Below, piece by piece: positions 1 to 64,000 of a DNA stretch of 64,000 nt. The notes under the pieces were generated by a model. It saw only the letters and a list, made by a program, of their open reading frames with translations. It was not told the origin of the DNA and made no database searches. The DNA is from Pseudoroseicyclus tamaricis (GTDB lineage: Bacteria; Pseudomonadota; Alphaproteobacteria; Rhodobacterales; Rhodobacteraceae): the NCBI RefSeq assembly GCF_012070395.1, contig NZ_JAAFYS010000001.1, positions 536,001-600,000 on the forward strand. Direction: 5' to 3'. How positions within the stretch are numbered: the first letter of the stretch is position 1; each line of letters starts with the position of its first letter. The position numbers and the translations under genes are program-made.

Positions 1-63
1 GCCGTGAGCAGTCCTCTTTTCATATCCAGTCTTCCTCTCTTCCTATCGTGTTTGCTGAAAAAA

Positions 64-1158
64 TCACCCGGCCGCGGCGGTGCCGCCGAGCGGAACGAAA
101 TCGTGGCCGTAGCCAAAGTAGCCGGGCCCGACGAGCGCCAGGCCCTCCGGCGTGCGCCATTGAGGATCGGCGGGCAGGCCGATCAGCTCGACGGCGAGAC
201 CGAAGCGCAGCTGCTCGGTGGTCACCGGCAGGCCGACATCCGCGTCGAGCGCGCAGATGAGATCCGGCGTGCTGGCGCGCACGGTGCCGGCATCGTCCGT
301 CAGCACCAGCATCTCGTTCTGGAACTCAACGGCGAAGACCTGCCCGGCATCCTCGTCGGAGCCGCGGATCGTCGCCTTGCCGCGCGCGAAGCCGCCGACG
401 GTGCGGCGCTCGATATCGACGATCCGGCCGCGGATGAGCCGCTGGCCGCCGCAGGCCTCGCAGAGGGCCGGGCCGGGATGGCGCATGGCGCGTCGCTCCG
501 CCGCGATGATCTCGCCCACGCGCTTGATGAGGGAGATCGTGCCGCGCAGCATCGCGGTCTTCATCACGCGCCCGTCCATCGGGTAGGTGGCGATCAGCGC
601 CGCGCCGCCCATGTCCACCGCCGCGGAGCGCGCGAGGCGCTCCGTCCAGTGGTTGTCGATGGTGCCGAAGACGGCGGTGTTGCCCTTGTCGTCGGCAAGG
701 ACGATCGGGCTGGCCTTCACCCCGTGCAGGGTGAAGCTGACCATCTGGAGTTCGGGGAAAGCCCGCCCCATGCCGTCGCCGTCGATCAGCGGCAGGCCCG
801 TCGCCGCGGCCACGGCGAACGGGATGGTGGAATTCAACCCGCCCGCCTCGGCACAGATGAGCGCGCCGACCTTGCGGCCGAGCACGCTTTCGAGCCCGCG
901 CAGGGCCTCCAGCGCCTCGCCGCCGGCGGGGAGCTTCTCGATCATCACGGTCGGCGCGCCCATCATCGCCACGGGCACGCAGAGCGTGTCGTCGTCGATC
1001 TCGTCGGCATCGACGACCTCGACATTGCCGTAGGTGGCGAGCGCCTCCTTGGCCATGACCTTCCCGATGTAGGGATCGCCCCCGCCCCCGGTGCCGAGGA
1101 AGGCGCCGCCGAGCGCGATGGCGTCCAGATCGTCGGGAGTCACGGTGAAGCTGCTCAT
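64..1158 (-). CDS. DUF917 family protein (second of a tandem pair)
   Basis: A 364-aa cytoplasmic protein with no signal peptide or membrane segment. The N-terminus carries the glycine-rich GGAFLGTGGGGDPYIGK signature near residues 17-33, followed by the DGDGMGRAFPELQM segment in the middle, both hallmarks of DUF917. The family often sits beside hydantoinase/oxoprolinase HyuA proteins, as here. Some members are named S-methyl-thiohydantoin desulfurase, which would suit thiohydantoin or hydantoin breakdown; that link is family knowledge, not proven for this gene. Its ATG overlaps the stop of the upstream DUF917 paralog by 4 bp, so it is translationally coupled. It is clearly paralogous to that neighbour but diverged. 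Family call is firm, substrate unknown. Confidence 0.9.
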   Translation of the reverse strand: MSSFTVTPDDLDAIALGGAFLGTGGGGDPYIGKVMAKEALATYGNVEVVDADEIDDDTLCVPVAMMGAPTVMIEKLPAGGEALEALRGLESVLGRKVGALICAEAGGLNSTIPFAVAAATGLPLIDGDGMGRAFPELQMVSFTLHGVKASPIVLADDKGNTAVFGTIDNHWTERLARSAAVDMGGAALIATYPMDGRVMKTAMLRGTISLIKRVGEIIAAERRAMRHPGPALCEACGGQRLIRGRIVDIERRTVGGFARGKATIRGSDEDAGQVFAVEFQNEMLVLTDDAGTVRASTPDLICALDADVGLPVTTEQLRFGLAVELIGLPADPQWRTPEGLALVGPGYFGYGHDFVPLGGTAAAG

Positions 1159-2273
1159 GCCGCTTCCTCCTCTTCGGCAAGGGGTCGATAGGTGATCTCG
1201 GGGAAGCCGAAGGCCTTCGGGCCCACGACCTCTAGCGCCTGCGGCGACCGCAGCAGGGGGTGGCAGGGCAGGGCGACGATGGCGACACGCTGGCCGTAGC
1301 GCAGCATCTCGGTGGTGATGGCCTCGCCGGTGTCGACGTCGAGCACGAGGATCAGGTCGGGCACGCAGACCTCGACCTCGCCCTCGCGGCGGAAGACGAG
1401 GTTCTCGTTCTGGATGACGACGGAGCCCTGCACGCCGTGATCCTTGTCGATGCCCGAGAGCATGGCCTCGCCGACGACGAAGCCGCCCCGGAGGTGGCGC
1501 TTGAGATCGGTGATCTTGCCGGAGAACATCCGGCGGCCATTTTCCTTGCGGCAGATGGCGTCGATGGGGTCGTCATGGGCGCGCTGGGCGTCACGCACCG
1601 CCCGGCCGAGCGCGATGGCTTGCGTGTAGGTGCCGGGGATCGCCGTCCTGCGCACGAACTCCGCCCGCATGGGCGCCGAGGCGAGCACCGCCCCGCCGCC
1701 GAGCGCCACGACGCAGGCGCGTGCCATGCGCTCATGCGCCAGCTCCGTTTCCGCGTGGTGGAAGAGGATGACGTTGCCATGCGTGTCGGACATCGCCGAG
1801 GGCGTGGAGGTATGGCCGTAGATGGAGAAGGTGGTCATCTGCATCTCGGGGAAGGCGCGGCCCATGCCGTCGCCGTCGAGCACCGGCAGCTTGGCGAGGG
1901 CCGCGACGTTCAGGGGCTCCATGGCGTTTGAGCCGCCGATCTCCTCGCAGACGATGGCGTCGACCGTCATCTCCAGATGCGCCTCGAGCGCCCGCAGGCA
2001 GCGCAGGCCTTCCTGCCCCTCCTTGATGCGCTCGATCCCGACGACCGGCGCGCCGATGCCGCCGAGCGACAGGCAGAGGGCGTCCGGGTCGATCTTGTCG
2101 AGCGGCAGGATGGTCATCGCGTGGCCCTCCGCCATCAGCTGGCGGGCGCGGAGCTTGCCGATGTAGGGGTTGCCGCCACCGCCGGTGCCGAGGATGCCCG
2201 AGCCGATCTCCAGCGCCTCGAGATCGTCGAGCGTCAGGTGCCAGAGGTCGGCGGGATCGTAGGGAAGGCTCAT
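1155..2273 (-). CDS. DUF917 family protein (first of a tandem pair)
   Basis: A 372-aa paralog of the following gene, with the same GSGILGTGGGGNPYIGK N-terminal signature and the DGDGMGRAFPEMQM segment. The start was placed at the ATG that overlaps the hyuA stop by 4 bp; the open frame continues upstream but only as antisense-like, Arg/Gly-rich sequence inside hyuA. It is cytoplasmic, with no membrane segments. Two DUF917 proteins side by side may form a heteromer or act on successive intermediates; this is inference. The HyuA neighbour and the ABC transporter upstream point to uptake and ring opening of a small cyclic amide-like compound. Confidence 0.9.
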   Translation of the reverse strand: MSLPYDPADLWHLTLDDLEALEIGSGILGTGGGGNPYIGKLRARQLMAEGHAMTILPLDKIDPDALCLSLGGIGAPVVGIERIKEGQEGLRCLRALEAHLEMTVDAIVCEEIGGSNAMEPLNVAALAKLPVLDGDGMGRAFPEMQMTTFSIYGHTSTPSAMSDTHGNVILFHHAETELAHERMARACVVALGGGAVLASAPMRAEFVRRTAIPGTYTQAIALGRAVRDAQRAHDDPIDAICRKENGRRMFSGKITDLKRHLRGGFVVGEAMLSGIDKDHGVQGSVVIQNENLVFRREGEVEVCVPDLILVLDVDTGEAITTEMLRYGQRVAIVALPCHPLLRSPQALEVVGPKAFGFPEITYRPLAEEEEAA

Positions 2274-3826
2274 TCCATCCCCCCCATCTCGCCCACCACC
2301 TTGACGTGGATGCGGGTGGCGTTGCCCGGCAGGTAGGCGAGCGGCACGTCCTCGCGCTCGATCACCTGGATGGTCTCGGCCAGCGCACCGGCGGCGATGG
2401 CAGCGGCGGTCGCCTCCTCCTCGGCCTCCTTCAGGCACTCCTCGCGGGTGACCTTCTCGAGCGTGTAGACCCGGTCGACCTCGCCGGAGATCTGCGCGAT
2501 GGCGGCGCCGACGGCGTTGGCGACGGCGAAGTTCTCCGGGCGGATGACCTCCAGATCGCCGAGCGTCTCTGGCATCAGGATCGAGCCGCCGCCGACGGCG
2601 ATGACCGGGATCGGCTCGGGCGAGACGCGGCTGCGCTCGACGGCGGCTTCCAGCATCTCGCCGATGCGGGCCATGGCGGCGTCGACCATGGCGGGATCGA
2701 GGCCGGAGACCTTGGCCTTGTCCCCCACGTCGGCCTTGCCGGCCGCCACGGCGACATCCGTCGCCGTCAGGGTGCTGCCGCCGAAGACGAGCGCCTCGGT
2801 CGAGATGCGGTAGCCGGTGGACTGGGGGCCGACCCTGGTGCCGCCATCGGCCTCCCTGACCAGCGATCCGCCGCCGAGGCCGATAGAGAAGACATCGGGC
2901 ATGCGGAAGTTGGTGCGCACGCCGCCCACGTCGACAACCGTCGCCGCCTGGCGCGGGAAGCCGAGGTGCAGGGCGCCCACGTCGGTCGTGGTGCCGCCGA
3001 TATCGACGACGATGGCCTCGGACTTGCCGGTCAGAAAGGCGGCGCCGCGCATCGAGTTCGTCGGGCCGGAGGCAAAGGTCAGGACGGGGAAGTTCTTCAC
3101 CTTCTCTGCCGCCATCAGCGTGCCGTCGTTCTGCGTCAGGTAGAAGGGGCAGTGCAGGCCGCTCTCGGACAGGGCGCTCTCGAAGGCCGAGACCGTCTTG
3201 TTCGCCAGCGGAAGGAGCGCCGCGTTCATGATCGCCGCGCTTTCCCGCTCCAGCAGCCCGAGGCGGCCGATGTCAGTCGACAGCACGATCGGCAGGCCGG
3301 GGCAGTGCTGCTGGAGAATCTCGGCGGCCTTCTTCTCCATGTCCGCGTTGATCGGGCCGAAGACGCAGGTGATCGCCGCCGCCTTGAGATCGTTGGCGCG
3401 GATTTCGCCGGCGATCCGCTCCAGCTCCGCCTCGTCGAGGGGGGACAGGACGCGACCGTCGAACTCGTAGCCGCCGCGGATCATGTAGCCGTGGTCGCCG
3501 AGGACGAACTTGAGATCCTCGGGCCAGTCGACGGCGGGCGGCAGGCAGGCCGTGGCCGGCAGGCAGAGCCGGATGGCGGCGACGTTGGACAGCTGGCGCC
3601 GCTCGATCACCGCGTTGGTGAAATGGGTCGTGCCGATCATGACCTTGCTCACGGCGGAGCGGTCGATCCCGGCCTCTTCGAGCACGGCTTCCAGCGCGGC
3701 CTTCACCCCGGAGGTCACATCCTCGGTGGTGGCGGCCTTGACCCCGGCCAGCACCTTGCGGCCTTCCATCACGACGGCATCGGTATTGGTGCCGCCCACG
3801 TCAATTCCCAAACGATATGTGCTCAT
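2270..3826 (-). CDS. Hydantoinase/oxoprolinase family protein (HyuA-like)
   Basis: A 518-aa protein beginning MSTYRLGIDVGGTNTDAVVM, the phosphate-1 loop of the acetate/sugar kinase-Hsc70-actin fold used by HyuA and 5-oxoprolinase A subunits. A second ATPase-type motif, VVDIGGTTTDVGAL, lies near residues 275-288. Family members hydrolyse cyclic amides in an ATP-dependent way. It is shorter than classical HyuA (roughly 680-700 aa) and matches the short form commonly paired with DUF917. No HyuB subunit is encoded in the window, so the DUF917 proteins may replace it functionally (inference). Its ATG overlaps the transporter ATPase stop by 4 bp and its stop overlaps the next ATG by 4 bp. Confidence 0.9.
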   Translation of the reverse strand: MSTYRLGIDVGGTNTDAVVMEGRKVLAGVKAATTEDVTSGVKAALEAVLEEAGIDRSAVSKVMIGTTHFTNAVIERRQLSNVAAIRLCLPATACLPPAVDWPEDLKFVLGDHGYMIRGGYEFDGRVLSPLDEAELERIAGEIRANDLKAAAITCVFGPINADMEKKAAEILQQHCPGLPIVLSTDIGRLGLLERESAAIMNAALLPLANKTVSAFESALSESGLHCPFYLTQNDGTLMAAEKVKNFPVLTFASGPTNSMRGAAFLTGKSEAIVVDIGGTTTDVGALHLGFPRQAATVVDVGGVRTNFRMPDVFSIGLGGGSLVREADGGTRVGPQSTGYRISTEALVFGGSTLTATDVAVAAGKADVGDKAKVSGLDPAMVDAAMARIGEMLEAAVERSRVSPEPIPVIAVGGGSILMPETLGDLEVIRPENFAVANAVGAAIAQISGEVDRVYTLEKVTREECLKEAEEEATAAAIAAGALAETIQVIEREDVPLAYLPGNATRIHVKVVGEMGGME

Positions 3827-5493
3827 GCGTCCTCTTCGGCCAGGGTCGTCGTGGGGACGAGGAACGCGGCGCGCTCTTCCTCCGTCACGGTGGGTTTCAG
3901 CGCCTCTTCGGCCTCGGTCAGAACCGGGATCGCGGCGATCAGCGCTCGGGTATAGGCGTGGCTCGGCGCGGCGAAGACCTCTGCAGGCGTGCCCTGCTCG
4001 ACGATCTCGCCCCGGAGCATGATGGCGATGCGGGAGCAGAAATTCCGCATCAGCGACAGGTCGTGGCTGATGATCACGTAAGTGAGGCCAAGCTCGGCGC
4101 GCAGGTGCAACAGCAGGTCGATGACGGTCTTCTGGACGCTCACGTCGAGCGCCGAGGTCGGCTCGTCTAGGATCAGCACCTTCGGCTCCGCCGCGAGGGC
4201 CCGGGCGATGGAGACGCGCTGCTTCTGCCCGCCCGACAATTCGTGGGGGTACTTGCCGAGGTAGCTCTCGGGCAGTTTCACCAGCGACATGAGCTCCGTC
4301 ATCCGGGCGCTGGCGGCGGCCCTGTCCATGCCGATATGGCCAAGCGGCACAGCCAGCGTCTGTGCGACGGTGCGCTTGGGGTTCAGCGAAGTGCCGGGGT
4401 TCTGGTAGACGATCTGCGTCAGCCGCCGGCCGGGGCTGGAGGGCGCGCGCACCACCTCGCCCTCCGTCACGTCCAGCAGGCCCATCAGCATCCGCGCGAC
4501 CGTGGTCTTGCCCGAACCGCTTTCGCCCGCGATGCCGAAGATCTCGCCCTCGGGCACGTCGAAGGTGACGCCGCTGACAGCGCGGTGGCCCTCGCCGCGC
4601 GCCCAGATCCCGCCGGAGCGGTAGACCTTGGAGACATCGCGCATGGCGAGCACCGGCGCGGCATCGCTGACCGGCTGGTTCTCCACCCTGTCGCCGTAGA
4701 GCGGCGGCACGGCGGCCATGAGCGCGCGGGTATAGGCATCGCGCGGCGCGCCGAAGACTTCGGCCAGCGGCCCCTGCTCGACGATCTCACCCTTGTTCAT
4801 CACCAGAACCCGGTCGGCGGTCTGGCGCACGACACCGAGGTTGTGGGTGATCATGAGAAGGGACAGTCCTTCCTCGTCGACCAACCCGTTGATCAGCTTG
4901 AGGATCTCGGCCTGCGTCGTCACGTCGAGCGCCGTTCCCGGCTCGTCGGCGATGAGCAGGCGCGGCTTGTGCAAGAGCGCGAGGGCGATCAGCACCCGCT
5001 GGCGCATGCCGCCCGACAATTCATGCGGCCAGGCATCGAACACGCGATCGGCATCGGCGAGCTGCACGCGGCGCAACGTCTCGAAGATCCGCCGCTTGCG
5101 ATCCTGCGCGCCGGAGGGCCTGCCGATCCGCCGGTCGGCGAAGCGCAGGATATCGTCGAGATGCTTGCCGATCCGGAACACCGGATTGAACGAGGACAGG
5201 GGGTCTTGCATGATGATCGACATGTCGGAGCCCTTGAGCCGCTCGCGCTCGGCCGGGGGCAGGGCCAGCAGGTCCAGCCCGTCGAAGGCGATGCGGCCGC
5301 CCTCGATCGTGGCATTCTCGGGCAGCGTGCCCATGATCGCCTTGGAGGTGACGGACTTGCCCGACCCGGTCTCGCCGATCAGCGAGACGCGCTCGCCCTT
5401 GGCGATGGAGAAGGACACCCCGTGCAGCACCTGCGCGGTCCGCCCGTAGCCGGTGAAGGAGATCGACAGGTCGCGCACATCGAGCAGGGCCAT
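3823..5493 (-). CDS. Fused dipeptide/oligopeptide-type ABC transporter ATPase (DppD-DppF fusion)
   Basis: A 556-aa protein with two complete nucleotide-binding domains. The first has Walker A GETGSGKS near residues 40-47, the LSGGMRQR signature and Walker B LLIADEPGTALD. The second has GESGSGKT near residue 333, LSGGQKQR and LILDEPTSALD. Each half is followed by the oligopeptide-binding C-terminal extension typical of DppD/DppF. It energises the two permeases encoded directly upstream. There is a 3-bp gap to dppC and a 4-bp overlap with hyuA. The substrate-binding protein of this transporter is not in the window; it may lie beyond the left edge or elsewhere. Confidence 0.95.
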   Translation of the reverse strand: MALLDVRDLSISFTGYGRTAQVLHGVSFSIAKGERVSLIGETGSGKSVTSKAIMGTLPENATIEGGRIAFDGLDLLALPPAERERLKGSDMSIIMQDPLSSFNPVFRIGKHLDDILRFADRRIGRPSGAQDRKRRIFETLRRVQLADADRVFDAWPHELSGGMRQRVLIALALLHKPRLLIADEPGTALDVTTQAEILKLINGLVDEEGLSLLMITHNLGVVRQTADRVLVMNKGEIVEQGPLAEVFGAPRDAYTRALMAAVPPLYGDRVENQPVSDAAPVLAMRDVSKVYRSGGIWARGEGHRAVSGVTFDVPEGEIFGIAGESGSGKTTVARMLMGLLDVTEGEVVRAPSSPGRRLTQIVYQNPGTSLNPKRTVAQTLAVPLGHIGMDRAAASARMTELMSLVKLPESYLGKYPHELSGGQKQRVSIARALAAEPKVLILDEPTSALDVSVQKTVIDLLLHLRAELGLTYVIISHDLSLMRNFCSRIAIMLRGEIVEQGTPAEVFAAPSHAYTRALIAAIPVLTEAEEALKPTVTEEERAAFLVPTTTLAEEDA

Positions 5494-5496
5494 GGC

Positions 5497-6420
5497 TCAG
5501 GTCTCCACGTCGAACATGTCGCGCAGCCCGTCGCCCAGAAGGTTGAAGCCGAGCGTCGCGTAGAAGATGGCGAAGCCGGGGGCGAGCACCTCCCACCACA
5601 TCTCGGGCACGAATTGCCGGCCATCGGCGACCATCGAGCCGAGATCGGGCGTGGGGGGCTTCACCCCGAAGCCGAGGAAGGACAGCGTCGCGCCGAAGAG
5701 GATGACGAAGGCCGCGTCCAGCGTCGTCTTCACCGAGATGACGGAGATGCAGTTGGGCAGGATTTCGCGCCAGAGGATGTGCAGGTGCGAGGCCCCGGCG
5801 AGGCGCGCGGCCTCGATGTAATCCTCCGACACGATCGAGCGGGTGACCCGGTAGATGAGCCGGGCATGCCATGTCCACCAGAGCAGGGTGATGGCGATCA
5901 TGGCGTTGGTGAGGTTCGGCTCCAGCACGTTGCCGATGGCCAGCGCCATGACCAGCGGCGGCATGGCGAGCATCACGTTGGTGAAGCCGGCGATCAGCCG
6001 CTCCGTCCAGCCGCCGAAATAGCCGGCCGCCATGCCGAGCGCCGAGCCGACCGGGACAGAGATGCCGAGGACGCCGATCACGAGCAGGAGCGAGACGCGA
6101 AAGCCGAAGACCGTGCGCGAGAAGATGTCGCGGCCGGCCTTGTCGGTGCCCATCCAGTTGTCCGCCGAGGGCGGCATGTGCCGGTTGCGGAAGTCGACGA
6201 CCGCCCCGACGTGATCGGGGTGGGTGGCGATGAGCGGCGCGAAGAGCGCAACGAGGATCACCGAGGCGACGATGAAGGCGCCGACCAGCGCCGCCGGGTT
6301 CCGCGAGAAGCGGAACCACGTCATGTAGCCGGCGCTCAGGGGAGGGGCGTCCGAGTCGAGCGGAAGACCGGTTTCGATATCCGCCTCGGCGGCGGTCTGG
6401 GGGAGGTTCTTTGCACTCAT
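5497..6420 (-). CDS. Dipeptide/oligopeptide-type ABC transporter permease (DppC-like)
   Basis: A 307-aa inner-membrane protein. A hydrophilic N-terminal tail of about 35 residues precedes the first membrane helix, as is usual for DppC/OppC. The BPD_transp_1 EAA-like segment EAARLAGASHLHILWREILPN is present near the C-terminal third. The start is the ATG overlapping the dppB stop by 4 bp; the open frame extends further upstream only as antisense to dppB. It pairs with the DppB-like permease as a heterodimer. The substrate could be a peptide, an opine or, given the downstream genes, a hydantoin-like compound. Confidence 0.93.
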   Translation of the reverse strand: MSAKNLPQTAAEADIETGLPLDSDAPPLSAGYMTWFRFSRNPAALVGAFIVASVILVALFAPLIATHPDHVGAVVDFRNRHMPPSADNWMGTDKAGRDIFSRTVFGFRVSLLLVIGVLGISVPVGSALGMAAGYFGGWTERLIAGFTNVMLAMPPLVMALAIGNVLEPNLTNAMIAITLLWWTWHARLIYRVTRSIVSEDYIEAARLAGASHLHILWREILPNCISVISVKTTLDAAFVILFGATLSFLGFGVKPPTPDLGSMVADGRQFVPEMWWEVLAPGFAIFYATLGFNLLGDGLRDMFDVET

Positions 6421-7448
6421 GCGGCGGCCCGGCGGCGTTGACGTGGATCTATGACGCTGAGCACGACGTCGATCACGAGGTTGGCGACGATGAAGAACAG
6501 CCCGGAGATGAGCACCACGGCCATCAGGGCGTTGAGGTCCTTCTGCAGGATCGCGGTCAGCCCGTAGCTGGCGAAGCCGCCCCATCCGAAGACCATTTCG
6601 ACGACGAAGGCGTTGCCGATGAGCGAGGCGAATTCGAGCCCCATGATCGTCAGCGGCGCGACGGAGGAGAGCTTGAGCAGGTAGCGGAAGACGATCACCC
6701 GGTCGGGCACGCCGAAGCTGCGCAGGGTCAGCACGTGATCCTTGCGCTGGTTCTCGATCATCGCCGAGCGGGTGATGCGCGTCACCTGACCGATGCCCGA
6801 CATGGCCAGCGCCAGCGCGGGGAAGGCGAGATGCTGCAGCGCATCGAGGAAGACATCCGCCCGGCCGTGGACGATGCTGTCGATCAGCAGAAGGCCGGTC
6901 GGCCCGTCGGGCGGCGAGAGCCGGTAATCGACGCGCCCGAGGATCGGCCAGTCGGGGAAGAAGTTCGCCGCCAGAAGCTGCAGCCCGATGGCGAAGAGGA
7001 ACGACGGGATCGTCACGCCGATCAGAGAGAAGAGCCGGCCGCTGTTGTCGATCCACCGGTCGCGGTGGCGGGCGGTGAGAACGCCGAGCGGGATGGCGAT
7101 GATGACCATCAGGAAGACCGTCACCAGCACCAGTTCCAGTGTCGCGGGCAGGAAATCGGCGATGTCGCTGAGGACGGGCCGGCCCGAGGTGATCGAGCGG
7201 CCGAGGTCGCCCTGCAGCGCGCGGCCCATGTAGGCGACGTATTGCGTGAGGATCGGCTCATCGAGCCCCATCTCGAGCCGGAGTTCCGCGACCTGCTCCT
7301 GCGTGGCGGAGGGGCCGAGGGCCATGCGCGCCGGGTCTCCCGGCACCACGCGGGCGAGGAGGAAGATCATCAGCGACAGGACGAGCAGCACCATGATGAA
7401 GCCGGCCAGACGGGCCAGGATCGGCTCAATGAAGCTCAGAAATCGCAT
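6417..7448 (-). CDS. Dipeptide/oligopeptide-type ABC transporter permease (DppB-like)
   Basis: A 343-aa permease starting MRFLSFIEPILARLAGFIMV, with a first membrane helix at about residues 10-32, a long periplasmic loop and the typical DppB sequence DPARMALGPSATQEQ. The EAA-type loop near LRSFGVPDRVIVFRYLL contacts the ATPase. A longer frame extends to 7616, but its extra 56 residues are soluble, Gly/Pro-rich and unlike the family, so the internal ATG at 7448 is preferred. It is the first gene of the minus-strand operon, about 200 bp downstream of the LAL regulator. Confidence 0.93.
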   Translation of the reverse strand: MRFLSFIEPILARLAGFIMVLLVLSLMIFLLARVVPGDPARMALGPSATQEQVAELRLEMGLDEPILTQYVAYMGRALQGDLGRSITSGRPVLSDIADFLPATLELVLVTVFLMVIIAIPLGVLTARHRDRWIDNSGRLFSLIGVTIPSFLFAIGLQLLAANFFPDWPILGRVDYRLSPPDGPTGLLLIDSIVHGRADVFLDALQHLAFPALALAMSGIGQVTRITRSAMIENQRKDHVLTLRSFGVPDRVIVFRYLLKLSSVAPLTIMGLEFASLIGNAFVVEMVFGWGGFASYGLTAILQKDLNALMAVVLISGLFFIVANLVIDVVLSVIDPRQRRRAAA

Positions 7449-7651
7449 CTGCCCGTCGGTCCCCCAAAGGCCGCCCGGTCGGGCCGCCTCATAGCCTCGC
7501 CCCCACCCCGGGGCTCGGTCGCTTGCACCTTGGGTCAAGCCTGCGACGGGGCCGGCGCAGCTGACAATGATCCCGAGGTCTAGGTTTTGGGCGGATTGGT
7601 CGAGGGTGGCTGCCACGCCGTTGTTACAAAGGGCGCCGCGCGGGCGGGGGG

Positions 7652-10027
7652 CTAGTCAAACCAGCCCAAGGCTTCGGCATTGGCCACCGCCTCGCGCCGG
7701 TTGGCGCAGCCGAGCTTGCGGAAGAGATTGGTGAGGTGGAATTTCACCGTCGCCTCGGAGATGTCGAGGTTGCGGGCGACGAGCTTGTTGGACGCGCCCT
7801 CCACGAGGAGCGACAGGATGCGCAATTCCCGCGCCGTGAGGATCTCGCGCGCGGCGGCTGAGACGCGGCCCGTCCGGGTATCGCGCAGACGCCTCAGGAT
7901 GGCGGAGGCGGGGGTGGAGGCGGTGACGTAATCGGCCACGCGCCGATCGCCCATCAGCCGCTCGACCAGCGCGAGATCGGCGGCCAGGGGCGAGAGCGTT
8001 TGCGTCTGCGCCGCCTCGGCGAAGACCTCGCGGGCGAACTGGCGGGCGAGGCTGAGGTCCCCCGTTCGCCGCGCCACCTCTGCCTGCAGCAGGCGCAGGC
8101 CCATCCGCTGGCGGGAGGTCAGCCCCGGATTGGCGGACATCTGCGCCAGCCGCGCGCCCAGCAGCGGCAGGTCGGGCCGCTCCTCGACGATCTGGCGCAG
8201 CCAGATCAGCGCCAGCGCCCGCTCGTCGCGCCCGGTCAGCCGCGTCAGATCCTCGCCCGCGGCCTCGACCCAGACCCGGCTCACGCGCGAGCGCACGGCC
8301 GCCGCGACCCGCGCCGCCTCCGTCCAGCGGCCACCCGATTGCAGCGTCCGGGCTTTGAGCGTCTCCATCATGCCGTGGTATTGCCGGTTGCGGGTTTCGG
8401 TCAGCCCCCAGCGCTCCAGAAAGCCGACGGCCGCGCGCACCGAGTATTGCCCGGCAATCGCCTGCGCCCCGTAGATGAGGGACAGCTCCAGCAAGGTCGG
8501 CCATGTCTCGCCGGAGGCGAAGGCCTCGAACTCGGTCTCGAAGAAGTCCACCAGCGCCGCCGCCTGCCCCTTGTCGAAGGCGATGCAGGCGCGGATCAGC
8601 CGCACGAGGCGCGCATCGCCCGGCGCCTCGAAGGGCAGGGCCTTCAGATCGGCGGCGGCGGCCTCCAGCATCCGCTCGGACCCGGCGACATCGCCGCGGA
8701 GCAACCGCAGCACGGCACGGTGGAGTTCGACATAGAAGGCAAGCATCGTCATGTCAGCGGCGCGGTAGTGGCTGAGGGCGAGGCGCATGGCCTCCTCCGC
8801 CTCGTCGAGCCGGCGCAGCCGCATGTAGAACTCGCTCATCGCGTTGTAGAACGTGCCCCTGTGCAGGTCGTCCGAGAGCGGCATGTCATCGAGATGGCTA
8901 TGGAGCAGATCGATCAGGGCATCGCCGATCGCGAGATCCTCGTAGATCAGCATGACGATGCGAAATGTGCGAAAGTCCTGCCCGAGATCCACATCGCGGC
9001 GCAGGACCTTGGCGATATCCAGCGCCTCCGCGCCGAACCGCTCGGCCACCTGGCGGCGCGCCCATTGGGTCTGGCCGGATTTCAGGGCCCGGATCGCCTG
9101 CGACATGACGAGGAGCGGCTCCTCCCGCCGCATGGGCTCCGGGAAGGAATCGAGCAGGTCGGCATAGGCGCGCGGGCCCATCTGATAGACTTGGTACCAG
9201 CCCTGTCCGGATCGATAGACCTCCAGCGCCGCATCGTGTCGCCCCCGGTCGAGCAGAAGCTGCGCCGCATGGCCCGCCGCCTGCGGCAGGACAGCCAGCG
9301 CCGCGAGCGTCGGCGAGACCTCGGCCCGCGCGGCGATCTCCTCGGCAAAGGCGCGATCGAGCGCGGCCTCCTGCGCCGCGGGGATGACGGCGAGCAGCCC
9401 GCTCTCCAGCTGTTGCAGGAGGGGAATGTCGGTCCGTGCCGGCGGGCCCGTGTCGATGCCCGAGCGGCGGGCGAGGAACAGCGCGAGCAGGCGCTGCGTC
9501 GGCAGGGGCGAGAGCAGTTCTTCGCGCAGATACTCCGCGTCGGCCCGCCCGGCGACGGGCCAGCCGCCCGCCTCGGCCAGAAGCTCATCCGGCCCGATAT
9601 CCAGCACCTTGCCATGCGCCCGCGCCCGCGCCAGCCCGGTCAGCCGCACCCCGCCCCGGCAGGCAACGATCAACCGGGCGGCCGGCCCCAGCATCGGCAG
9701 CCGCCCGTGCTGCGAGGGGGGCAGATCGCAGAGGCACGTCTCAGCGAGCGGCCCCTCCGGCAGCTCCCGCAGGACAGGCCGGGCCAGGCGCGCCGCGATC
9801 TGGCGCAGCAGCTGCGACTTTCCCGTCCCCGCCGGCCCGCGGATGATGACGACCGGGGCCTCGGCCCGCAGGATGCGGTCGCAAAGGGACAGGGCGGCGT
9901 GCTCCATGGCCGGTGACGATAGCCGGTCGGCCAAGCTCTTGCCATCGGGTCGAGGCGACGAAGCGCCGGGGTGTGCCGGTAGACAGCCAAAGAAACCGGA
10001 GGAGAAATCAGCGGCGTTATGTATCAA
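7652..10027 (-). CDS. LAL-type LuxR family transcriptional regulator with P-loop ATPase
   Basis: A 791-aa regulator of MalT/LAL architecture. Walker A GPAGTGKS lies at residues 64-71, a long helical TPR-like middle follows, and a LuxR-type helix-turn-helix (LTARELRILSLLVEGASNK... ATVKFHLTNLFRKL) occupies the last 65 residues. Such proteins are ATP-dependent activators that sense a ligand through the helical region. It lies upstream of and in the same direction as the peptide-type ABC/hyuA/DUF917 operon, which is its most likely target. The start is uncertain: an internal ATG at 9907 would remove 40 residues and move it further from the cupin remnant. Confidence 0.88.
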   Translation of the reverse strand: MIHNAADFSSGFFGCLPAHPGASSPRPDGKSLADRLSSPAMEHAALSLCDRILRAEAPVVIIRGPAGTGKSQLLRQIAARLARPVLRELPEGPLAETCLCDLPPSQHGRLPMLGPAARLIVACRGGVRLTGLARARAHGKVLDIGPDELLAEAGGWPVAGRADAEYLREELLSPLPTQRLLALFLARRSGIDTGPPARTDIPLLQQLESGLLAVIPAAQEAALDRAFAEEIAARAEVSPTLAALAVLPQAAGHAAQLLLDRGRHDAALEVYRSGQGWYQVYQMGPRAYADLLDSFPEPMRREEPLLVMSQAIRALKSGQTQWARRQVAERFGAEALDIAKVLRRDVDLGQDFRTFRIVMLIYEDLAIGDALIDLLHSHLDDMPLSDDLHRGTFYNAMSEFYMRLRRLDEAEEAMRLALSHYRAADMTMLAFYVELHRAVLRLLRGDVAGSERMLEAAAADLKALPFEAPGDARLVRLIRACIAFDKGQAAALVDFFETEFEAFASGETWPTLLELSLIYGAQAIAGQYSVRAAVGFLERWGLTETRNRQYHGMMETLKARTLQSGGRWTEAARVAAAVRSRVSRVWVEAAGEDLTRLTGRDERALALIWLRQIVEERPDLPLLGARLAQMSANPGLTSRQRMGLRLLQAEVARRTGDLSLARQFAREVFAEAAQTQTLSPLAADLALVERLMGDRRVADYVTASTPASAILRRLRDTRTGRVSAAAREILTARELRILSLLVEGASNKLVARNLDISEATVKFHLTNLFRKLGCANRREAVANAEALGWFD

Positions 10028-10044
10028 GCGCGCTTGCTACCTAA

Positions 10045-10520
10045 CGCCGCGAAATCACGCTCATGCCGGGGGGAGGCAATCCTCTCCACACTCACAAGAG
10101 CTATTCCGAGACAAATACGGCGCTGATCGGAGATATGGGCCTTGGCTTGGGTGGCAAGGAATCTATCACATTGCAGCCCGGTGAATCGCATTTCGTCGAG
10201 CCAGGGCACGTCCCTTGTTAGGTAATTTCCACGGCGGAGAAGATCACGTTTCGAAACGAAGTCCGGCTGGGTCACACCGGGCTGGAGCACGGACCGTATT
10301 TCCTAGCGTGGCTTGCTAATGACGCGCTCTACGAAGACCAAAAGGGGACTCCCCGCAGCCTCGTCCATCTCGCCGTCGTAGTAATCATCAGCGAAATGCG
10401 CCCGCCGGCAGTCATGACGTTGATGACACCGCTGATGAACATCCTTGCCGCCCGCGCCCGGCGGAATGGAACGGGCTTGACTTGGTAGAACGCTATTGCG
10501 GGGACAGGTCAAGGCCGTAA
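10045..10520 (+). pseudogene. Degraded cupin-domain protein gene
   Basis: Read on the plus strand from 10054, one frame gives ITLMPGGGNPLHTHKSYSET, then GGKESITLQPGESHFVEPGHV. This is a textbook cupin motif 1/motif 2 pattern (PGG, HxH, Glu, G-rich strand, PGxxHxxxPG). A stop (TAG, 10219) interrupts it right after the second motif. The same frame then resumes with ITFRNEVRLGHTGLEHG and a C-terminal part like that of small cupins (LANDAL, GTPRSLVHLA). A shift near 10461-10470 moves the ending, LVERYCGDRSRP, into another frame that stops at 10518. There is no proper start. This is a decaying gene, and it accounts for most of the apparently empty 600-bp gap here. Confidence 0.72.
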
Positions 10521-10641
10521 GGGGCTGACGCATATAGTTTTGCGGCCACTTTATCTCCCTGTTTCGAGTGTCAATGCCTCCCAGAGGAGCCTCCAACCAC
10601 GGTTGTTGAGGCATTCTGCCAGAGGCGTCCCCCGGTAGCCC

Positions 10642-11718
<1,077 letters not shown>

Positions 11719-11723
11719 CTGTC

Positions 11724-12554
11724 TTATCCTTTGACCGCGCCCTGCAGGAGGGCGGCGACGAACTGGCGCTGGAAGATCAGGAAGAGGATCACCGTCGGCG
11801 CCAGGATGATGAGGGAGCCCGCGCAGAGGAGCGGGATGTCGGTGCCCCACTGGCCCTGGAAGGCGCCGAGCGCCCCGGCCATGGTGCGGCGGTTGGGTTC
11901 CTGCACGAGCACGACGGGCAGGAGGAACTGGTTCCATGTCCACAGGAACAGAAGGATGCCGAGGGACATGATCGCGGGGCGCGCGAGCGGCACCTGCACC
12001 ATCCAGAACTCCTGCCAGCGCCGCGCGCCGTCGAGCTGCGAGGCCTCGGAGAGGTCGTTCGGGATCGACATGAAATGCGCCCGCATCCAGAAGACCGAGA
12101 ACGGCATGTAGAGCCCGATCAGCGGCAGGATGATGGCGCCGCGGGTGTTGAGCAGGCCGATCTCGCGGATCTCGAAGTAGAGCGGCGTGATCACCGCCTC
12201 GAAGGGCAGGGTCAGGCCGATGACGAAGACGAGGTAGAACCACGCCGAGCGCGGTGTCGTCAGCTTGGCGAGGCCGAAGCCCGCCATGGTGGCGAAGAGC
12301 ACCGCCGCCGGCACGGTGCCGAGCACGATGAGGATGGAGGAGAGCAGCAGCTCGTCCATGTTCGCCACCTGCCACGCCTTGGCGAAGTTGCCCCATTGCG
12401 GGTCCGCCGGCCATTCAAGGCCCGAGGGGTAGGTGCCCGAGGGCGCGAGGGCTGCCGAGAGCATCGACAGGAACGGCAGCAGCGTCACCACCATGAGGAG
12501 GATGATGAGGCCGCGGGCGAAGAGCGGGCTGGTGCGGATGCGCGGGAATGTCAT
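11724..12554 (-). CDS. CUT1-family sugar ABC transporter permease (MalG/UgpE-like)
   Basis: A 276-aa membrane protein starting MTFPRIRTSPLFARGLIILL, with about six predicted membrane helices. The EAA-like loop EASQLDGARRWQEFWMVQVPLARP is present near residue 180. The start overlaps the stop of the upstream permease by 4 bp (ATGA), indicating coupled translation. It pairs with the product of 12551-13501. The substrate is probably an oligosaccharide or glycoside, judged from the GH32-like enzyme at the head of the operon. Confidence 0.93.
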   Translation of the reverse strand: MTFPRIRTSPLFARGLIILLMVVTLLPFLSMLSAALAPSGTYPSGLEWPADPQWGNFAKAWQVANMDELLLSSILIVLGTVPAAVLFATMAGFGLAKLTTPRSAWFYLVFVIGLTLPFEAVITPLYFEIREIGLLNTRGAIILPLIGLYMPFSVFWMRAHFMSIPNDLSEASQLDGARRWQEFWMVQVPLARPAIMSLGILLFLWTWNQFLLPVVLVQEPNRRTMAGALGAFQGQWGTDIPLLCAGSLIILAPTVILFLIFQRQFVAALLQGAVKG

Positions 12555-13501
12555 TGCTTGCGCTCCCTCAGCGCCCACTGGATCGGCAGCACGCAGGCGA
12601 GGACGAGGATCATCAGCACGATCGCCAGCGCCGAGGCGAGCCCGACCTGCCGGTGGGCGAAGGCGAGGCGGTAGATCTCCAGGCCCGGCACGGTCGTCTC
12701 GATGCCCGGGCCGCCGGCGGTGGCGACATAGACGATGTCGAAGGACGACAGCGCCTGGATGATGGTGACGGTCACGCAGATGCCGATCTCGTTCTTGAGG
12801 CCGGGCAGTGTGACGAAGCGGAACTCGTGCCGGGGGCGCGCGCCATCGAGCTTGGCGGCCTCGTAGAGAGAGCCGTCGATGCGGGCGATGCCGGTGACGA
12901 GGAGCATGGTGCAGAGGCCGAGGAGGACCCAGGCGCCGATGATGCCGACGGCGGGCAGCGCGTAGGTGAAGTCGCCGAGCCAGCCGCGCGTCCAGCTTTC
13001 AAGCCCGATCAGCGAGAGGAACTGGTTCACGACGCCATTGCGGTCGTACATCCAGCTCCAGGCGATGCCGGCGGCCACCAGCGGGATGACCTGCGGCAGG
13101 AAGAGGATGGTACGCGTCGCGGTGCCGAAGCGCCCGGCCATCTGGCTGCGGATCGCCGAGGCGACAGCAAGGCCGAGGACGACGGGCGGAATGGTGAACC
13201 ACGCCGCGAGCTGGAAGGCGTTGCCGATGATCTGCAGCAGATCGTCGTCGGTTAGCACCTCGATGTAATTCTTCAGGCCATAGAAGGTGGCGCCGGAGAT
13301 CGGCCCGATCCCGTCCCAGCGGAGCAGGGAGTAATAGACCGACATGCCGAGCGGCACGATCACGAAGGCCGCGTAGATCAGGAACGCCGGCCCGATGAAC
13401 ATGACCGCATCGCGCCGGCGGCGGCGCGCACGCCGCGTCGCCGCCGGACGAGGTGCCGGAGCCTTTGGGGCTCCGGCGGTTGCATTTTCAAGATGGGTCA
13501 T
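12551..13501 (-). CDS. CUT1-family sugar ABC transporter permease (MalF/UgpA-like)
   Basis: A 316-aa inner-membrane permease. The first 30 residues are Ala/Pro/Arg-rich and cytoplasmic; the first helix starts near residue 34 (VMFIGPAFLIYAAFVIVPLG). The EAA loop reads YEAAKLDGARPRHEFRFVTLP, the standard ATPase contact. There is a 24-bp gap to the solute-binding protein gene. It forms the MalF-like half of the CUT1 transporter. Confidence 0.93.
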   Translation of the reverse strand: MTHLENATAGAPKAPAPRPAATRRARRRRRDAVMFIGPAFLIYAAFVIVPLGMSVYYSLLRWDGIGPISGATFYGLKNYIEVLTDDDLLQIIGNAFQLAAWFTIPPVVLGLAVASAIRSQMAGRFGTATRTILFLPQVIPLVAAGIAWSWMYDRNGVVNQFLSLIGLESWTRGWLGDFTYALPAVGIIGAWVLLGLCTMLLVTGIARIDGSLYEAAKLDGARPRHEFRFVTLPGLKNEIGICVTVTIIQALSSFDIVYVATAGGPGIETTVPGLEIYRLAFAHRQVGLASALAIVLMILVLACVLPIQWALRERKQ

Positions 13502-13525
13502 CCGACCTCCTGAAAGGGGCTTGGG

Positions 13526-14815
13526 TTAGCGGGAGAGCTGGTCTTCGTACTCTTCCTGCACGTCGTCGAGCAGACCTTCGGGGTCCTGCACGCCGCCGAC
13601 CATCTTCTGCAGCTCCGGCGTCCAGCCGGCGGCGAAGATGGCGCCCGTCGCGTTGGCGATGAAGTCCATCGCGCCGTTGTCGGCACCGATGACCTGGCCG
13701 GCCGCGAGGGTCTGCGCGATCAGCGAGCCCTCTTCCTGCGGCGGGATCTCCATGTCGGCGGGGCCGCCGGGGTTGGAGCCGCCGACGGCCACGTTGATCT
13801 CGCGGGCGGTCTCGTTGGTGGCAACCCAGTCGAGGAAGAACGCGGCGCAGTCCGGGTTCTCGGCATTGGCGCCGATGCCGAAGGTCAGCGGCGACGACAT
13901 GGTGGCGTGACGGCCGCTCTCGGGGTTCGGCGGCATCAGGAAGAAGCCGACGCTGTCGCCCATGGCATTCTGCAGGTTGGCCGATTCCCAGTCGCCGTTG
14001 AACATGAAGAGGCCCTCACCGCCGGTGAAGCGGCTCATCATGGTGAAGTAATCCACCGCGTTGGCGTCTTCGGGGAAGTAGCCGGCTTCAATCCAGCCGT
14101 TGAGGTGCTGGGCGGCTTCGAGGTTCTCGGGCGTGTCGATCGTGGCGCCTTCCTGCTGGAAGATCCACGCGTTGATCGGCTCGGGGTCGCCATAGACACC
14201 CATCAGGTTCTGCAGCGGGAAGGCGAGACCGGCGGTGTCCTTGTTCCACTGGATGATCGGCAGGATGCCGGCCTCTTCGGCGGCGGCCAGCGCGTCATCG
14301 AGCTCGGCGAGGGTCGTCGGCGTCTCGGTCATCCCGATCTGCTCGGCGAGGTCCTTGTTATAGAAGATGCCGGTCGTCGAGTAGTTCAGACCCATCGCGT
14401 AGAGCGAGCCCACGCCGCGGGGGCGGCCCGACTCGTCGATGCGCAGCTGCACGAGGTTGCCTTCGGGGAACGAATCCCAGCCGAAATCCTCGTAATAGCC
14501 GTCGAGGTTCATCAGCAGGCCGTTGGTCACGAGATCCGAGATCGAGGGCAGGCGGACGAGGTCCGGCGCGTTTTCCTGGGAGAGCAGGCGCGGCGTGTTC
14601 TCCATCAGGTTGGCGAACTGGTCCTCGCGGATGTCGAAGGTGACATTCGGGAACTGGTTGGTGAACTCGGTGGCGAGCTCGGTGGGCAGCGGGAAGCCCG
14701 TCTCGAAATAGGCGTTCAGCGTCACCGGGTCGCTGCCGCATTCCTGCGCGGCGGCGGCCGTGGCCAGCACCGAGGTGCCAAGCGCGAAGCCGGCGATGAG
14801 TTTGGTGGTCGTCAT
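13526..14815 (-). CDS. Extracellular sugar-binding protein (CUT1 ABC transporter, family 1)
   Basis: A 429-aa periplasmic protein with a clear signal peptide (MTTTKLIAGFALGTSVLATAAAA, cleavage before QECGSD). The mature part has the family-1 solute-binding fold, with features such as NGLLMNLDGYYEDFGWDSF and ALYAMGLNYSTTGIFYNKDL. It delivers substrate to the permeases just downstream. A 51-bp gap separates it from the serine hydrolase gene. The exact sugar cannot be read from sequence; the operon context suggests an oligosaccharide or glycoside. Confidence 0.94.
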   Translation of the reverse strand: MTTTKLIAGFALGTSVLATAAAAQECGSDPVTLNAYFETGFPLPTELATEFTNQFPNVTFDIREDQFANLMENTPRLLSQENAPDLVRLPSISDLVTNGLLMNLDGYYEDFGWDSFPEGNLVQLRIDESGRPRGVGSLYAMGLNYSTTGIFYNKDLAEQIGMTETPTTLAELDDALAAAEEAGILPIIQWNKDTAGLAFPLQNLMGVYGDPEPINAWIFQQEGATIDTPENLEAAQHLNGWIEAGYFPEDANAVDYFTMMSRFTGGEGLFMFNGDWESANLQNAMGDSVGFFLMPPNPESGRHATMSSPLTFGIGANAENPDCAAFFLDWVATNETAREINVAVGGSNPGGPADMEIPPQEEGSLIAQTLAAGQVIGADNGAMDFIANATGAIFAAGWTPELQKMVGGVQDPEGLLDDVQEEYEDQLSR

Positions 14816-14866
14816 GTCGTTTCCTCCACTGTGGTCCGGCAGGTGCCGGGGCTCGCGGGCGCGCGT

Positions 14867-16045
14867 CTAAAGCGCGTCCCGCAATTCTTCGATGATCCGG
14901 GTGGCGCGGTCGTCGCCCGCGCCCTCCATCCAGTTGGTGACGAAGGCAAAGCCGATGCCGGCCTCGCTGTCGGCGAAGGCGCATTGCCCGCCGGCGCCGT
15001 CATGGCCGAAGCTGGTGGGGCCGAGGTAGCGGCGCGCCTCGCTGTCGAGCTGCACGCCCATGCCCCAGGCCGCGAAGGGGCCGGGCCCCTCGAAGACATG
15101 CGGGCCTTCGGATTGTGTTTGCGTGGCGAGGGCCAGCGTCTCGTCGGTGAGCAGGCGCGTGCCGCCGGTCGGACGAACGGTGGCCGACCAGATGCGGGCC
15201 AGCCCGTCGGCGGTGGCGATGGCGCCGGCGCCGGGGATGACGGCGCGCTGCAGCATCGGGTCGTTCCAGCCGCCGTCCTCGGTGACGAGATCGGCGGGCA
15301 GGGCGGCACCGAAGGTCATGGAGCGATAGGGCCAGTAGGGCGCCTCGGGGCTGTCCTTCTTGGCCTCTTCAACCCAGGCCTCGCTGAGGGCGGGGTGCAC
15401 GCGGACATGCGCGACGCGGGGCGCTTCCGCCTCCGGCAGGCCGAACCAGACATCGGCACCGAGCGGCGCGGCGATGCGGGCGGCGAAGGCCTCGGCCGGC
15501 GGCTGGCCCGAGGCGCGGCGGGCGATCTCGCCCGTCAGCCAGCCATGGGTCAGCGCGTGATAGGCGTGGCCCGTGCCCGGCTCCCACAGCGGCTTCTGCG
15601 CGGCGAGGCGGGCGGCCATGCCGTCGAAATCGGCGATCTGCTCCGGCGAGGTCAGCCAGTCGCGCACCGCGGAGAGGCCGGCGCGGTGCGAGATGGCCTC
15701 GGCGACGCTGGTCTCACCCTTGCCCTCGGCGGCATAGTCCGGCCAGAGGCTGGCGACCTTGGCGGCATAGTCGAGCCGGCCCTCCTGCACGAGCTGGGCC
15801 AGCAGGACGGACATCATGCCCTTGGAGCAGGAGAAGACCGGCGTCGCTGTCTGCGCCGTCCATGGCGCACCGCTGCGGGCATCGGCGACACCGCCGTGCA
15901 GGGAGATGACCGGGGTGCCATCGCGGTAGATGACGAGGCTCGCGCCCATCTCGGGGCGGCCCTCGAAGGCGTCGTGGAAGGCCAAGGCGACAGTGTTGAA
16001 GCCGGGGGCGACCTGCCCGTCGATGGTCAGCGCGTCGGCCTTCAT
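14867..16045 (-). CDS. Serine hydrolase (class C beta-lactamase/EstB-like family)
   Basis: A 392-aa protein with the SxxK motif SCSK (Ser72 and Lys75 as catalytic pair) in PVFSCSKGMMSVLLA, and a YHALTHGWLTGE segment near residue 160 corresponding to the Tyr motif. No signal peptide is seen, so it is probably cytoplasmic like EstB-type esterases. In this operon it may remove acyl groups from an imported sugar; this is inference. Its ATG overlaps the glycosidase stop by 4 bp, so the two enzymes are translated together. A true beta-lactam role is unlikely given the missing secretion signal and the context. Confidence 0.88.
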   Translation of the reverse strand: MKADALTIDGQVAPGFNTVALAFHDAFEGRPEMGASLVIYRDGTPVISLHGGVADARSGAPWTAQTATPVFSCSKGMMSVLLAQLVQEGRLDYAAKVASLWPDYAAEGKGETSVAEAISHRAGLSAVRDWLTSPEQIADFDGMAARLAAQKPLWEPGTGHAYHALTHGWLTGEIARRASGQPPAEAFAARIAAPLGADVWFGLPEAEAPRVAHVRVHPALSEAWVEEAKKDSPEAPYWPYRSMTFGAALPADLVTEDGGWNDPMLQRAVIPGAGAIATADGLARIWSATVRPTGGTRLLTDETLALATQTQSEGPHVFEGPGPFAAWGMGVQLDSEARRYLGPTSFGHDGAGGQCAFADSEAGIGFAFVTNWMEGAGDDRATRIIEELRDAL

Positions 16046-17007
16046 GCCGCATTCTCCAGTGTCAGGCGGGGCAGGGCGCCGCTGGTATCTACCGTCAGGG
16101 GGCGCGGATCGGCGATGCCGCCCTTGAACTCAACGCCGCCCCGGTTGTCGAAGCCCATGAGCTGCGCCTTGCCGGCGCGGTCGATGACCACGCGGCCGGC
16201 GTAGAGATCCTGGTTCACGATCAGGCTCGCCTCGGCGACGGGCCAGCTGCCGTCGCGCTCCGCCACGGCCCAGATGCCGCCGGTCTCGCCGGTGCGGGCG
16301 CCGCCGAGCTTGGCCGTGTCGCAGGAGAAGATCAGGAAGCGGTGACCCTCGACCTCGACGATCTGGAATACCTCCAGATGCCCGAAGCCGGCGCCGGGGG
16401 CGCTGAGCGGCGGCTGGACCTGCCAGCTGTGAAGATCGTCGGAGGTCGCCAGCGCGATGACGCCGCGGTCGTCATCCGGGCCGTCGTTGGCGCGTCCGGT
16501 GATGAGCATATTCCACGGGCCGAAGCCGTCGCGGTAGACCCACGGGTCGCGCCAGGCTTCCTCCGGCCAGGAGGAACTCCCCAGCGTCTCGTACCAGCGC
16601 GGATCGGCGGTGCAGACGGGGCCGGGCCGCTTGACCCAGGCGTGCAGGTCCTCGGAGACAGCGTGGCCGATGGTCTCGACATTCTCGTGGTGCGAGGCGT
16701 CCGCCGGGTCTGTGAAGCGGGTGCCGGTGTAGAACAGGTGCCAGAGCCCGTCGTCGCCCCGGATGACGCTGCCCGTCCAGGTGCAGGTGGCGTCGAAGTC
16801 CTCGGGCGCGCCGGCGTCGAAGATGCGGCCGTGGTCCTGCCAGTCCCTGAGGTCGGCGGAGGTGGCGTGGCCGATGCGGGCGTTCCGGTGGCGCAGGTCC
16901 GGATGGCCGACGCTGCGGGGGGCGTGAAGGTAGAACATGTGGAAGAGATCGCCGTCGTCGGCGAACCACATGTCCCACACCCAATGATCGGCCTTGTCGA
17001 AGCCCAT
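16042..17007 (-). CDS. GH32-like glycosidase (five-bladed beta-propeller)
   Basis: A 321-aa protein of GH32/GH43/GH68-type propeller sequence. WVWDMWFADDGD supplies the probable nucleophile Asp12, CTWTGSV and LWHLFYTG form blade motifs, and AWRDPWV is the RDP motif of the transition-state stabiliser. There is no signal peptide, so it should act in the cytoplasm on an imported sugar. It is shorter than typical invertases because the C-terminal beta-sandwich is absent. It is the first gene of the minus-strand operon and is divergent from lacI across a 100-bp intergenic region. A fructoside is a plausible substrate, but GH32-like propellers with other specificities exist. Confidence 0.82.
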   Translation of the reverse strand: MGFDKADHWVWDMWFADDGDLFHMFYLHAPRSVGHPDLRHRNARIGHATSADLRDWQDHGRIFDAGAPEDFDATCTWTGSVIRGDDGLWHLFYTGTRFTDPADASHHENVETIGHAVSEDLHAWVKRPGPVCTADPRWYETLGSSSWPEEAWRDPWVYRDGFGPWNMLITGRANDGPDDDRGVIALATSDDLHSWQVQPPLSAPGAGFGHLEVFQIVEVEGHRFLIFSCDTAKLGGARTGETGGIWAVAERDGSWPVAEASLIVNQDLYAGRVVIDRAGKAQLMGFDNRGGVEFKGGIADPRPLTVDTSGALPRLTLENAA

Positions 17008-17037
17008 GCTGTCGTCACTCCTCCCGAGCAGTCTTGC

Positions 17038-17092
17038 TAAAACGATTTACCTATTTGGCATCGGAACTCAATCCCCCTAGTAAAACGATTGA
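17038..17092. promoter_or_regulatory. Two LacI-type operator-like repeats in the divergent promoter
   Basis: The decamer TAAAACGATT occurs twice in the 100-bp intergenic region, at 17038-17047 and 17081-17090. Starts are 43 bp apart, about four helical turns. The core has the central CG typical of LacI-family operators. The spacing would allow one regulator to bind both and control the glycosidase operon and its own gene. These are the only AT-rich words in the region. Confidence 0.6.
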
Positions 17093-17107
17093 GCAAAGGG
17101 AGGGGCC

Positions 17108-18127
17108 ATGGGCCGCGGCAGAACGACGATGGCCGACGTGGCGAAGCGGGCGGGGGTCTCCTCCGCCACCGTATCGATGATCCTATCCGGCCGTCCCGAC
17201 ACGCGTTTTTCGCAGGAGACGCACCAGCGCGTCCACGAGGCGGCGGCAGCCCTGAGCTACCGCCCCAACGTCGCGGCCCGGGCGCTGCGCACCGACCGCA
17301 GCCACGCCATCGCCTTCATCTCCGACCACGTCGCCACGACGCGCTTCGCCAACGGCTTGATTCGCGGCGCCCTGCGCGCCTCGGCGAGCGAGGGGCAGAC
17401 GCTGATGGTGATGGAGACGGGCGGCGAGCCGGGGCGCGAGGCGCGCACCATCGACGCCGCGCTCGACCGGCAGGTGGACGGCATCATCATCGCCTCGATG
17501 CGCGCCCGCGAGATCACGCTGTCGAAGACGCCGCCCGGCATCCCGATGGTGGTGCTCAACGGCACGTCCCGGCAATGCCCCGCCTCCGTCCTGCCCGACG
17601 AGGAGCGCGGCGGGCGCGACGCGGTGGCGCGGCTGGATGCGGCGGGGCTCCTCGGCTCCGTCGCGCTGGTCGGCCACGAGGCGGCGGCGGAGGAGGGGCT
17701 CTTCCGCTCGCTGCCGATCCAGCGGCGGCTGGACGGCATCCGCTCCGGCATGGAGGCGAGGGGTGCGACCTTCGCGCGCGAGCTGTCGATCTGGGAGTGG
17801 GAGCCGTCGAACGGCTACGCGGCGGCGATGGAGCTGCTGCAGGGGGCGGACCGGCCGCGTGCGCTGCTCTGCCTCAACGACCGGCTGGCCTTTGGCGCCT
17901 ACCAGGCCTGCATGGAGCTGGGGCTGCGCATCCCCGAGGAGGTGTCGCTGATGTCCTTCGACAACGACGAGCTGGCGGCCTACCTGCGCCCCGGCCTGAC
18001 GACCATCGCCCTGCCGCACGACGAGATGGGCGCCCGCGCCGTCGCCCGCGTCGTCCGCCCCGAAGAGGGCGAGGAGCTGGTGACGATGCCGCTGATCGAG
18101 CGAGGGTCGATCCGGGCGGCTCGGTAG
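17108..18127 (+). CDS. LacI family transcriptional regulator
   Basis: A 339-aa repressor. The N-terminal helix-turn-helix is MADVAKRAGVSSATVSMILS at residues 8-27, followed by a hinge helix and a periplasmic-binding-protein-like effector domain (DRQVDGIIIAS, LLCLNDRLAFGAY, SFDNDELAAYLRPGLTT). Divergent from the GH32/CUT1 operon and probably its repressor, with derepression by a sugar. A good ribosome-binding sequence (AAAGGGAGG) precedes the ATG. Length is normal for the family. Confidence 0.94.
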   Translation: MGRGRTTMADVAKRAGVSSATVSMILSGRPDTRFSQETHQRVHEAAAALSYRPNVAARALRTDRSHAIAFISDHVATTRFANGLIRGALRASASEGQTLMVMETGGEPGREARTIDAALDRQVDGIIIASMRAREITLSKTPPGIPMVVLNGTSRQCPASVLPDEERGGRDAVARLDAAGLLGSVALVGHEAAAEEGLFRSLPIQRRLDGIRSGMEARGATFARELSIWEWEPSNGYAAAMELLQGADRPRALLCLNDRLAFGAYQACMELGLRIPEEVSLMSFDNDELAAYLRPGLTTIALPHDEMGARAVARVVRPEEGEELVTMPLIERGSIRAAR

Positions 18128-18530
18128 GGGCGCTCGCACCGTCGCTGTGGTCTCTGCCTGACGGCGGACTTGACCGGGTGGGCCCAGCCTCCTCTTTCTT
18201 AAGGTCTGGGTTTCTGAGCTCCAGGCCATCAGGCATAGCGTGCAACGGCCGGGTGGTCTCGGAAGGTCAGACACGCCTGCCCAAACGTTCCTCCATGAGA
18301 TCGCCGGCGGCCAGTCTGATCCGGGCGGGACGCCCGCCGAGGTCAGCCCGCCGCTTTCCCGGGCCCCACTCAATTAAGCTTGCGCGATAAAAGTCATACT
18401 ATATTACTTATCTCGGGCAGCCGGCTCGCTAGGGTCGATCATGCCTCCGGCAGAGGGTCGTGACCGCTCGGTCGGACAAGGGAGGAGCGGCGCCGCCTCG
18501 TGCGCCGACACGTCTAAGGAGGACGATCAC
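18128..18530. other. Non-coding region between lacI and chvE; AT-rich promoter island
   Basis: No supported gene. An AT-rich patch at 18371-18411 (TATATTACTTAT near its right end) stands out from the GC-rich surroundings and is the likely promoter zone of chvE, although no textbook -35/-10 pair is clear. A ribosome-binding site AAGGAGGA lies at 18517-18524, just before the GTG start at 18531. The part at 18170-18260 does not resemble the neighbouring coding sequence; it could be an old insertion end, but I could not identify one. Confidence 0.4.
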
Positions 18531-19601
18531 GTGAGACTGACCCGCCGTGCGGCCCTGGCCATGAGCCTGGCCACCGCCACCCTCGCCGCCGTTCCAGCTT
18601 TCGCGCAGGACATGGGCACCATCGGAATCGCGATGCCGACCCAATCCTCGGCCCGCTGGATTTCCGACGGCAATTCGATGGTCGAGCAATTCGAGGCCGC
18701 CGGATACGACACGATCCTGCAATATGCCGAGGACGATATCCCGACGCAGCTCGCCCAGGTCGAGAACATGATCACCCAGGGCGTCGACGCGCTGGTGATT
18801 GCCGCCATCGACGGCACCACGCTGTCGAACGCGCTGGAGAACGCGGCCGCCAGCGGCATCCCGGTCATCGCCTATGACCGGCTGATCCGCGACAGCGCCA
18901 ACGTCAACTACTACGCCACCTTCGACAACTTCCAGGTCGGCGTGCAGCAGGCGGAAAGCCTCGTCGCCGGCCTCGAGGAGCGCTTCCCCGATGTCGAGCC
19001 GTGGAACGTCGAGCTCTTCGGCGGCAGCCCGGACGACAACAACGCCTACTTCTTCTACGACGGCGCCATGAGCGTGCTGCAGCCGCTCATCGATGACGGC
19101 AGCGTCAACGTCGTCTCCGGCCAGTCGGGGATGGACGTCGTCGGCACGCTGCGCTGGGACGGCGCGGTGGCGCAGGCGCGCATGGATAACCTGCTCTCCG
19201 CCAATTACGGCGACCAGCAGATCCACGGCGTGCTGTCGCCCTATGACGGGCTGTCCATCGGCATCCTCTCCTCGCTCAAGGGCGTGGGCTACGGCTCGGG
19301 CGACATGCCCATGCCGATCGTCACCGGGCAGGACGCCGAGATCCCCTCCGTCAAGTCGATGCAGGCCGGGGAGCAGTACTCCACCGTCTTCAAGGACACG
19401 CGCGAGCTGGCGCGGGTCACCGTCGGCATGGTGCAGGCGCTGCTGGAAGGCGGCGAGCCGGAGATCAACGACACCGAGACCTACGACAACGGCGTGATGG
19501 TCGTGCCGTCCTACCTGCTCGAGCCGGTGTCGGTGGACAGCTCGAACTATGAGGACGTGCTCCTCGGGTCCGGCTACTACACCGAAGACCAGCTGCAGTG
19601 A
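18531..19601 (+). CDS. chvE: ChvE-type multiple-sugar-binding periplasmic protein
   Basis: A 356-aa solute-binding protein. The GTG start at 18531 is chosen because a strong AAGGAGGA lies 7 bp upstream and the signal peptide then begins naturally ([19 protein letters not shown], cleavage after AFAQ). The mature sequence matches Chv[44 protein letters not shown] and AVLSPYDGL-like regions. ChvE binds aldoses for import by GguAB and in Agrobacterium also acts in sugar sensing. It heads the operon with gguA and gguB. No sugar-catabolic enzymes follow, so specificity is not evident. Confidence 0.92.
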
Positions 19602-19656
19602 GCCAATGGCGGGGCCCCCGAGCCGGGGCCCCGCCGCGCGACAGGGGGGCACGCAC

Positions 19657-21174
19657 ATGGCCGCACTGCTGGAGATGCAGGCGATCACAAAGACATTTCC
19701 GGGGGTCCGCGCGCTCGACGAGGTGAGCTTCACCGTCGAGGAGGGCGAGGTCCACGCGCTGGTGGGCGAGAACGGCGCCGGCAAGTCCACCCTCATGAAG
19801 GTGCTGTCGGGGGTCTATCCGCATGGCAGCTACGAGGGGCAGATCCTCTACGACGGCGCCGAGGCGCGCTTCCGCGACATCGCCGACAGCGAGGCGGCGG
19901 GGATCGTCATCATCCACCAGGAGTTGGCGCTGGTGCCGCTGCTGTCGATCGCCGAGAACCTGTTTCTCGGCAACGAGCAGGCCCGCGGCGGCGTGGTGAA
20001 CTGGCCGGCCACCTACCGGCGCACGGAGGAGCTGCTCGCCAAGGTTGGCCTCAGCGATCCGCCGACGCGGTTGGTCGGCAAGATCGGCGTCGGCAAGCAG
20101 CAGCTGGTGGAGATCGCCAAGGCGCTGGCCAAGGACGTGCGCCTGCTCATCCTCGACGAGCCGACGGCGGCCCTGCAGGAGCAGGACAGCGCCAAGCTGC
20201 TCGATCTCATCCTGGAGCTGAAGGCGCAGGGCGTCACCTCCATCATCATCAGCCACAAGCTCAACGAAGTGCGCAAGGTCGCTGACCGGGTGACCGTCCT
20301 GCGTGACGGCGCCACGGTGGGCACCATGCCCAACGCCGACCTCACCGAGGACAGGATCATCCGCGACATGGTCGGCCGCGACATGGCGCATCGCTACCCG
20401 CAGCGCACGCCGAAGATCGGCGAGACGCTGATGGAGGTGAAAGACTGGACGGTCTGGCACCCCGAGCAGGCCGACCGCAAGGTGATCGACGGGGTGGACC
20501 TGACCGTCCGCGCCGGGGAGATCGTCGGCATTGCCGGGCTGATGGGCGCCGGCCGTACCGAGCTGGCGATGAGCATCTTCGGCCGCTCCTACGGCACCAA
20601 CATCAGCGGCGAGGTGCGCATGAAGGGCCGGCCCGTCGATACCTCGACGGTGCCGCGCGTCATCCAGGCCGGGCTCGCCTACGTGACGGAGGACCGCAAG
20701 GAGCTGGGCCTCATCCTCGAAGAGCCCATCGTGCGCAACATCACGCTCGCCAACCTTGCCGGCGTCTCGAACGGCGGTGTCCTCAGCAGCGGCGAGGAGC
20801 AGCAGGTGGCCGAGCGCTACCGGAGCGCGATGAACATCCGCACGCCCAATGTGCACCAGAAGGTGGTGAACCTCTCCGGAGGCAACCAGCAGAAGGTGGT
20901 GCTGTCGAAATGGCTCTTCGCCGAGCCGGAGGTGCTGATCCTCGACGAGCCGACGCGCGGCATCGACGTGGGCGCGAAGTTCGAGATCTACGGCATCATG
21001 AACGACCTCGCGGCGCAGGGCAGAGGGGTCGTCATGATCTCCTCCGAGATGCCCGAGCTGCTCGGCATGTGCGACCGCATCTACGTGATGAACCAGGGCC
21101 GGATCGTGGGCGAGCTCGCCGCATCCGAGGCGAGCCAGGAGGCGATCATGGGCCGCATCCTGGCCGATGAATGA
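19657..21174 (+). CDS. gguA: Multiple monosaccharide ABC transporter ATPase (GguA/MmsA)
   Basis: A 505-aa tandem ATPase of the CUT2 type. The first domain has Walker [10 protein letters not shown], an unusual signature region [15 protein letters not shown] and Walker [12 protein letters not shown]. The second domain lacks a standard Walker A ([10 protein letters not shown]), as in RbsA/XylG, but keeps LSGGNQQKV and [11 protein letters not shown]. The start at 19657 follows the AGGGGGGC ribosome site; upstream in-frame codons overlap chvE. It energises GguB. Confidence 0.94.
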
Positions 21175-21192
21175 GGGGGCAATAGGCAAGAC

Positions 21193-22425
21193 ATGAGCAC
21201 CAGCGAACCCAATACCGGCGTGGCCGACGAGCGCCCCGCCGAGCATCCCAGCGGCATCGGCGCCTTCCTCGGCAGCCACCTGCGCGAATACGGGATGCTC
21301 TTCGCCCTCATCGCGATCATGGCTTTCTTCCAGATCGCCACGGACGGCACCCTCTTGAAGCCGGTGAACATCACCAACCTCTTCCTGCAGAACAGCTACA
21401 TCATCATCATGGCGCTGGGCATGCTGCTGGTCATCGTGGCCGGGCATATCGATCTGTCGGTCGGCTCCGTCGTCGGCTTCGTCGGGGCGCTGGCGGCGGT
21501 GATGATGGTCAACTGGGACTGGGCGGTCTGGATCACCATCCCGGCCTGCCTGCTCGTCGGCGCCGCCATCGGCGCGGCGCAGGGCTACTGGGTGGCCTAC
21601 TGGCGCATCCCCTCCTTCATCGTGACGCTGGCGGGGATGCTCGTCTTCCGCGGCGCCTCGCTCTGGCTGCTGGAGGGGCAGTCGGTCGGCCCGTTTGAGC
21701 GGTCCTTCCAGTCGCTCTCCACCGGGTTCATCCCCGACCTGCTGCCCTTCGTGAAGACATTCCTCGGCATGGAGCGGCTCAACGGCTTCGCGGTCGTCGT
21801 CGGCGTTCTCCTCGCCGCGGCGCTGGTGCTGAGCGGCCTGCGCACCCGCCGGCAATCGGCGCGCTACGGCATGGATATCGAGCCGATGGCCTTCTTCGCG
21901 CTGCGCAACGTGCTGGTGGCCGGGGCAATCGTCTTCATCGCGTGGAAGCTGGCGACCTTCCGCGGCCTGCCCAACGTGCTCATCACCATGGGCGTGCTGA
22001 TCGTGCTCTACGCCTTCATGACGGAGAACACGACGCTGGGCCGGCGCATCTATGCGGTGGGGGGCAACCTCAAGGCCTCCAAGCTCTCGGGCATCAAGGC
22101 CGAGCGGCTGACCTTCCTGACATTCGTCAACATGGGGATGCTGGCGGCGCTGGCGGGGCTGATCTTCGCGGCCCGCCTCAACACGGCGACGCCCAAGGCC
22201 GGCAATGCCTTCGAGCTCGACGTGATCGCCGCCGTCTTCATCGGCGGGGCCTCGATGTCGGGCGGCGTCGGGCGGATCGTGGGAGCCGTGGTGGGCGCCT
22301 TCATCATGGGGGTCATGAACAACGGCATGTCGATCCTCGGCATCGGCATCGACTACCAGCAGGTCATCAAGGGCCTCGTGCTGCTCGCCGCCGTGATCTT
22401 CGACGTCTACAACAAGAACAAGTAG
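21193..22425 (+). CDS. gguB: Multiple monosaccharide ABC transporter permease (GguB/MmsB)
   Basis: A 410-aa CUT2 permease with a cytoplasmic N-terminal 33 residues and about ten membrane helices. VIVAGHIDLSVGSVVGFVGAL and DVIAAVFIGGASMSGGVGRI are the conserved BPD_transp_2 motifs. It begins 18 bp after gguA with GAGGGG upstream. It is last in the operon, and a strong hairpin follows within 20 bp of the stop. Confidence 0.94.
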   Translation: MSTSEPNTGVADERPAEHPSGIGAFLGSHLREYGMLFALIAIMAFFQIATDGTLLKPVNITNLFLQNSYIIIMALGMLLVIVAGHIDLSVGSVVGFVGALAAVMMVNWDWAVWITIPACLLVGAAIGAAQGYWVAYWRIPSFIVTLAGMLVFRGASLWLLEGQSVGPFERSFQSLSTGFIPDLLPFVKTFLGMERLNGFAVVVGVLLAAALVLSGLRTRRQSARYGMDIEPMAFFALRNVLVAGAIVFIAWKLATFRGLPNVLITMGVLIVLYAFMTENTTLGRRIYAVGGNLKASKLSGIKAERLTFLTFVNMGMLAALAGLIFAARLNTATPKAGNAFELDVIAAVFIGGASMSGGVGRIVGAVVGAFIMGVMNNGMSILGIGIDYQQVIKGLVLLAAVIFDVYNKNK

Positions 22426-22443
22426 GGCAGGGCCCCTTGGCGG

Positions 22444-22478
22444 ACGGCGCCGGACCCGGGAGGCGGGTGCGGCGCCGT
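22444..22478. terminator. Hairpin terminator between convergent gguB and DUF1275 gene
   Basis: Fifteen-base arms at 22444-22458 (ACGGCGCCGGACCCG) and 22464-22478 pair with a single mismatch around a 5-base loop. There is no T-tract on the plus side. Its position between two converging stop codons supports a two-way terminator. Confidence 0.65.
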
Positions 22479-22495
22479 TCCTGTCTGCGGGGGCC

Positions 22496-23191
22496 TCAGC
22501 CCGCCGCGCGGGCGCGCCCAAGTTGCGGCAGGGCCAGAGCGAGGAGCAGCAGCGCGACGGCGACGAAGACCAGCGCCCCGGCCCGCTCGTAGCCCCAGAC
22601 ACCCGCCACCCCGCCGAGGAGGAACGCCCCGAGCGTGGCGCCATGCAGCTTCAGCCGCGGGCGGACCTGCGCGGAATCGGCGCGGCCGGTGAGCAGCGCG
22701 AGGGCGATGCCGATGTCCGTCGCGACACCGGAGACATGGGTGCTGCGGACGCGGGCGTCGGAGATATGGGTGGTTGCCGCGTTCTGCAGGCCCATCAGCA
22801 GGCTGAGGCCGAGCAGCATCGTCCACCGCCCGATCTGCGGCGGCAGCGCGATGTCGAGGAGGGCGAGGGCGAGGAGGAGCAGCGCCTCCAGCAGGATGCT
22901 GAAGGCGTAGATCCCGAGGATCCGCCGGCGCCGCCCCGCCTCGATCAGCAGCGTCGAGACGAAGGCGCCGAGGATGAAGGCCGCGAGTAGCGCAGCGACG
23001 AGCAGCGCCGGGCGCCAAGTGCCCAGCGCGATCATGTCGGAGAGCGTCGAGACGTTGCCCGTCATGTTGGCGGAGAAGTAGCCCAGCGACCGGAAACCGG
23101 CGGCATTGATCGCCCCCGCCGCCAGTGCCAGCCAGGCCGCCAGCCGCAGGTCGATCGCGACCGTCCGCTCCCCTCCGACATGTATCAGCAT
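22496..23191 (-). CDS. DUF1275 (YoaK-like) membrane protein
   Basis: A 231-aa protein of mostly hydrophobic sequence with about six membrane helices. The family marker GFRSLGYFSANMTGNVSTLSD is near residues 30-50, and GLQNAATTHISDARVRSTHV lies mid-protein. The function of this family is not established. The ATG at 23191 (MLIHVGGERTVAIDLRL) is preferred over longer in-frame starts that add a soluble Arg/Pro-rich leader. It is transcribed alone, between the gguB terminator and the bigR-like gene. Confidence 0.88.
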   Translation of the reverse strand: MLIHVGGERTVAIDLRLAAWLALAAGAINAAGFRSLGYFSANMTGNVSTLSDMIALGTWRPALLVAALLAAFILGAFVSTLLIEAGRRRRILGIYAFSILLEALLLLALALLDIALPPQIGRWTMLLGLSLLMGLQNAATTHISDARVRSTHVSGVATDIGIALALLTGRADSAQVRPRLKLHGATLGAFLLGGVAGVWGYERAGALVFVAVALLLLALALPQLGRARAAG

Positions 23192-23286
23192 CCCGCGCCC
23201 CCTTTGCCGGCAACCTAGGGGGCCGCTGCGCCGGGCGGCAAGGCCGGCGGGCGCGACATCTCCGCCGGAAGGGACGGGGCCCCGCC

Positions 23287-23586
23287 TCAGCGGGCGCAGT
23301 AGAGCCGGTGCAGCGTCTCGAGGATGGCGATGACCTCCTCCCCGGCGAGCCGGTAGTAGATGGTCTGCGCCTCGCGCCGCGCCTCGACCAGCCCGGCCTC
23401 CTTCAGCCGCTTGAGCTGCTGGGACATCGTCGGCTGCGGGATGTCGCACAGGCGCGCCAGCTCCCCCACCGATTGCTCCCTCTCGAGGAGGCGGCAGAGG
23501 ATCCGCAGCCGCGTCTCCGACGAGAGCAGCCCCATCAGGGTGGCGGCGCCCTTGATGTCTCCCTGAAGGAGCGCGTCAGCTTCCAT
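23287..23586 (-). CDS. bigR: ArsR family repressor, BigR/SqrR-like (sulfide/persulfide sensing)
   Basis: A 99-aa winged helix protein starting MEADALLQGDIKGAATLMGL. The recognition helix is CDIPQPTMSQQLKRLKEAGL. Two Cys residues, in RILCRLL and LARLCDI, lie where BigR/SqrR use a cysteine pair as a redox switch that forms a persulfide-derived bond; a third Cys is at the C-terminus. The gene is divergent from two YeeE/YedE genes and a persulfide-dioxygenase-like gene, the classic BigR regulon. The start at 23586 is preferred over an upstream ATG that would cover the operator. The repressor should be released by sulfide-derived persulfide (family knowledge). Confidence 0.82.
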   Translation of the reverse strand: MEADALLQGDIKGAATLMGLLSSETRLRILCRLLEREQSVGELARLCDIPQPTMSQQLKRLKEAGLVEARREAQTIYYRLAGEEVIAILETLHRLYCAR

Positions 23587-23624
23587 ATATGCGGCCTCTT
23601 GTATATTCTGAATGATGCATATAT
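23585..23624. promoter_or_regulatory. Candidate BigR operator/divergent promoter
   Basis: An AT-rich island between bigR and the YeeE/YedE operon. Outer inverted octamers ATATATGC (23585-23592) and GCATATAT (23617-23624) flank an inner palindrome ATTCTGAAT (23605-23613) that shares almost the same centre. BigR/SqrR sites are AT-rich dyads with ATTC/GAAT-like halves, so this is the likely operator. Its left edge overlaps the bigR start codon. Confidence 0.55.
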
Positions 23625-23682
23625 TGGGCCTGTCAGTCGAGGCAAGCGCCGCGACCAATTATTGTTAGCACGGAGCGATGAG

Positions 23683-24111
23683 ATGGAAACCGCCTTCACC
23701 CCCCTGGCCTCGCTCGGGGGCGGCCTGATGATCGGCGCGTCGGCCCTGCTGCTGATGGCCACCAACGGGCGCATCGCCGGGATCAGCGGGCTGACCTCGC
23801 GCATCTTCGCCCGCGCCACCGATGGCGAGGCGCGGGGCGTCTCGGCCCTGTTCATCCTCGGCCTGCTGCTCGCCGCGCCGCTGTGGTGGCTCGTCTCCGG
23901 CGGCTGGCCGGAGCAACGGGTGCCGTCCAGCCCGCTCCTGATGGCGGTCGCCGGCCTGCTCGTCGGCTTCGGCGCCATCCTCGGCGGCGGCTGCACCTCC
24001 GGCCACGGGGTCTGCGGAATCTCGCGCGGCTCGGCCCGCTCGATCGTCGCCACCGTGACCTTCATGACGGCGGCGGTGCTGACCGTCCTCGTCACCCGCC
24101 ACCTGATCTGA
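23683..24111 (+). CDS. YeeE/YedE family protein, first half (PmpA-like)
   Basis: A 142-aa membrane protein with about four helices. The sulfur-transporter signature GGGCTSGHGVCGISRGSARS near residues 102-121 contains the conserved Cys thought to handle thiosulfate or persulfide. It forms a pair with the next gene; together they equal one full-length YeeE. It is the first gene of the operon divergent from bigR. The start is the ATG at 23683; the long upstream frame is antisense to bigR. Confidence 0.88.
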   Translation: METAFTPLASLGGGLMIGASALLLMATNGRIAGISGLTSRIFARATDGEARGVSALFILGLLLAAPLWWLVSGGWPEQRVPSSPLLMAVAGLLVGFGAILGGGCTSGHGVCGISRGSARSIVATVTFMTAAVLTVLVTRHLI

Positions 24112-24122
24112 GGCGCCCTCGC

Positions 24123-24563
24123 ATGAAACAACTCTTCGCTCTCCTCTCGGGCCTGCTCTTCGGCGCCGGGCTGATCCTGTCGGGCATGTCCGATCCGGCC
24201 AAGGTGCTGAACTTCCTCGACATCTTCGGGTCGTGGGACCCGAGCCTCGCCTTCGTCATGGGCGGCGCCATCCTCGTCACCGCGCCGGGCTACGCCCTGC
24301 TCACCCGGGCCCGCAGCCGGCCGCTCTTCGACACCGCCTTCCGCATCCCCACCCGCCGGGACCTCGACGCGCGGCTGATCTCGGGCGCCGTGATCTTCGG
24401 CGTCGGCTGGGGGCTCGGCGGCTTCTGCCCCGGCCCGGCCCTCACCGCGCTGCCCCTCGCGGCGAGCGGGACGCTGATCTTCGTGCCCTTCATGCTCGCC
24501 GGCATGTGGGCGGCCCGCCGTGTCCCGGACCTCAGCCTGACCGCGAAAGGAGCGACCCGATGA
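24123..24563 (+). CDS. YeeE/YedE family protein, second half (PmpB-like)
   Basis: A 146-aa membrane protein starting MKQLFALLSGLLFGAGLILS, with GMSDPAKVLNFLD near residue 22 and GWGLGGFCPGPAL near residue 102. The conserved Cys of the second signature is in GGFCPGP. It lies 11 bp downstream of the first half. In BigR regulons this pair is proposed to move reduced sulfur species across the inner membrane. Its stop overlaps the next ATG by 4 bp. Confidence 0.88.
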   Translation: MKQLFALLSGLLFGAGLILSGMSDPAKVLNFLDIFGSWDPSLAFVMGGAILVTAPGYALLTRARSRPLFDTAFRIPTRRDLDARLISGAVIFGVGWGLGGFCPGPALTALPLAASGTLIFVPFMLAGMWAARRVPDLSLTAKGATR

Positions 24564-25477
24564 GCGCCCCCCTCAAGACCCGTGTCGTCCGCCATTCCCC
24601 CTCGACGGGGGCGGGCAGCCCCGATGTCTGGGGCATCTACGAGCCCGATACCGGCTCCATCCAGTACATCTGCGCCGACCCGCCGACGAAGAAGGCGGCG
24701 CTGATCGACGTCGCGTGGAACTTCGATCCGAAGAACTACCGCTTCTCGACCGGCAGCATGGACCAGGTGCTTGATCTGGTGCGCGAGCAGGGGCTGACGG
24801 TGGACTGGGTGCTCGACACCCACCCCCATGCCGACCACGTCATGGCCTCGGCCCATCTGAAGGAGCGGACGGGCGCGCCCAACGCCATCGGGGCGCTCGT
24901 GCCCGACATCGCCGACATCTGGGCCGGCCTCTACAACCTGCCCGGCGCCTTCGCGCCGGAGCGGGATTTCGACCGGCTCTTCGAGGAGGGCGAGACCTTC
25001 CGCCTCGGCGAGCTGGAGATGAGCGTCATGCTCTCCCCCGGCCACACGCTCGGCTCGATCACCTATGTCTGCGGCGACGCGGCCTTCGTGCATGACACGT
25101 TGATGCAGCCCGATGTCGGCACCTCGCGGTCCGATTTTCCGGGCGGCAAGACCTCCGAGCTCTGGGACTCGATCCAGGCGATCCTCGCGCTGCCGGGGGA
25201 GACGCGGCTCTTCGTCGGCCATGACTACGGCGCCGAGGGGCGGGACGAGCCGCAATGGGAGGCGACGGTGGCCGAGCACCGGGCCGGCAACCGGCACGTG
25301 AAGAACGGCACTAGGCGCGGGGCCTACATCCGGCGCCGGCAGGAGCGGGATGCGACGCTGCCGCTGCCGGACCGCATCCTCGCGGCGCTGCAGATCAACC
25401 TGCGCGGCGGGCGGCTGCCGCCGGCGGAGGCGGATGGCCACCATTACCTCAAGCTGCCCGTGAACCGCTTCGAGTGA
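24560..25477 (+). CDS. MBL-fold persulfide dioxygenase-like protein (Blh/ETHE1 type)
   Basis: A 305-aa metallo-beta-lactamase-fold protein. The metal motif THPHADH lies near residues 87-93, a second His is in SPGHTLGS, and GTSRSDFPGGK and FVGHDYGAEGRDE match the ETHE1/Blh subgroup. These enzymes are iron dioxygenases that oxidise glutathione persulfide to sulfite. The TSRSDFPGG segment supports dioxygenase rather than glyoxalase II identity. Sulfite or sulfate produced here could leave through the SulP protein encoded next. Confidence 0.86.
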   Translation: MSAPLKTRVVRHSPSTGAGSPDVWGIYEPDTGSIQYICADPPTKKAALIDVAWNFDPKNYRFSTGSMDQVLDLVREQGLTVDWVLDTHPHADHVMASAHLKERTGAPNAIGALVPDIADIWAGLYNLPGAFAPERDFDRLFEEGETFRLGELEMSVMLSPGHTLGSITYVCGDAAFVHDTLMQPDVGTSRSDFPGGKTSELWDSIQAILALPGETRLFVGHDYGAEGRDEPQWEATVAEHRAGNRHVKNGTRRGAYIRRRQERDATLPLPDRILAALQINLRGGRLPPAEADGHHYLKLPVNRFE

Positions 25478-25527
25478 CGCCCCGGGGGCGGCCTCCGCCC
25501 TCCTCTCCCAGCCCCGGAGTCCCCGCC

Positions 25528-27264
25528 ATGTCCCTGCCGCAGCTGTCGCGCTACCTGCCGATCCTCGACTGGGGCCGGCGCTACGACCGGGCGGCCTTCA
25601 CCGGGGATGCGGTGGCGGCGGTGATCGTGACGATCATGCTGATCCCGCAATCGCTGGCCTATGCCCTTCTGGCGGGGCTGCCGCCGGAGGCGGGGATCTA
25701 CGCCTCCATCGCGCCGATCCTGCTCTACGCGCTCTTCGGCACCTCCCGCGCGCTCGCCGTCGGCCCCGTCGCCGTCGTCTCGCTGATGACGGCGACGGCA
25801 GTGGGCGGCGTCGCCGAGAGCGGCACGGCCGGCTACATGGCGGCGGCGCTGACGCTGGCGCTGCTCTCGGGGGCGATGCTGCTGGCGCTGGGGCTCTTCC
25901 GGCTGGGCTTTCTGGCCAACTTCCTCTCCCACCCCGTCATCGCCGGCTTCATCACCGCCTCCGGCATCCTCATCGCGGCGAGCCAGCTGCACCACATCCT
26001 CGGCATCGAGGGCGAGGGGGACACGCTGCCGGAGATCGTCGCCGGGCTCTGGGCGCATATCGGTGAGACCAACCCGGTCACGCTGGCGCTGGGCGTGGCG
26101 GCCACGGCCTTCCTCTACTGGGTGCGGGGCGGGCTGAAGCCGCTGCTGCGTCGGCTCGGCCTCGGCCCCCGCATGGCGGACCTCGGGGCGCGCACGGGGC
26201 CGGTCGTCGCAATCGTGGCGACGACGCTGGCGGTCTGGGGCTTCGACCTCGGCGCGCGGGGCGTGGCCATCGTGGGCGAGGTGCCGCAGAGCCTGCCGCC
26301 GCTGACGCTGCCGTCGCTGTCGCCGGCGCTCATCTCGGAGCTGGCGGTCCCGGCGCTGCTGATCTCCATCATCGGCTTCGTGGAATCGATCTCCGTCGCG
26401 CAGACGCTCGCGGCCCGCACCCGGCAGCGGATCGACCCGGATCAGGAGCTGATCGGCCTCGGCGCGGCGAACATCGGCGCGGCGATGACCGGCGGCTTCC
26501 CGGTGACGGGGGGCTTCTCCCGCTCCGTCGTCAATTACGACGCGGGGGCGGAGACGCCGGCCGCCGGGGCCTTCACCGCCCTCGGCCTCGCGCTGGCGGC
26601 GCTCTACCTGACGCCGCTGATCCACTTCCTTCCCAAGGCGACGCTGGCGGCGACGATCATCGTGGCGGTGCTGAGCCTCGTCGACCTGTCGATCCTGCGG
26701 CGGGCCTGGGCCTTCAGCCGGACGGACTTCGCCGCCGTCTCGGTGACCATCCTGCTGACGCTGCTGGCGGGGGTTGAGATCGGGGTGATGGCCGGGGCGC
26801 TCACCTCGATCCTCGTGCACCTCTACAAGACGTCGCGCCCCCACATGGCGGTCGTCGGGCGGGTGCCGGGGACGGAGCACTTCCGCAACGTGCTGCGCCA
26901 TGACGTCGAGACGCAGCCGCACGTGCTGTCGCTGCGGGTGGACGAGAGCCTCTACTTCCCCAACGCCCGCTTCCTGGAGGACCGGCTGGCCGCCTTCGTG
27001 GCGGAGAAGCCGGAGCTGACGGATGTGGTGCTGATGTTCCCCGCGGTGAACGAGATCGACCTCTCGGCGCTGGAATCGCTGGAGGCGATCAATGCGCGCC
27101 TGCGGGAGGCGGGGATCCGGCTGCACCTGAGCGAGGTGAAAGGCCCGGTGATGGACCGCCTGAAGCGCTGCAAGCTGCTGGAGGAGCTGACCGGCGAGGT
27201 CTTCCTCAGCCAGCACGAGGCCGTCTGCCGGCTGGCGGAGGGCCGGCCGAGCCGCCCGGGCTGA
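25528..27264 (+). CDS. SulP family sulfate permease with STAS domain
   Basis: A 578-aa transporter. The sulfate-transporter motif FTGDAVAAVIVTIMLIPQSL begins near residue 24, about ten or more membrane helices follow, and a STAS domain occupies about residues 460-560 (VLMFPAVNEIDLSALESLEA). It lies 50 bp downstream of the persulfide-dioxygenase-like gene on the same strand. In this setting export or uptake of sulfate or sulfite linked to sulfide oxidation is likely; SulP proteins can also carry bicarbonate or other anions. Confidence 0.9.
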   Translation: MSLPQLSRYLPILDWGRRYDRAAFTGDAVAAVIVTIMLIPQSLAYALLAGLPPEAGIYASIAPILLYALFGTSRALAVGPVAVVSLMTATAVGGVAESGTAGYMAAALTLALLSGAMLLALGLFRLGFLANFLSHPVIAGFITASGILIAASQLHHILGIEGEGDTLPEIVAGLWAHIGETNPVTLALGVAATAFLYWVRGGLKPLLRRLGLGPRMADLGARTGPVVAIVATTLAVWGFDLGARGVAIVGEVPQSLPPLTLPSLSPALISELAVPALLISIIGFVESISVAQTLAARTRQRIDPDQELIGLGAANIGAAMTGGFPVTGGFSRSVVNYDAGAETPAAGAFTALGLALAALYLTPLIHFLPKATLAATIIVAVLSLVDLSILRRAWAFSRTDFAAVSVTILLTLLAGVEIGVMAGALTSILVHLYKTSRPHMAVVGRVPGTEHFRNVLRHDVETQPHVLSLRVDESLYFPNARFLEDRLAAFVAEKPELTDVVLMFPAVNEIDLSALESLEAINARLREAGIRLHLSEVKGPVMDRLKRCKLLEELTGEVFLSQHEAVCRLAEGRPSRPG

Positions 27265-27312
27265 CGCCCCCCGCGCCAATCGGAGGACGCGCCGGCTTGG
27301 CAGGCGCGGTGG

Positions 27313-29205
27313 ATGCCGTATCCTTGGCCGATGCAGAGCGTCATTCGGCCCATCTCCCTCTCCCGCCCGTCGCGGCTGACGCCGGCGGCGACGCTCGTCG
27401 CGGCGCTGCTCGTCGCGCTGGTGCTGGGGGCGGCGGCGCTTCTGGCCGTGCAGGGGGTGCTTCGCGACCGGGCGGCGGACGACGCCGCCTCCATCCTCGC
27501 GCGGACGGAAGGCACGGTGACCGGCTGGCTCGCCCGCCACCGCGCGCTCCCCAGCCTCTATGCCGAGGATCCGCGGGTGCGCGCCACGCTGACGCCCGAC
27601 GTCACGCCGGCAGAGCTCATCGCCCTAGGCGAGGTCCTGAAGGAGTGGAACGACATTGCCGGCACGTCGGACACCTACGTCATGGGCCCCGACGGGACGA
27701 CGCTGGCCGCCTCCAACCAGTTCGGCGAGGTCAGCTTCGTCGGGCGTAACTTCTCCTTCCGCCCCTATTTCACCGAGGCGATCGCCGGTCAGTCCGGGCG
27801 CTTCTTCGGGCTGGGGACCACCTCGGGCCTGCGGGGCTACTACGTCTCCGCCCCCATCCGCGACGGGGAGACGATCCTCGGCGTCATCGCCGTCAAGATC
27901 TCCCCCGACGTTCTGGAGGCGGCGCTGGCCGACGCCGCCAACCCGCTCTTCGTGACGGATGATGCCGGCGTCGTCATCCTCTCCGGCCTGCCGGAGCTGC
28001 GGCTGACGGCACTGCGCCCCGCCCCGGCGGAGGCGCAGGCGCGGGTGGAGGAGACGCGGCGCTACGACCTCGGCGCCATCGCGCCGGCCCCCGTCGCCAC
28101 CGCCGGCGACTGGGCGAGCCTGCCCACCGTCACCGGCCCGGCGACGACGGAAGGCGGGCGCCCGCGCGACTACATCCGCTTCGATGCGCCGGTGCCGGGC
28201 GAGAGCTGGCAGATGCACCTGCTCTATGACACCGCCGCGCTCCGCAGCCAGATGCGCACCGCCCTCGCCGCCGTCATCGCCGCCCTCGTCGCCGCCGGCG
28301 CCCTCGCCGGACTGGCCATGCAGCGCCGCCGCCGGCTGGAGGACAGGCTGGCGGAGCGGGAGCGGGCGAGGGTGGAGCTGGCGCGCAAGGTGGAGGCGCG
28401 GACGGCGGAGCTCTCCGCCTCCAACCGCAGGCTGGAGGCCGAGGTGTCGGAGCGGATCGCGGCCGAGGCCTCGCTGCGCCAGACGCAAGGAGAGCTGGTG
28501 CAGGCTGGCAAGCTGGCGGCGCTGGGGCAGATGTCCGCCGCGCTGAGCCACGAGTTCAACCAGCCGCTGACCGCCATCCGCACCTATGCCGAGAATGCCC
28601 GCGCCTTCTACGACGCCGGCCGCAGCGAGCGGGCGGAGGACAACCTGCGCCGCATCCTGCGCCTGACCGAGCGGATGGCGCAGCTCTCCAAGCACCTCAC
28701 CCGCTTCGCCCGCCGCTCGGACGGGGAGACGGGGGCGGTGGCGCTGGACGGCGTCATCGCCGAGGCGCTGGCCCTCCTCTCCGGCCGCATCACCCGGCGG
28801 GGCGCGGAGGTGCGGGTGGAGGGGGAAGGCGGGCTGGCGGTCATGGGCGGCGCGGTGCGGCTGCAGCACGTGGTGATGAACCTCGTCGGCAACGCGATGG
28901 AGGCGGTGCCGGAGGAGCGGGTGCCCCAGATCGCCATCCGCTGCGCGGTGGAGGGCGAGCGGGTGACGATGGTGGTGGAGGACAATGGCGAGGGCATCCC
29001 CGAGGAGGTGCTGCCCAAGGTGTTCGATCCCTTCTTCACCACCAAGGAGGTCGGCTCCGGCCTCGGCCTCGGCCTGTCGATCTGCTACAACATCGTCCGC
29101 GATTTCGGCGGCGAGATGCGCGCCGAGCCGCGCGGGGCAGGGGGTGCGCGCTTCGTCGTCACGCTCGCCCGTGCGGCCGAGGCGCCGCAGGTGGCCGCCC
29201 AGTGA
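27313..29205 (+). CDS. DctB-like sensor histidine kinase
   Basis: A 630-aa kinase with one membrane helix near residues 28-50, a periplasmic Cache/PDC sensor of about 260 residues (YVMGPDGTTLAASNQFGEVSFVG), a second helix near 315-337 and a short coiled coil. The H-box is MSAALSHEFNQPLTAIRTYA; HATPase motifs are VMNLVGNAMEAVP, VEDNGEGIP and GLGLGLSIC. This is the DctB layout. It autophosphorylates and passes phosphate to the regulator encoded 7 bp downstream. An alternative start is the ATG at 27331; neither has a strong ribosome site. The ligand is likely the substrate of the adjacent TAXI-TRAP transporter rather than a C4-dicarboxylate. Confidence 0.88.
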   Translation: MPYPWPMQSVIRPISLSRPSRLTPAATLVAALLVALVLGAAALLAVQGVLRDRAADDAASILARTEGTVTGWLARHRALPSLYAEDPRVRATLTPDVTPAELIALGEVLKEWNDIAGTSDTYVMGPDGTTLAASNQFGEVSFVGRNFSFRPYFTEAIAGQSGRFFGLGTTSGLRGYYVSAPIRDGETILGVIAVKISPDVLEAALADAANPLFVTDDAGVVILSGLPELRLTALRPAPAEAQARVEETRRYDLGAIAPAPVATAGDWASLPTVTGPATTEGGRPRDYIRFDAPVPGESWQMHLLYDTAALRSQMRTALAAVIAALVAAGALAGLAMQRRRRLEDRLAERERARVELARKVEARTAELSASNRRLEAEVSERIAAEASLRQTQGELVQAGKLAALGQMSAALSHEFNQPLTAIRTYAENARAFYDAGRSERAEDNLRRILRLTERMAQLSKHLTRFARRSDGETGAVALDGVIAEALALLSGRITRRGAEVRVEGEGGLAVMGGAVRLQHVVMNLVGNAMEAVPEERVPQIAIRCAVEGERVTMVVEDNGEGIPEEVLPKVFDPFFTTKEVGSGLGLGLSICYNIVRDFGGEMRAEPRGAGGARFVVTLARAAEAPQVAAQ

Positions 29206-29212
29206 GCCGCCG

Positions 29213-30550
29213 ATGAGCGCCGCGCCCGAGCCCGACGTGCTGCTCGTCGACGACGACGAGGATATCCGCGCCTCCCTGTCGCAGACGCTGGAGCTGGCGG
29301 GCCTCACCGTCGCCGCCTTCGCGCGGGCGGAGACGGCGCTGGAGCGGCTGGGGCCCGATTTCGCCGGCGCCGTCGTCTCCGACATCCGGATGCCGCGCAT
29401 GGACGGGCTGGCCTTCCTGCAGGCGGCGCTGCAGCGCGACGCCGAGCTGCCGGTGATCCTCATCACCGGGCATGGCGACGTGCCGCTGGCGGTCGATGCG
29501 CTCCGCCGCGGGGCGTGGGACTTCATCGAGAAGCCCTTCCCCTCGGAACGGCTGACCCATGCCATCGCCCGCGCGCTGGAGCGGCGGCGCATGAGCATGG
29601 AGCTGCGGGCGCTGCGCCGCACGCCGCCGCCGGATGCAGCGCTGGATGCGCTGGTGCTGGGGCAGAGCCCGGCGATCCAGGAGATCAAGCGCAAGCTGCC
29701 CACCATCGCCGCCAGCCCGCTCGACGTGCTTATCGTCGGCCCCACCGGCACGGGCAAGGAGCATGTGGCCCGCGCCATCCATGCCCTCGGCGGCGATCCG
29801 CGCCGGCCCTTCGCCACCATCAACCTCGCCGCCCTGCCGGCCGAGCAGGTGGAGGCGGAGCTCTTCGGCCATGTCGCCGGCGCCGGGCCGGGCACGGCGC
29901 GGGCGCGCACCGGCCGGCTGGAGCATGGGCGCGGCGGGACGATCTTCCTCGACGAGATCAGCTCGGCGCCGCTGCCCCTGCAGGCCAAGCTCCTGCGCGT
30001 GCTGGAGGACCGCGCCATCCTGCCCCTCGGCGCGCAGGAGCCGGTGCCGCTGGGCGCGCGCTTCATCGCCTCCAGCCGCGTGCCGCTGGAGGAGCGGGTG
30101 GCGGAGGGCGCCTTCCGCGACGACCTCCTCTACCGCATCAACCCGGTGACGCTCCGCCTGCCGCCGCTGGCCGAGCGGGGCAGCGACGTGCCGCGCCTCT
30201 TTGCCACCTTCGTGGCGCTGGCGGCGCGGGAGGTGGACAGGCCGGCGCCGGAGGTGACGCCCGAGCAGCTCATGCGCATCGCCGCCCGCGACTGGCCGGG
30301 CAACCTGCGCGAGCTGCGCAACGCCGCCGACCTTTTCGTGCTCGGCCTCTCCGACGAGCCCCTGCCGGAGCCGCCGGGCGTGACGCTCGCCGAGCAGGTG
30401 GAGCGCTTCGAGCGGGACGTCCTCGCGCGGACGCTGGCGGCCAACGACGGCAGCGTGAAGGCGACCTACGAATCCCTCGGGCTGGCCCGGAAGACGCTTT
30501 ACGAAAAGATGCAGAAGCACGGCCTGCGCCGCGAGGACTTCAAGGACTAG
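29213..30550 (+). CDS. DctD-like response regulator lacking the GAFTGA motif
   Basis: A 445-aa NtrC-type regulator with a receiver domain (Asp57 in SDIRMPRMDG), an AAA+ domain (Walker A GPTGTGKE at 176-183, Walker B GTIFLDE at 242-248) and a Fis-like helix-turn-helix at the C-terminus (GSVKATYESLGLARKTLYEKM). The sigma-54 contact loop, normally GAFTGA, reads GAGPGT at residues 223-228. Loss of this motif usually means the protein cannot remodel sigma-54 polymerase. It may therefore work with another sigma factor or as a repressor. It is the partner of the DctB-like kinase. Confidence 0.88.
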   Translation: MSAAPEPDVLLVDDDEDIRASLSQTLELAGLTVAAFARAETALERLGPDFAGAVVSDIRMPRMDGLAFLQAALQRDAELPVILITGHGDVPLAVDALRRGAWDFIEKPFPSERLTHAIARALERRRMSMELRALRRTPPPDAALDALVLGQSPAIQEIKRKLPTIAASPLDVLIVGPTGTGKEHVARAIHALGGDPRRPFATINLAALPAEQVEAELFGHVAGAGPGTARARTGRLEHGRGGTIFLDEISSAPLPLQAKLLRVLEDRAILPLGAQEPVPLGARFIASSRVPLEERVAEGAFRDDLLYRINPVTLRLPPLAERGSDVPRLFATFVALAAREVDRPAPEVTPEQLMRIAARDWPGNLRELRNAADLFVLGLSDEPLPEPPGVTLAEQVERFERDVLARTLAANDGSVKATYESLGLARKTLYEKMQKHGLRREDFKD

Positions 30551-30568
30551 GCGCCCGAGGGGTGGTCT

Positions 30569-30598
30569 GCCACCCACGCGAACGGCATCGCGGGTGGC
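30569..30598 (+). terminator. Hairpin after the DctD-like gene
   Basis: GCCACCC at 30569-30575 pairs with GGGTGGC at 30592-30598, with additional inner GCG/CGC pairing. It lies 19 bp past the dctD-like stop. No T-run follows. It probably separates the regulatory pair from the transporter transcript. Confidence 0.5.
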
Positions 30599-30632
30599 GG
30601 CGGGAACATCCGGCCGCTTTTCTGCCCGGCAA

Positions 30633-30666
30633 GGCTTGCATGGCTGCCTTGAGCGGCTTGCATGGC
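30633..30666. promoter_or_regulatory. 12-bp direct repeat upstream of the TAXI-TRAP operon
   Basis: GGCTTGCATGGC occurs at 30633-30644 and again at 30655-30666. The copies are 22 bp apart, i.e. two helical turns, and about 90 bp upstream of the TAXI receptor ATG. This is a natural layout for a dimeric activator such as the neighbouring DctD-like protein. I see no correctly spaced GG-N10-GC sigma-54 promoter in the 200-bp gap. Confidence 0.45.
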
Positions 30667-30753
30667 GGCCTGCCCCCGTGGCCTTCCTTCGCCCAACCGG
30701 TCGGCCGCCGCCCCTCTCGCGGCGGACTGCCGGTCCCAACGGAGGAGAAGACC

Positions 30754-31734
30754 ATGAAATTCACAGCCATTTCCGCCATCTCGCTCGCCGTCGTCCTGAC
30801 CGGCGGCGCCGCCGTCGCGCAGGACCGCGAGGGCTGGCCCGACAGCTTCACCGTCGGCACCGCCAGCCAGGGCGGCACCTACTTCGCCTACGGCTCCGGC
30901 TGGGCGAACCTCGTGGCCGACGAGCTGGGCATCTCCGGCGGCGGTGAAGTCACCGGCGGCCCGATGCAGAACATGGCGCTCGTCCATACCGGCGACGCCG
31001 CCTTCGGGATGACGACGATGGGCCCCGCCGCCGAGTCCCTCGCCGGCACCAACCCCATCGCGCCGGGCCTCGAGATGACGGGCGCCTGCGCCATCTTCCC
31101 GATGTACCAGACGCCCTTCTCGGTGACGGCGCTGGCCTCCTCGGGGATCGAGAGCGTCTCCGACATCCCCGACGGCGCCCGCATCGGCTTCGGCCCCGCC
31201 GGCTCCACCTCCGACACCTACTTCCCGCAGATGATGGACACGCTCGGCGTCAACTACGACCGCCGCAACGGCGGCTGGTCCGACCTCGGCGGGCAGCTGC
31301 AGGACGGCCTCTTGGACGTCATCGCCTTCGCCGCCGGCGTGCCGGTGCCGGCCGTCAGCCAGCTGGAGGTGCAGACCGACGTGAACATCATCGAGTTCAC
31401 CGAGGAAGAGCAGGCGCAGTTGCTGGAGGCCTTCCCCGTCTCCTCCTTCGAGATCGCGGCCGACACCTATTCCACGCTGGAAGAGCCGGCCCGCTCCGTC
31501 TCGATGTGGAACTTCGCCATCGCCGGCTGCGACCTGCCGGAGGACTTCATCTACGAGGTCGTGGACATCGTGATGTCCGACAACGAGCGGATGGTGAACA
31601 TCCACCGCGCCGCCACTTCCACGCTGCCGGAGAACTGGGACAAGAACACCGTCCTGCCCTGGCACCCCGGCGCGGCGCGCTGGTTCGAGGAGAATGCCGG
31701 CGCCGACATCGCCGATGACATGATCGGCGGCTGA
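30754..31734 (+). CDS. TAXI family TRAP transporter solute receptor
   Basis: A 326-aa periplasmic protein with signal peptide MKFTAISAISLAVVLTGGAAVAQ. The mature part has TAXI features: FTVGTASQGGTYFAYGSGWA, GGPMQNMALVHTGDAAFGMTT and VMSDNERMVNIH near the end. TAXI receptors bind glutamate, 2-oxoglutarate or other small acids. The ATG at 30754 follows a perfect GGAGGAG at 30741. It feeds the fused permease encoded 103 bp downstream. Confidence 0.93.
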   Translation: MKFTAISAISLAVVLTGGAAVAQDREGWPDSFTVGTASQGGTYFAYGSGWANLVADELGISGGGEVTGGPMQNMALVHTGDAAFGMTTMGPAAESLAGTNPIAPGLEMTGACAIFPMYQTPFSVTALASSGIESVSDIPDGARIGFGPAGSTSDTYFPQMMDTLGVNYDRRNGGWSDLGGQLQDGLLDVIAFAAGVPVPAVSQLEVQTDVNIIEFTEEEQAQLLEAFPVSSFEIAADTYSTLEEPARSVSMWNFAIAGCDLPEDFIYEVVDIVMSDNERMVNIHRAATSTLPENWDKNTVLPWHPGAARWFEENAGADIADDMIGG

Positions 31735-31837
31735 GGCGCGGCTGCGGGCCGCGCCCCTCACCGGCGCGGCCCGCCCATCGGGTGACACGGGCGCCCCGTG
31801 AGTTGTGGGCGCGACAACAGGGGGAGGGGAGAAAGAC

Positions 31838-34072
31838 ATGAGCGAGCGCAGGGACGAGACGATGGAGCCCATCGTCGCCGATGGGGTCGACGATGAGGTG
31901 ATCGAGACCAACCGCCGCATCTTCGCCGGCTGGCGGTTCACGGCCGTGGGCCTTCTGGCGACGTTCTACGCCGCCTTCCACATGGCGGCGCTCAACGGGC
32001 TGTCGATCTACGAGATCACCGGCATCCGCATCCCCTTCCTGCCCACCTTCCCGATGGAGACGTGGAACTTCCGCATCGTGCACGTGGCCGGCGCGCTGTT
32101 CCTCGGCTTCATCCTCTTCGCCTCCGGCCCCTTCGGCGACGAGGAGGAGGACAGGCGGCCGATGATCGGGCGCATGGCGATGGTGTTGATGATCCCGGCG
32201 CTCATCGCCCTCGGCGCGGCCATCTGGTTCGCCACGCAGATCGCCGGCGGCGTGATGTGGAACGGCGTCGACGAGGCCATCCGCTCCCGCGAGATCTGGG
32301 CCTTCGGGGTGCCGCTGCTCATCGCCACCGGCGGGGCGATCCTGCTCTCATGGGCGCATCGGGGGCCGCGCGCGGGCGTGTCGCCGGCGGATTTCGTCCT
32401 CGGCGTCTGCGGTATCGCCGTCGCGGCCTATCTCATCACGATCTACGGCACGCTCATGCGCAACTCGACGGGCACGCCGTTTGCGCCCATCGGCATCTCC
32501 ATCGCCGCCGTCGCCGGCGTGGCGCTGATCATGGAACTGACGCGCCGCGTCGCCGGGATCGCGCTCGTCATCATCTCCGCCGTCTTCCTCGCCTATGTCT
32601 TCCTCGGGCCGTTCCTGCCCGGCTTCCTGACGGCGCCGGCGATCAGCTGGCAGCGCTTCTTCAGCCAGGTCTACACGGATGCCGGCATCCTCGGGCCGAC
32701 GACGGCCGTCTCCTCGACCTATATCATCCTCTTCATCATCTTCGCCGCCTTCCTGCAGGCCTCGAAGGTGGGGGACTACTTCGTCAACTTCGCCTTCGCC
32801 GTCGCCGGCCGGGCGCGGGGCGGGCCGGCCAAGGTGGCGATCTTCGCCTCCGGCCTGATGGGGATGATCAACGGCACCTCGGCGGGCAACGTTGTCGCCA
32901 CCGGCTCGCTGACCATCCCGCTGATGAAGAAGGTCGGCTACCACAAGAAGACCGCCGGCGCCGTCGAGGCCGCCGCCTCCACCGGCGGGCAGATCATGCC
33001 GCCGATCATGGGCGCCGGGGCCTTCATCATGGCCGAGATCACCGGCATCCCCTACACCGAGATCGCCATCGCGGCGATCATCCCGGCGGTGCTCTACTTC
33101 GCCTCCGTCTACTTCATGGTGGATTTCGAGGCCGCCAAGCTGGGCATGCGCGGCATGCGCAGCGACGAGCTGCCGAAGGTCGGCGTCATGGCGCGGCGGG
33201 CCTTCCTCTTCCTGCCCATCGTCATCCTGATCGTGGCGCTGTTCATGGGCTATTCCGTCATCCGCGCCGGCACGCTGGCGACGCTCGCCGCCGCCGTGGT
33301 CAGCTGGCTGACGCCCTACCGGATGGGGCCGCGCTCCATCGTCAAGGCCTTCGACCTTGCCGGCATCATGTCCATCCAGATCATCGCCGTCTGCGCCTGC
33401 GCGGGGATCATCGTCGGCGTCATCTCCCTCACCGGGGTCGGCGCGCGCTTCTCCAACCTGCTGCTCGGGCTGGCGGAGGCGAGCCAGCTGCTCGCCCTCT
33501 TCTTCGCCATGTGCATCGCCATCCTGCTGGGCATGGGGATGCCCACCACGGCCGCCTATGCCGTCGCTGCCTCCGTCGTCGCCCCCGGCCTCGTCGAACT
33601 CGGCATCCCGCAGCTGACGGCGCATTTCTTCGTCTTCTACTTCGCGGTGCTCTCGGCGATCACCCCGCCCGTGGCGCTCGCCTCCTACGCGGCGGCGGGG
33701 ATCTCGGGCGCCAACCCGATGGAGACCTCCGTCACCTCCTTCAAGATCGGCATCGCCGCCTTCGTGGTGCCCTTCATGTTCTTCTACAACAGCGCCCTCC
33801 TGATGGACGGCACGTGGATGGAGGTGCTGCGCGCCGGCCTGACGGCGACGATCGGGGTCTTCCTGCTCTCCTCCGGGGTGCAGGGCTGGTTCCTCGGGGA
33901 ACGGACGGCCTGGTACATGCGGGTGGGGCTGCTCGTCTCGGCGCTGTTCATGATCGAGGGCGGGCTGATGACGGACCTCGTGGGCCTCGGCATCGCGGCG
34001 GTCGTCTACCTCGTCCGCCGCTTCGTCAACCCGGACCCGGATGCGCCGCTGGTGGTGAAGGGGGCGGACTGA
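31838..34072 (+). CDS. TRAP transporter fused permease (4TM/12TM, DctQM fusion)
   Basis: A 744-aa membrane protein joining a DctQ-like N-terminal part to a large DctM-like part. Markers include GLMGMINGTSAGNVVATGSLTIPLMKK-type sequence near residues 342-368, GGQIMPPIMGAGAFIMAE and MGMPTTAAYAVAA. Fused permeases are the norm for TAXI systems. A GGGAGGGGAG ribosome site precedes the ATG at 31838. It moves substrate with Na+ or H+ using the TAXI receptor. A strong hairpin closes the operon. Confidence 0.93.
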   Translation: MSERRDETMEPIVADGVDDEVIETNRRIFAGWRFTAVGLLATFYAAFHMAALNGLSIYEITGIRIPFLPTFPMETWNFRIVHVAGALFLGFILFASGPFGDEEEDRRPMIGRMAMVLMIPALIALGAAIWFATQIAGGVMWNGVDEAIRSREIWAFGVPLLIATGGAILLSWAHRGPRAGVSPADFVLGVCGIAVAAYLITIYGTLMRNSTGTPFAPIGISIAAVAGVALIMELTRRVAGIALVIISAVFLAYVFLGPFLPGFLTAPAISWQRFFSQVYTDAGILGPTTAVSSTYIILFIIFAAFLQASKVGDYFVNFAFAVAGRARGGPAKVAIFASGLMGMINGTSAGNVVATGSLTIPLMKKVGYHKKTAGAVEAAASTGGQIMPPIMGAGAFIMAEITGIPYTEIAIAAIIPAVLYFASVYFMVDFEAAKLGMRGMRSDELPKVGVMARRAFLFLPIVILIVALFMGYSVIRAGTLATLAAAVVSWLTPYRMGPRSIVKAFDLAGIMSIQIIAVCACAGIIVGVISLTGVGARFSNLLLGLAEASQLLALFFAMCIAILLGMGMPTTAAYAVAASVVAPGLVELGIPQLTAHFFVFYFAVLSAITPPVALASYAAAGISGANPMETSVTSFKIGIAAFVVPFMFFYNSALLMDGTWMEVLRAGLTATIGVFLLSSGVQGWFLGERTAWYMRVGLLVSALFMIEGGLMTDLVGLGIAAVVYLVRRFVNPDPDAPLVVKGAD

Positions 34073-34108
34073 GGGCGGGGCCAGCCGCCGACGGGGCCGC
34101 CTGAAGAG

Positions 34109-34141
34109 AATCCCTCTCGCAGATCTTCTGCGGGAGGGATT
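34109..34141 (+). terminator. Hairpin terminator after the TRAP operon
   Basis: AATCCCTCTCGCAGA (34109-34123) pairs with TCTGCGGGAGGGATT (34127-34141) with one G-T wobble position and a 3-base loop. It lies 37 bp past the permease stop and ahead of the converging tetR-like gene. Confidence 0.7.
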
Positions 34142-34205
34142 GTCATGTGGGGTTTGGGGAGCGTTGGCTTCGGACGTCTCCGACGGCCGGGGGCCTCGGC
34201 GCCGG

Positions 34206-34751
34206 TCATAGCAGCGTCTTCAGATCCTGCTCCGCCCGGTCCAGCCGGTCCGTCAGACCCGGTTCGCTCTTCTCCAGCCAATCCACGGTGACGTGGGCGA
34301 AGACGGCCATCCCGATCTGCGCGGCGAACGCGGCCCTGTCATCCGGCACGCCGCGCGCGCGCAAGGCCTGCGCCAGGGCCGCGGCGAGAGCGGCCGTCTT
34401 CGCCAGTTCGCGTTCCTGCAGAGCCGGCGTCGCCGAGATCACCGCCTGCCGGGGCTCGGAGAAGGGTCGGTTGGCGTCGAGGAGCGGACAGACCGACCGG
34501 AAGGCGCGGAACAGGGTGCCCAGCGGCGGCGCATCCGGCGGGATGTCGTCGATCGCGGCAAGCAGCGCCTCCAGAAGCACCGCCTGCCCGTCGAACAGGA
34601 CTTCGCGCTTGTCGGCGAAATGCCGGAAGAAGGTGCGCTCCGTGACGCCGGCACGGGCGGCGATCTCGGCGGCGGTGGTGCTGTCGAACCCCCGTTCGCC
34701 GAACAAGTCTACCGCCGCCTGCTGCAGCCGCGTCCGCGCCGTATCCGCCAA
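34206..34751 (-). CDS. TetR family transcriptional regulator
   Basis: A 181-aa repressor with N-terminal helix-turn-helix AAEIAARAGVTERTFFRHFADKR at about residues 26-48, followed by a helical ligand domain. It is divergent from an SDR-type gene, with three palindromic sites in the 119-bp gap, so it most likely represses that gene and itself. The inducer is unknown. Confidence 0.92.
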   Translation of the reverse strand: MADTARTRLQQAAVDLFGERGFDSTTAAEIAARAGVTERTFFRHFADKREVLFDGQAVLLEALLAAIDDIPPDAPPLGTLFRAFRSVCPLLDANRPFSEPRQAVISATPALQERELAKTAALAAALAQALRARGVPDDRAAFAAQIGMAVFAHVTVDWLEKSEPGLTDRLDRAEQDLKTLL

Positions 34752-34767
34752 AACTCCGATCTCCCCT

Positions 34768-34827
34768 GTCAGTCACTGACGTTCTTGCTTGTCAGTCACT
34801 GACATCGGCTCTATGTCAGTGACTGAC
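34768..34827. promoter_or_regulatory. Three copies of a 13-bp palindrome between tetR and the SDR gene
   Basis: GTCAGTCACTGAC occurs at 34768-34780 and 34791-34803, and its reverse complement GTCAGTGACTGAC at 34815-34827. Starts are 23 and 24 bp apart, just over two helical turns each. The motif is a near-perfect dyad and absent from flanking genes I read. It is almost certainly the TetR operator array. Confidence 0.8.
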
Positions 34828-34870
34828 AGGGATCATAGGATCCCCGCCACCATGTGCAAGGAGATCAATC

Positions 34871-35758
34871 ATGCATGTCTTTCTGACAGGGGCGAGCGGC
34901 TGGATCGGCTCGATGATCGCGGCCGACCTGCTGGCCGCGGGCCATACCGTCACCGGGCTGACGAGCGTGCCGGCCAAGGCCGCCGCGCTGAGCGCCGCGG
35001 GTGTGACACCGCTCGTCGGGACGCTTCAGGATATCGACGTCCTGCGCCGCGGCGCCGAAGAGGCGGACGGGATCATCCACACGGCCTTCGGGCTCGATGT
35101 CTCGAAAATCGCCGAACTGGCTGCCGAAGACAGCGCCGCCATCGAAACCTACGGCGAGGTGTTCGCGGGATCGGCGCGGCCCATCATCGTCACGGACGGC
35201 TTCCTCCACCTGACGGGCGAAAAGGCGAAGGAAACGGACCGGCCCGAGGTGATGCCGGCGTTCCCCCGTGCCTCGCAGCAGACGGCGTTCGCGCTGGCGG
35301 ACCGCGGCATCCACGCCAGCGTCATCCGCAATCCGCGGTCGGTGCATGGCAAGGGGGAGAAGCACGGTTTCGTGCCGATGCTGGCCGCCGTCGCGCGTGA
35401 GAAGGGCGTCTCCGCCTATATCGGCGAGGGGCCGAACATGTGGCCCTCTGTCCACCGCCTCGACGCCGCGCGCGTCTACCGGCTGGCACTGGAGCGCGGC
35501 GCCCAGGGCGAGGCCTATCACGCCGTCGCGGAGGAGGGCGTGCCGTTCAGGGACATCGCCGAGGCGCTCGGCCGCCAGCTCGGCCTGCCGGCCGTGTCGC
35601 TGACGCCCGAGGAGGCCGAGGCGCATTTCGGGCCGCTGGCGATCTGGGTCGGCAACGACGGCCCCGCCTCCAACGAATGGACCCGGGACACGCTCGGCTG
35701 GCAGCCCGAACAGCCCGGCATCGTGGCCGATATCGAGCAGCCGGATTATCAGGGGTAA
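34871..35758 (+). CDS. NAD(P)-dependent SDR/epimerase family protein
   Basis: A 295-aa atypical short-chain dehydrogenase. The nucleotide loop TGASGWIG lies at residues 6-13, IIHTAFG near 74-80, and HRLDAARVYRLALE plus EGVPFRDIAEALG in the C-terminal part. The catalytic YxxxK is not obvious, as in several atypical SDRs of this group. It is probably an oxidoreductase acting on a xenobiotic or small carbonyl compound, controlled by the divergent TetR protein. AAGGAGAT precedes the ATG. Confidence 0.88.
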   Translation: MHVFLTGASGWIGSMIAADLLAAGHTVTGLTSVPAKAAALSAAGVTPLVGTLQDIDVLRRGAEEADGIIHTAFGLDVSKIAELAAEDSAAIETYGEVFAGSARPIIVTDGFLHLTGEKAKETDRPEVMPAFPRASQQTAFALADRGIHASVIRNPRSVHGKGEKHGFVPMLAAVAREKGVSAYIGEGPNMWPSVHRLDAARVYRLALERGAQGEAYHAVAEEGVPFRDIAEALGRQLGLPAVSLTPEEAEAHFGPLAIWVGNDGPASNEWTRDTLGWQPEQPGIVADIEQPDYQG

Positions 35759-35797
35759 CGACCGTCCGGGATGCCGACGACCCAGAGATCCGGCAGG

Positions 35798-35820
35798 GGG
35801 CGGCGCAGTTCGCGCCGCCC
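35798..35820. terminator. Hairpin between the SDR gene and usp
   Basis: GGGCGGCGC (35798-35806) pairs perfectly with GCGCCGCCC (35812-35820) around AGTTC, followed by CGTTT. It lies between two converging genes, 39 bp past the SDR stop and 10 bp from the usp stop, and can serve both. Confidence 0.75.
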
Positions 35821-35829
35821 CGTTTGCCG

Positions 35830-36672
35830 TCACTTTGAAAGCAGCACGGGCAGGGTGGCGCCCTCGACGAGGTGCCGCGTGACCGCGCCGACGACGAAGT
35901 CGTAGGTGCGCGAGTGGCCATAGGCGCCCGTCGCCACCAGCTCCGCCTCCGTCTCCAGCGCGGCGGAGAGGAGGGTCTTCGCCGTCTCGCCCGCCGGCGC
36001 CTCGCGGTCGACGAGGCTGACGGCGTAGCCCTGCCTATCGAGCGCGGCGGCGAGGTCGTGGCGGGAATCGAGGGCGAGCGCCGAGGGCGTGGCGTGGTTG
36101 TGGACGCGCAGAAGGTCGATCGTCGCGCCCGGAGCCGCCAGCGCCAGCGCGTCATGGGCGGCGCGCGTCGCCTCCCGCGTCGGGCTCCAGCCGATCATCA
36201 GGCGGCGCACGGGGGCGGGGAGGCCGCGGCCCTCGGGCAGCATCAGCACGGGGCGCCCGCCATGGCGGATCGCCGCCTCCTGCGCCCACTTGTCCTCCGG
36301 GCGCATCGCGGCCGGGTCGGCGCGGCCCAGCACCACCAGATCGGCGGCGCGCAGCGTCTCCAGCAGCCACTCGCGGGCGGAGATGGCACCGGGGCCCTGC
36401 GAGCGGAATTCGGCGCCGAAGCTCTCGCCCCGGGTCGCCGCCTCGAAGCTGGTGCGGATCGCGGCGCTCTCCTCCAGCTGCCAGTCGAGGAGCGTCGGCT
36501 CGAAGAGCGGGCCGTAGGGCGCGCCCATGGCGGAATAGGGGATGACCGCCTGCGCCGGGTGCACGCCCGTGAGGTGCGCGCCGTGGCTGCGGGCGACCTC
36601 GCAGGCGAGCGGGATCAGCCACGAGGCTTCATGGGCAGAGAAGAGGCCGAGGGCGATGGTCTTGATACTCAT
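35830..36672 (-). CDS. Tandem universal stress protein (UspA family)
   Basis: A 280-aa cytoplasmic protein with two Usp domains. The first begins MSIKTIALGLFSAHEASWLI and contains ADLVVLGR; the second starts near residue 155 (RRLMIGWSPTREATRAAHDA) and ends with the ATP-binding-type GAYGHSRTYDFVVGAVTRHL. The start at 36672 is the natural Usp start; the longer frame adds a Pro/Arg-rich leader antisense to the flippase. An Fnr-type box lies 70 bp upstream, suggesting induction when oxygen is low. Confidence 0.9.
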   Translation of the reverse strand: MSIKTIALGLFSAHEASWLIPLACEVARSHGAHLTGVHPAQAVIPYSAMGAPYGPLFEPTLLDWQLEESAAIRTSFEAATRGESFGAEFRSQGPGAISAREWLLETLRAADLVVLGRADPAAMRPEDKWAQEAAIRHGGRPVLMLPEGRGLPAPVRRLMIGWSPTREATRAAHDALALAAPGATIDLLRVHNHATPSALALDSRHDLAAALDRQGYAVSLVDREAPAGETAKTLLSAALETEAELVATGAYGHSRTYDFVVGAVTRHLVEGATLPVLLSK

Positions 36673-36741
36673 GGGAAGCGTCTCCGGTTGGCCGGGGCCG
36701 GCCCGGCACTGGAAGTCTGCCACTGCGCGCGGTGCGCGTCC

Positions 36742-36755
36742 TTGACCGGGATCAA
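36742..36755 (-). promoter_or_regulatory. Fnr/FnrL-type binding site upstream of usp
   Basis: TTGACCGGGATCAA matches the Fnr consensus TTGAY-N4-RTCAA exactly. It is centred about 76 bp upstream of the usp start codon and lies in the usp-flippase intergenic region. Position suits activation of usp. The flippase gene on the other side begins about 111 bp away and could also be affected. Confidence 0.65.
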
Positions 36756-36859
36756 GTGTCGCCGCCCGAGCCCGCACTGGACGCGGCGGAAGGGAGCGGC
36801 GCAGAATGGGGCGGGGCGGGCGGTGCCGGCCCGCTGGTTTGTACGAGTTGAGGGGCGCC

Positions 36860-38122
36860 ATGAGCCGCGACGTGGCGATCATCTTTGGCCTGAAGGTGCT
36901 GGCGGTCGGCCTGAACGCGCTGGGGCTGGCGGCGCTGGCGAGCGCCTCCAGCGTGGCGGCCTTCGGCGCCTTCGCAGCGCTCTTCAGCGCGGGAATGCTG
37001 ATCTCCATCCCCGCCATGGCCGGGCTCAACCTCTCGCTGGTGCGCCACACGAGCGGCGCGGGCCCGGGCCGGCTGGCGCTGGCACGCCATGGGCTGGGGA
37101 GGCTGGCCGGCGGGCTGGCGGCGGCAGGGGTGCTGGGCGGCGTGGTGCTCCTGCTGGCAATGCGGGAGGCGGCGGCGGGGCCCCTCGCCGCTCTGCTCTT
37201 CGGGCTCACCTACGGCTTCTCGGAGGTGCTGCAGAGCACTGCGCGCGCCTTCGACGGGCCGGTGCGCGCCTTTGTCTGGCGGGAGATCGCCTGGCGGGCC
37301 GCCTTCTTCCTCACCGCGCTGGCGGCGGCGCTGGCGGGCGGGTTGCCGGCGCCGGCGATGCTGGGGCTGCTGACGCTGGCGCTGCTGCTCGTCACTGCCC
37401 TGCAGGCGCGGCTGAGCGCCCTCTGGCCGCTGCGCGCGCCGCGGGTGGCGGAGGCGGGGCGGCTCTGGCGGCATGCGCCCGGCTTCATGGGCGTGTCGCT
37501 GCTGTCGACGGCGGCGCAGCACCTCGTCGTCCTCCTCGCCGGGGTGACGCTGAGCCTCGAGGCCGCGGCCTATTTCTTCGCGGCGTTAAAGGTGGTGCAG
37601 ATTCTCTCACTCAGCGTTGTCGCTGTAAACTTTGTCTTAACCACTCACCTGAGAGACTTCAGGAAAGGAAAGACAGGAGAGACGGATACCAAAACGCTCA
37701 CCGCGATCTGCGCCACGGCGGCGTGGGGAAATCTCCTCTTCTGGGGCGCAGGAATGGCGGCATTGCTGGTCTTCGGCCGGCTGATCCTGTCGCTCTTCGG
37801 CGCGGCCTATGAAAGCGGAGGTGTGTATCTGGCCATTCTCGGTGTTGCGGCCGGGCTGAATGCGGGCACGGGGCCGGCGGGCTTCGTGCTGGTGATGTTC
37901 GACCGGCAGAGACAGTTCAACCTGGTGTCGGCCTTGGCGGCATCAGGCGGGGCGGGTTTGTGCCTCCTCCTCGGGGGGGCGTTCGGTCTTGTAGGGTTTT
38001 GTTGGGGTTACGTGTGTTGGATCGGTCTGCAGAATACGGGCGCCGCGTGGATGGCCTGGCGGACTCTCGGCATCAACCCGACCGCCCTCGCCCGGCCCGA
38101 CTGGCGACTCCTGCGGCGCTGA
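36860..38122 (+). CDS. Polysaccharide flippase-like membrane protein (Wzx/MATE type)
   Basis: A 420-aa protein with roughly twelve membrane helices and the general pattern of oligosaccharide flippases (SAGMLISIPAMAGLNLSLVRH, AAYFFAALKVVQILSLSVVAVNF). It should move lipid-linked oligosaccharide across the inner membrane. It heads a same-strand cluster ending in a polymerase-like protein at 42520. Codon use is uneven: about 37588-37720 and 37820-38040 are clearly less GC-rich and use TTA and other rare codons. The ATG at 36860 overlaps nothing upstream and follows GAGGGGCG. Confidence 0.8.
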   Translation: MSRDVAIIFGLKVLAVGLNALGLAALASASSVAAFGAFAALFSAGMLISIPAMAGLNLSLVRHTSGAGPGRLALARHGLGRLAGGLAAAGVLGGVVLLLAMREAAAGPLAALLFGLTYGFSEVLQSTARAFDGPVRAFVWREIAWRAAFFLTALAAALAGGLPAPAMLGLLTLALLLVTALQARLSALWPLRAPRVAEAGRLWRHAPGFMGVSLLSTAAQHLVVLLAGVTLSLEAAAYFFAALKVVQILSLSVVAVNFVLTTHLRDFRKGKTGETDTKTLTAICATAAWGNLLFWGAGMAALLVFGRLILSLFGAAYESGGVYLAILGVAAGLNAGTGPAGFVLVMFDRQRQFNLVSALAASGGAGLCLLLGGAFGLVGFCWGYVCWIGLQNTGAAWMAWRTLGINPTALARPDWRLLRR

Positions 38123-38187
38123 GACGGACGATTCTGGCGCCCGTCGGGGCGTTCCTGCATCTCGCCCGCCGCATTGGCCGGCGGGCC

Positions 38188-38700
38188 GTGGCGGAATATC
38201 AGGCGGGGCAGATCGCGCGATATACGGGAGCGCCTTCGCTGGCGGGCCCGGGATATATCACCGGCCTCAATCGGCTGCAGATCGGGGGAAATGTCCATAT
38301 CGGGGCCGATTTCCTCATCCGCGCCGAGGGCGGCCTCGCGATCGGCGAGAACGCCCATATCAGCCACCGGCTGACGGTCTACACGATCAACCACGTCTAC
38401 GAGGGCAATCGCCTCCCCTATGACGAGCGGCTGGCGGAGCGGCCCGTCGCCATCGGGCGCAACGTCTGGATCGGCGTCGGCGTGACGCTGCTGCCCGGCG
38501 CCCGCATAGGCGAGGGCGCGATCATCGGCGCCGGCGCCGTCGTGGCGGGGCAGGTGGCGCCGGGCGCCATCGTCGGCGCGGCGCGGGCGAGGCCCCTCAA
38601 GACGCGGAACGCGGAACATTACGCGGCGCTCGACGCCGCCGGGGCCTTTGGCGGCGCCGGCGGGCAGGCGCTGCAGCGAACTTCCTGGTGGGACAGGTGA
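38188..38700 (+). CDS. Hexapeptide-repeat acyltransferase
   Basis: The product has left-handed beta-helix repeats (IGGNVHIGADFLIRAEGGLAIGENAHI, VAIGRNVWIGVGVTLLPGARIGEGAIIGAGAVV) as in WcaF/NodL-like acetyltransferases, and ends in QRTSWWDR. It probably O-acetylates the cluster's sugar or glycan. The true start is unclear. The frame is open back to 37960, and a hydrophobic helix (TILAPVGAFLHLARR) encoded from about 38128 looks real. GTG at 38188 gives a 170-aa core, while GTG at 38047 would give 217 aa but overlap the flippase by 76 bp. Confidence 0.8.
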   Translation: MAEYQAGQIARYTGAPSLAGPGYITGLNRLQIGGNVHIGADFLIRAEGGLAIGENAHISHRLTVYTINHVYEGNRLPYDERLAERPVAIGRNVWIGVGVTLLPGARIGEGAIIGAGAVVAGQVAPGAIVGAARARPLKTRNAEHYAALDAAGAFGGAGGQALQRTSWWDR

Positions 38701-38729
38701 CGGGGTGAGCAGTGACATGGTGAAGAGTG

Positions 38730-39323
38730 ATGGTCATTACCCTATCCAAGGCCGGCCTCGAGACCGAGGCCCGCAGGCTCGCCCGCCGGGTGCGTCTCGA
38801 CGGTTACGTTCCTCAGCTGGTCGTCGGCATCCGGCGGGGCGGCGAACACGTCGCCCGCATGGCGATGGAGGAGTTCCCCGAAGGCCGGCTGGCGCTCGTC
38901 AATCGCCAGCGCCCCGGCACGAAGATCAAGGGCGGGCTGCGGCTCGGCGCCGTGCTGCCGCATCTGCCATACACGGTGACGGACAGCATGCGCCGGCTGG
39001 AGCATCGCGTCCGCTTCAGGCGCCACGCGCGCAGGCCGGCCGGGGCCGACACCGGGCGCCACGCCGAGCCGGAGGGGCACGGGCTGGGCGCCGGCAACTT
39101 CGACGAGCGGCGCATCCTGGTCATAGATGACGCGGTCGATAGCGGGGAGACGATGACGGATGTCGTCTCCTACCTCGGCGAGCGCTTCCCGCGGGCCGAG
39201 ATCCGCACCTTCGCCATCGCCCACACGATGCCGCACTCGGTGCTGCGCCCCGATTACGCGGCCTTCGCCTGCGGCAACCTCGTGCGGTTCTTCTGGTCGG
39301 AGGATTACCATGCCCGGGCTTGA
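38730..39323 (+). CDS. Phosphoribosyltransferase-fold protein
   Basis: A 197-aa protein with the PRPP-binding motif RILVIDDAVDSGET at about residues 129-142 and an N-terminal VVGIRRGGEHVARM loop (the PP loop), which together define type I phosphoribosyltransferases. No purine or pyrimidine salvage gene is near; instead it sits in a polysaccharide cluster and overlaps a HAD phosphatase gene by 14 bp. This fits transfer of phosphoribose to a glycan followed by dephosphorylation. Start is either GTG 38727 or ATG 38730. Confidence 0.85.
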   Translation: MVITLSKAGLETEARRLARRVRLDGYVPQLVVGIRRGGEHVARMAMEEFPEGRLALVNRQRPGTKIKGGLRLGAVLPHLPYTVTDSMRRLEHRVRFRRHARRPAGADTGRHAEPEGHGLGAGNFDERRILVIDDAVDSGETMTDVVSYLGERFPRAEIRTFAIAHTMPHSVLRPDYAAFACGNLVRFFWSEDYHARA

Positions 39324-39930
39324 GCGGGGGGACCTCTTGGTCCTCGATCTCGACGGTACGCTCCTGCCCGGCAACAGCTTTCACCGCTGGCTGGCGGAGC
39401 TGCTGCTGCGCGCGCCGGCGGGGCTGAAGCTGGTGGTGCTGCGGGCGGTGGCGGGCCGGGTGGCCGGGCGGTGGAGCCATGCGCGGATGAAGCAGGAGGT
39501 CATGCGCGGGTGGGACGATTTCTCCGCCCGCGCGCCGGGGCGGGCGGAGGCGCTCGTGGCGCGCTTCGCCGCGGGCCTGCGCGCCCGCTTCCGGCCGGAG
39601 CTGACGGAGCTAATGGCGGAGGCGCGGGCGCTGGGCGTGCCGAGCCTCCTCGCCACCGCCGCGCCGGAGGATTACGCGGCGGCGCTGGGGCAGGGGACGA
39701 GCGGCGTCATCGCCAGCCGCCTCGCCGGCGGGACCCTCGTCGAGACGAAGGGCGAGGCGAAGCGCGCGGCGGTCGCGGCGCAGATGGCGGCGCGCGGCTG
39801 GCGCGGGCGGTCCATCGTGCTGGCGACGGATCATGCCGATGACGCGCCGCTCTGCGCCGTCGCCCGGCATGTCCTCTGGTACGGCCCGGTGCCCCCCGCC
39901 CCGACGCTGGTGCTGGAGGCGCGGGCATGA
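39310..39930 (+). CDS. HAD-superfamily phosphatase
   Basis: A 206-aa protein with HAD motif I LDLDGTLLPGNSF at residues 12-24, motif II-like LLATAAPEDY, and motif IV-like ATDHADDAPL. The cap is helical, as in subclass IB (SerB-like) enzymes. The gene overlaps the phosphoribosyltransferase by 14 bp and the sulfotransferase-like gene by 4 bp. A likely role is removal of the 5-phosphate left by phosphoribosyl transfer (inference). Confidence 0.85.
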   Translation: MPGLERGDLLVLDLDGTLLPGNSFHRWLAELLLRAPAGLKLVVLRAVAGRVAGRWSHARMKQEVMRGWDDFSARAPGRAEALVARFAAGLRARFRPELTELMAEARALGVPSLLATAAPEDYAAALGQGTSGVIASRLAGGTLVETKGEAKRAAVAAQMAARGWRGRSIVLATDHADDAPLCAVARHVLWYGPVPPAPTLVLEARA

Positions 39931-40532
39931 GCCGCGCCTCGCACGTCTTCGTCCTCTCCGCCGGGCGGACGGGGACGACCACCTTCGCCCGCGCCGCCGC
40001 CGCCCTGCCGGGCTTCACCGCCGGGCACGAGAGCCGGGCGGAGGCGCATCTGGCCGAGCGGCTGGACTACCCGGACCGGCATATCGAGGCGGACAACCGG
40101 CTGGTCTTCTTCCTGCCGCAGCTCGAGGCCCGGTTCGGCCCGCGCGCCCACTACGTCTACCTGCGGCGCGAGCCGGCGGAAATCGCGGCGAGCTACGCGC
40201 GGCGCTGGCATCTCACCGTCTCCATCCCCCGGGCCTTCACGCAAGGCGTGCGGATGCGCCCGCGCACCCGCCGGGGGGAGGTGACGGCGGCCTGCCGCGA
40301 CTATGCCGACTGGGTGGACAGCACCGTCTCGCTCTTCCTCGCCAGCCAGCGTCACGCGATGGTGGTCGATCTGGCGGAGGCGGAGGCCGGCTTCGCCCGC
40401 GTCGCCGAATGGATCGGCGCGGGGGAGGTGCCGCAGGCGGCTCGCGACGCCTGGGGCGAGCGGCACAACGCCACCCCGCCGCGCCGGCTGGGGCGGGGCC
40501 TGCGCCATCAGCTTCGCCTTCTGGTGCCGTGA
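39927..40532 (+). CDS. Sulfotransferase-like P-loop protein
   Basis: A 201-aa protein with N-terminal VFVLSAGRTGTTTFARA, matching the 5'-phosphosulfate-binding loop of PAPS-dependent sulfotransferases, and YVYLRREPAEIAASYARRW, matching the 3'-phosphate-binding region. It may sulfate the glycan made by this cluster. It is short for the family, so it could be a minimal or diverged member. It overlaps the HAD phosphatase gene by 4 bp and precedes the GT2 gene by 3 bp. Confidence 0.7.
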   Translation: MSRASHVFVLSAGRTGTTTFARAAAALPGFTAGHESRAEAHLAERLDYPDRHIEADNRLVFFLPQLEARFGPRAHYVYLRREPAEIAASYARRWHLTVSIPRAFTQGVRMRPRTRRGEVTAACRDYADWVDSTVSLFLASQRHAMVVDLAEAEAGFARVAEWIGAGEVPQAARDAWGERHNATPPRRLGRGLRHQLRLLVP

Positions 40533-40535
40533 GCC

Positions 40536-41339
40536 ATGCGCATCTCGGTCGTCATTCCCAGCTACAACCGCGCCGGCAGCCTGCCCTCCGCCCTCCTCTC
40601 CGCTGCGCACCAGACGCGGCCACCGGAGGAGATCATCCTCGTCGATGACGGCTCCACCGACGGCACGGAGGCGGTGGTGGCGCGGCTCGGCCTGCCGGGG
40701 CTGCGCTACATCCGGCAGGGCAATGCCGGCGGCGGCGCGGCGCGCAATGCCGGCGTGGCGGCGGCGCGGGGCGACTGGATCGCCTTCCACGACAGCGACG
40801 ATGTCTGGCTGCCCCACAAGCTGGAGAGGCTGGCGGCGGCGCGCGAGCGCCATGCGGCGGCGGCGCCGGAGGTGATCTTCTCCGCCTTCAGCCTCTTCGA
40901 CCCGGCGCGCCGGCGGCTCCGCCTGATGCCGGAGGCGCTGGCGCGGCGGAGGGGGGCGTCGCTCCTCCTCGAAGAGCCGCTGCGCGAGGCGCGGGCGCTG
41001 ACGGCGAACCCGATCAGCACGCAGACGCTGCTCGTCTCCCGCGCCGCCTTCGCCCGCGCCGGCGGGTTCGACCCGGCGCTCCGCCGCTTCCAGGACTGGG
41101 ATCTGGCGCTCCGCCTCGCAGGTGAGGCGCCCTGGGCCTACGTGCCCGAGCCGCTGGTGCACGTGGCGCTCTCCCCCAACTCCGTCACCCGCGACCATGC
41201 CGCCGGCCTCGCTGCGCGGCGCCGGCTGCTCGACGCCCATGCCGGGCTCTATGCCCGGGCGGGAGGGGCGCTCTGGCGGGCGCGGGCGGATTTGTGGCTG
41301 CGCCGGCTTGCCGGGGCGCTGGGCCGGGCGGGCGCATGA
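40536..41339 (+). CDS. Family 2 glycosyltransferase
   Basis: A 267-aa cytoplasmic GT-A enzyme starting MRISVVIPSYNRAGSLPSAL. DDGSTDGT near residues 36-43 and the DxD-type motif DSDDVW near 87-92 bind the nucleotide sugar and metal; FQDWDLALRLA near 188-198 corresponds to the acceptor-side acidic motif. It adds one sugar to the repeat unit. Its stop overlaps the next ATG by 4 bp. Confidence 0.92.
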   Translation: MRISVVIPSYNRAGSLPSALLSAAHQTRPPEEIILVDDGSTDGTEAVVARLGLPGLRYIRQGNAGGGAARNAGVAAARGDWIAFHDSDDVWLPHKLERLAAARERHAAAAPEVIFSAFSLFDPARRRLRLMPEALARRRGASLLLEEPLREARALTANPISTQTLLVSRAAFARAGGFDPALRRFQDWDLALRLAGEAPWAYVPEPLVHVALSPNSVTRDHAAGLAARRRLLDAHAGLYARAGGALWRARADLWLRRLAGALGRAGA

Positions 41340-42520
41340 GGCGCAAGAGCCTTCTGTTCAACCCGCCGGCGGTGTTCATCGCCACATGGGCGATGATCGC
41401 GCTGCTCTTCGAGCTGCGGCTGAGCAGCCGCCTCGCGGCACCGTCGGAGGAGATCCAGCGGCTGCTCTTCGTCATCCTCGGCGGTTACCTCATCGGCGCC
41501 GCCGGCTCGCTGCTCTTCGCGCAGAAGGTGGCGTTGCGCCTGCGCCGCAGGCTCTCCCGCCGGCAATGGCGGGGGGCGGTCGGGCTGCTCTGCGCGCTCC
41601 TCGCGCTCGCGGCGGCGGAGGCGGCCATCGAGGGGTTCGTGCCGGCGGTGGCGCTCCTTCAGGGGCGGCAGATCAGCCATTTCGACTTCGGCATCCCCAG
41701 CGTGCACGGGCTGGTCATTGCCGGGCTCTGCGCGCTGGGCTCCTTCTTCTTCGCCGTGCATTGCTTCACCGGCAGCCGGTTGGCGCTGATCCTCGCGCTT
41801 TTGCCGCTGATCTACGCGGCGGCCTTCGTGCACCGGAAAATGTTCACTGTCTGCTTCCTGCAATACGCGGTGATCTTCTTCTACAGCCGGCCGCTGCGCC
41901 TGCGCACGATCCTCGCGGGGGCGCTGGCGCTGCCCGCCTTCGTCTATGCCTTCGGGGCCTTCGGAGACCTGCGCGGGCGGACGGAGGTGATCGAGCGGTT
42001 CGGCGGCTTCGCGGAGGAGTTCGTATTCCCCGGCGATACCGGGGTGAAGTGGGTCTATCTCTACCTGACGACGCCGATCGACAACCTCAGCTTCACGACC
42101 CGCGAGTTCCCCGCCGAGCAGAACACCGACCTGCAGCGCACGCTCGGCCCGATCGTGCCGAGCGCCCTCAGCCGGCTCGCCGCGGCGCCGGTGGAGGCGG
42201 CGGCGGGTCGCTTCCAGGCGGCTGCGGAGGAGCGGTACTGGCTGCAGAGCCCGATGTTCAACGTCTCCACCGGGTTCAACCCCGCCTACCTCGACCTCGG
42301 CATCCCCGGCATCGTGGGCTTCGCCGCCGTCATCGGCTTCCTGACCACCTTCGCCTATTGCCGTTTCCGGGGCGAGCTGGGGACGGCGACCTACGCGGCT
42401 TTGCTGACGGGGGCGCTGCTGACAGTGTTCTCCAACAGCTTTTCCAACCTCAACTACGTGGGGCAGGCGCTCTTCTTGCTGATGGTGCGCTACCCGGTGG
42501 TCCTGCGGCGCTTCGGCTGA
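41336..42520 (+). CDS. Polymerase-like polytopic membrane protein (Wzy-type candidate)
   Basis: A 394-aa protein with about ten membrane helices and a long soluble loop between about residues 215 and 320. The layout and the position next to a flippase and GT2 fit an O-antigen/capsule repeat-unit polymerase. Wzy sequences are very diverse, so this rests on topology and context. It is the last gene of the cluster and is convergent with the GH13 gene 4 bp away. Confidence 0.65.
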   Translation: MRRKSLLFNPPAVFIATWAMIALLFELRLSSRLAAPSEEIQRLLFVILGGYLIGAAGSLLFAQKVALRLRRRLSRRQWRGAVGLLCALLALAAAEAAIEGFVPAVALLQGRQISHFDFGIPSVHGLVIAGLCALGSFFFAVHCFTGSRLALILALLPLIYAAAFVHRKMFTVCFLQYAVIFFYSRPLRLRTILAGALALPAFVYAFGAFGDLRGRTEVIERFGGFAEEFVFPGDTGVKWVYLYLTTPIDNLSFTTREFPAEQNTDLQRTLGPIVPSALSRLAAAPVEAAAGRFQAAAEERYWLQSPMFNVSTGFNPAYLDLGIPGIVGFAAVIGFLTTFAYCRFRGELGTATYAALLTGALLTVFSNSFSNLNYVGQALFLLMVRYPVVLRRFG

Positions 42521-42524
42521 GGGC

Positions 42525-44156
42525 TCAGACGGCGCGGGGGCGCAGCCAGAGGTAGTCGTGCGGGGCCATGATCAGCCCTTCGAGCTCGATGGTCGGGCCG
42601 GCCTGATCGTCGGCCGCCAGCTCCACCTTGGCGCGCCCCGGCTCCAGCGACAGCTCCACCGCGCCCTCGCCGAAATTGGCGAGGACGAGGAGGCGCCGCT
42701 GACCCAGCCGGTAGTCGAGGCCGAGGACGGTCTCGGGCAGGCCTTCGATGAGGCTCCACTGGCCGGCGCCGATCTCCGGGCAGCAGCGGCGGGCGCGGAC
42801 CATGCCCTGCACGCGGCGCAGCAGCGAGCGGGGCGTGCGCTCCTGCTCCTCGACGTTGATCGTCCGGTAGCCATAGGCGCCGCTGGAGATGACGGGTACG
42901 GGCAGCTCGCCCTCGGCGGCGGAGAAGCCGCCGTTCGGCTCGCCGGACCATTGCATGGGGGTGCGGACGGACCAGCGCTCATCGAGGGAGAGGTCCTCGC
43001 CCATGCCGATCTCGTCGCCGTACCAGAGCACCGGGGTGCCCGGCAGGCCGAAGAGCAGCGCCTGCGCCAGCGCGACGCGGGCCGTGTCGCCGCCCAGCAT
43101 CGGCGCCAGCCGGCGGCGGACGCCGCGGCCGTAGATCTTCATCCCCTCCTCGGGGGCCAGCGCCGCGAAGGCCTCCTGCTGCTCTTCCTTGGTCAGCTTG
43201 TCGAGGCTGAGCTCGTCGTGGTTGCGCAGAAAGGTCGCCCATTGCCCGCCATCGGGCAGCTCGGGGGGCCGGCTCTTCAGCGCCTCGATGACGGGGGCGG
43301 CGCTCTTGCGCACGAAGCCGAGCCACATGTCCTGGTTGAGCGGGAAGTCGAAGAGCATGTGCATCCGCTCGTCGGCATCGTGCACCCGCCCGCCGAAGTA
43401 ATCGGGCGCCGTCTCGCGCGGCACGTTCGCCTCGGCCAGCATCACGGCGCCTTGCGAGCGCCAGTCGAGGAAGTCGCGCATCTCGGAGAGGAGGAGCAGG
43501 GGATCACGGTCGGGCTCTTCCTTGAGGCCCTTGAACTCCACGAGGAAGGGCACGGCATCGATGCGGAAGCCCGAGACGCCGAGCGCCAGCCAGAAGCCCA
43601 TGATCTTGAGGATCTCCTCGCGGACCTTGGGGTTGGCGATGTTGAGATCGGCCTGATGGGCGTAGAAGCGGTGCATGTACCACGCCTGCGCCTTGCGCGA
43701 GTAGGTCCAGACGGCATCCTGCACGCCGGGGAAGATGATGCCTTCGGAGATGTCCTTGGGCTTCTCCTTCGACCAGACGTACCAGTCGCGGTAGGGGGAG
43801 GTCGCGCTCTCGCAGGCGGACTGGAACCACGGATGGTCGATGGAGGTGTGGTTGACGACGAGGTCGATGATCACCCGGATGCCACGGTTTCGGGCGCCCT
43901 GCATGAACTCCACGAAGTCGCCCAGATGGCCAAGGCGGGTGTCGACGCCGTAGAAATCGGAGATGTCGTAGCCGTTGTCGCGATTGGGCGTGGGGTAGAA
44001 GGGGTTGAGCCAGATGACGTTGACGCCCAGCGCCTCGAGGTAGTCGAGCGTCTCGATGGCGCCGGAGAAGTCGCCGACCCCGTCGCCGTTGCCATCGCGG
44101 AAGGTCTCGATGTCGAGGCAGTAGATGACGGCGTTCTTGTACCAGAGGTCGATCAT
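42525..44156 (-). CDS. GH13 alpha-amylase family enzyme (trehalose-synthase-like group)
   Basis: A 543-aa protein with the full GH13 barrel. DLVVNHTS is region I (near residue 98), GFRIDAVPF gives nucleophile Asp200, AEANVP gives acid/base Glu242, and FLRNHDEL gives Asp314. A C-terminal beta-sandwich follows. The N-terminus MIDLWYKNAVIYCLDIETFRD resembles trehalose synthase and related maltose-active enzymes. It is probably cytoplasmic because no signal peptide is present. The exact substrate is uncertain. It ends 4 bp from the polymerase-like gene. Confidence 0.88.
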   Translation of the reverse strand: MIDLWYKNAVIYCLDIETFRDGNGDGVGDFSGAIETLDYLEALGVNVIWLNPFYPTPNRDNGYDISDFYGVDTRLGHLGDFVEFMQGARNRGIRVIIDLVVNHTSIDHPWFQSACESATSPYRDWYVWSKEKPKDISEGIIFPGVQDAVWTYSRKAQAWYMHRFYAHQADLNIANPKVREEILKIMGFWLALGVSGFRIDAVPFLVEFKGLKEEPDRDPLLLLSEMRDFLDWRSQGAVMLAEANVPRETAPDYFGGRVHDADERMHMLFDFPLNQDMWLGFVRKSAAPVIEALKSRPPELPDGGQWATFLRNHDELSLDKLTKEEQQEAFAALAPEEGMKIYGRGVRRRLAPMLGGDTARVALAQALLFGLPGTPVLWYGDEIGMGEDLSLDERWSVRTPMQWSGEPNGGFSAAEGELPVPVISSGAYGYRTINVEEQERTPRSLLRRVQGMVRARRCCPEIGAGQWSLIEGLPETVLGLDYRLGQRRLLVLANFGEGAVELSLEPGRAKVELAADDQAGPTIELEGLIMAPHDYLWLRPRAV

Positions 44157-44298
44157 GGCGGCAGGCTCCCGGGAGGCGGTCCTAGCGCAGGTAGGGCGGC
44201 GGAAGGGGTGGGCCAGCGGTCACGGTGTCGCGGGACGGGGGCGGCGCTCGCCTGCGGCAATCGCCCCGCCCACCGTCCCGCACGCCCCTCATGCGCCG

Positions 44299-44772
44299 TG
44301 GTTCGTCGACGTCGCGATCAACTCCACCGCCCATGCGGGGATCATCGTCGACGGCGTGCATGTCGCCGACGAGATGGTCGCCCTCGCCCTGCGTGCCCGC
44401 CCGGTGGCGGACCGGACGTTCCGCGTCTCCGGCGCCATGCCCGCCATCGGCGGACCGGAGCGCTTCTCCCTCTACGGTGCGGAGATCCGCGTGCAGGAGG
44501 GGCAACTGGTCAACCTCGAGGGCTCTCTCGCCGGCGCCCATGTCACTATCGCCGAGAGCCTCGCCCGGCTGATCGGCGTGATCGGGCTGGCGCCCGAGGC
44601 GGCGCTGCGCATGGCGGTGACCATCCCGGCGGAGCTGATCGGCCAGCCGGCCCTCGCCCGGCCGGAGGGGCGGCCGGCGGACGAGGCGCTGGTGCTCGGC
44701 GACGGCTGGCACGCCACCGGACACCTGGGTGAGATTGCCGCAGATACCGCCCCCAGCGCCGCGGGGCGATGA
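44299..44772 (+). pseudogene. Remnant of N-acetylglucosamine-6-phosphate deacetylase (nagA)
   Basis: Only the C-terminal part of a NagA-like protein is readable: DGVHVADEMVALALRARP, GPERFSLYGAEIRVQEGQ, LEGSLAGAHVTIAESL and LAPEAALRMAVTIPAELIG. The N-terminal half with the metal-binding His residues is missing, because sequence upstream is GH13 in antisense. The catalytic Asp of the usual TDAM motif is replaced (VSGAM). The stop overlaps the PPTase ATG by 4 bp. A nonfunctional relic is most likely, though a short expressed product cannot be excluded. Confidence 0.75.
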
Positions 44773-45665
44773 CAAGCCAGCCCCTTTGCCCTAAAACGCC
44801 GGGGGGAATGGGAAAAGAAATGCCACAAGACATGGCCGGAAGCGGCGCCATGGGCGCCAGGACGGATCTGCCGGGCTGGGAGCCCTACGGCCGCGAGCCT
44901 CTGCCCCCGGGCGAGGACGCGGCCAATGGCGCTGGCCCCGCCGGCCGCAGCGGCGGCGTCCTGCCGGCCGACATCGCCGGTGACGAGAGCGAGTCTGTCG
45001 GTGGCGTCTGCGTGCAGGAGCTGGAGGAGGTCCTCTCCTCCCTCGCCCCGCCCTGGGCCGCTGTCGCCGCCGTCCCCATCGCCGCCGCCGAGCCTCTGCT
45101 GCCCGAGGAGACGAGCTTCGTCGCCCGCGCCGTCGCCTCGCGGCGGGCGGAGTTTGGCGCCGGGCGCACCGCGGCGCGCAAGGCGATGGCGCGGCTCGGC
45201 GTCGGCCCCTTCTCCATCCCCGTCGGCCGGCACCGCGCGCCCGTCTGGCCCGTGGGCATCATCGGATCGATCACCCATGCCGAGGGTTGGGCCGCCGCCA
45301 TCGTGGGCCCCGCCGCCCCCGGCCGGGCGCTGGGCCTCGATATCGAGCGGAACGGGCGGGTGACGGAGGAGATCGCCGAGACGATCCGCGCCGCGGGGGA
45401 GGGGATGCGCCCCGAGGAGGCGGCGAGCCTCGTCCCCACGGGGCTCGAGCCCGACACGCTGCGCTTCGCCGCCAAGGAGGCCGCCTTCAAGGCCTACTGG
45501 CCCGTCAACCGCCACTTCGTCGGCTTCTCCGACGCGCGGGTGACCTTCGCGCCGCCCCGCATCATGCTCTCCCTCGGCGCCATGCCGCTGCACGGCGCGC
45601 GGGCGCTGCCCTTCGCCCATGCCCGCGTCGGCACGCTGGCCGTGGCGCTGGTGGGGATCGGCTAG
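44769..45665 (+). CDS. EntD-like 4'-phosphopantetheinyl transferase
   Basis: A protein of up to 298 aa. Core motifs are WPVGIIGSITHAEGWAAAIV, ALGLDIERNGRV (metal-binding Asp/Glu) and FAAKEAAFKAYWP (KEA motif), which transfer phosphopantetheine from CoA to carrier proteins. The first 75 residues are low-complexity and unlike the family; internal ATGs at 44808, 44820, 44832 and 44850 are possible starts. No NRPS/PKS is in the window, so the carrier partner is elsewhere. Its stop shares CTAG with the converging ydeP-like gene. Confidence 0.85.
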   Translation: MTSQPLCPKTPGGMGKEMPQDMAGSGAMGARTDLPGWEPYGREPLPPGEDAANGAGPAGRSGGVLPADIAGDESESVGGVCVQELEEVLSSLAPPWAAVAAVPIAAAEPLLPEETSFVARAVASRRAEFGAGRTAARKAMARLGVGPFSIPVGRHRAPVWPVGIIGSITHAEGWAAAIVGPAAPGRALGLDIERNGRVTEEIAETIRAAGEGMRPEEAASLVPTGLEPDTLRFAAKEAAFKAYWPVNRHFVGFSDARVTFAPPRIMLSLGAMPLHGARALPFAHARVGTLAVALVGIG

Positions 45666-47974
45666 ACCTCCAGCCGCACCGGCGTGCCCTTGTAGGCCGG
45701 CGTTTGCGAGTTCTTCTCGTGGTAGCTCAGCGGCACCAGCGGGTTCAGCTCCGGGTAGTAGCCGGCGACACAGCCCGGCGGCAGGTCGTAGGGCGTCACC
45801 GCCAGCCCCTCCACCCGCCGGATCACGCCGTCGTCCAGCGCGCAGACGAGCGCCACCCGCTGCCCCTCGGTGAGGCCGAGCCGCTCGATCTCGTCCTGGT
45901 TGAGAAGCAGCACCATCCGGTCGCCCTTCAGCCCGCGCAGCCGGTCGGAATAGCCGTAGATCGTGGTGTTGAACTGATCGTTCGAGCGCAGGGTGATCAG
46001 CGTCATCCGCTCGTCGCCGGTGGTGTTCTCCCCCAGCGCGGAGAGCATCGTCGGCGCCGTGAAGGTCGCCTTGCCGGTCTCGGTGTTCCACTTGCGCTCG
46101 CGCGCCGCGTTGCCCCGGTAGAAGCCGCCGGGTGTGAAGAGGCGATCGTTGAAGTCGTGGAAGGCCTCGGGGAAGGTCTCGGCGATCAGGTCGCGCACCA
46201 GCCCGTAATCGGCCGTCCACTCGTCCCACCGCAGGCGCGGGCTCTCCGGCAGCGTCTCCTTCGCGATCCCCGCCACGATGGCCAGCTCGGAGCGCAGATG
46301 CTCCGACGGCGGCGTGCCGTGGCCGATGGAGCCGTAGATGTGGCTGAGGCTGTCCTCCATGGAGACGGCCTGCGGCCCGCTCGCCTGGATATCCTCGTCC
46401 GTCCGCCCGAGGCAGGGCAGGAGATAGGAGACCTCGCCGGGCACGAGGTGCGAGCGATTGAGCTTGGTGGCGATGGAGACGGAGAGGCGTAGCGTCGGGA
46501 AGGCGCCCTCCATCCGCTCCCTGTCGGGCAGGGCCCGCACAAGGTTGCCGCCGAGGGAAATCAGCGCCTTCACCTTGCCATCGAGGATACCCTGGCTGGC
46601 GGCGACGACGTTCATCCCCTCCTCGGTCGGCACGTCGATGCCGAAGAGCTCTTCGAGCTTCTCCGCCGGCATGTGCTTGGGCTTCTCGCCGATGCCCACC
46701 GTCCTCTGGCCCTGCACGTTGGAATGCCCGCGCACGGGGGAGATGCCGGCACCGCGCCGGCCGATGTTGCCGCGCAGCAGAAGCAGGTTCACGAGCATCC
46801 CGAGGTTCAGCCAGCCGTTCACGTGCTGCGTCAGGCCCATCCCGTAGATGCCGATGACGTTCCTGGCGGAGAGGTACACCTCCGCCGCGTCCTCGATCAT
46901 CGCCCGCGTCAGCCCCGACTCGCGCTCGATCTCCTCCCACGGCGCCGCCTCGACGGCGGCCTGCATCTCCTCCAGCCCCTCCGTGTGCTCGGCGATGAAG
47001 GCGTGATCGAGCACCTCGCCGGGCCGCTCCGCCTCCGCCGCGAAGATGCGCTTCATCATGCCCGCGAGGACAGCGACGTCCCCCCCGGGGCGGACCTGGT
47101 AGAACGCCTCGGAGATCTTCGTCGTCGGCCCCACCGTCATCTGCTTGGCGTTCTGCGGGCTGGCGAATTCGATCAGCCCGCGCTCGCGCACCGGGTTGAA
47201 GGTGACGATCCGGCAGCCTCGCTCCACCGCCGCCTGCAGCTGGTGCAGGAAGCGCGGCGAGTTGGAGCCGGTGTTCTGGCCGAAGAAGAAGATGGCGTCG
47301 CAATGCTCGAAATCGTCGAGCGTGCAGGTGCCGACGGGCACGCCGATGGTGCTGGCGAGGTTCACCGAGGTCGTCTCGTGGCACATGTTGCTGCTCTGCG
47401 GCAGGTTCATGTGCCCGAAGGCACGCGCGAAGAGGGCGTAGAGGTACGACGTCTCCAGCCCCGCATGGCCGGAGGAGTAGAAGACGCTCGCCTCCGGCCC
47501 GATCTCCGTCAGCTCGCGCCCAATCTCGGCATAGGCCTCGGGCCACGTCGTCTCCTCCCAGTGCCCCGTGGCGTGGTTGAATCGCATCGGGTGGGTCAGG
47601 CGGCCGGCGGCCTCGAGATCATGATCGGGCCATGTCTTCAGCTCCTCGGCGGAGTGTTTGGCGAAGAACTCCGGCCCGACGCGCTTGCGCGTCATCTCCC
47701 AGACGGTGGCCTTGGCGCCGTTCTCGCAGAATTCGAAGAGGTGGGGCTGCGCGGGCTTGGCCCAGGCGCAGGAGGTGCACATGACCCCCTTGGTCTTGTT
47801 CTGACGCCAGAGCGTTCGCAGCGCATCGGGCGACGGCTGCGCTTCCCCCAGTGCCTTGGCGATCCCCTCCAGCGAGCCCCAGCCCCCGGTGGGGCCGCCA
47901 TATTCCGGGGTGCCCGCGTCATGGCCGACGGGAGAATGGCGGGGGGCAGGGGTGCGGGGAAGATCGTCGGCCAT
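45662..47974 (-). CDS. FdhF/YdeP family molybdopterin oxidoreductase
   Basis: A 770-aa protein with GVMCTSCAWAKPAQPH near residues 63-78, SSGHAGLETSYLYALFAR, FFFGQNTGSNSPRFLHQL and a C-terminal molydopterin-dinucleotide domain (LITLRSNDQFNTTIYGYSDRL). This matches the YdeP group of formate-dehydrogenase-like proteins. YdeP is linked to acid resistance in E. coli, but its reaction is unclear. No FdhD or other partner gene is adjacent. It ends on the same CTAG as the converging PPTase gene, and attL lies about 140 bp upstream of its start. Confidence 0.9.
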   Translation of the reverse strand: MADDLPRTPAPRHSPVGHDAGTPEYGGPTGGWGSLEGIAKALGEAQPSPDALRTLWRQNKTKGVMCTSCAWAKPAQPHLFEFCENGAKATVWEMTRKRVGPEFFAKHSAEELKTWPDHDLEAAGRLTHPMRFNHATGHWEETTWPEAYAEIGRELTEIGPEASVFYSSGHAGLETSYLYALFARAFGHMNLPQSSNMCHETTSVNLASTIGVPVGTCTLDDFEHCDAIFFFGQNTGSNSPRFLHQLQAAVERGCRIVTFNPVRERGLIEFASPQNAKQMTVGPTTKISEAFYQVRPGGDVAVLAGMMKRIFAAEAERPGEVLDHAFIAEHTEGLEEMQAAVEAAPWEEIERESGLTRAMIEDAAEVYLSARNVIGIYGMGLTQHVNGWLNLGMLVNLLLLRGNIGRRGAGISPVRGHSNVQGQRTVGIGEKPKHMPAEKLEELFGIDVPTEEGMNVVAASQGILDGKVKALISLGGNLVRALPDRERMEGAFPTLRLSVSIATKLNRSHLVPGEVSYLLPCLGRTDEDIQASGPQAVSMEDSLSHIYGSIGHGTPPSEHLRSELAIVAGIAKETLPESPRLRWDEWTADYGLVRDLIAETFPEAFHDFNDRLFTPGGFYRGNAARERKWNTETGKATFTAPTMLSALGENTTGDERMTLITLRSNDQFNTTIYGYSDRLRGLKGDRMVLLLNQDEIERLGLTEGQRVALVCALDDGVIRRVEGLAVTPYDLPPGCVAGYYPELNPLVPLSYHEKNSQTPAYKGTPVRLEV

Positions 47975-48113
47975 GGGGCAGCTCCGTCGGAAGGGGACGG
48001 AGCATCAACGGGAGCGGGAGGGTTCTGTTCCGGCGGCCGAGAGAACGTGATGGCGCGAGCCGCGCAGCGAGTGCTGCGGATGGGGTGTGGGAGCGATTGT
48101 CAGGGGAAAACCA

Positions 48114-48131
48114 GTGGCAGCCCGTAGGGGA
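48114..48131. repeat. attL: 18-bp copy of the tRNA-Glu 3' end
   Basis: GTGGCAGCCCGTAGGGGA matches 59408-59425 exactly and matches the tRNA-Glu 3' end on the minus strand. Flanking similarity continues weakly to the right (TTC versus ATC). In the excised circle the sequence to its right (48132-48162) would follow the integrase gene. Confidence 0.85.
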
Positions 48132-48170
48132 TTCACACGTGCGCAGAAAGCCCAAGAAATAAGGGGCGAG

Positions 48171-48235
48171 GTGTCCCACGCTGCCCGCCAAGTCGGCCTA
48201 TGGGAAACAACGGCTTAGCGGCAGCGTGTCCCACG
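48171..48235. repeat. Two GTGTCCCACG decamers near attL
   Basis: GTGTCCCACG at 48171-48180 and 48226-48235, same orientation, 40 and 95 bp inside attL. Two more copies lie near attR. The word AAACAACGG at 48205-48213 also recurs near attR (59386-59394). The rest of 48132-48383 holds no supported gene apart from the orphan integrase tail at 48132-48162. These are likely integrase arm sites. Confidence 0.55.
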
Positions 48236-48383
48236 GTCTCTGCAAGGCAAGGACTGCTTCTCTGCCCGCCGGTTCCTTCTCCAGCTTAGGCCTGAGGGCG
48301 TCGAAGACGGCCGTGAAGTTGCACATAGGCCGCCATAAGCACCGCATTCGCGGCGGAAGCTCGCCGGTCGAAGAATACGAGAA

Positions 48384-51017
48384 TCAGCTGGTTTCTGACA
48401 CTGCGAGCTGAACCTCGAAAGCGTCTTTGAAGGCCTTTCGCCGCGTCGGTTCCGCACCGAAGAATGGCAGCCCCCGGATTTCGTGGGGCTCTGGCGCCGC
48501 AAGATCTCCACCATTGTCGGCATCCCAACCGATGGCCTCCAAGAACTTGCTCTTCCAAGCCTCGCTGTCCCAGCCTCGATCTCCCTTGGGTTCAATGAAA
48601 ACCTGCCGGCAGAGGGGAGCGCTCCCTTTTCGACGCATGAGCAGGATGTAGTCTGGCTCGGTTGCCCTGTCGCCGCCGATCTCGTGCAGCTTGATCATCT
48701 TCTCGTTGCGAATGACGAAAAACTCATCGAAGGCCTTGGCGATATCGCTCTGCATGCTGGCGATGAAGGCGACAAACTCCTTTTCCTCGCTTGTGCCATA
48801 GCAATCGTCGAAGACGTGCCAATCCGCGTTGGCCAGATTGACGCCGCGAGTCGACGCGACGTCGGACTCCTGCCAAGACTTCATCGTTTCTCCTGGAACG
48901 GAGAGCTTCAGGACACGATCCTTTAAGATTCCGGAGATGCGCTTCGGGAAGAACTCCTTCGACCCTTGGTGCGTAGCTTGTGCGCGACGCACATCGTTGG
49001 CAATGGCAGATAGAACCGCTCTGGCTACATGCAGCGCATCTGAGGGCGATAGACGGCTCAGTCGCTCCTGTGGGCCCCTAACAGTGATCTTGAGTTCTCC
49101 CAAGCCGTCGGCGTCAAGAAGGAACCTCCTAAGTGACTGGAGTTTCGGGAATGCCTGCCGAAGCTCGGCCAGTCTGAAGCTTTCGATCTCGTCACAAGCT
49201 CGACGCAGCACCGGATAGCCAATTTCGGAAAGTTTGAGCTCGTCCTCTGCTGCGGATGCGTCCAAAACTGGTCCCTTGGCGTCACCCTCGGCGTCAAACG
49301 CCCCTGTCTCCATGGCTCGCCCGGAATAGCCAGAGGGCAGATCAACGAAGAACGTGCGTTCGGAGAGAACGTCGCTCACACTTCGCGTCGCCTTGTCGAC
49401 CGGCACGCGCTTGTTCGCCCAAAGGCAGTAGCCCTGAAATACTTCAGTGTCCTTGAAGCTTTGCTTCACCTTCAGCTCGACGACCTTTTCGCCTTCGGTC
49501 AACGCGCCTGTGATGACGAGGGCCTTCTTCAGGTCGGAGACGTATTTTAGCTCGTGGGTGCAATGATAATGCATCTGCTCCAGCAGTCGCAGCTGAGAGC
49601 CATGATCATCGTCATACTTGCGCAGCCCGGCAGGCTTCTCGTCATCCTCGGGGTCAGCGAATGGAAAGTAGCGTGCACCACGGCCTATCAGCTGTGCCTC
49701 GCGCATCGTCGTCTCGGACGGTTTCTTGCCAGAGCCCGCTTTCTCGCTCAGCCTCACCACGTCGAATAGGTTGAGAACGTCCCAGCCTTCATCCAGCTTG
49801 TTCACCGCGAAGATGCACCGGATCGGATTGCCAGGGTCCTCCAGGCTGTTCAGCAGGATCTGCTGTCTCCCGAGGTCGTCCGGTTCGTTCACGTTCGTCG
49901 TTCGCGCCTCGCTGAACTGCGATCGAAGAGCGAGAACCAAATTTTCGTAGGTGTCAGCCGGGGCAAGCGCATCGAAGGCGTTGATCAGTGTTTGATCAAC
50001 CGGATCGGCTCCTGTGGCTGACGTGTAGAGCTCTTGCAAGCGATCAGCTTGCAGATGATCAATCAAGTCTCGGAAGGTTTCCTGATTGACCTTCGACTCC
50101 TTTATGGTCGCTGACTTCATCAGCACCACCGGCTTCCAGTCTTCGCCCAGGAGATCTCGCGCAAGTGCACGCCGGTATTCGCTGAGCACGATGGCCTGGA
50201 GCATTCGGTCTTCGACAGAAACTTCAGCCTGTCGCAGCTCGATGTCTTTGGAATACCCGTCCGCCCGGAAGGAACGGAGGGGGTAATCGATGATCATCTT
50301 GTCGGAATACTTGGCTGCGATGCCGGAGTGGTCCATGTCCACAGTGGCACTGAACTCCAGCAGGACGTTCTCCGGGTGCTGGCGAAGGACCTTGCGGACC
50401 GTATGCTCCCAGCTCTTCTCTTCCTCTTCCTCGGTCTGGGTCAGTCGGCTCTTCGTCAAGGCGTTGATGTGGTGAGCTTCGTCGGAGATCATGACGACCC
50501 GGCGCTCTTCGAAATCCTCGAATGTCAGGCCGTTTTCCTTGGGGTTGTTCAGGACCGTGTGCAGTCCCTGGATCGTTGTAAAGACGATATTGATCGCATC
50601 CGGAACGGCGGCGTCGAAGTTGGTCACATCCTGCACAGGAATGTTGTCATCACCCATTCGCACAGCCGGTGCGAAGAGATACTTGCTGGAAGCCGAGTTG
50701 ATGAAATTCGCCTTCGTCTTCTCGACGATCTGGGACGAATTCACGAAGAAGAGGAAGTTGCGATAGCCTTGCGTCCAGAGGTGTAGCATGGCGGAGGCCA
50801 TGATGACTGTCTTCCCGGAACCGGTCGCCATGTGAAACAGAAGGTGCTCCGGCCCTGTGCGTTCGCGTGACATCTTCCATACGAAGCGCGAGATCGCCTG
50901 TCGCTGATACGGACGCAGGCCAATACCTGGTGAAAGGTTGTCGGCGACATGGCTCGGAACGTCGACCTCGAGCATTCCGTCCTTCTCGTATTCGGCCAGC
51001 TTCTCATGGAGGATCAT
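48384..51017 (-). CDS. res: Type III restriction enzyme, Res subunit
   Basis: An 877-aa SF2 helicase-nuclease. Walker A MATGSGKT lies at residues 63-70, DEAH at 179-182, EFSATVD is motif III, and LIGRGARYF is motif VI. The C-terminal PD-(D/E)xK nuclease reads EPDYILL... FIEPKGD. It cleaves DNA with Mod when two unmethylated sites meet head to head (family knowledge). Its ATG overlaps the mod stop by 4 bp. Its GC content is well below the chromosomal flanks, consistent with acquisition. Confidence 0.93.
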   Translation of the reverse strand: MILHEKLAEYEKDGMLEVDVPSHVADNLSPGIGLRPYQRQAISRFVWKMSRERTGPEHLLFHMATGSGKTVIMASAMLHLWTQGYRNFLFFVNSSQIVEKTKANFINSASSKYLFAPAVRMGDDNIPVQDVTNFDAAVPDAINIVFTTIQGLHTVLNNPKENGLTFEDFEERRVVMISDEAHHINALTKSRLTQTEEEEEKSWEHTVRKVLRQHPENVLLEFSATVDMDHSGIAAKYSDKMIIDYPLRSFRADGYSKDIELRQAEVSVEDRMLQAIVLSEYRRALARDLLGEDWKPVVLMKSATIKESKVNQETFRDLIDHLQADRLQELYTSATGADPVDQTLINAFDALAPADTYENLVLALRSQFSEARTTNVNEPDDLGRQQILLNSLEDPGNPIRCIFAVNKLDEGWDVLNLFDVVRLSEKAGSGKKPSETTMREAQLIGRGARYFPFADPEDDEKPAGLRKYDDDHGSQLRLLEQMHYHCTHELKYVSDLKKALVITGALTEGEKVVELKVKQSFKDTEVFQGYCLWANKRVPVDKATRSVSDVLSERTFFVDLPSGYSGRAMETGAFDAEGDAKGPVLDASAAEDELKLSEIGYPVLRRACDEIESFRLAELRQAFPKLQSLRRFLLDADGLGELKITVRGPQERLSRLSPSDALHVARAVLSAIANDVRRAQATHQGSKEFFPKRISGILKDRVLKLSVPGETMKSWQESDVASTRGVNLANADWHVFDDCYGTSEEKEFVAFIASMQSDIAKAFDEFFVIRNEKMIKLHEIGGDRATEPDYILLMRRKGSAPLCRQVFIEPKGDRGWDSEAWKSKFLEAIGWDADNGGDLAAPEPHEIRGLPFFGAEPTRRKAFKDAFEVQLAVSETS

Positions 51018-52939
51018 TCAGCGGCCTCCGGCATGTTGTAGAAGGTGCGGGTTAGCTTGCGGTCGCGCTCGCTCAGGCCGTGCATCTCGTCGTCCATGTC
51101 GCCAACGTTGACGTAGAGATGGTCAGCGGCCACCGCCTCGCGCAGTGTGCGGCGCTTCACAGTCGGGGACAGTTCGGACCAGTCGGGCGATGTCAATCCG
51201 CCTGGCTCGATGTCATGTCGGAGGAAGGGGGCCCCCGTCAGCTCGTCACGCAAGCCGTCGAGTGCCTCGTCCTCCGCTGCGTCGAGCCTCGCGACGAAGT
51301 CCTGTCCCTCCGATGCAATTTCGGCATAGAGCAGTGCTCTCGAGTCATCTTCTTGATCTTCTGGTTCGGAGAGCACCTTCTTTACTCGTTCCAAGGTCGT
51401 TCCCCGGACGTAATCCATCTGCTCGACCAAAATAAAGCGGCGGTTCCCACCGAGCCGGCGATTCATTTCCACGGTAGCATGTCCTGTTGTGCCGCTTCCC
51501 GCAAAGAAGTCGAGTATGAGAGCAGAAGGACGATTAGCTGTAATCGCATGCAAACAATCGTAGACAGTCCAGAGCGACTTCGGAAAGCTGAAGGTGGTGT
51601 CTGGGACCATTTCGGCTAAGAGCTGCTTGCCATAGGCGTTCGAGTCGTATTTCGTGTCGGTCCAGACCGTCTTCACAGGTCGGTCGTTCTTTCCGATTTG
51701 AATGTCATACGTGTCGCCGGATTTTACCGGGCGGATGACGTCCATTATGTCTTTAATGCCCTCAATTGAGTAACGCCATTTCCTCTCAACGTCGTTTCGG
51801 TCGATAGGATAGATGTGGTGAACTCCGGCTTCGTCCACGAAATTGCGGGGGTGCTCATCATCGGGTGTCCGCTCTCCCACTCCGACAATCTTGCCATCCT
51901 TAACCAAAATTGGATAGAAACAGTTTTTCGCATGATGACGCTCAGATTCGCCGCCCCAGTTTCGGAGCGGAGACCAGTCAACTTCCTCCTCCGAGCAAGG
52001 TTGCCGATTTATCATTTTTTCTCCGCTCGGCAGAACGAATAGGGCAAACTCGTTTGTATAGGAAAAATTGGTCCCCTGCACTCCGCGAGGATTGTGAACA
52101 ACGGTTATGCAGTGAACGTCGTATCCGGTAAATATCTCTTCAACTAAGGCGCCAAGATAGAAAAGCTCATTTTCATCTATCGCGATTATCAATGCGCCAT
52201 CATGTTTCAGTAGCTTTTTTGAGGCCTCCAAGCGATTCTTCATGAACGTCAGCCATGTCGATCGCTTGAACCTGTTGTTGTAGCTGAAGGGATCTTCTGC
52301 CGATCCAGTATTATACGGAGGGTCGATGTAGATACAGTCCACAGCACCGGCAAAGCGATTTTGCAATGAATGCAGAGCGAGAAGGTTGTTGCCCTTGATG
52401 AGGAGGTTCTCATTGCCCGTGATTTCGTTCACCTCGGCCGGCTTACCTGCTGCCACGGCATCGGCATCCCAGCGCTCCCATCCCCGGATCGCCTTTGGTT
52501 CCTCCAGCCGGATTACCTCATCCGGGGCTACTATGCGGTTCACAAACCGCTCCGAGCCGCCGCGATCCTCGCGCGTCATACCTCCGGCCAGAACGCAATC
52601 CTTGTAGGGCCAGTCGAGAACCACCTCGCGACCCTTGCGGAGCGCCTCGCCGGCCACTGACAGCCCGATCTTGTTGCCGAAGGCGGTGAAGCTGTCAGGC
52701 AAGAAGTCTCGCATGGTCACGGTCTGCATGAACCGCACCTTGTCGAACACGAGCGTTCCTCCCACGTCCTCGAAGAAGGCTTCTCGGAGGCTGTCATTGC
52801 CTGCCAGCACGGCCAGAAGGTCCGGCTGCATGTTCAGCGCACGATCCTCAACACGCGATCGGATGAGTTCCCCGCTTTCATTCAGAAGGTCGGGGAGGCC
52901 AGCGAGGGCGACTTTCAGTTCGGTAAGCAGGGAGGTCAT
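51014..52939 (-). CDS. mod: Type III DNA methyltransferase, Mod subunit
   Basis: A 641-aa beta-class N6-adenine methyltransferase. DPPYNTG (DPPY at residues 206-209) precedes the AdoMet-binding LDFFAGSGTTGHA near residue 455, the order expected for Mod. The variable region between them is the target recognition domain and determines specificity, which cannot be read here. It methylates one strand of an asymmetric site and guides Res. Translation is coupled to res. Confidence 0.94.
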   Translation of the reverse strand: MTSLLTELKVALAGLPDLLNESGELIRSRVEDRALNMQPDLLAVLAGNDSLREAFFEDVGGTLVFDKVRFMQTVTMRDFLPDSFTAFGNKIGLSVAGEALRKGREVVLDWPYKDCVLAGGMTREDRGGSERFVNRIVAPDEVIRLEEPKAIRGWERWDADAVAAGKPAEVNEITGNENLLIKGNNLLALHSLQNRFAGAVDCIYIDPPYNTGSAEDPFSYNNRFKRSTWLTFMKNRLEASKKLLKHDGALIIAIDENELFYLGALVEEIFTGYDVHCITVVHNPRGVQGTNFSYTNEFALFVLPSGEKMINRQPCSEEEVDWSPLRNWGGESERHHAKNCFYPILVKDGKIVGVGERTPDDEHPRNFVDEAGVHHIYPIDRNDVERKWRYSIEGIKDIMDVIRPVKSGDTYDIQIGKNDRPVKTVWTDTKYDSNAYGKQLLAEMVPDTTFSFPKSLWTVYDCLHAITANRPSALILDFFAGSGTTGHATVEMNRRLGGNRRFILVEQMDYVRGTTLERVKKVLSEPEDQEDDSRALLYAEIASEGQDFVARLDAAEDEALDGLRDELTGAPFLRHDIEPGGLTSPDWSELSPTVKRRTLREAVAADHLYVNVGDMDDEMHGLSERDRKLTRTFYNMPEAAE

Positions 52940-53068
52940 CTCTGTCCTTTGGCGGGAATCTCAGTTTTTTCCGCAACATCGCGGAATCTCGACAGCTTCA
53001 CAACGACTTCGTCGCGACACGAACCAGAGCGTGCTTCCGGACTCGGACGTTCAAACCAATCTTCTTCC

Positions 53069-53115
53069 TACCGTCCCATGGTGGGGCGGTAATACCCGGT
53101 AAGATTGCTACCGGG
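53069..53115. promoter_or_regulatory. Two palindromes upstream of the KfrA-like gene
   Basis: First dyad: TACCGTCCC (53069-53077) against GGGGCGGTA (53083-53091), one mismatch. Second dyad: CCCGGTA (53095-53101) against TACCGGG (53109-53115), perfect. All four halves contain TACCG or its complement. KfrA-type proteins repress their own promoters by binding such dyads. The mod gene starts 130 bp away on the other side and could share control. Confidence 0.65.
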
Positions 53116-53141
53116 CATTACACCACGACCGGAGAGTAACC

Positions 53142-53837
53142 ATGTCGAAGCACGAGACTACCTTCAATCCCGCGGACGATATCAAGCCGGACCTGCTGCG
53201 CCGGACCGAGGCGGCGATCCTCGACTTCATGTCGAAGAACGACGGCAGGATGCCGACACAGCACGAGTTGAACGAGACGGTGAAGACCTCGTTCACTCGC
53301 CTCGGACCGGCGGCTCGAGCCGTCAAGGAACGTCTGCTGGCCACGCAGACGAAGCTCGCCAACATGCCGGAAATCCCCGAGGATCTTCGCCTCCTGCACG
53401 AGCAGATGCTAAAGGACCTATGGGCGCGGACACGGGACCTCCAGAACGGCGAGATTGTCGACCTGCGCCGGACACAGGCCGCCAAGGACGAGAGCCATCG
53501 CCAAGAAGTTCTGGAGATGCAAGAAGTAGTGGCATTTCTTGAGGCGGCCCGTGATCGGGAGACGGCGAGGGCGGATGCCGCCGAGGCCGAGGGCGCCGAG
53601 CTTCGTGACCAGCTCAAGGCGACGACGACAGAACTTGCCGCGGCCGATGCCCGACTGGCAGAGCGCGATGCCATTTTCGCGATGCTCGCCCCGAAGCCAA
53701 AGCCTGAAGATAAGCCGGATGAGGAGGCCAACACCCGGAAAGGCGCGCGGCGGTCTCGTCTCGCGGAAGGGCCCGAAACTGGCGATCTCCCCATGGAGAC
53801 GGCTGCGACCAAAGCCTCCGGTGGCGGCGAAGGATGA
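53142..53837 (+). CDS. KfrA-like DNA-binding coiled-coil protein
   Basis: A 231-aa protein. The first 85 residues match the KfrA N-terminal DNA-binding region (ILDFMSKNDGRMPTQHELNE... AARAVKERL). Residues about 95-195 form a long Ala/Glu/Arg-rich coiled coil, and the tail is Lys/Glu/Pro-rich. KfrA proteins act in plasmid partition and autoregulation; in an integrative element it may keep the circular form stable or set expression. GGAGAG precedes the ATG. The two upstream dyads fit autorepression. Confidence 0.82.
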   Translation: MSKHETTFNPADDIKPDLLRRTEAAILDFMSKNDGRMPTQHELNETVKTSFTRLGPAARAVKERLLATQTKLANMPEIPEDLRLLHEQMLKDLWARTRDLQNGEIVDLRRTQAAKDESHRQEVLEMQEVVAFLEAARDRETARADAAEAEGAELRDQLKATTTELAAADARLAERDAIFAMLAPKPKPEDKPDEEANTRKGARRSRLAEGPETGDLPMETAATKASGGGEG

Positions 53838-53878
53838 GAGGCTGCCGCGGCAGCGGTCCTGCCGCAGAGGATGTTGCC

Positions 53879-55582
53879 TCAGCCTCGTTGCAGCGTGTGA
53901 TCGTATCGAACGACCCGTATCGCGATCGGCGGAGAGTCGGTGTGGAGTCTCGCACGCTTCGGGTCAGTCGCCTTCGACGGATGATGTTCACGCAGCTCCA
54001 CATTGAGGCCGCGCCTCTCGGCCTCTTTCAGAAGGTGATGCAGACCGGCCTTGTATTCGACCTGCATCTCGCTGTGTTCGGTGAAATCCCGCGCATCCCG
54101 GGTTGGCGCATAGGCATCGCAGATCGCGGTGTTCGTCATGGCGGCAAGGTGCTTATCGATCTGCTCCGCTGTCATTTCCTTGGGTAGGGCCCAGGCGTTC
54201 GGGATCGAGAGCTGCTCTCCGGGGACGGCGCCAGCCTCTTTGATCAAATCGAGCATTGTCTGGGGCGGCTCGCGGCCGTGCCGGGTCTCGGCCTCAATGA
54301 CTGCCCGCGCGCGCGCCTCTTGTTCAGCGAGGGCAGCGTCCCGCTGCTGCCGAAAACCGAAGATGGATCGAGCGAAACCGACGAGCCAATCGCGGGCCGG
54401 CTTGATCTTCTCGGAGAGCCAGGCGCGGCGCTCTTTGCTCTCAGGCTTGTTTCGGCCCCAAGTAAGCCCCTCAGCTGTTTTCTCGGTCGGAGGTGCATAG
54501 GTAAGCTCTTCGGCAATGATCGCCTGCGTCCCGATGCGCAGCGACTCCTCCCTTGCCGCCAGCGCGGCGCGCTCCTCCTTCGCCGACCGCAGCTCCTGTG
54601 CCGCAGTCTTCCGTGACGCCTTCGCGTCTTCCAAGGCTTGCGCGGTTTCCTTGCGCAGATCGCTCGCGGCCAGCGCATCGCGCTCGGCGGCGGCTTTTTC
54701 GACGGCCGCTGCCTCTCTGTCTTTCGAGGCCTCGGCAGCTTTGATCGCAGCGATCTCGCGTCCACGGGAAGGCGAAATGTTATTGCGCTTCGTGACCTCC
54801 TCGCCCGCCTGCCGCTGGATGCGCTCCTGTGCCGCCCTCCGCTCCCCGCGAACAAAATCGAGACCGTGGGCCTGCGCGTAGTCGGCCACACGGTCCTGGA
54901 GGAGCTCATAGCTTCGGCGCGTGAGCGTGGGGTCGGGTTCTTCGTCGTCGAAGAGCGACTGAACTTCTTCCATTCCGAAGAGACGGTGCTGCCGGTGGCT
55001 CAGCTCCCGACGCTTGGTCTTCCGGTTTTCATGCTCCGGCGCGATCAGGAACGAAAGATGCGGCGTCTTCTCATCGAGATCGAGGCGGGCGTAGAGAACC
55101 TCGTCGCCGAATTCCTCCGCCAGGTATCCGAGCGCGAAGTGCCGGAAGGTATCCACCTTGGCCTCATCGATCTGGCCGTTGCCGTCGAGAAACCACTCAT
55201 GGGAGACCGACAGGATGCCTTCGGTGAAGGGGTGCACGTTCTTCGGGTCCCAGGGCCAGCCTATGACTTCCGCCAGCGCATTGGGATCGTCACCGGCCAC
55301 CTCGAGCGCCGCGTCAAGGTCCTCGATGTCGGTCCTGCGCCGGCGACGCTTCAGCGACGCACGCTTTCGCCCGACGTTGTCCAACTGCATCTGGACGATG
55401 TGCGCATCGACGATCTCGCGGAGGTCCGCGTTCCCGATTGGGAATTCGTTGAGGTGCGTGCGTGTGGAGTCGATGTTCGGCAGGCCCTCGCCCAAACGCT
55501 TTCCATGCGCTTCAATGCCACCGACCCCATGGTAGGTGACACGCTCGTAACGCAGGACAATGAGGTTCGCGGGCTCCTTCAT
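53879..55582 (-). CDS. mob: MobV-type relaxase (Mob_Pre family), diverged active site
   Basis: A 567-aa protein. The N-terminal region GIEAHGKRLGEGLPNIDSTRTHLNEF (about residues 22-47) matches Mob/Pre relaxases. The metal motif, usually HxDExTPHxH, reads DLDEKTPHLS at residues 168-177, so two of three His are changed. A coiled coil spans about residues 280-360. The C-terminal 200 residues are not recognised. It is likely the mobilization protein of the element, nicking at an oriT that should lie near its 5' end, where the hairpin-rich region begins. Confidence 0.75.
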   Translation of the reverse strand: MKEPANLIVLRYERVTYHGVGGIEAHGKRLGEGLPNIDSTRTHLNEFPIGNADLREIVDAHIVQMQLDNVGRKRASLKRRRRRTDIEDLDAALEVAGDDPNALAEVIGWPWDPKNVHPFTEGILSVSHEWFLDGNGQIDEAKVDTFRHFALGYLAEEFGDEVLYARLDLDEKTPHLSFLIAPEHENRKTKRRELSHRQHRLFGMEEVQSLFDDEEPDPTLTRRSYELLQDRVADYAQAHGLDFVRGERRAAQERIQRQAGEEVTKRNNISPSRGREIAAIKAAEASKDREAAAVEKAAAERDALAASDLRKETAQALEDAKASRKTAAQELRSAKEERAALAAREESLRIGTQAIIAEELTYAPPTEKTAEGLTWGRNKPESKERRAWLSEKIKPARDWLVGFARSIFGFRQQRDAALAEQEARARAVIEAETRHGREPPQTMLDLIKEAGAVPGEQLSIPNAWALPKEMTAEQIDKHLAAMTNTAICDAYAPTRDARDFTEHSEMQVEYKAGLHHLLKEAERRGLNVELREHHPSKATDPKRARLHTDSPPIAIRVVRYDHTLQRG

Positions 55583-56301
55583 TTCAGGGAATTACGCCCC
55601 AGTGGCGGGTGTCCCTAACGATCAGGACCAGGGCCGCCTTCGGCGGCCCTTAGTGAGCGCATCCATGGATGCGCTCAGGTGTTTACTCACTATGGAGCAG
55701 AGCGCACCGGCCGTTGGCCTATGCGCTCTGCTCCCCGTTCGCCCGGGGCGCTGCCCCGGGACCCCGCGCCTCCGGCGGGGCGCCTGCGCGGCGGGCGGTC
55801 CTGGGCGGACGGCCGACAGGAGCCCGTATTTCGCGCTCCTGCGCCTCCGGCGGCCGGGGAGCGTCGTTCCGCACTCCTCCCCGAACCCCACCTGCTCGGG
55901 CCTCCCCGGCCCCGGCGAGGAGGGGGCAAGCCCTCTCCTCGACCTCTCCCATTCCAGCCGGCGCCTCCGTAGCCTTGGAACTCGTTTGCGCTGCCTGCGG
56001 CCGGGAACAGATTGGAGCCGGTGGGCCGACAGCCCTCCCTTCGGGTCCGACGCCTCACTGTGAGCGCCGGACCCGAAGGGAGACTGAACGGTCAGGAGAG
56101 GCGGGGATGAGGAGACGACGGCGTAGCCGTCGCCACACGCGGCCTCGCGGCGCGCCGCAGAAGATCAACGGTCGACCATCAAACCCGCATCGTGGAGGAC
56201 GTCTCGGCGGATCGATTATGCATAAGGATCGCCAGTGATCCCGGCGGCGATCCACGCCGTGGGCGCCGTGTCAGTCATCACCGCAAGAAGGGATCATCGG
56301 C
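55583..56301. other. Hairpin-rich non-coding region, candidate oriT
   Basis: About 720 bp with no supported gene and many dyads. Examples: AGGGCCGCC/GGCGGCCCT at 55630-55650; a perfect 24-bp palindrome at 55654-55677, nested inside TAGTGAG (55651-55657) and CTCACTA (55686-55692); a perfect 13-bp inverted repeat at 55694-55706 and 55722-55734; a 10-bp repeat at 55917-55940 (one mismatch); and a 24-bp near-perfect dyad with a 1-base loop at 56035-56082. Its place just upstream of the relaxase gene suits oriT; a replication origin is also possible. Confidence 0.5.
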
Positions 56302-56583
56302 ATGCACAAAGGATGGCATCGCGTCAGCATCATTTCGAACATCGAGACCCGTGTGCTCGAAGCCTGGCTCGGCGGTGCTCACCTGTGGTCGACGTTGCCA
56401 CAGGAGCCCGGCAGCGCCGATGAAGTCGCCGAGTTTTTTACGGTCACCCTGATCCGGCTCCTCGAGGTCGTAGAAGGGATGTCGGCGCATGAGCGCATGC
56501 ACCTTCTTGCAAGGATAGCCGCATCCTGCACAGCCCAGGATGACTTGCCGCCACATGATGTCCTTGGTCCTTTCCCTGCCTGA
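56302..56583 (+). CDS. Small hypothetical protein
   Basis: A 93-aa soluble protein that I do not recognise. It begins MHKGWHRVSIISNIETRVLEAW and ends DDLPPHDVLGPFPA, with an acidic helical middle (LIRLLEVVEGMSAHERMHLL). AAGAAGGG precedes the ATG. It is the first plus-strand gene after the candidate oriT and may form an operon with the next small genes. The 226 bp that follow (56584-56809) show no clear gene. Confidence 0.5.
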   Translation: MHKGWHRVSIISNIETRVLEAWLGGAHLWSTLPQEPGSADEVAEFFTVTLIRLLEVVEGMSAHERMHLLARIAASCTAQDDLPPHDVLGPFPA

Positions 56584-56809
56584 TGCCCCTATCGGAGGGC
56601 CGGTGGCACATGCGCCGACGATCCTGTCCGCCGACAAGGCAGGAAAGAGTTGGAATGGCAGGGCAGCGCTGCGTCCCTCGGCGTCGGCTCTTCCAGGTGA
56701 GAGCCGCCACCGAGAGACGCACCGCGTGGCCCTGGGCGAAGACACAAGGTGGTCGAACACCTGCTTGACCCGGACATCGATCCGGAAAACTCCGATAACG
56801 GGAGAAATC

Positions 56810-57223
56810 ATGTTCGACACCACGACAGACGCCGGCTTTTTCGGCGTAGCCCCTGCAAGCCCGCTCGACGAGCTTCGCTCGTTCACGGGCGAATACCAAG
56901 ACGCGCTGCTCGATGCGGCCGGCCTGCTTGGCGGAAGCCGAAGCATCCGGCTCGCTCAGAACGCCCTCGACGGGCTGATGGGATCTGGGGCGCCGTCGCG
57001 CAGCACGATGCGGACGTTGGACGAGCTCCTGGACCTGCTTATGCTCGAGCACGTCCACGACCCGTCCCGCGTCGAAGCAGCGCTCTTTGCTGCGATCGAC
57101 CCTGCCAACGCTTGCGTCGAGGAAATCTGCCTGCTGGCGGATCAGCTGGGCGACCTGCTCGGCGCCTGTCGCAAGGCCGAAATCGGTAACGGCGAGTGCG
57201 TTGATCGGAGGGCTGCGGCATGA
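56810..57223 (+). CDS. Hypothetical protein of the mobile element
   Basis: A 137-aa soluble, Leu/Ala-rich and acidic protein, predicted all-helical, with no motif I recognise. GGGAGAAATC lies just before the ATG. Its stop overlaps the start of the next gene by 4 bp (ATGA), so the two are coupled and may be partners. No membrane segments. Confidence 0.7.
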   Translation: MFDTTTDAGFFGVAPASPLDELRSFTGEYQDALLDAAGLLGGSRSIRLAQNALDGLMGSGAPSRSTMRTLDELLDLLMLEHVHDPSRVEAALFAAIDPANACVEEICLLADQLGDLLGACRKAEIGNGECVDRRAAA

Positions 57224-57687
57224 AGACAGGAGTTCGCGCACTGCCTCGCCTGTTCGATCTCGTCGACGGCGCCGAAATGACCCCAGATATGGTCACGCGG
57301 CTCGCAGCGCTGGCGATCATGCAGGCGCACATTGTCGCTGACGAGCTGCACGAGATCGTCATCCCGCTGCTTCCGCCGGCGCGCAGGACCCACGCTGCCA
57401 GCATCGCTCGGCGCATCGAACGCGGGGAGTTTCTGGAGGAAGACGTTCTGAGCGATGTTCAGACCTTCAACGCCAATCTCGCGCAGCAGATCGCCCTCGG
57501 AACGCACGTTTATTGGCAAGGCGACGACAACCATGTTCGGGGGGGCTATGAAGCCGTCTACCGCGAGCCAGAAGCTTGCGAATTGGCTGAGGTCGCTGGC
57601 GAGCTGGCACTGCTCGCCGACATGATCCTCGCCACGCTGTCGGCCGCCCGCGCTGTGCGTGAAACCGCAACCCTGATCGACGGCTGA
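57220..57687 (+). CDS. Hypothetical protein of the mobile element
   Basis: A 155-aa helical protein that I do not recognise, starting MKTGVRALPRLFDLVDGAEM. It contains HIVADELHEIVIPLLPPARR and EACELAEVAGELALLADMI. It is coupled by a 4-bp overlap to the gene upstream and followed 5 bp after the stop by a strong hairpin, so it ends that operon. A toxin-antitoxin or anti-restriction role is possible from location but not supported by motifs. Confidence 0.7.
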   Translation: MKTGVRALPRLFDLVDGAEMTPDMVTRLAALAIMQAHIVADELHEIVIPLLPPARRTHAASIARRIERGEFLEEDVLSDVQTFNANLAQQIALGTHVYWQGDDNHVRGGYEAVYREPEACELAEVAGELALLADMILATLSAARAVRETATLIDG

Positions 57688-57692
57688 AAATA

Positions 57693-57717
57693 GCGGCGCC
57701 CCTCTACGGGGTGCCGC
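57693..57717 (+). terminator. Hairpin after the two coupled hypothetical genes
   Basis: GCGGCGCCCC (57693-57702) pairs with GGGGTGCCGC (57708-57717) with one G-T wobble and loop TCTAC. It begins 5 bp past the stop at 57687. The remaining gap to 57954 holds small overlapping open frames on both strands that I cannot support as genes. Confidence 0.7.
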
Positions 57718-57954
57718 ACGCTTGAGGGTCGCGAAGACCCGTGCCCGCGGCCGGATCACCGCAGGCAGACGCGCCGGATTTGCTCCGACTGCTGCTCCCC
57801 ATCGGCGCGTCATTGACCAATGCATGCAAAAAGAATGGATCGAGATCAATGGCTTGAACTTGATCGTCGGCGGTTTCAGCACTTTTCTTCTGTTTCCCGC
57901 GACTGGCCGCGAAGGGATCAACCCACTCTTCTTCCGTCAACGGAAGTGAAGACC

Positions 57955-58179
57955 ATGCCTGCTGCTCAACCATCCAGATCCTCGGTATCGAACGTAATCA
58001 GCGCGATTATCGCTGCGGGCCTTCAACCGGGTGTAGTTCGCGTCAACCCCGACGGGTCTTTCAGTGTCGATGTTGCAGGCAATGCCAACGAGATGCCCAC
58101 CGAGCACGGCGAAGCCACGACCGGTCCGCGGTCGAGCGCAAACGCGGATGAGGCCCCAACCTGGGACGATGGAAAATGA
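57955..58179 (+). CDS. Small protein preceding the integrase
   Basis: A 74-aa protein starting MPAAQPSRSSVSNVISAIIA, with LQPGVVRVNPDGSFSVDVAG in the middle and an acidic tail ending in DDGK. Genes of this kind are often found directly upstream of tyrosine integrases in alphaproteobacterial elements; function is not established. It overlaps the integrase ATG by 4 bp. It could be an excision factor, but no helix-turn-helix is evident. Confidence 0.65.
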   Translation: MPAAQPSRSSVSNVISAIIAAGLQPGVVRVNPDGSFSVDVAGNANEMPTEHGEATTGPRSSANADEAPTWDDGK

Positions 58180-59465
58180 AGATATCGAAGACCTACGAAG
58201 GCCTGTGCGAGGAAAAGACGCCAGCGGGGACGACCCGCTGGCGCGTTCGCATAGAGGGGCAGAAGAAAAAGAAAATCACGATCCCCGTCGATCCCGAGCA
58301 CAACGACTTCGAAGAGCATTACCTCGCCGCACGGGCTGGCGTGAAGCTGACCATGGAGCCGAAACCGAAGGCGGGCAAGAATACTCTCGACGAGCTGTGC
58401 GAGAAGTTCCTGGAGTGGATGAAATTTCAGGTGGAAGCGGGAAACCTCAAGCAGCCGACACTCAACAGCCGCATCACCGGGCTAACCCAGGCCCGCGCCT
58501 GCCTTTCGCCCAATAAGAAGCTGCGCATGGGCGAAATGTCCGCAGCTCTGCCGCGGGAGGCATTTGCCCACATTCGAGATTCCTTCGGAGCCCACACCGG
58601 CGCGGCGCACACGTGCCTGAAGGCACTGCGGGCCGCCTATCGGTGGGGTGAAGACTACGGTTATCCCGTCGACAGCCCAGTGCACAAGATCAAGAGCAAC
58701 CATGTCGAGAAGGGCGGCGCGGAACCTTGGAGTGACGCCGATGCCGAGAGATTTCTTGCGCATCACGGACCGGGCACCATGGCGCGTCGGTGGTTCCTCC
58801 TGGCCGAGGCCACGGCGGGCCGCATTGGCGATATGCATCTCCTTGGACCGGATCATGAATTGACCCGGAACGAGCGTCTCTACATCCGGTATCAACCGTC
58901 CAAGAAGGGCTCGTCCGAAGTCCAGCTACCGCTGCCTTGGAACTTCATGCTCGAGGTCGCCAGCCTGCCAGTGGGCGCGCCTGCCTACCTGCTGACGGAA
59001 AAAGGCACACCGTTCGCTTCGTCCGGCTCTCTCGACAACGCGGTCCGCAAATGGATCATTGCGGCCGGATTGAGCGAGCCGGTTCTGGACGCTGACGGAA
59101 ATCAGTTGGTCGACAAGAAGGGCAAGCCGAAGATCCGCGCAACGCGGTCGCAGCACGGAATTCGCAAGCGTCGCGCCGAGCAGATCGCCGAAGCGTCCGG
59201 CTCGGTCTACGAGGTCATGGCGCACCTCTCGCACAGCGATCCAAAGACCGCTGCAATTTACACCAAGCGGGTCGACCGCGCGCGTCTCGCCGAGCGTGCC
59301 GCGCTGCGTGCCGAAGCCGCCGCAGGAGTGCAGGGTGTCCCACGGCCGGAAAATCGTGGGACACTGGACGACTCAGCGCCCAGTAAAACAACGGAAAATG
59401 AGGAAAGGTGGCAGCCCGTAGGGGAATCGAACCCCTCTTTCCAGGTTGAAAACCTGGCGTCCTAA
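58176..59465 (+). CDS. int: Tyrosine-type site-specific integrase
   Basis: A 429-aa recombinase. The N-terminal arm-binding part is Lys-rich, a SAM-like core-binding domain spans about 70-175, and the catalytic domain has Arg216 (TAGRIGD), HGIR (His327, Arg330), His353 and Tyr362 (IYTKRVD). It integrates at tRNA-Glu. The frame passes through attR and stops inside the tRNA gene, so the last residues (GESNPSFQVENLAS) are host-encoded. In the excised circle the same frame would end GDSHVRRKPKK, using sequence at 48130-48162. Confidence 0.93.
   Translation: MKISKTYEGLCEEKTPAGTTRWRVRIEGQKKKKITIPVDPEHNDFEEHYLAARAGVKLTMEPKPKAGKNTLDELCEKFLEWMKFQVEAGNLKQPTLNSRITGLTQARACLSPNKKLRMGEMSAALPREAFAHIRDSFGAHTGAAHTCLKALRAAYRWGEDYGYPVDSPVHKIKSNHVEKGGAEPWSDADAERFLAHHGPGTMARRWFLLAEATAGRIGDMHLLGPDHELTRNERLYIRYQPSKKGSSEVQLPLPWNFMLEVASLPVGAPAYLLTEKGTPFASSGSLDNAVRKWIIAAGLSEPVLDADGNQLVDKKGKPKIRATRSQHGIRKRRAEQIAEASGSVYEVMAHLSHSDPKTAAIYTKRVDRARLAERAALRAEAAAGVQGVPRPENRGTLDDSAPSKTTENEERWQPVGESNPSFQVENLAS
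59335..59364. repeat. Inverted GTGTCCCACG pair near attR
   Basis: GTGTCCCACG at 59335-59344 and CGTGGGACAC at 59355-59364 form a perfect inverted repeat with a 10-bp spacer. It lies within the 3' part of the integrase gene, about 44-73 bp from the attR core. Two direct copies lie near attL. In the circle these flank attP on both sides, as integrase arm sites do. Confidence 0.6.
59408..59425. repeat. attR: 18-bp repeat within tRNA-Glu 3' end
   Basis: GTGGCAGCCCGTAGGGGA, identical to 48114-48131. It covers the CCA and acceptor/T-arm side of tRNA-Glu, so integration keeps the tRNA intact on this side. Confidence 0.88.
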
Positions 59466-59483
59466 CCGATAGACGAACGGGCC
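59409..59483 (-). tRNA. tRNA-Glu (anticodon UUC)
   Basis: A 75-nt cloverleaf on the minus strand including an encoded CCA. The acceptor stem GGCCCGT/ACGGGCT has one G-U pair, the anticodon stem is CCAGG/CCTGG with loop TTTTCAA giving anticodon TTC, and the T arm is GGGG-TTCGATT-CCCC. The 3' end serves as the element's attachment site. Confidence 0.95.
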
Positions 59484-59589
59484 GCTCTTGGCGTGCGGCG
59501 TCAGATAGCCAAAGCACTTTTCCTCCGCAAGAGGTTTTTCGCCGAAATCTGCCGGGCCCGTCTCGGCAGGGCGCGAGGGCAGGGCGCCC

Positions 59590-61332
59590 TCAGGCCGGGG
59601 CGGCGTCGTCGAGCATCAGCTGGGCGCTGGTGCGGCCGTTCCAGTGGTTCAGGTCGAGCCGCCCGGCGAGGTGGAAGCGCTTGCCGGCGTGCCGGAGCAG
59701 GGCGAGGCCGAGGTCGCTCTCCACCAGCCCGAAGCCGATGCAGCCGAGCCGGCAGGTGCCGTCGCCGATGGTCAGCTTCAGGTGCCCGTCACCCACCGGC
59801 CGCGCATCGAGGATGCGGCAGTCGGGCAGGGCGAAGCGCGGGGCCGGGGCCGAGGCGCCGAAGGGGCCGGCGGCGGAGAGGCGGGCGACGAGCTCCGGCG
59901 TCGCCGCGGGGGGCAGGACCATGCCGTCGAGCTTCAGCGCCCGGGGGCCGAAGCTGCCGGCGCCCTGCGTGGCCAGCAGTTCCTCCAGCCGCGCCATCGC
60001 CGGCTCCAGCTGCTCGCGCGAGAGGGTGAGCCCCGCCGCCATCCGGTGCCCGCCGCCGCGCTCGATCAGCCCCTCGTGGGCCAGCCGCTGCATGGCGGCG
60101 CCGATGTCGACGCCGGGGACGGAGCGGGCGGAACCCTTGCCCACGTCGCCATCGAACCCGATGACCACGGCCGGCCGGTCCGCGGCCTCCTTCAGCCGCG
60201 CGGCGACGATGCCGACGACGCCCGGGTGCCAGCCCTCGCCCGCCGCCCAGGCGAGAGGTGCCTCCAGCCCGCGCGCTTCAGCCTGCGCCAGCGCGGCGGC
60301 GCGCACGGCGGCCTCGATCTCCCGCCGCTCGCGGTTCAGCCCGTCGAGACGCTCGGCGAGGGACTGCGCCTCGCCGGCGTCTTCGGTGGAGAGGAGGCGG
60401 GCGCCGAGATCGGCCCGCCCGACGCGGCCGCCTGCGTTGATGCGCGGGCCGAGCACGTAGCCGAGGTGGTAATCCGTCGGCGCCGTCGTCAGCCCTGCCG
60501 CGTCGCAGAGCGCCGCCAGCCCCGGCCGCCCGCGCCGCGCCATCACCTGCAGCCCGGTGCGCACGAAGGCGCGGTTGACCCCGACGAGCGGCGAGACATC
60601 GGCGACGGTCGCCAGCGCCACGAGGTCGAGGCTCATCATCAGGTCGGGCCCCGCCGGCAGGCCCGCCTCGCGCCGCTGCCGCCTTGCCTCGACCAGCATC
60701 AGGAAGGTGACGCCGGCGGCGCAGAGATGGCCGAGGTCGCCGCTCTCGTCCTGCCGGTTGGGGTTCACCACCGCCACCGCCTCGGGCAGCGTCTCGCCGC
60801 CGAGGTGGTGGTCGAGGATCACCACGTCTGCCCCACGCGCCGCCGCGACCGGCTCATGCGAAAGCGTGCCGCAATCAACGCAGACGATCAGGTCATGCGC
60901 GCGCGCCAGCTGCTCCATCGCCGGCACGTTGGGCCCGTAGCCCTCGTCGATCCGGTCGGGGATGTAGAGCGTCGGCTCGCGCCCCAGCGCCCTGAGCCAG
61001 GTGAGGAGCAGCGCGGCGGAGGCGCCGCCGTCGACGTCATAATCGGCGAAGACGGCGATCCGCTCGCCCTCGGCCACGGCGCGGTTCACGCGGGCCGCCG
61101 CCGCCTCCATGTCCCGCAGCTGGCGCGGGTCGGGCATCAGGTCCCGCAGCTTCGGCTCGAGGTACCCCGGCACCTCCTCGGCCAGCACCTTCGAGCGGGC
61201 GAGGATCGCGGCCAGCGGCAGGGGCAGGGCGTGGGCCTGGGCGATGGCCTCGGCGGCCCGGCGTGACATCTCGTCCGGCCCGGCCCAGGGCCGGCCGGTC
61301 AGCGACGACGACACTCCGAGAAAGGCGTCCAT
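59590..61332 (-). CDS. recJ: Single-stranded-DNA-specific exonuclease RecJ
   Basis: A 580-aa DHH-family 5'-3' exonuclease acting in recombination and mismatch repair. FADYDVDGGASAALL (about residues 95-109) and VILDHHLGGETLP hold the metal-binding DHD and DHH motifs; GPRINAGGRVGRADLG lies mid-protein, and GGGHRMAAGLTL is the DHHA1 motif. Length and motif order are normal for RecJ. It is a host gene directly beyond tRNA-Glu. The ATG start gives MDAFLGVSSSLTGRPW. Confidence 0.95.
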   Translation of the reverse strand: MDAFLGVSSSLTGRPWAGPDEMSRRAAEAIAQAHALPLPLAAILARSKVLAEEVPGYLEPKLRDLMPDPRQLRDMEAAAARVNRAVAEGERIAVFADYDVDGGASAALLLTWLRALGREPTLYIPDRIDEGYGPNVPAMEQLARAHDLIVCVDCGTLSHEPVAAARGADVVILDHHLGGETLPEAVAVVNPNRQDESGDLGHLCAAGVTFLMLVEARRQRREAGLPAGPDLMMSLDLVALATVADVSPLVGVNRAFVRTGLQVMARRGRPGLAALCDAAGLTTAPTDYHLGYVLGPRINAGGRVGRADLGARLLSTEDAGEAQSLAERLDGLNRERREIEAAVRAAALAQAEARGLEAPLAWAAGEGWHPGVVGIVAARLKEAADRPAVVIGFDGDVGKGSARSVPGVDIGAAMQRLAHEGLIERGGGHRMAAGLTLSREQLEPAMARLEELLATQGAGSFGPRALKLDGMVLPPAATPELVARLSAAGPFGASAPAPRFALPDCRILDARPVGDGHLKLTIGDGTCRLGCIGFGLVESDLGLALLRHAGKRFHLAGRLDLNHWNGRTSAQLMLDDAAPA

Positions 61333-61406
61333 GGCGCCTATCTACGCCGCCCGCCCCCACGCGCAACCCCGCCCGCTGCCAGGCGCAACCTCGCCTCCTT
61401 CTTCTC

Positions 61407-61725
61407 CGGCCACATCTCCCGTCCGCCCCCGGCGCGCCCCCCTCTCAACCGGTCCCCCTTGTCTTTGGTCCCAAAAATCCCGGGGGGGCGCCATTGGCGC
61501 GCCATTGGTCCGAGCGACAATGGCGACGGGGCTGGCCCCCGGTCCTGCCCTCTCCACCCACCCCGTGCGCCTGCCTCAGGGCCTTCCCCCCTCTTCGGCC
61601 ACACCTCTCGTCCGCCCCCGGCGCGCCCCCCTCTCAATCGTCCCCCTGTCTTTGGTCCCGAAAATCCCGGGGGTCCGGGGGCTGGCCCCCGGTCCCGCAC
61701 CCTCCACCCACCCCGGCGCCCGCCT
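61407..61725. repeat. Imperfect direct duplication in the recJ-hisC gap
   Basis: The segment from 61407 to about 61565 recurs at about 61596-61725. Shared blocks include GTCCGCCCCCGGCGCGCCCC, TGTCTTTGGTCCC followed by AAAATCCCGGGGG, and GGGGCTGGCCCCCGGTCC with CTCCACCCACCCC. The first copy holds an extra piece of about 40 bp, including two GCGCCATTGG words. The 469-bp gap (61333-61801) has no supported gene. GGGGCTGGCCCCC is itself a small dyad. Confidence 0.65.
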
Positions 61726-61801
61726 CAGCGCGCTTCCGCCCGCCCTCTGGCCAGCCCATCGCCCCGGCGTTAAGACGCGCGGAGCCTTGAGGAATCGCCC
61801 T

Positions 61802-62878
61802 ATGACCGCCCGTCCGCAGCCCGGCCTGATGGAGATCGCCCTCTACCAGGGGGGCGCCAGCGCCATTGCGGGCCATGACGAGGTGCTCAAGCTCTCCTCG
61901 AACGAGAACCCGCTCGGCCCTCCGCCCTCGGCTCAGGCGGCCATCGTCGCCGCCGCCGCCCGGGCGCACATCTACCCGCCGACTGATCATGCCGCCCTGC
62001 GCGCCGCCATCGCCGAGGTCCATGGCCTCGATCCCGACCGCATCATCTGCGGCGTCGGCTCCGACGAGGTGCTGCAATTTGTCACGCAGGCCTATGCCGG
62101 CCCGGGGGATGAGATCATCCACACCGAGCACGGCTTCTCGATGTACCCGATCCTCGCCCACATGGCCGGCGCTACCCCCGTGCGCGTGCTGGAGCGGGAG
62201 CGGCGGGTGGACATCTCCAACATCCTCGCCGCCGTCACGCCGCGCACCCGGCTGGTGCTGCTCACCAACCCCGGCAACCCCACCGGCACGCTTCTGCCGG
62301 AGGCGGAGCTGGCCGAGCTGGCGGACGCCCTGCCGCAGGACGTCATCCTCGTCCTCGACGCCGCCTATATCGAGTTCTCCGGCGGCCATGACGGCGGCCT
62401 CTCCCTCGCCGCAAGCCGCCCGAACGTGCTCGTCACGCGCACCTTCTCCAAGCTCTACGGGCTCGGCGGGCTGCGCATCGGCTGGGGCTACGCGGCGGCG
62501 GAGATGATCGACGTGCTCACCCGCATCCGCCAGCCCTTCAACCTCTCCGGCATCCAGCTCGCCGCCGCCGAGGCGGCCGTGCGTGACACCGGCTGGGTAG
62601 AGACCTGCCTCTCCCTCAACGCCGACCAGCGCGCCCGTCTCACCGGTGCCCTCCGCCAGCTGGGCCTCTCGGTGGACGACAGCCACGCCAACTTCGTCCT
62701 CGCCCGCTTCGCCGGCCCGGAGGAGGCGGCCGCCGCCGACGCCGCCCTGCAGGCCGCCGGCATCATCGTGCGCCGCGTGGCGGGCTACGGCTTCCCCGAG
62801 GCCCTGCGCATCACGGTGGGCGACGCGGACGGCACCGGCCGCGTCATCGAGGCGCTGACCTCATGGAGGCAGGCATGA
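61802..62878 (+). CDS. hisC: Histidinol-phosphate/aromatic aminotransferase
   Basis: A 358-aa PLP enzyme. SSNENPLGPPPSA near residue 32, TNPGNPTGTLLP and TFSKLYGLGGLRIGWG with the PLP lysine define HisC family aminotransferases. It makes histidinol phosphate; homologues beside tyrA also transaminate prephenate or phenylpyruvate. The start at 61802 was chosen for family length; the longer frame covers the repeat region. It overlaps tyrA by 4 bp. Confidence 0.93.
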   Translation: MTARPQPGLMEIALYQGGASAIAGHDEVLKLSSNENPLGPPPSAQAAIVAAAARAHIYPPTDHAALRAAIAEVHGLDPDRIICGVGSDEVLQFVTQAYAGPGDEIIHTEHGFSMYPILAHMAGATPVRVLERERRVDISNILAAVTPRTRLVLLTNPGNPTGTLLPEAELAELADALPQDVILVLDAAYIEFSGGHDGGLSLAASRPNVLVTRTFSKLYGLGGLRIGWGYAAAEMIDVLTRIRQPFNLSGIQLAAAEAAVRDTGWVETCLSLNADQRARLTGALRQLGLSVDDSHANFVLARFAGPEEAAAADAALQAAGIIVRRVAGYGFPEALRITVGDADGTGRVIEALTSWRQA

Positions 62879-63804
62879 GCGCGCCGATCTACGACAAGGT
62901 CGCCCTCATCGGGCTCGGCCTCATCGCCGGCTCCATGGCCCATGCCATGCGCCGCGGCGGCCTCGCCGGCACCATCTCCGGCTTCGCCCGCTCGGCGGAG
63001 ACGCGCGGCACCGCCCGGGAGATCGGCCTCGTCGACGAGGTGGCCGAGACGGCGGCGGAGGCGGCGGAGGGCGCTGACCTCGTCATCCTCGCCGTGCCCG
63101 TCGGCGCCATGGGAGCCGTGGCGGCGGAGATCGCCCCGGTCCTGAAACCCGGCGCCACCGTCTCCGATGTCGGCTCCGTCAAGCAGGCGGTGATCGCCGC
63201 CGTCGGCCCGCATATCCCCGACGGCGTGCACTTCGTCCCCGCCCACCCGCTGGCGGGCACCGAGCATTCCGGCCCCCGCGCCGGCTTCGCCGAGCTCTTC
63301 GACAACCGCTGGACGATCCTCGTCCCCGAGGGTGCCGACCGCGCCGCGGCGGCGCGGCTGGAGCGGTTCTGGACGGGCCTCGGCGCCAATGTCGAGGAGA
63401 TGGACGCCGCCCACCACGACCTGGTGCTGGCGGTGACGAGCCACGCGCCGCACCTGATCGCCTACACGATGGTCGGCGTGGCGGACGACCTCTCCCGCGT
63501 CACGGACAGCGAGGTCATCAAGTTCTCCGCCGCCGGCTTCCGCGATTTCACGCGGATCGCGGCGAGCGACCCCACGATGTGGCGCGACGTGTTCCTGACG
63601 AACAAGGAGGCGACGCTGGAGATCCTCGGCCGCTTCACGGAGGAGCTCTTCGCCCTTCAGCGGGCCATCCGCACCGGCGACGGCGAGCAGCTCTTCGACT
63701 ACTTCACCCGCACCCGCGCCATCCGCCGCGGCATCATCGATGCCGGGCAGGACACGGCGGCGCCGGACTTCGGCCGCAGCGGGCGCACGGGCGGGCAGAA
63801 ATGA
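62875..63804 (+). CDS. tyrA: Prephenate/arogenate dehydrogenase
   Basis: A 309-aa enzyme of tyrosine synthesis (also called tyrC). Rossmann motif VALIGLGLIAGSMAHAM lies near residues 11-27, and VSDVGSVKQAVI and FVPAHPLAGTEHSGP contain the catalytic His. It converts prephenate or arogenate with NAD(P). The ATG at 62875 overlaps the hisC stop (ATGA). hisC-tyrA pairs are common in alphaproteobacteria. Its stop overlaps the next ATG by 4 bp. Confidence 0.93.
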   Translation: MSAPIYDKVALIGLGLIAGSMAHAMRRGGLAGTISGFARSAETRGTAREIGLVDEVAETAAEAAEGADLVILAVPVGAMGAVAAEIAPVLKPGATVSDVGSVKQAVIAAVGPHIPDGVHFVPAHPLAGTEHSGPRAGFAELFDNRWTILVPEGADRAAAARLERFWTGLGANVEEMDAAHHDLVLAVTSHAPHLIAYTMVGVADDLSRVTDSEVIKFSAAGFRDFTRIAASDPTMWRDVFLTNKEATLEILGRFTEELFALQRAIRTGDGEQLFDYFTRTRAIRRGIIDAGQDTAAPDFGRSGRTGGQK

Positions 63805-64000
63805 GAGCCCGCGCGCTCCTCCTCGCGCTCGTGCTGGCCGCCCCGGCCGCCGCGCAGGAGGCCCCCGACGCCGCCCTCCGCCCGCTCCTGCGCCCCGTGC
63901 CGGAGGCCCCCGGTCGCCCTGTGGCCCGCGCGCCCGAAGAGGCCGGCCCACCGGCCGATGAGGCCGCTGCCCCGCAAGCGGACCCCGCCGAGCCAGCCAC
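63801..64000 (+). CDS. N-terminus of a secreted Pro/Ala-rich protein (cut by window edge)
   Basis: Only 66 residues are visible. A signal peptide (MRARALLLALVLAAPAAAQ) is followed by a Pro/Ala/Glu-rich linker (RPLLRPVPEAPGRPV). It overlaps the tyrA stop by 4 bp. In related Rhodobacterales this position often holds an extensin-like protein with such a linker, so that is a likely identity. The domain that would prove it lies outside the window. Confidence 0.6.
   Translation, partial: MRARALLLALVLAAPAAAQEAPDAALRPLLRPVPEAPGRPVARAPEEAGPPADEAAAPQADPAEPA

Follow-up and report, generated by a model that had tools for sequence, protein, structure and literature searches.

What happens to an integrase when the 3′ end of its gene is exchanged upon integration of the element that encodes it? 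The question is raised by a locus in the 64,000-nucleotide stretch of Pseudoroseicyclus tamaricis DNA analysed here (the window), where an integrase gene runs across its own attachment core into a host tRNA gene. A preliminary description had claimed that this exchange could be a built-in directionality switch, with one protein end in the integrated state and another in the circular state.

The 18-mer core GTGGCAGCCCGTAGGGGA occurs in exactly two copies in the window, both on the + strand, and a genome-wide search with the 16-base pattern GGCAGYCCGTAGGGGA returned these two core positions only (Table 1). A tRNA-Glu end was found close to recJ in 22 of 30 recJ loci, the window's locus counted in, with 24 tRNA-Glu end matches in total because two loci have two each. 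The integrase frame (429 aa) crosses the core as WQPVG and in the integrated state gives the C terminus GESNPSFQVENLAS, its stop codon lying within the tRNA-Glu gene. At 48114, the same frame reads WQPVGDSHVRRKPKK and then meets TAA at 48160-48162. Translation thus reproduced the coordinates and peptides given earlier for both element ends. When the flanks were joined by script, the integrase of the computed circle ended GDSHVRRKPKK, so that a circular form of the element would encode the short-tailed protein previously proposed. After the common WQPVG, the two alternative ends comprise 10 and 13 residues. As a matter of geometry, the claimed swap of C termini and the displacement of the native 3′ end were borne out, the swap involving the last 10-13 residues and the displacement about 11 kb.

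Table 1. Positions of the integrase gene, its putative attachment site and other features of the element, in window coordinates
Feature	Position	Strand	Remark
Att core, far (distal) end of element	48114..48131	+	identical to tRNA-end copy
Remainder of circular-form tail (…DSHVRRKPKK + TAA)	48132..48162	+	translation in integrase frame
A-rich motif GCCCAAGAAATAAGG, contains KK-stop of the tail	48150..48164	+	counterpart of 59379-59393
P′-arm-like site 1, GTGTCCCAC	48171..48179	+	39 nt past core
P′-arm-like site 2, GTGTCCCAC	48226..48234	+	94 nt past core
Type III restriction-modification Res-like subunit, cargo	48384..51017	-	
Type III restriction-modification Mod-like methyltransferase, cargo	51014..52939	-	
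MobV/Mob_Pre-like relaxase	53879..55582	-	PF01076, 46.9 bits (cut-off 25.5)
Small ORF, 74 codons (119 if from 57820)	57955..58179	+	overlaps integrase start by ATGA
Integrase gene, lambda-like tyrosine recombinase	58176..59465	+	phrog_1, fold match, catalytic residues
P-arm-like site 1, GTGTCCCAC	59335..59343	+	in integrase frame; start 74 nt ahead of core
P-arm-like site 2, inverted GTGTCCCAC (GTGGGACAC on +)	59356..59364	-	in integrase frame
A-rich motif CCCAGTAAAACAACG	59379..59393	+	start 30 nt ahead of core
Att core, tRNA end	59408..59425	+	59409-59425 = 3′ end of tRNA-Glu
tRNA-Glu(ttc), target gene	59409..59483	-	adjoins recJ
recJ	59590..61332		neighbour of target tRNA-Glu

The cores are separated by a span of about 11.3 kb. 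The relaxase encoded there matched NF041497 at 44 bits, below the cut-off of 100 for that family. With an integrase and a relaxase enclosed by two att copies, the element resembles an integrative mobilizable element. A 19-nt inverted repeat (56035-56082; 95% complementary, 10-nt loop) was observed between the relaxase and the integrase-side genes.

The integrase matched the phrog_1 integrase profile (E 5e-23), and its match to PF00589 (20.9 bits, E 3.3e-4) fell below the gathering cut-off of 27.1. Lambda Int accounted for the first six fold matches of the integrase model, full-length lambda Int being the best, at E 7.3e-10 and with a modest global fit (TM 0.46 by query length, 0.55 otherwise). 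Residues R216, K243, H327, R330, H353 and Y362 are those which we take to be catalytic. R216, K243, H327 and R330 were invariant in a 22-row alignment, Y362 was found in at least 90% of the rows, and position 353, as read from the alignment, was H or W in 22 of 22. As in lambda Int, three strands and a helix were predicted at the N terminus, and the integrase is probably an arm-binding one. The last long helix of the model finishes at residue 384, ahead of the core at codon 412; integration would therefore not split off the catalytic domain. Residues 391-429 had pLDDT below 50 (mean pLDDT 79.1, pTM 0.50), a value obtained for the integrated form and for which the thin alignment of 22 rows is a possible alternative cause. 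At the DNA level, codons 387-411 coincide with the arm sites and the arm-to-core DNA, and codons 412-429 with the core and antisense tRNA-Glu sequence. The small ORF overlapping the integrase start had no family match above cut-off, DUF5122 appearing below cut-off only (E 0.086); from its position, we would guess at a directionality factor.

The DNA around the cores carries further repeats. The window contains four copies of the 9-mer GTGTCCCAC versus 0.31 expected, all of them flanking the cores, as an inverted pair on the integrase side and a direct pair at the far end. By its arrangement, the core with these arm-like pairs presents itself as an attP of lambda-like layout, overlapped by the integrase gene. 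As in lambda attP, the core is bordered on its P and P′ sides by arm-like sites that share one short sequence; in contrast to lambda, the window's P arm is contained in the coding frame of the integrase, and integration is aimed at the tRNA-Glu 3′ end. Relatives were scored with a pattern derived from the scored rows themselves (GTGTCCCAC, GTGTACCAC, GTGGACCAC and inverted forms). On the integrase side, both sites were found in 19 of 26 rows, at -74 and -53 (±3 nt), one site in 2 (G250, G405) and none in 5 (L048, L062, G402, L070, L148). On the distal side, 6 of 12 rows had both sites, 4 had one and 2 had none; in L048 the exact site was absent from both sides. The arm type agreed between the two ends in 7 of 9 scorable genomes (window, G133, G267, G405, G397, G398, G404), with G398 and G404 having the other arm type, GTGGACCAC, at both ends. 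It differed in G250 (L051) and G402 (L065/L079), where the integrase side and the distal core found were of GTGTCCCAC type versus GTGGACCAC type; ends of different elements may have been left together in these two genomes. In G398, contig 45 carries two distal-type att ends (L077, L078), one on each strand, with about 293 kb between them.

An A-rich motif also recurs on both sides of the core. Its consensus, CCCArTAAAAtAAGG, was derived from the scored rows themselves and applied at the best placement, which was -30 to -32 in 20 of 23 integrase-side rows and +18 to +20 in 10 of 12 distal rows; several rows scored no better than frequent shuffle scores (e.g., integrase-side G380 and G402). The motif was not recognised in place on the integrase side of G250 and G405 or at the far end of G402 and G405. 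The sequence encoding the KK-stop of the window's tail, CCCAAGAAATAAGG, is similar to this consensus, which is also present at elements whose integrase stops earlier. Likewise, in G250 and G404 the integrase stops upstream of the arm pair, yet the arm-like sites persist in the untranslated DNA. The inverted arm-like pair (59335-59364) encodes the conserved integrase residues VPRPxxRGT; since the same DNA is kept where the integrase stops earlier (G250, G404), it may be the DNA that accounts for the conservation of these residues.

Next, the position at which the integrase frame stops was compared among relatives. The table of stop states covered 28 integrases (27 relative loci and the window), of which we kept 23, namely those whose gene adjoins a tRNA-Glu core and whose matched region is free of early stops. 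Excluded were L056, L073 and L074 (early stops), L058 (nearest core 2.7 kb off) and L071 (tRNA-Met). The near-copies L052 and L053 were each counted among the 23, as were L069, L070 and L072, which match only from about query residue 97-117 onward and so may be N-terminally truncated; in G184, the genome match of L069, a stop lies farther upstream in the integrase frame. Two plasmid/phage records, L147 (tRNA end only) and L148, stood outside the 23-row counts, and L061 was left out of the genome pattern search. Several loci are known by two labels (G394=L048, G397=L059, G398=L060, G402=L065, G404=L067, G405=L072, G133=L054, G267=L055, G250=L051). Two loci showed features of their own: tandem tRNA-Glu genes at 11211 and 11367 stand beside the integrase with in-frame stops in L056 (Sagittula salina), and in L070 (Phycocomes zhengii) the catalytic Tyr is replaced by H (GVHTRKF) in an open matched frame.

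Among the 23 members, window included, the integrase frame read through the core in 15, stopped before it in 7 (9 to 329 nt upstream) and stopped inside it in 1 (TGGTAG). On a tree of 25 of the 28 rows, with L058 and L071 treated as a third group, the read-through state required 8 changes versus an average of 8.2 after shuffling, a number as low being reached in 290 of 500 shuffles; the state does not cluster on the tree. L055, which at 75% identity is the nearest relative outside the window's group of 83-86% identity, stops before or inside the core. Because 8 of 23 members stop before or inside the core and have nothing to swap, a switch built on the exchanged end is unsupported in this family.

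In the read-through members, the tRNA-encoded end is nearly uniform, 14 of 15 ending NLAS, NLTS or NLVS, while L068 continues past that stop. This uniformity might suggest a degradation signal, loosely LAA-like, that makes the integrated form of the integrase unstable, and a parallel exists in mycobacteriophages, where, according to sections of one paper, integration strips an ssrA-like tag from the repressor and the integrase is tagged too (PMC9262239). The sameness of the end, however, shows no selection, since the tRNA dictates the sequence. Moreover, the terminal residue is S in place of A, and an end in S is not known as a strong degradation tag. With L068 running past the stop and 8 of 23 members lacking this end, we regard a degradation tail as extremely unlikely.

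Whether the element moves at all bears on the second tail, which would never exist if the element were fixed and the circle never formed. The relatives of 82-86% identity occur in three genera (Mameliella, Jannaschia and Aliishimia), suggesting past movement. More distantly, the integrase of viral contig L102 (1903-3120, - strand; 29% identity over 305 columns) reads into the same tRNA-Glu end, so the arrangement extends beyond close relatives; the plasmid (14) and phage (8) records with a related integrase were all below 60% identity. In many draft genomes the distal core was not found, and several contigs end near the gene. In favor of a fixed element, no joined attP of this family was recognised when the flanks of 41 core-bearing viral-contig stretches were read by eye, an alignment search of viral contigs yielded 27 stretches of which none was confirmed as a relative, and profile searches recognised no directionality factor; a protein search of viral contigs gave a single weak match, L031. 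The open integrase frame with its catalytic residues, the identical cores, the four of four arm-like sites at the cores and the spread over three genera speak against it, and we consider a fixed element very unlikely.

To see what the frame encodes beyond the distal core, we compared 12 distal ends (window, L048, G133, G267, G250, G405, two of G398, G402, G404, G397 and L148). The tails of the window (GDSHVRRKPKK), G133 (GDSHSDKMPKK) and L048 (GDRHLREKLKK) are equal in length and have D, H and the KK-stop in common. A conserved basic tail was nevertheless rejected, as the read-through relatives G398 (GECQMPKKPNEL and GECQKPKKLNEL) and G405 (GEAQIEKNHKNKGSVSHPKDE) have tails that differ from the window's in both sequence and length. 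Members whose integrase stops before the core have distal frames reading GDWHTR (G267), GDCQKWRKAQQNKG (G404), GDSRNEPK (G402) and GESQKPTEPQ (G250), and that of G397 runs for about 150 residues. Where the DNA is A-rich, lysines are encoded in either group; a basic end thus does not set apart the members that translate it. The preliminary description had named random sequence in this place in related elements as telling against its idea; this was borne out in part, as what we found was a site conserved as DNA and a basic peptide that is not conserved.

The way in which codons vary was then examined in the window, L048, L049 and G133 (three rows for the distal tail), with region borders set by us. 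Variable columns at codon positions 1, 2 and 3 numbered 57, 39 and 228 (310 each) over codons 2-311 (-1230 to -300), 3, 2 and 26 (36 each) from -300 to -192, and 4, 5 and 29 (39 each) over codons 348-386, around and after the catalytic Tyr. The counts were 4, 1 and 3 (11 each; p=0.047) in the P arm, 7, 9 and 3 (14 each; p=1.8e-6) from the P arm to the core, and 5, 6 and 3 (12 each; p=5.9e-5) in the distal tail, the p values coming from Fisher tests against the -900 to -300 stretch that take columns as independent and draw on few columns in 3-4 related rows. Third positions were therefore the most variable in the protein body and the least variable in the arm-to-core stretch and the distal tail. 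In 13 read-through rows, entropy by codon position was 1.22/1.39/1.65 in the catalytic stretch and 1.17/1.44/1.05 from the P arm to the core, and an earlier pairwise codon test including L055/G267 gave the same pattern. In these small samples, the arm-to-core and tail codons do not vary in a protein-coding manner.

One observation at first pointed the other way. In the last 42 nt ahead of the core, the integrase frame was open in 19 of 23 rows (taken from the 26 integrase-side rows) versus 9 and 6 in the other two frames and 10.2 expected from shuffling. This excess sits in the A-rich motif (21/9/9 for the three frames) and is absent on its flanks (22/23/19 and 22/23/18), and in G250, G402 and G404 the integrase frame is open at the motif though not translated there. 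Selection for an open frame was accordingly rejected, the excess being traced to the A-rich motif. Taken together, the repeat and the site exceed chance, and the tail as a protein feature has no support beyond the conservation of its DNA.

A precedent for a working switch is myxophage Mx8, whose attP lies within int; sections of two papers describe how integration creates a new 3′ end and changes specificity or lowers activity (PMC6070905, PMC4701971), a 112-residue end being exchanged for 13 residues and the modified integrase being less active (PMC4701971). The window resembles Mx8 int/intX at the sequence level, in that the integrase frame crosses the core and gains another C terminus on integration. 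By analogy, the circular-form integrase ending GDSHVRRKPKK could be a strong integrator and the integrated form ending GESNPSFQVENLAS weaker or altered, helping to retain the element. The shared geometry, the equal length and common D, H and KK of the tails in the window, G133 and L048, and a frame open more than expected speak for such a switch. Unlike in Mx8, however, both ends in the window are short (10 and 13 residues) and lie beyond the predicted fold. Further evidence weighs against it: 8 of 23 members are without anything to swap and the state is unclustered on the tree, codon-type constraint is absent, the tail region is predicted to be disordered, and the tails of G398 and G405 match the window's neither in sequence nor in length. 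By our own measure, the exchanged end of the window fails as a maintained protein feature in its stop states, tree, codons and model, and an Mx8-like switch is improbable. The directionality switch of the preliminary description was thus not upheld, given members that cannot swap, absent tree clustering and codon constraint, a low-confidence tail and an unconserved peptide; the exchanged end is unlikely to be a working switch, although it may have a small regulatory effect. A narrower version, in which the end tunes the integrase by state in read-through members only, the tRNA-encoded end weakening or destabilising it and the A-rich motif supplying a lysine-bearing circular end, has in our view quite a slim chance of being correct. 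If it were true, a host tRNA gene would be part of a control device that is gained or lost by moving one stop codon.

The topology itself, an integrase end changed on integration, is already of a known kind. The Islander paper, in the section concerned, notes integrases that extend across attP and names Mx8 and SSV (PMC4383910). Streptococcal rumA ICEs and the snf2 IME are described in sections of two papers as having att within the integrase gene, the excised form of the rumA ICEs having a different integrase C terminus (PMC4701971, PMC5357655); these are likewise mobile elements with a recombination site in the integrase gene, but they are treated there as serine integrases, whereas the integrase of the window is of the tyrosine type and its target a tRNA gene. 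Archaeal suicidal (SSV1-type) integrases also have attP within the integrase gene, as a section of PMC8371274 describes, but in those the gene becomes divided and the catalytic domain comes to lie on a different part, whereas the whole fold of the window enzyme stays on one side. In the integration-dependent immunity of mycobacteriophages, as presented in part of PMC9262239, a protein C terminus is altered by integration at a tRNA gene, as is that of the window integrase; attP there lies in the repressor gene and arm sites are not required, whereas the window has attP in the integrase gene and arm-like sites. A literature search, a weak test, found no description of this integrase family.

We favor, with considerable confidence, a compact module in which a lambda-like integrase gene shares its end with the left half of attP, the exchange of ends is a by-product and direction is controlled as in lambda. 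Past about residue 384, the DNA of the integrase gene would be foremost a recombination site: an inverted pair of arm-like sites comes first, followed by one A-rich motif, the core, another A-rich motif and finally a direct pair of arm-like sites. The integrase frame of the window and of 14 relatives would happen to remain open across the first half of the site owing to the make-up of that DNA, so that a disordered extension of about 40 residues would be translated, and integration would exchange the last 10-13 residues of that extension. Most probably, this exchange has no function of its own and is a by-product. By placing the P-arm pair and the P′-arm pair at opposite ends of the element, integration would set direction as in lambda, and excision would require an additional directionality factor. 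We infer that a circle forms, that the integrase binds the arms, that control of direction is lambda-like and that the tail has no effect.

For this family, the finding explains where a tRNA-encoded integrase end such as GESNPSFQVENLAS comes from, and it provides a worked test for telling an integration-changed integrase end that acts as a switch from one that does not. Related enzymes at one and the same site come in natural stop-before, stop-in-core and read-through variants, which opens the Mx8 question to study in close relatives. It also suggests, through VPRPxxRGT, that integrase residues can be conserved via the DNA of a recombination site.
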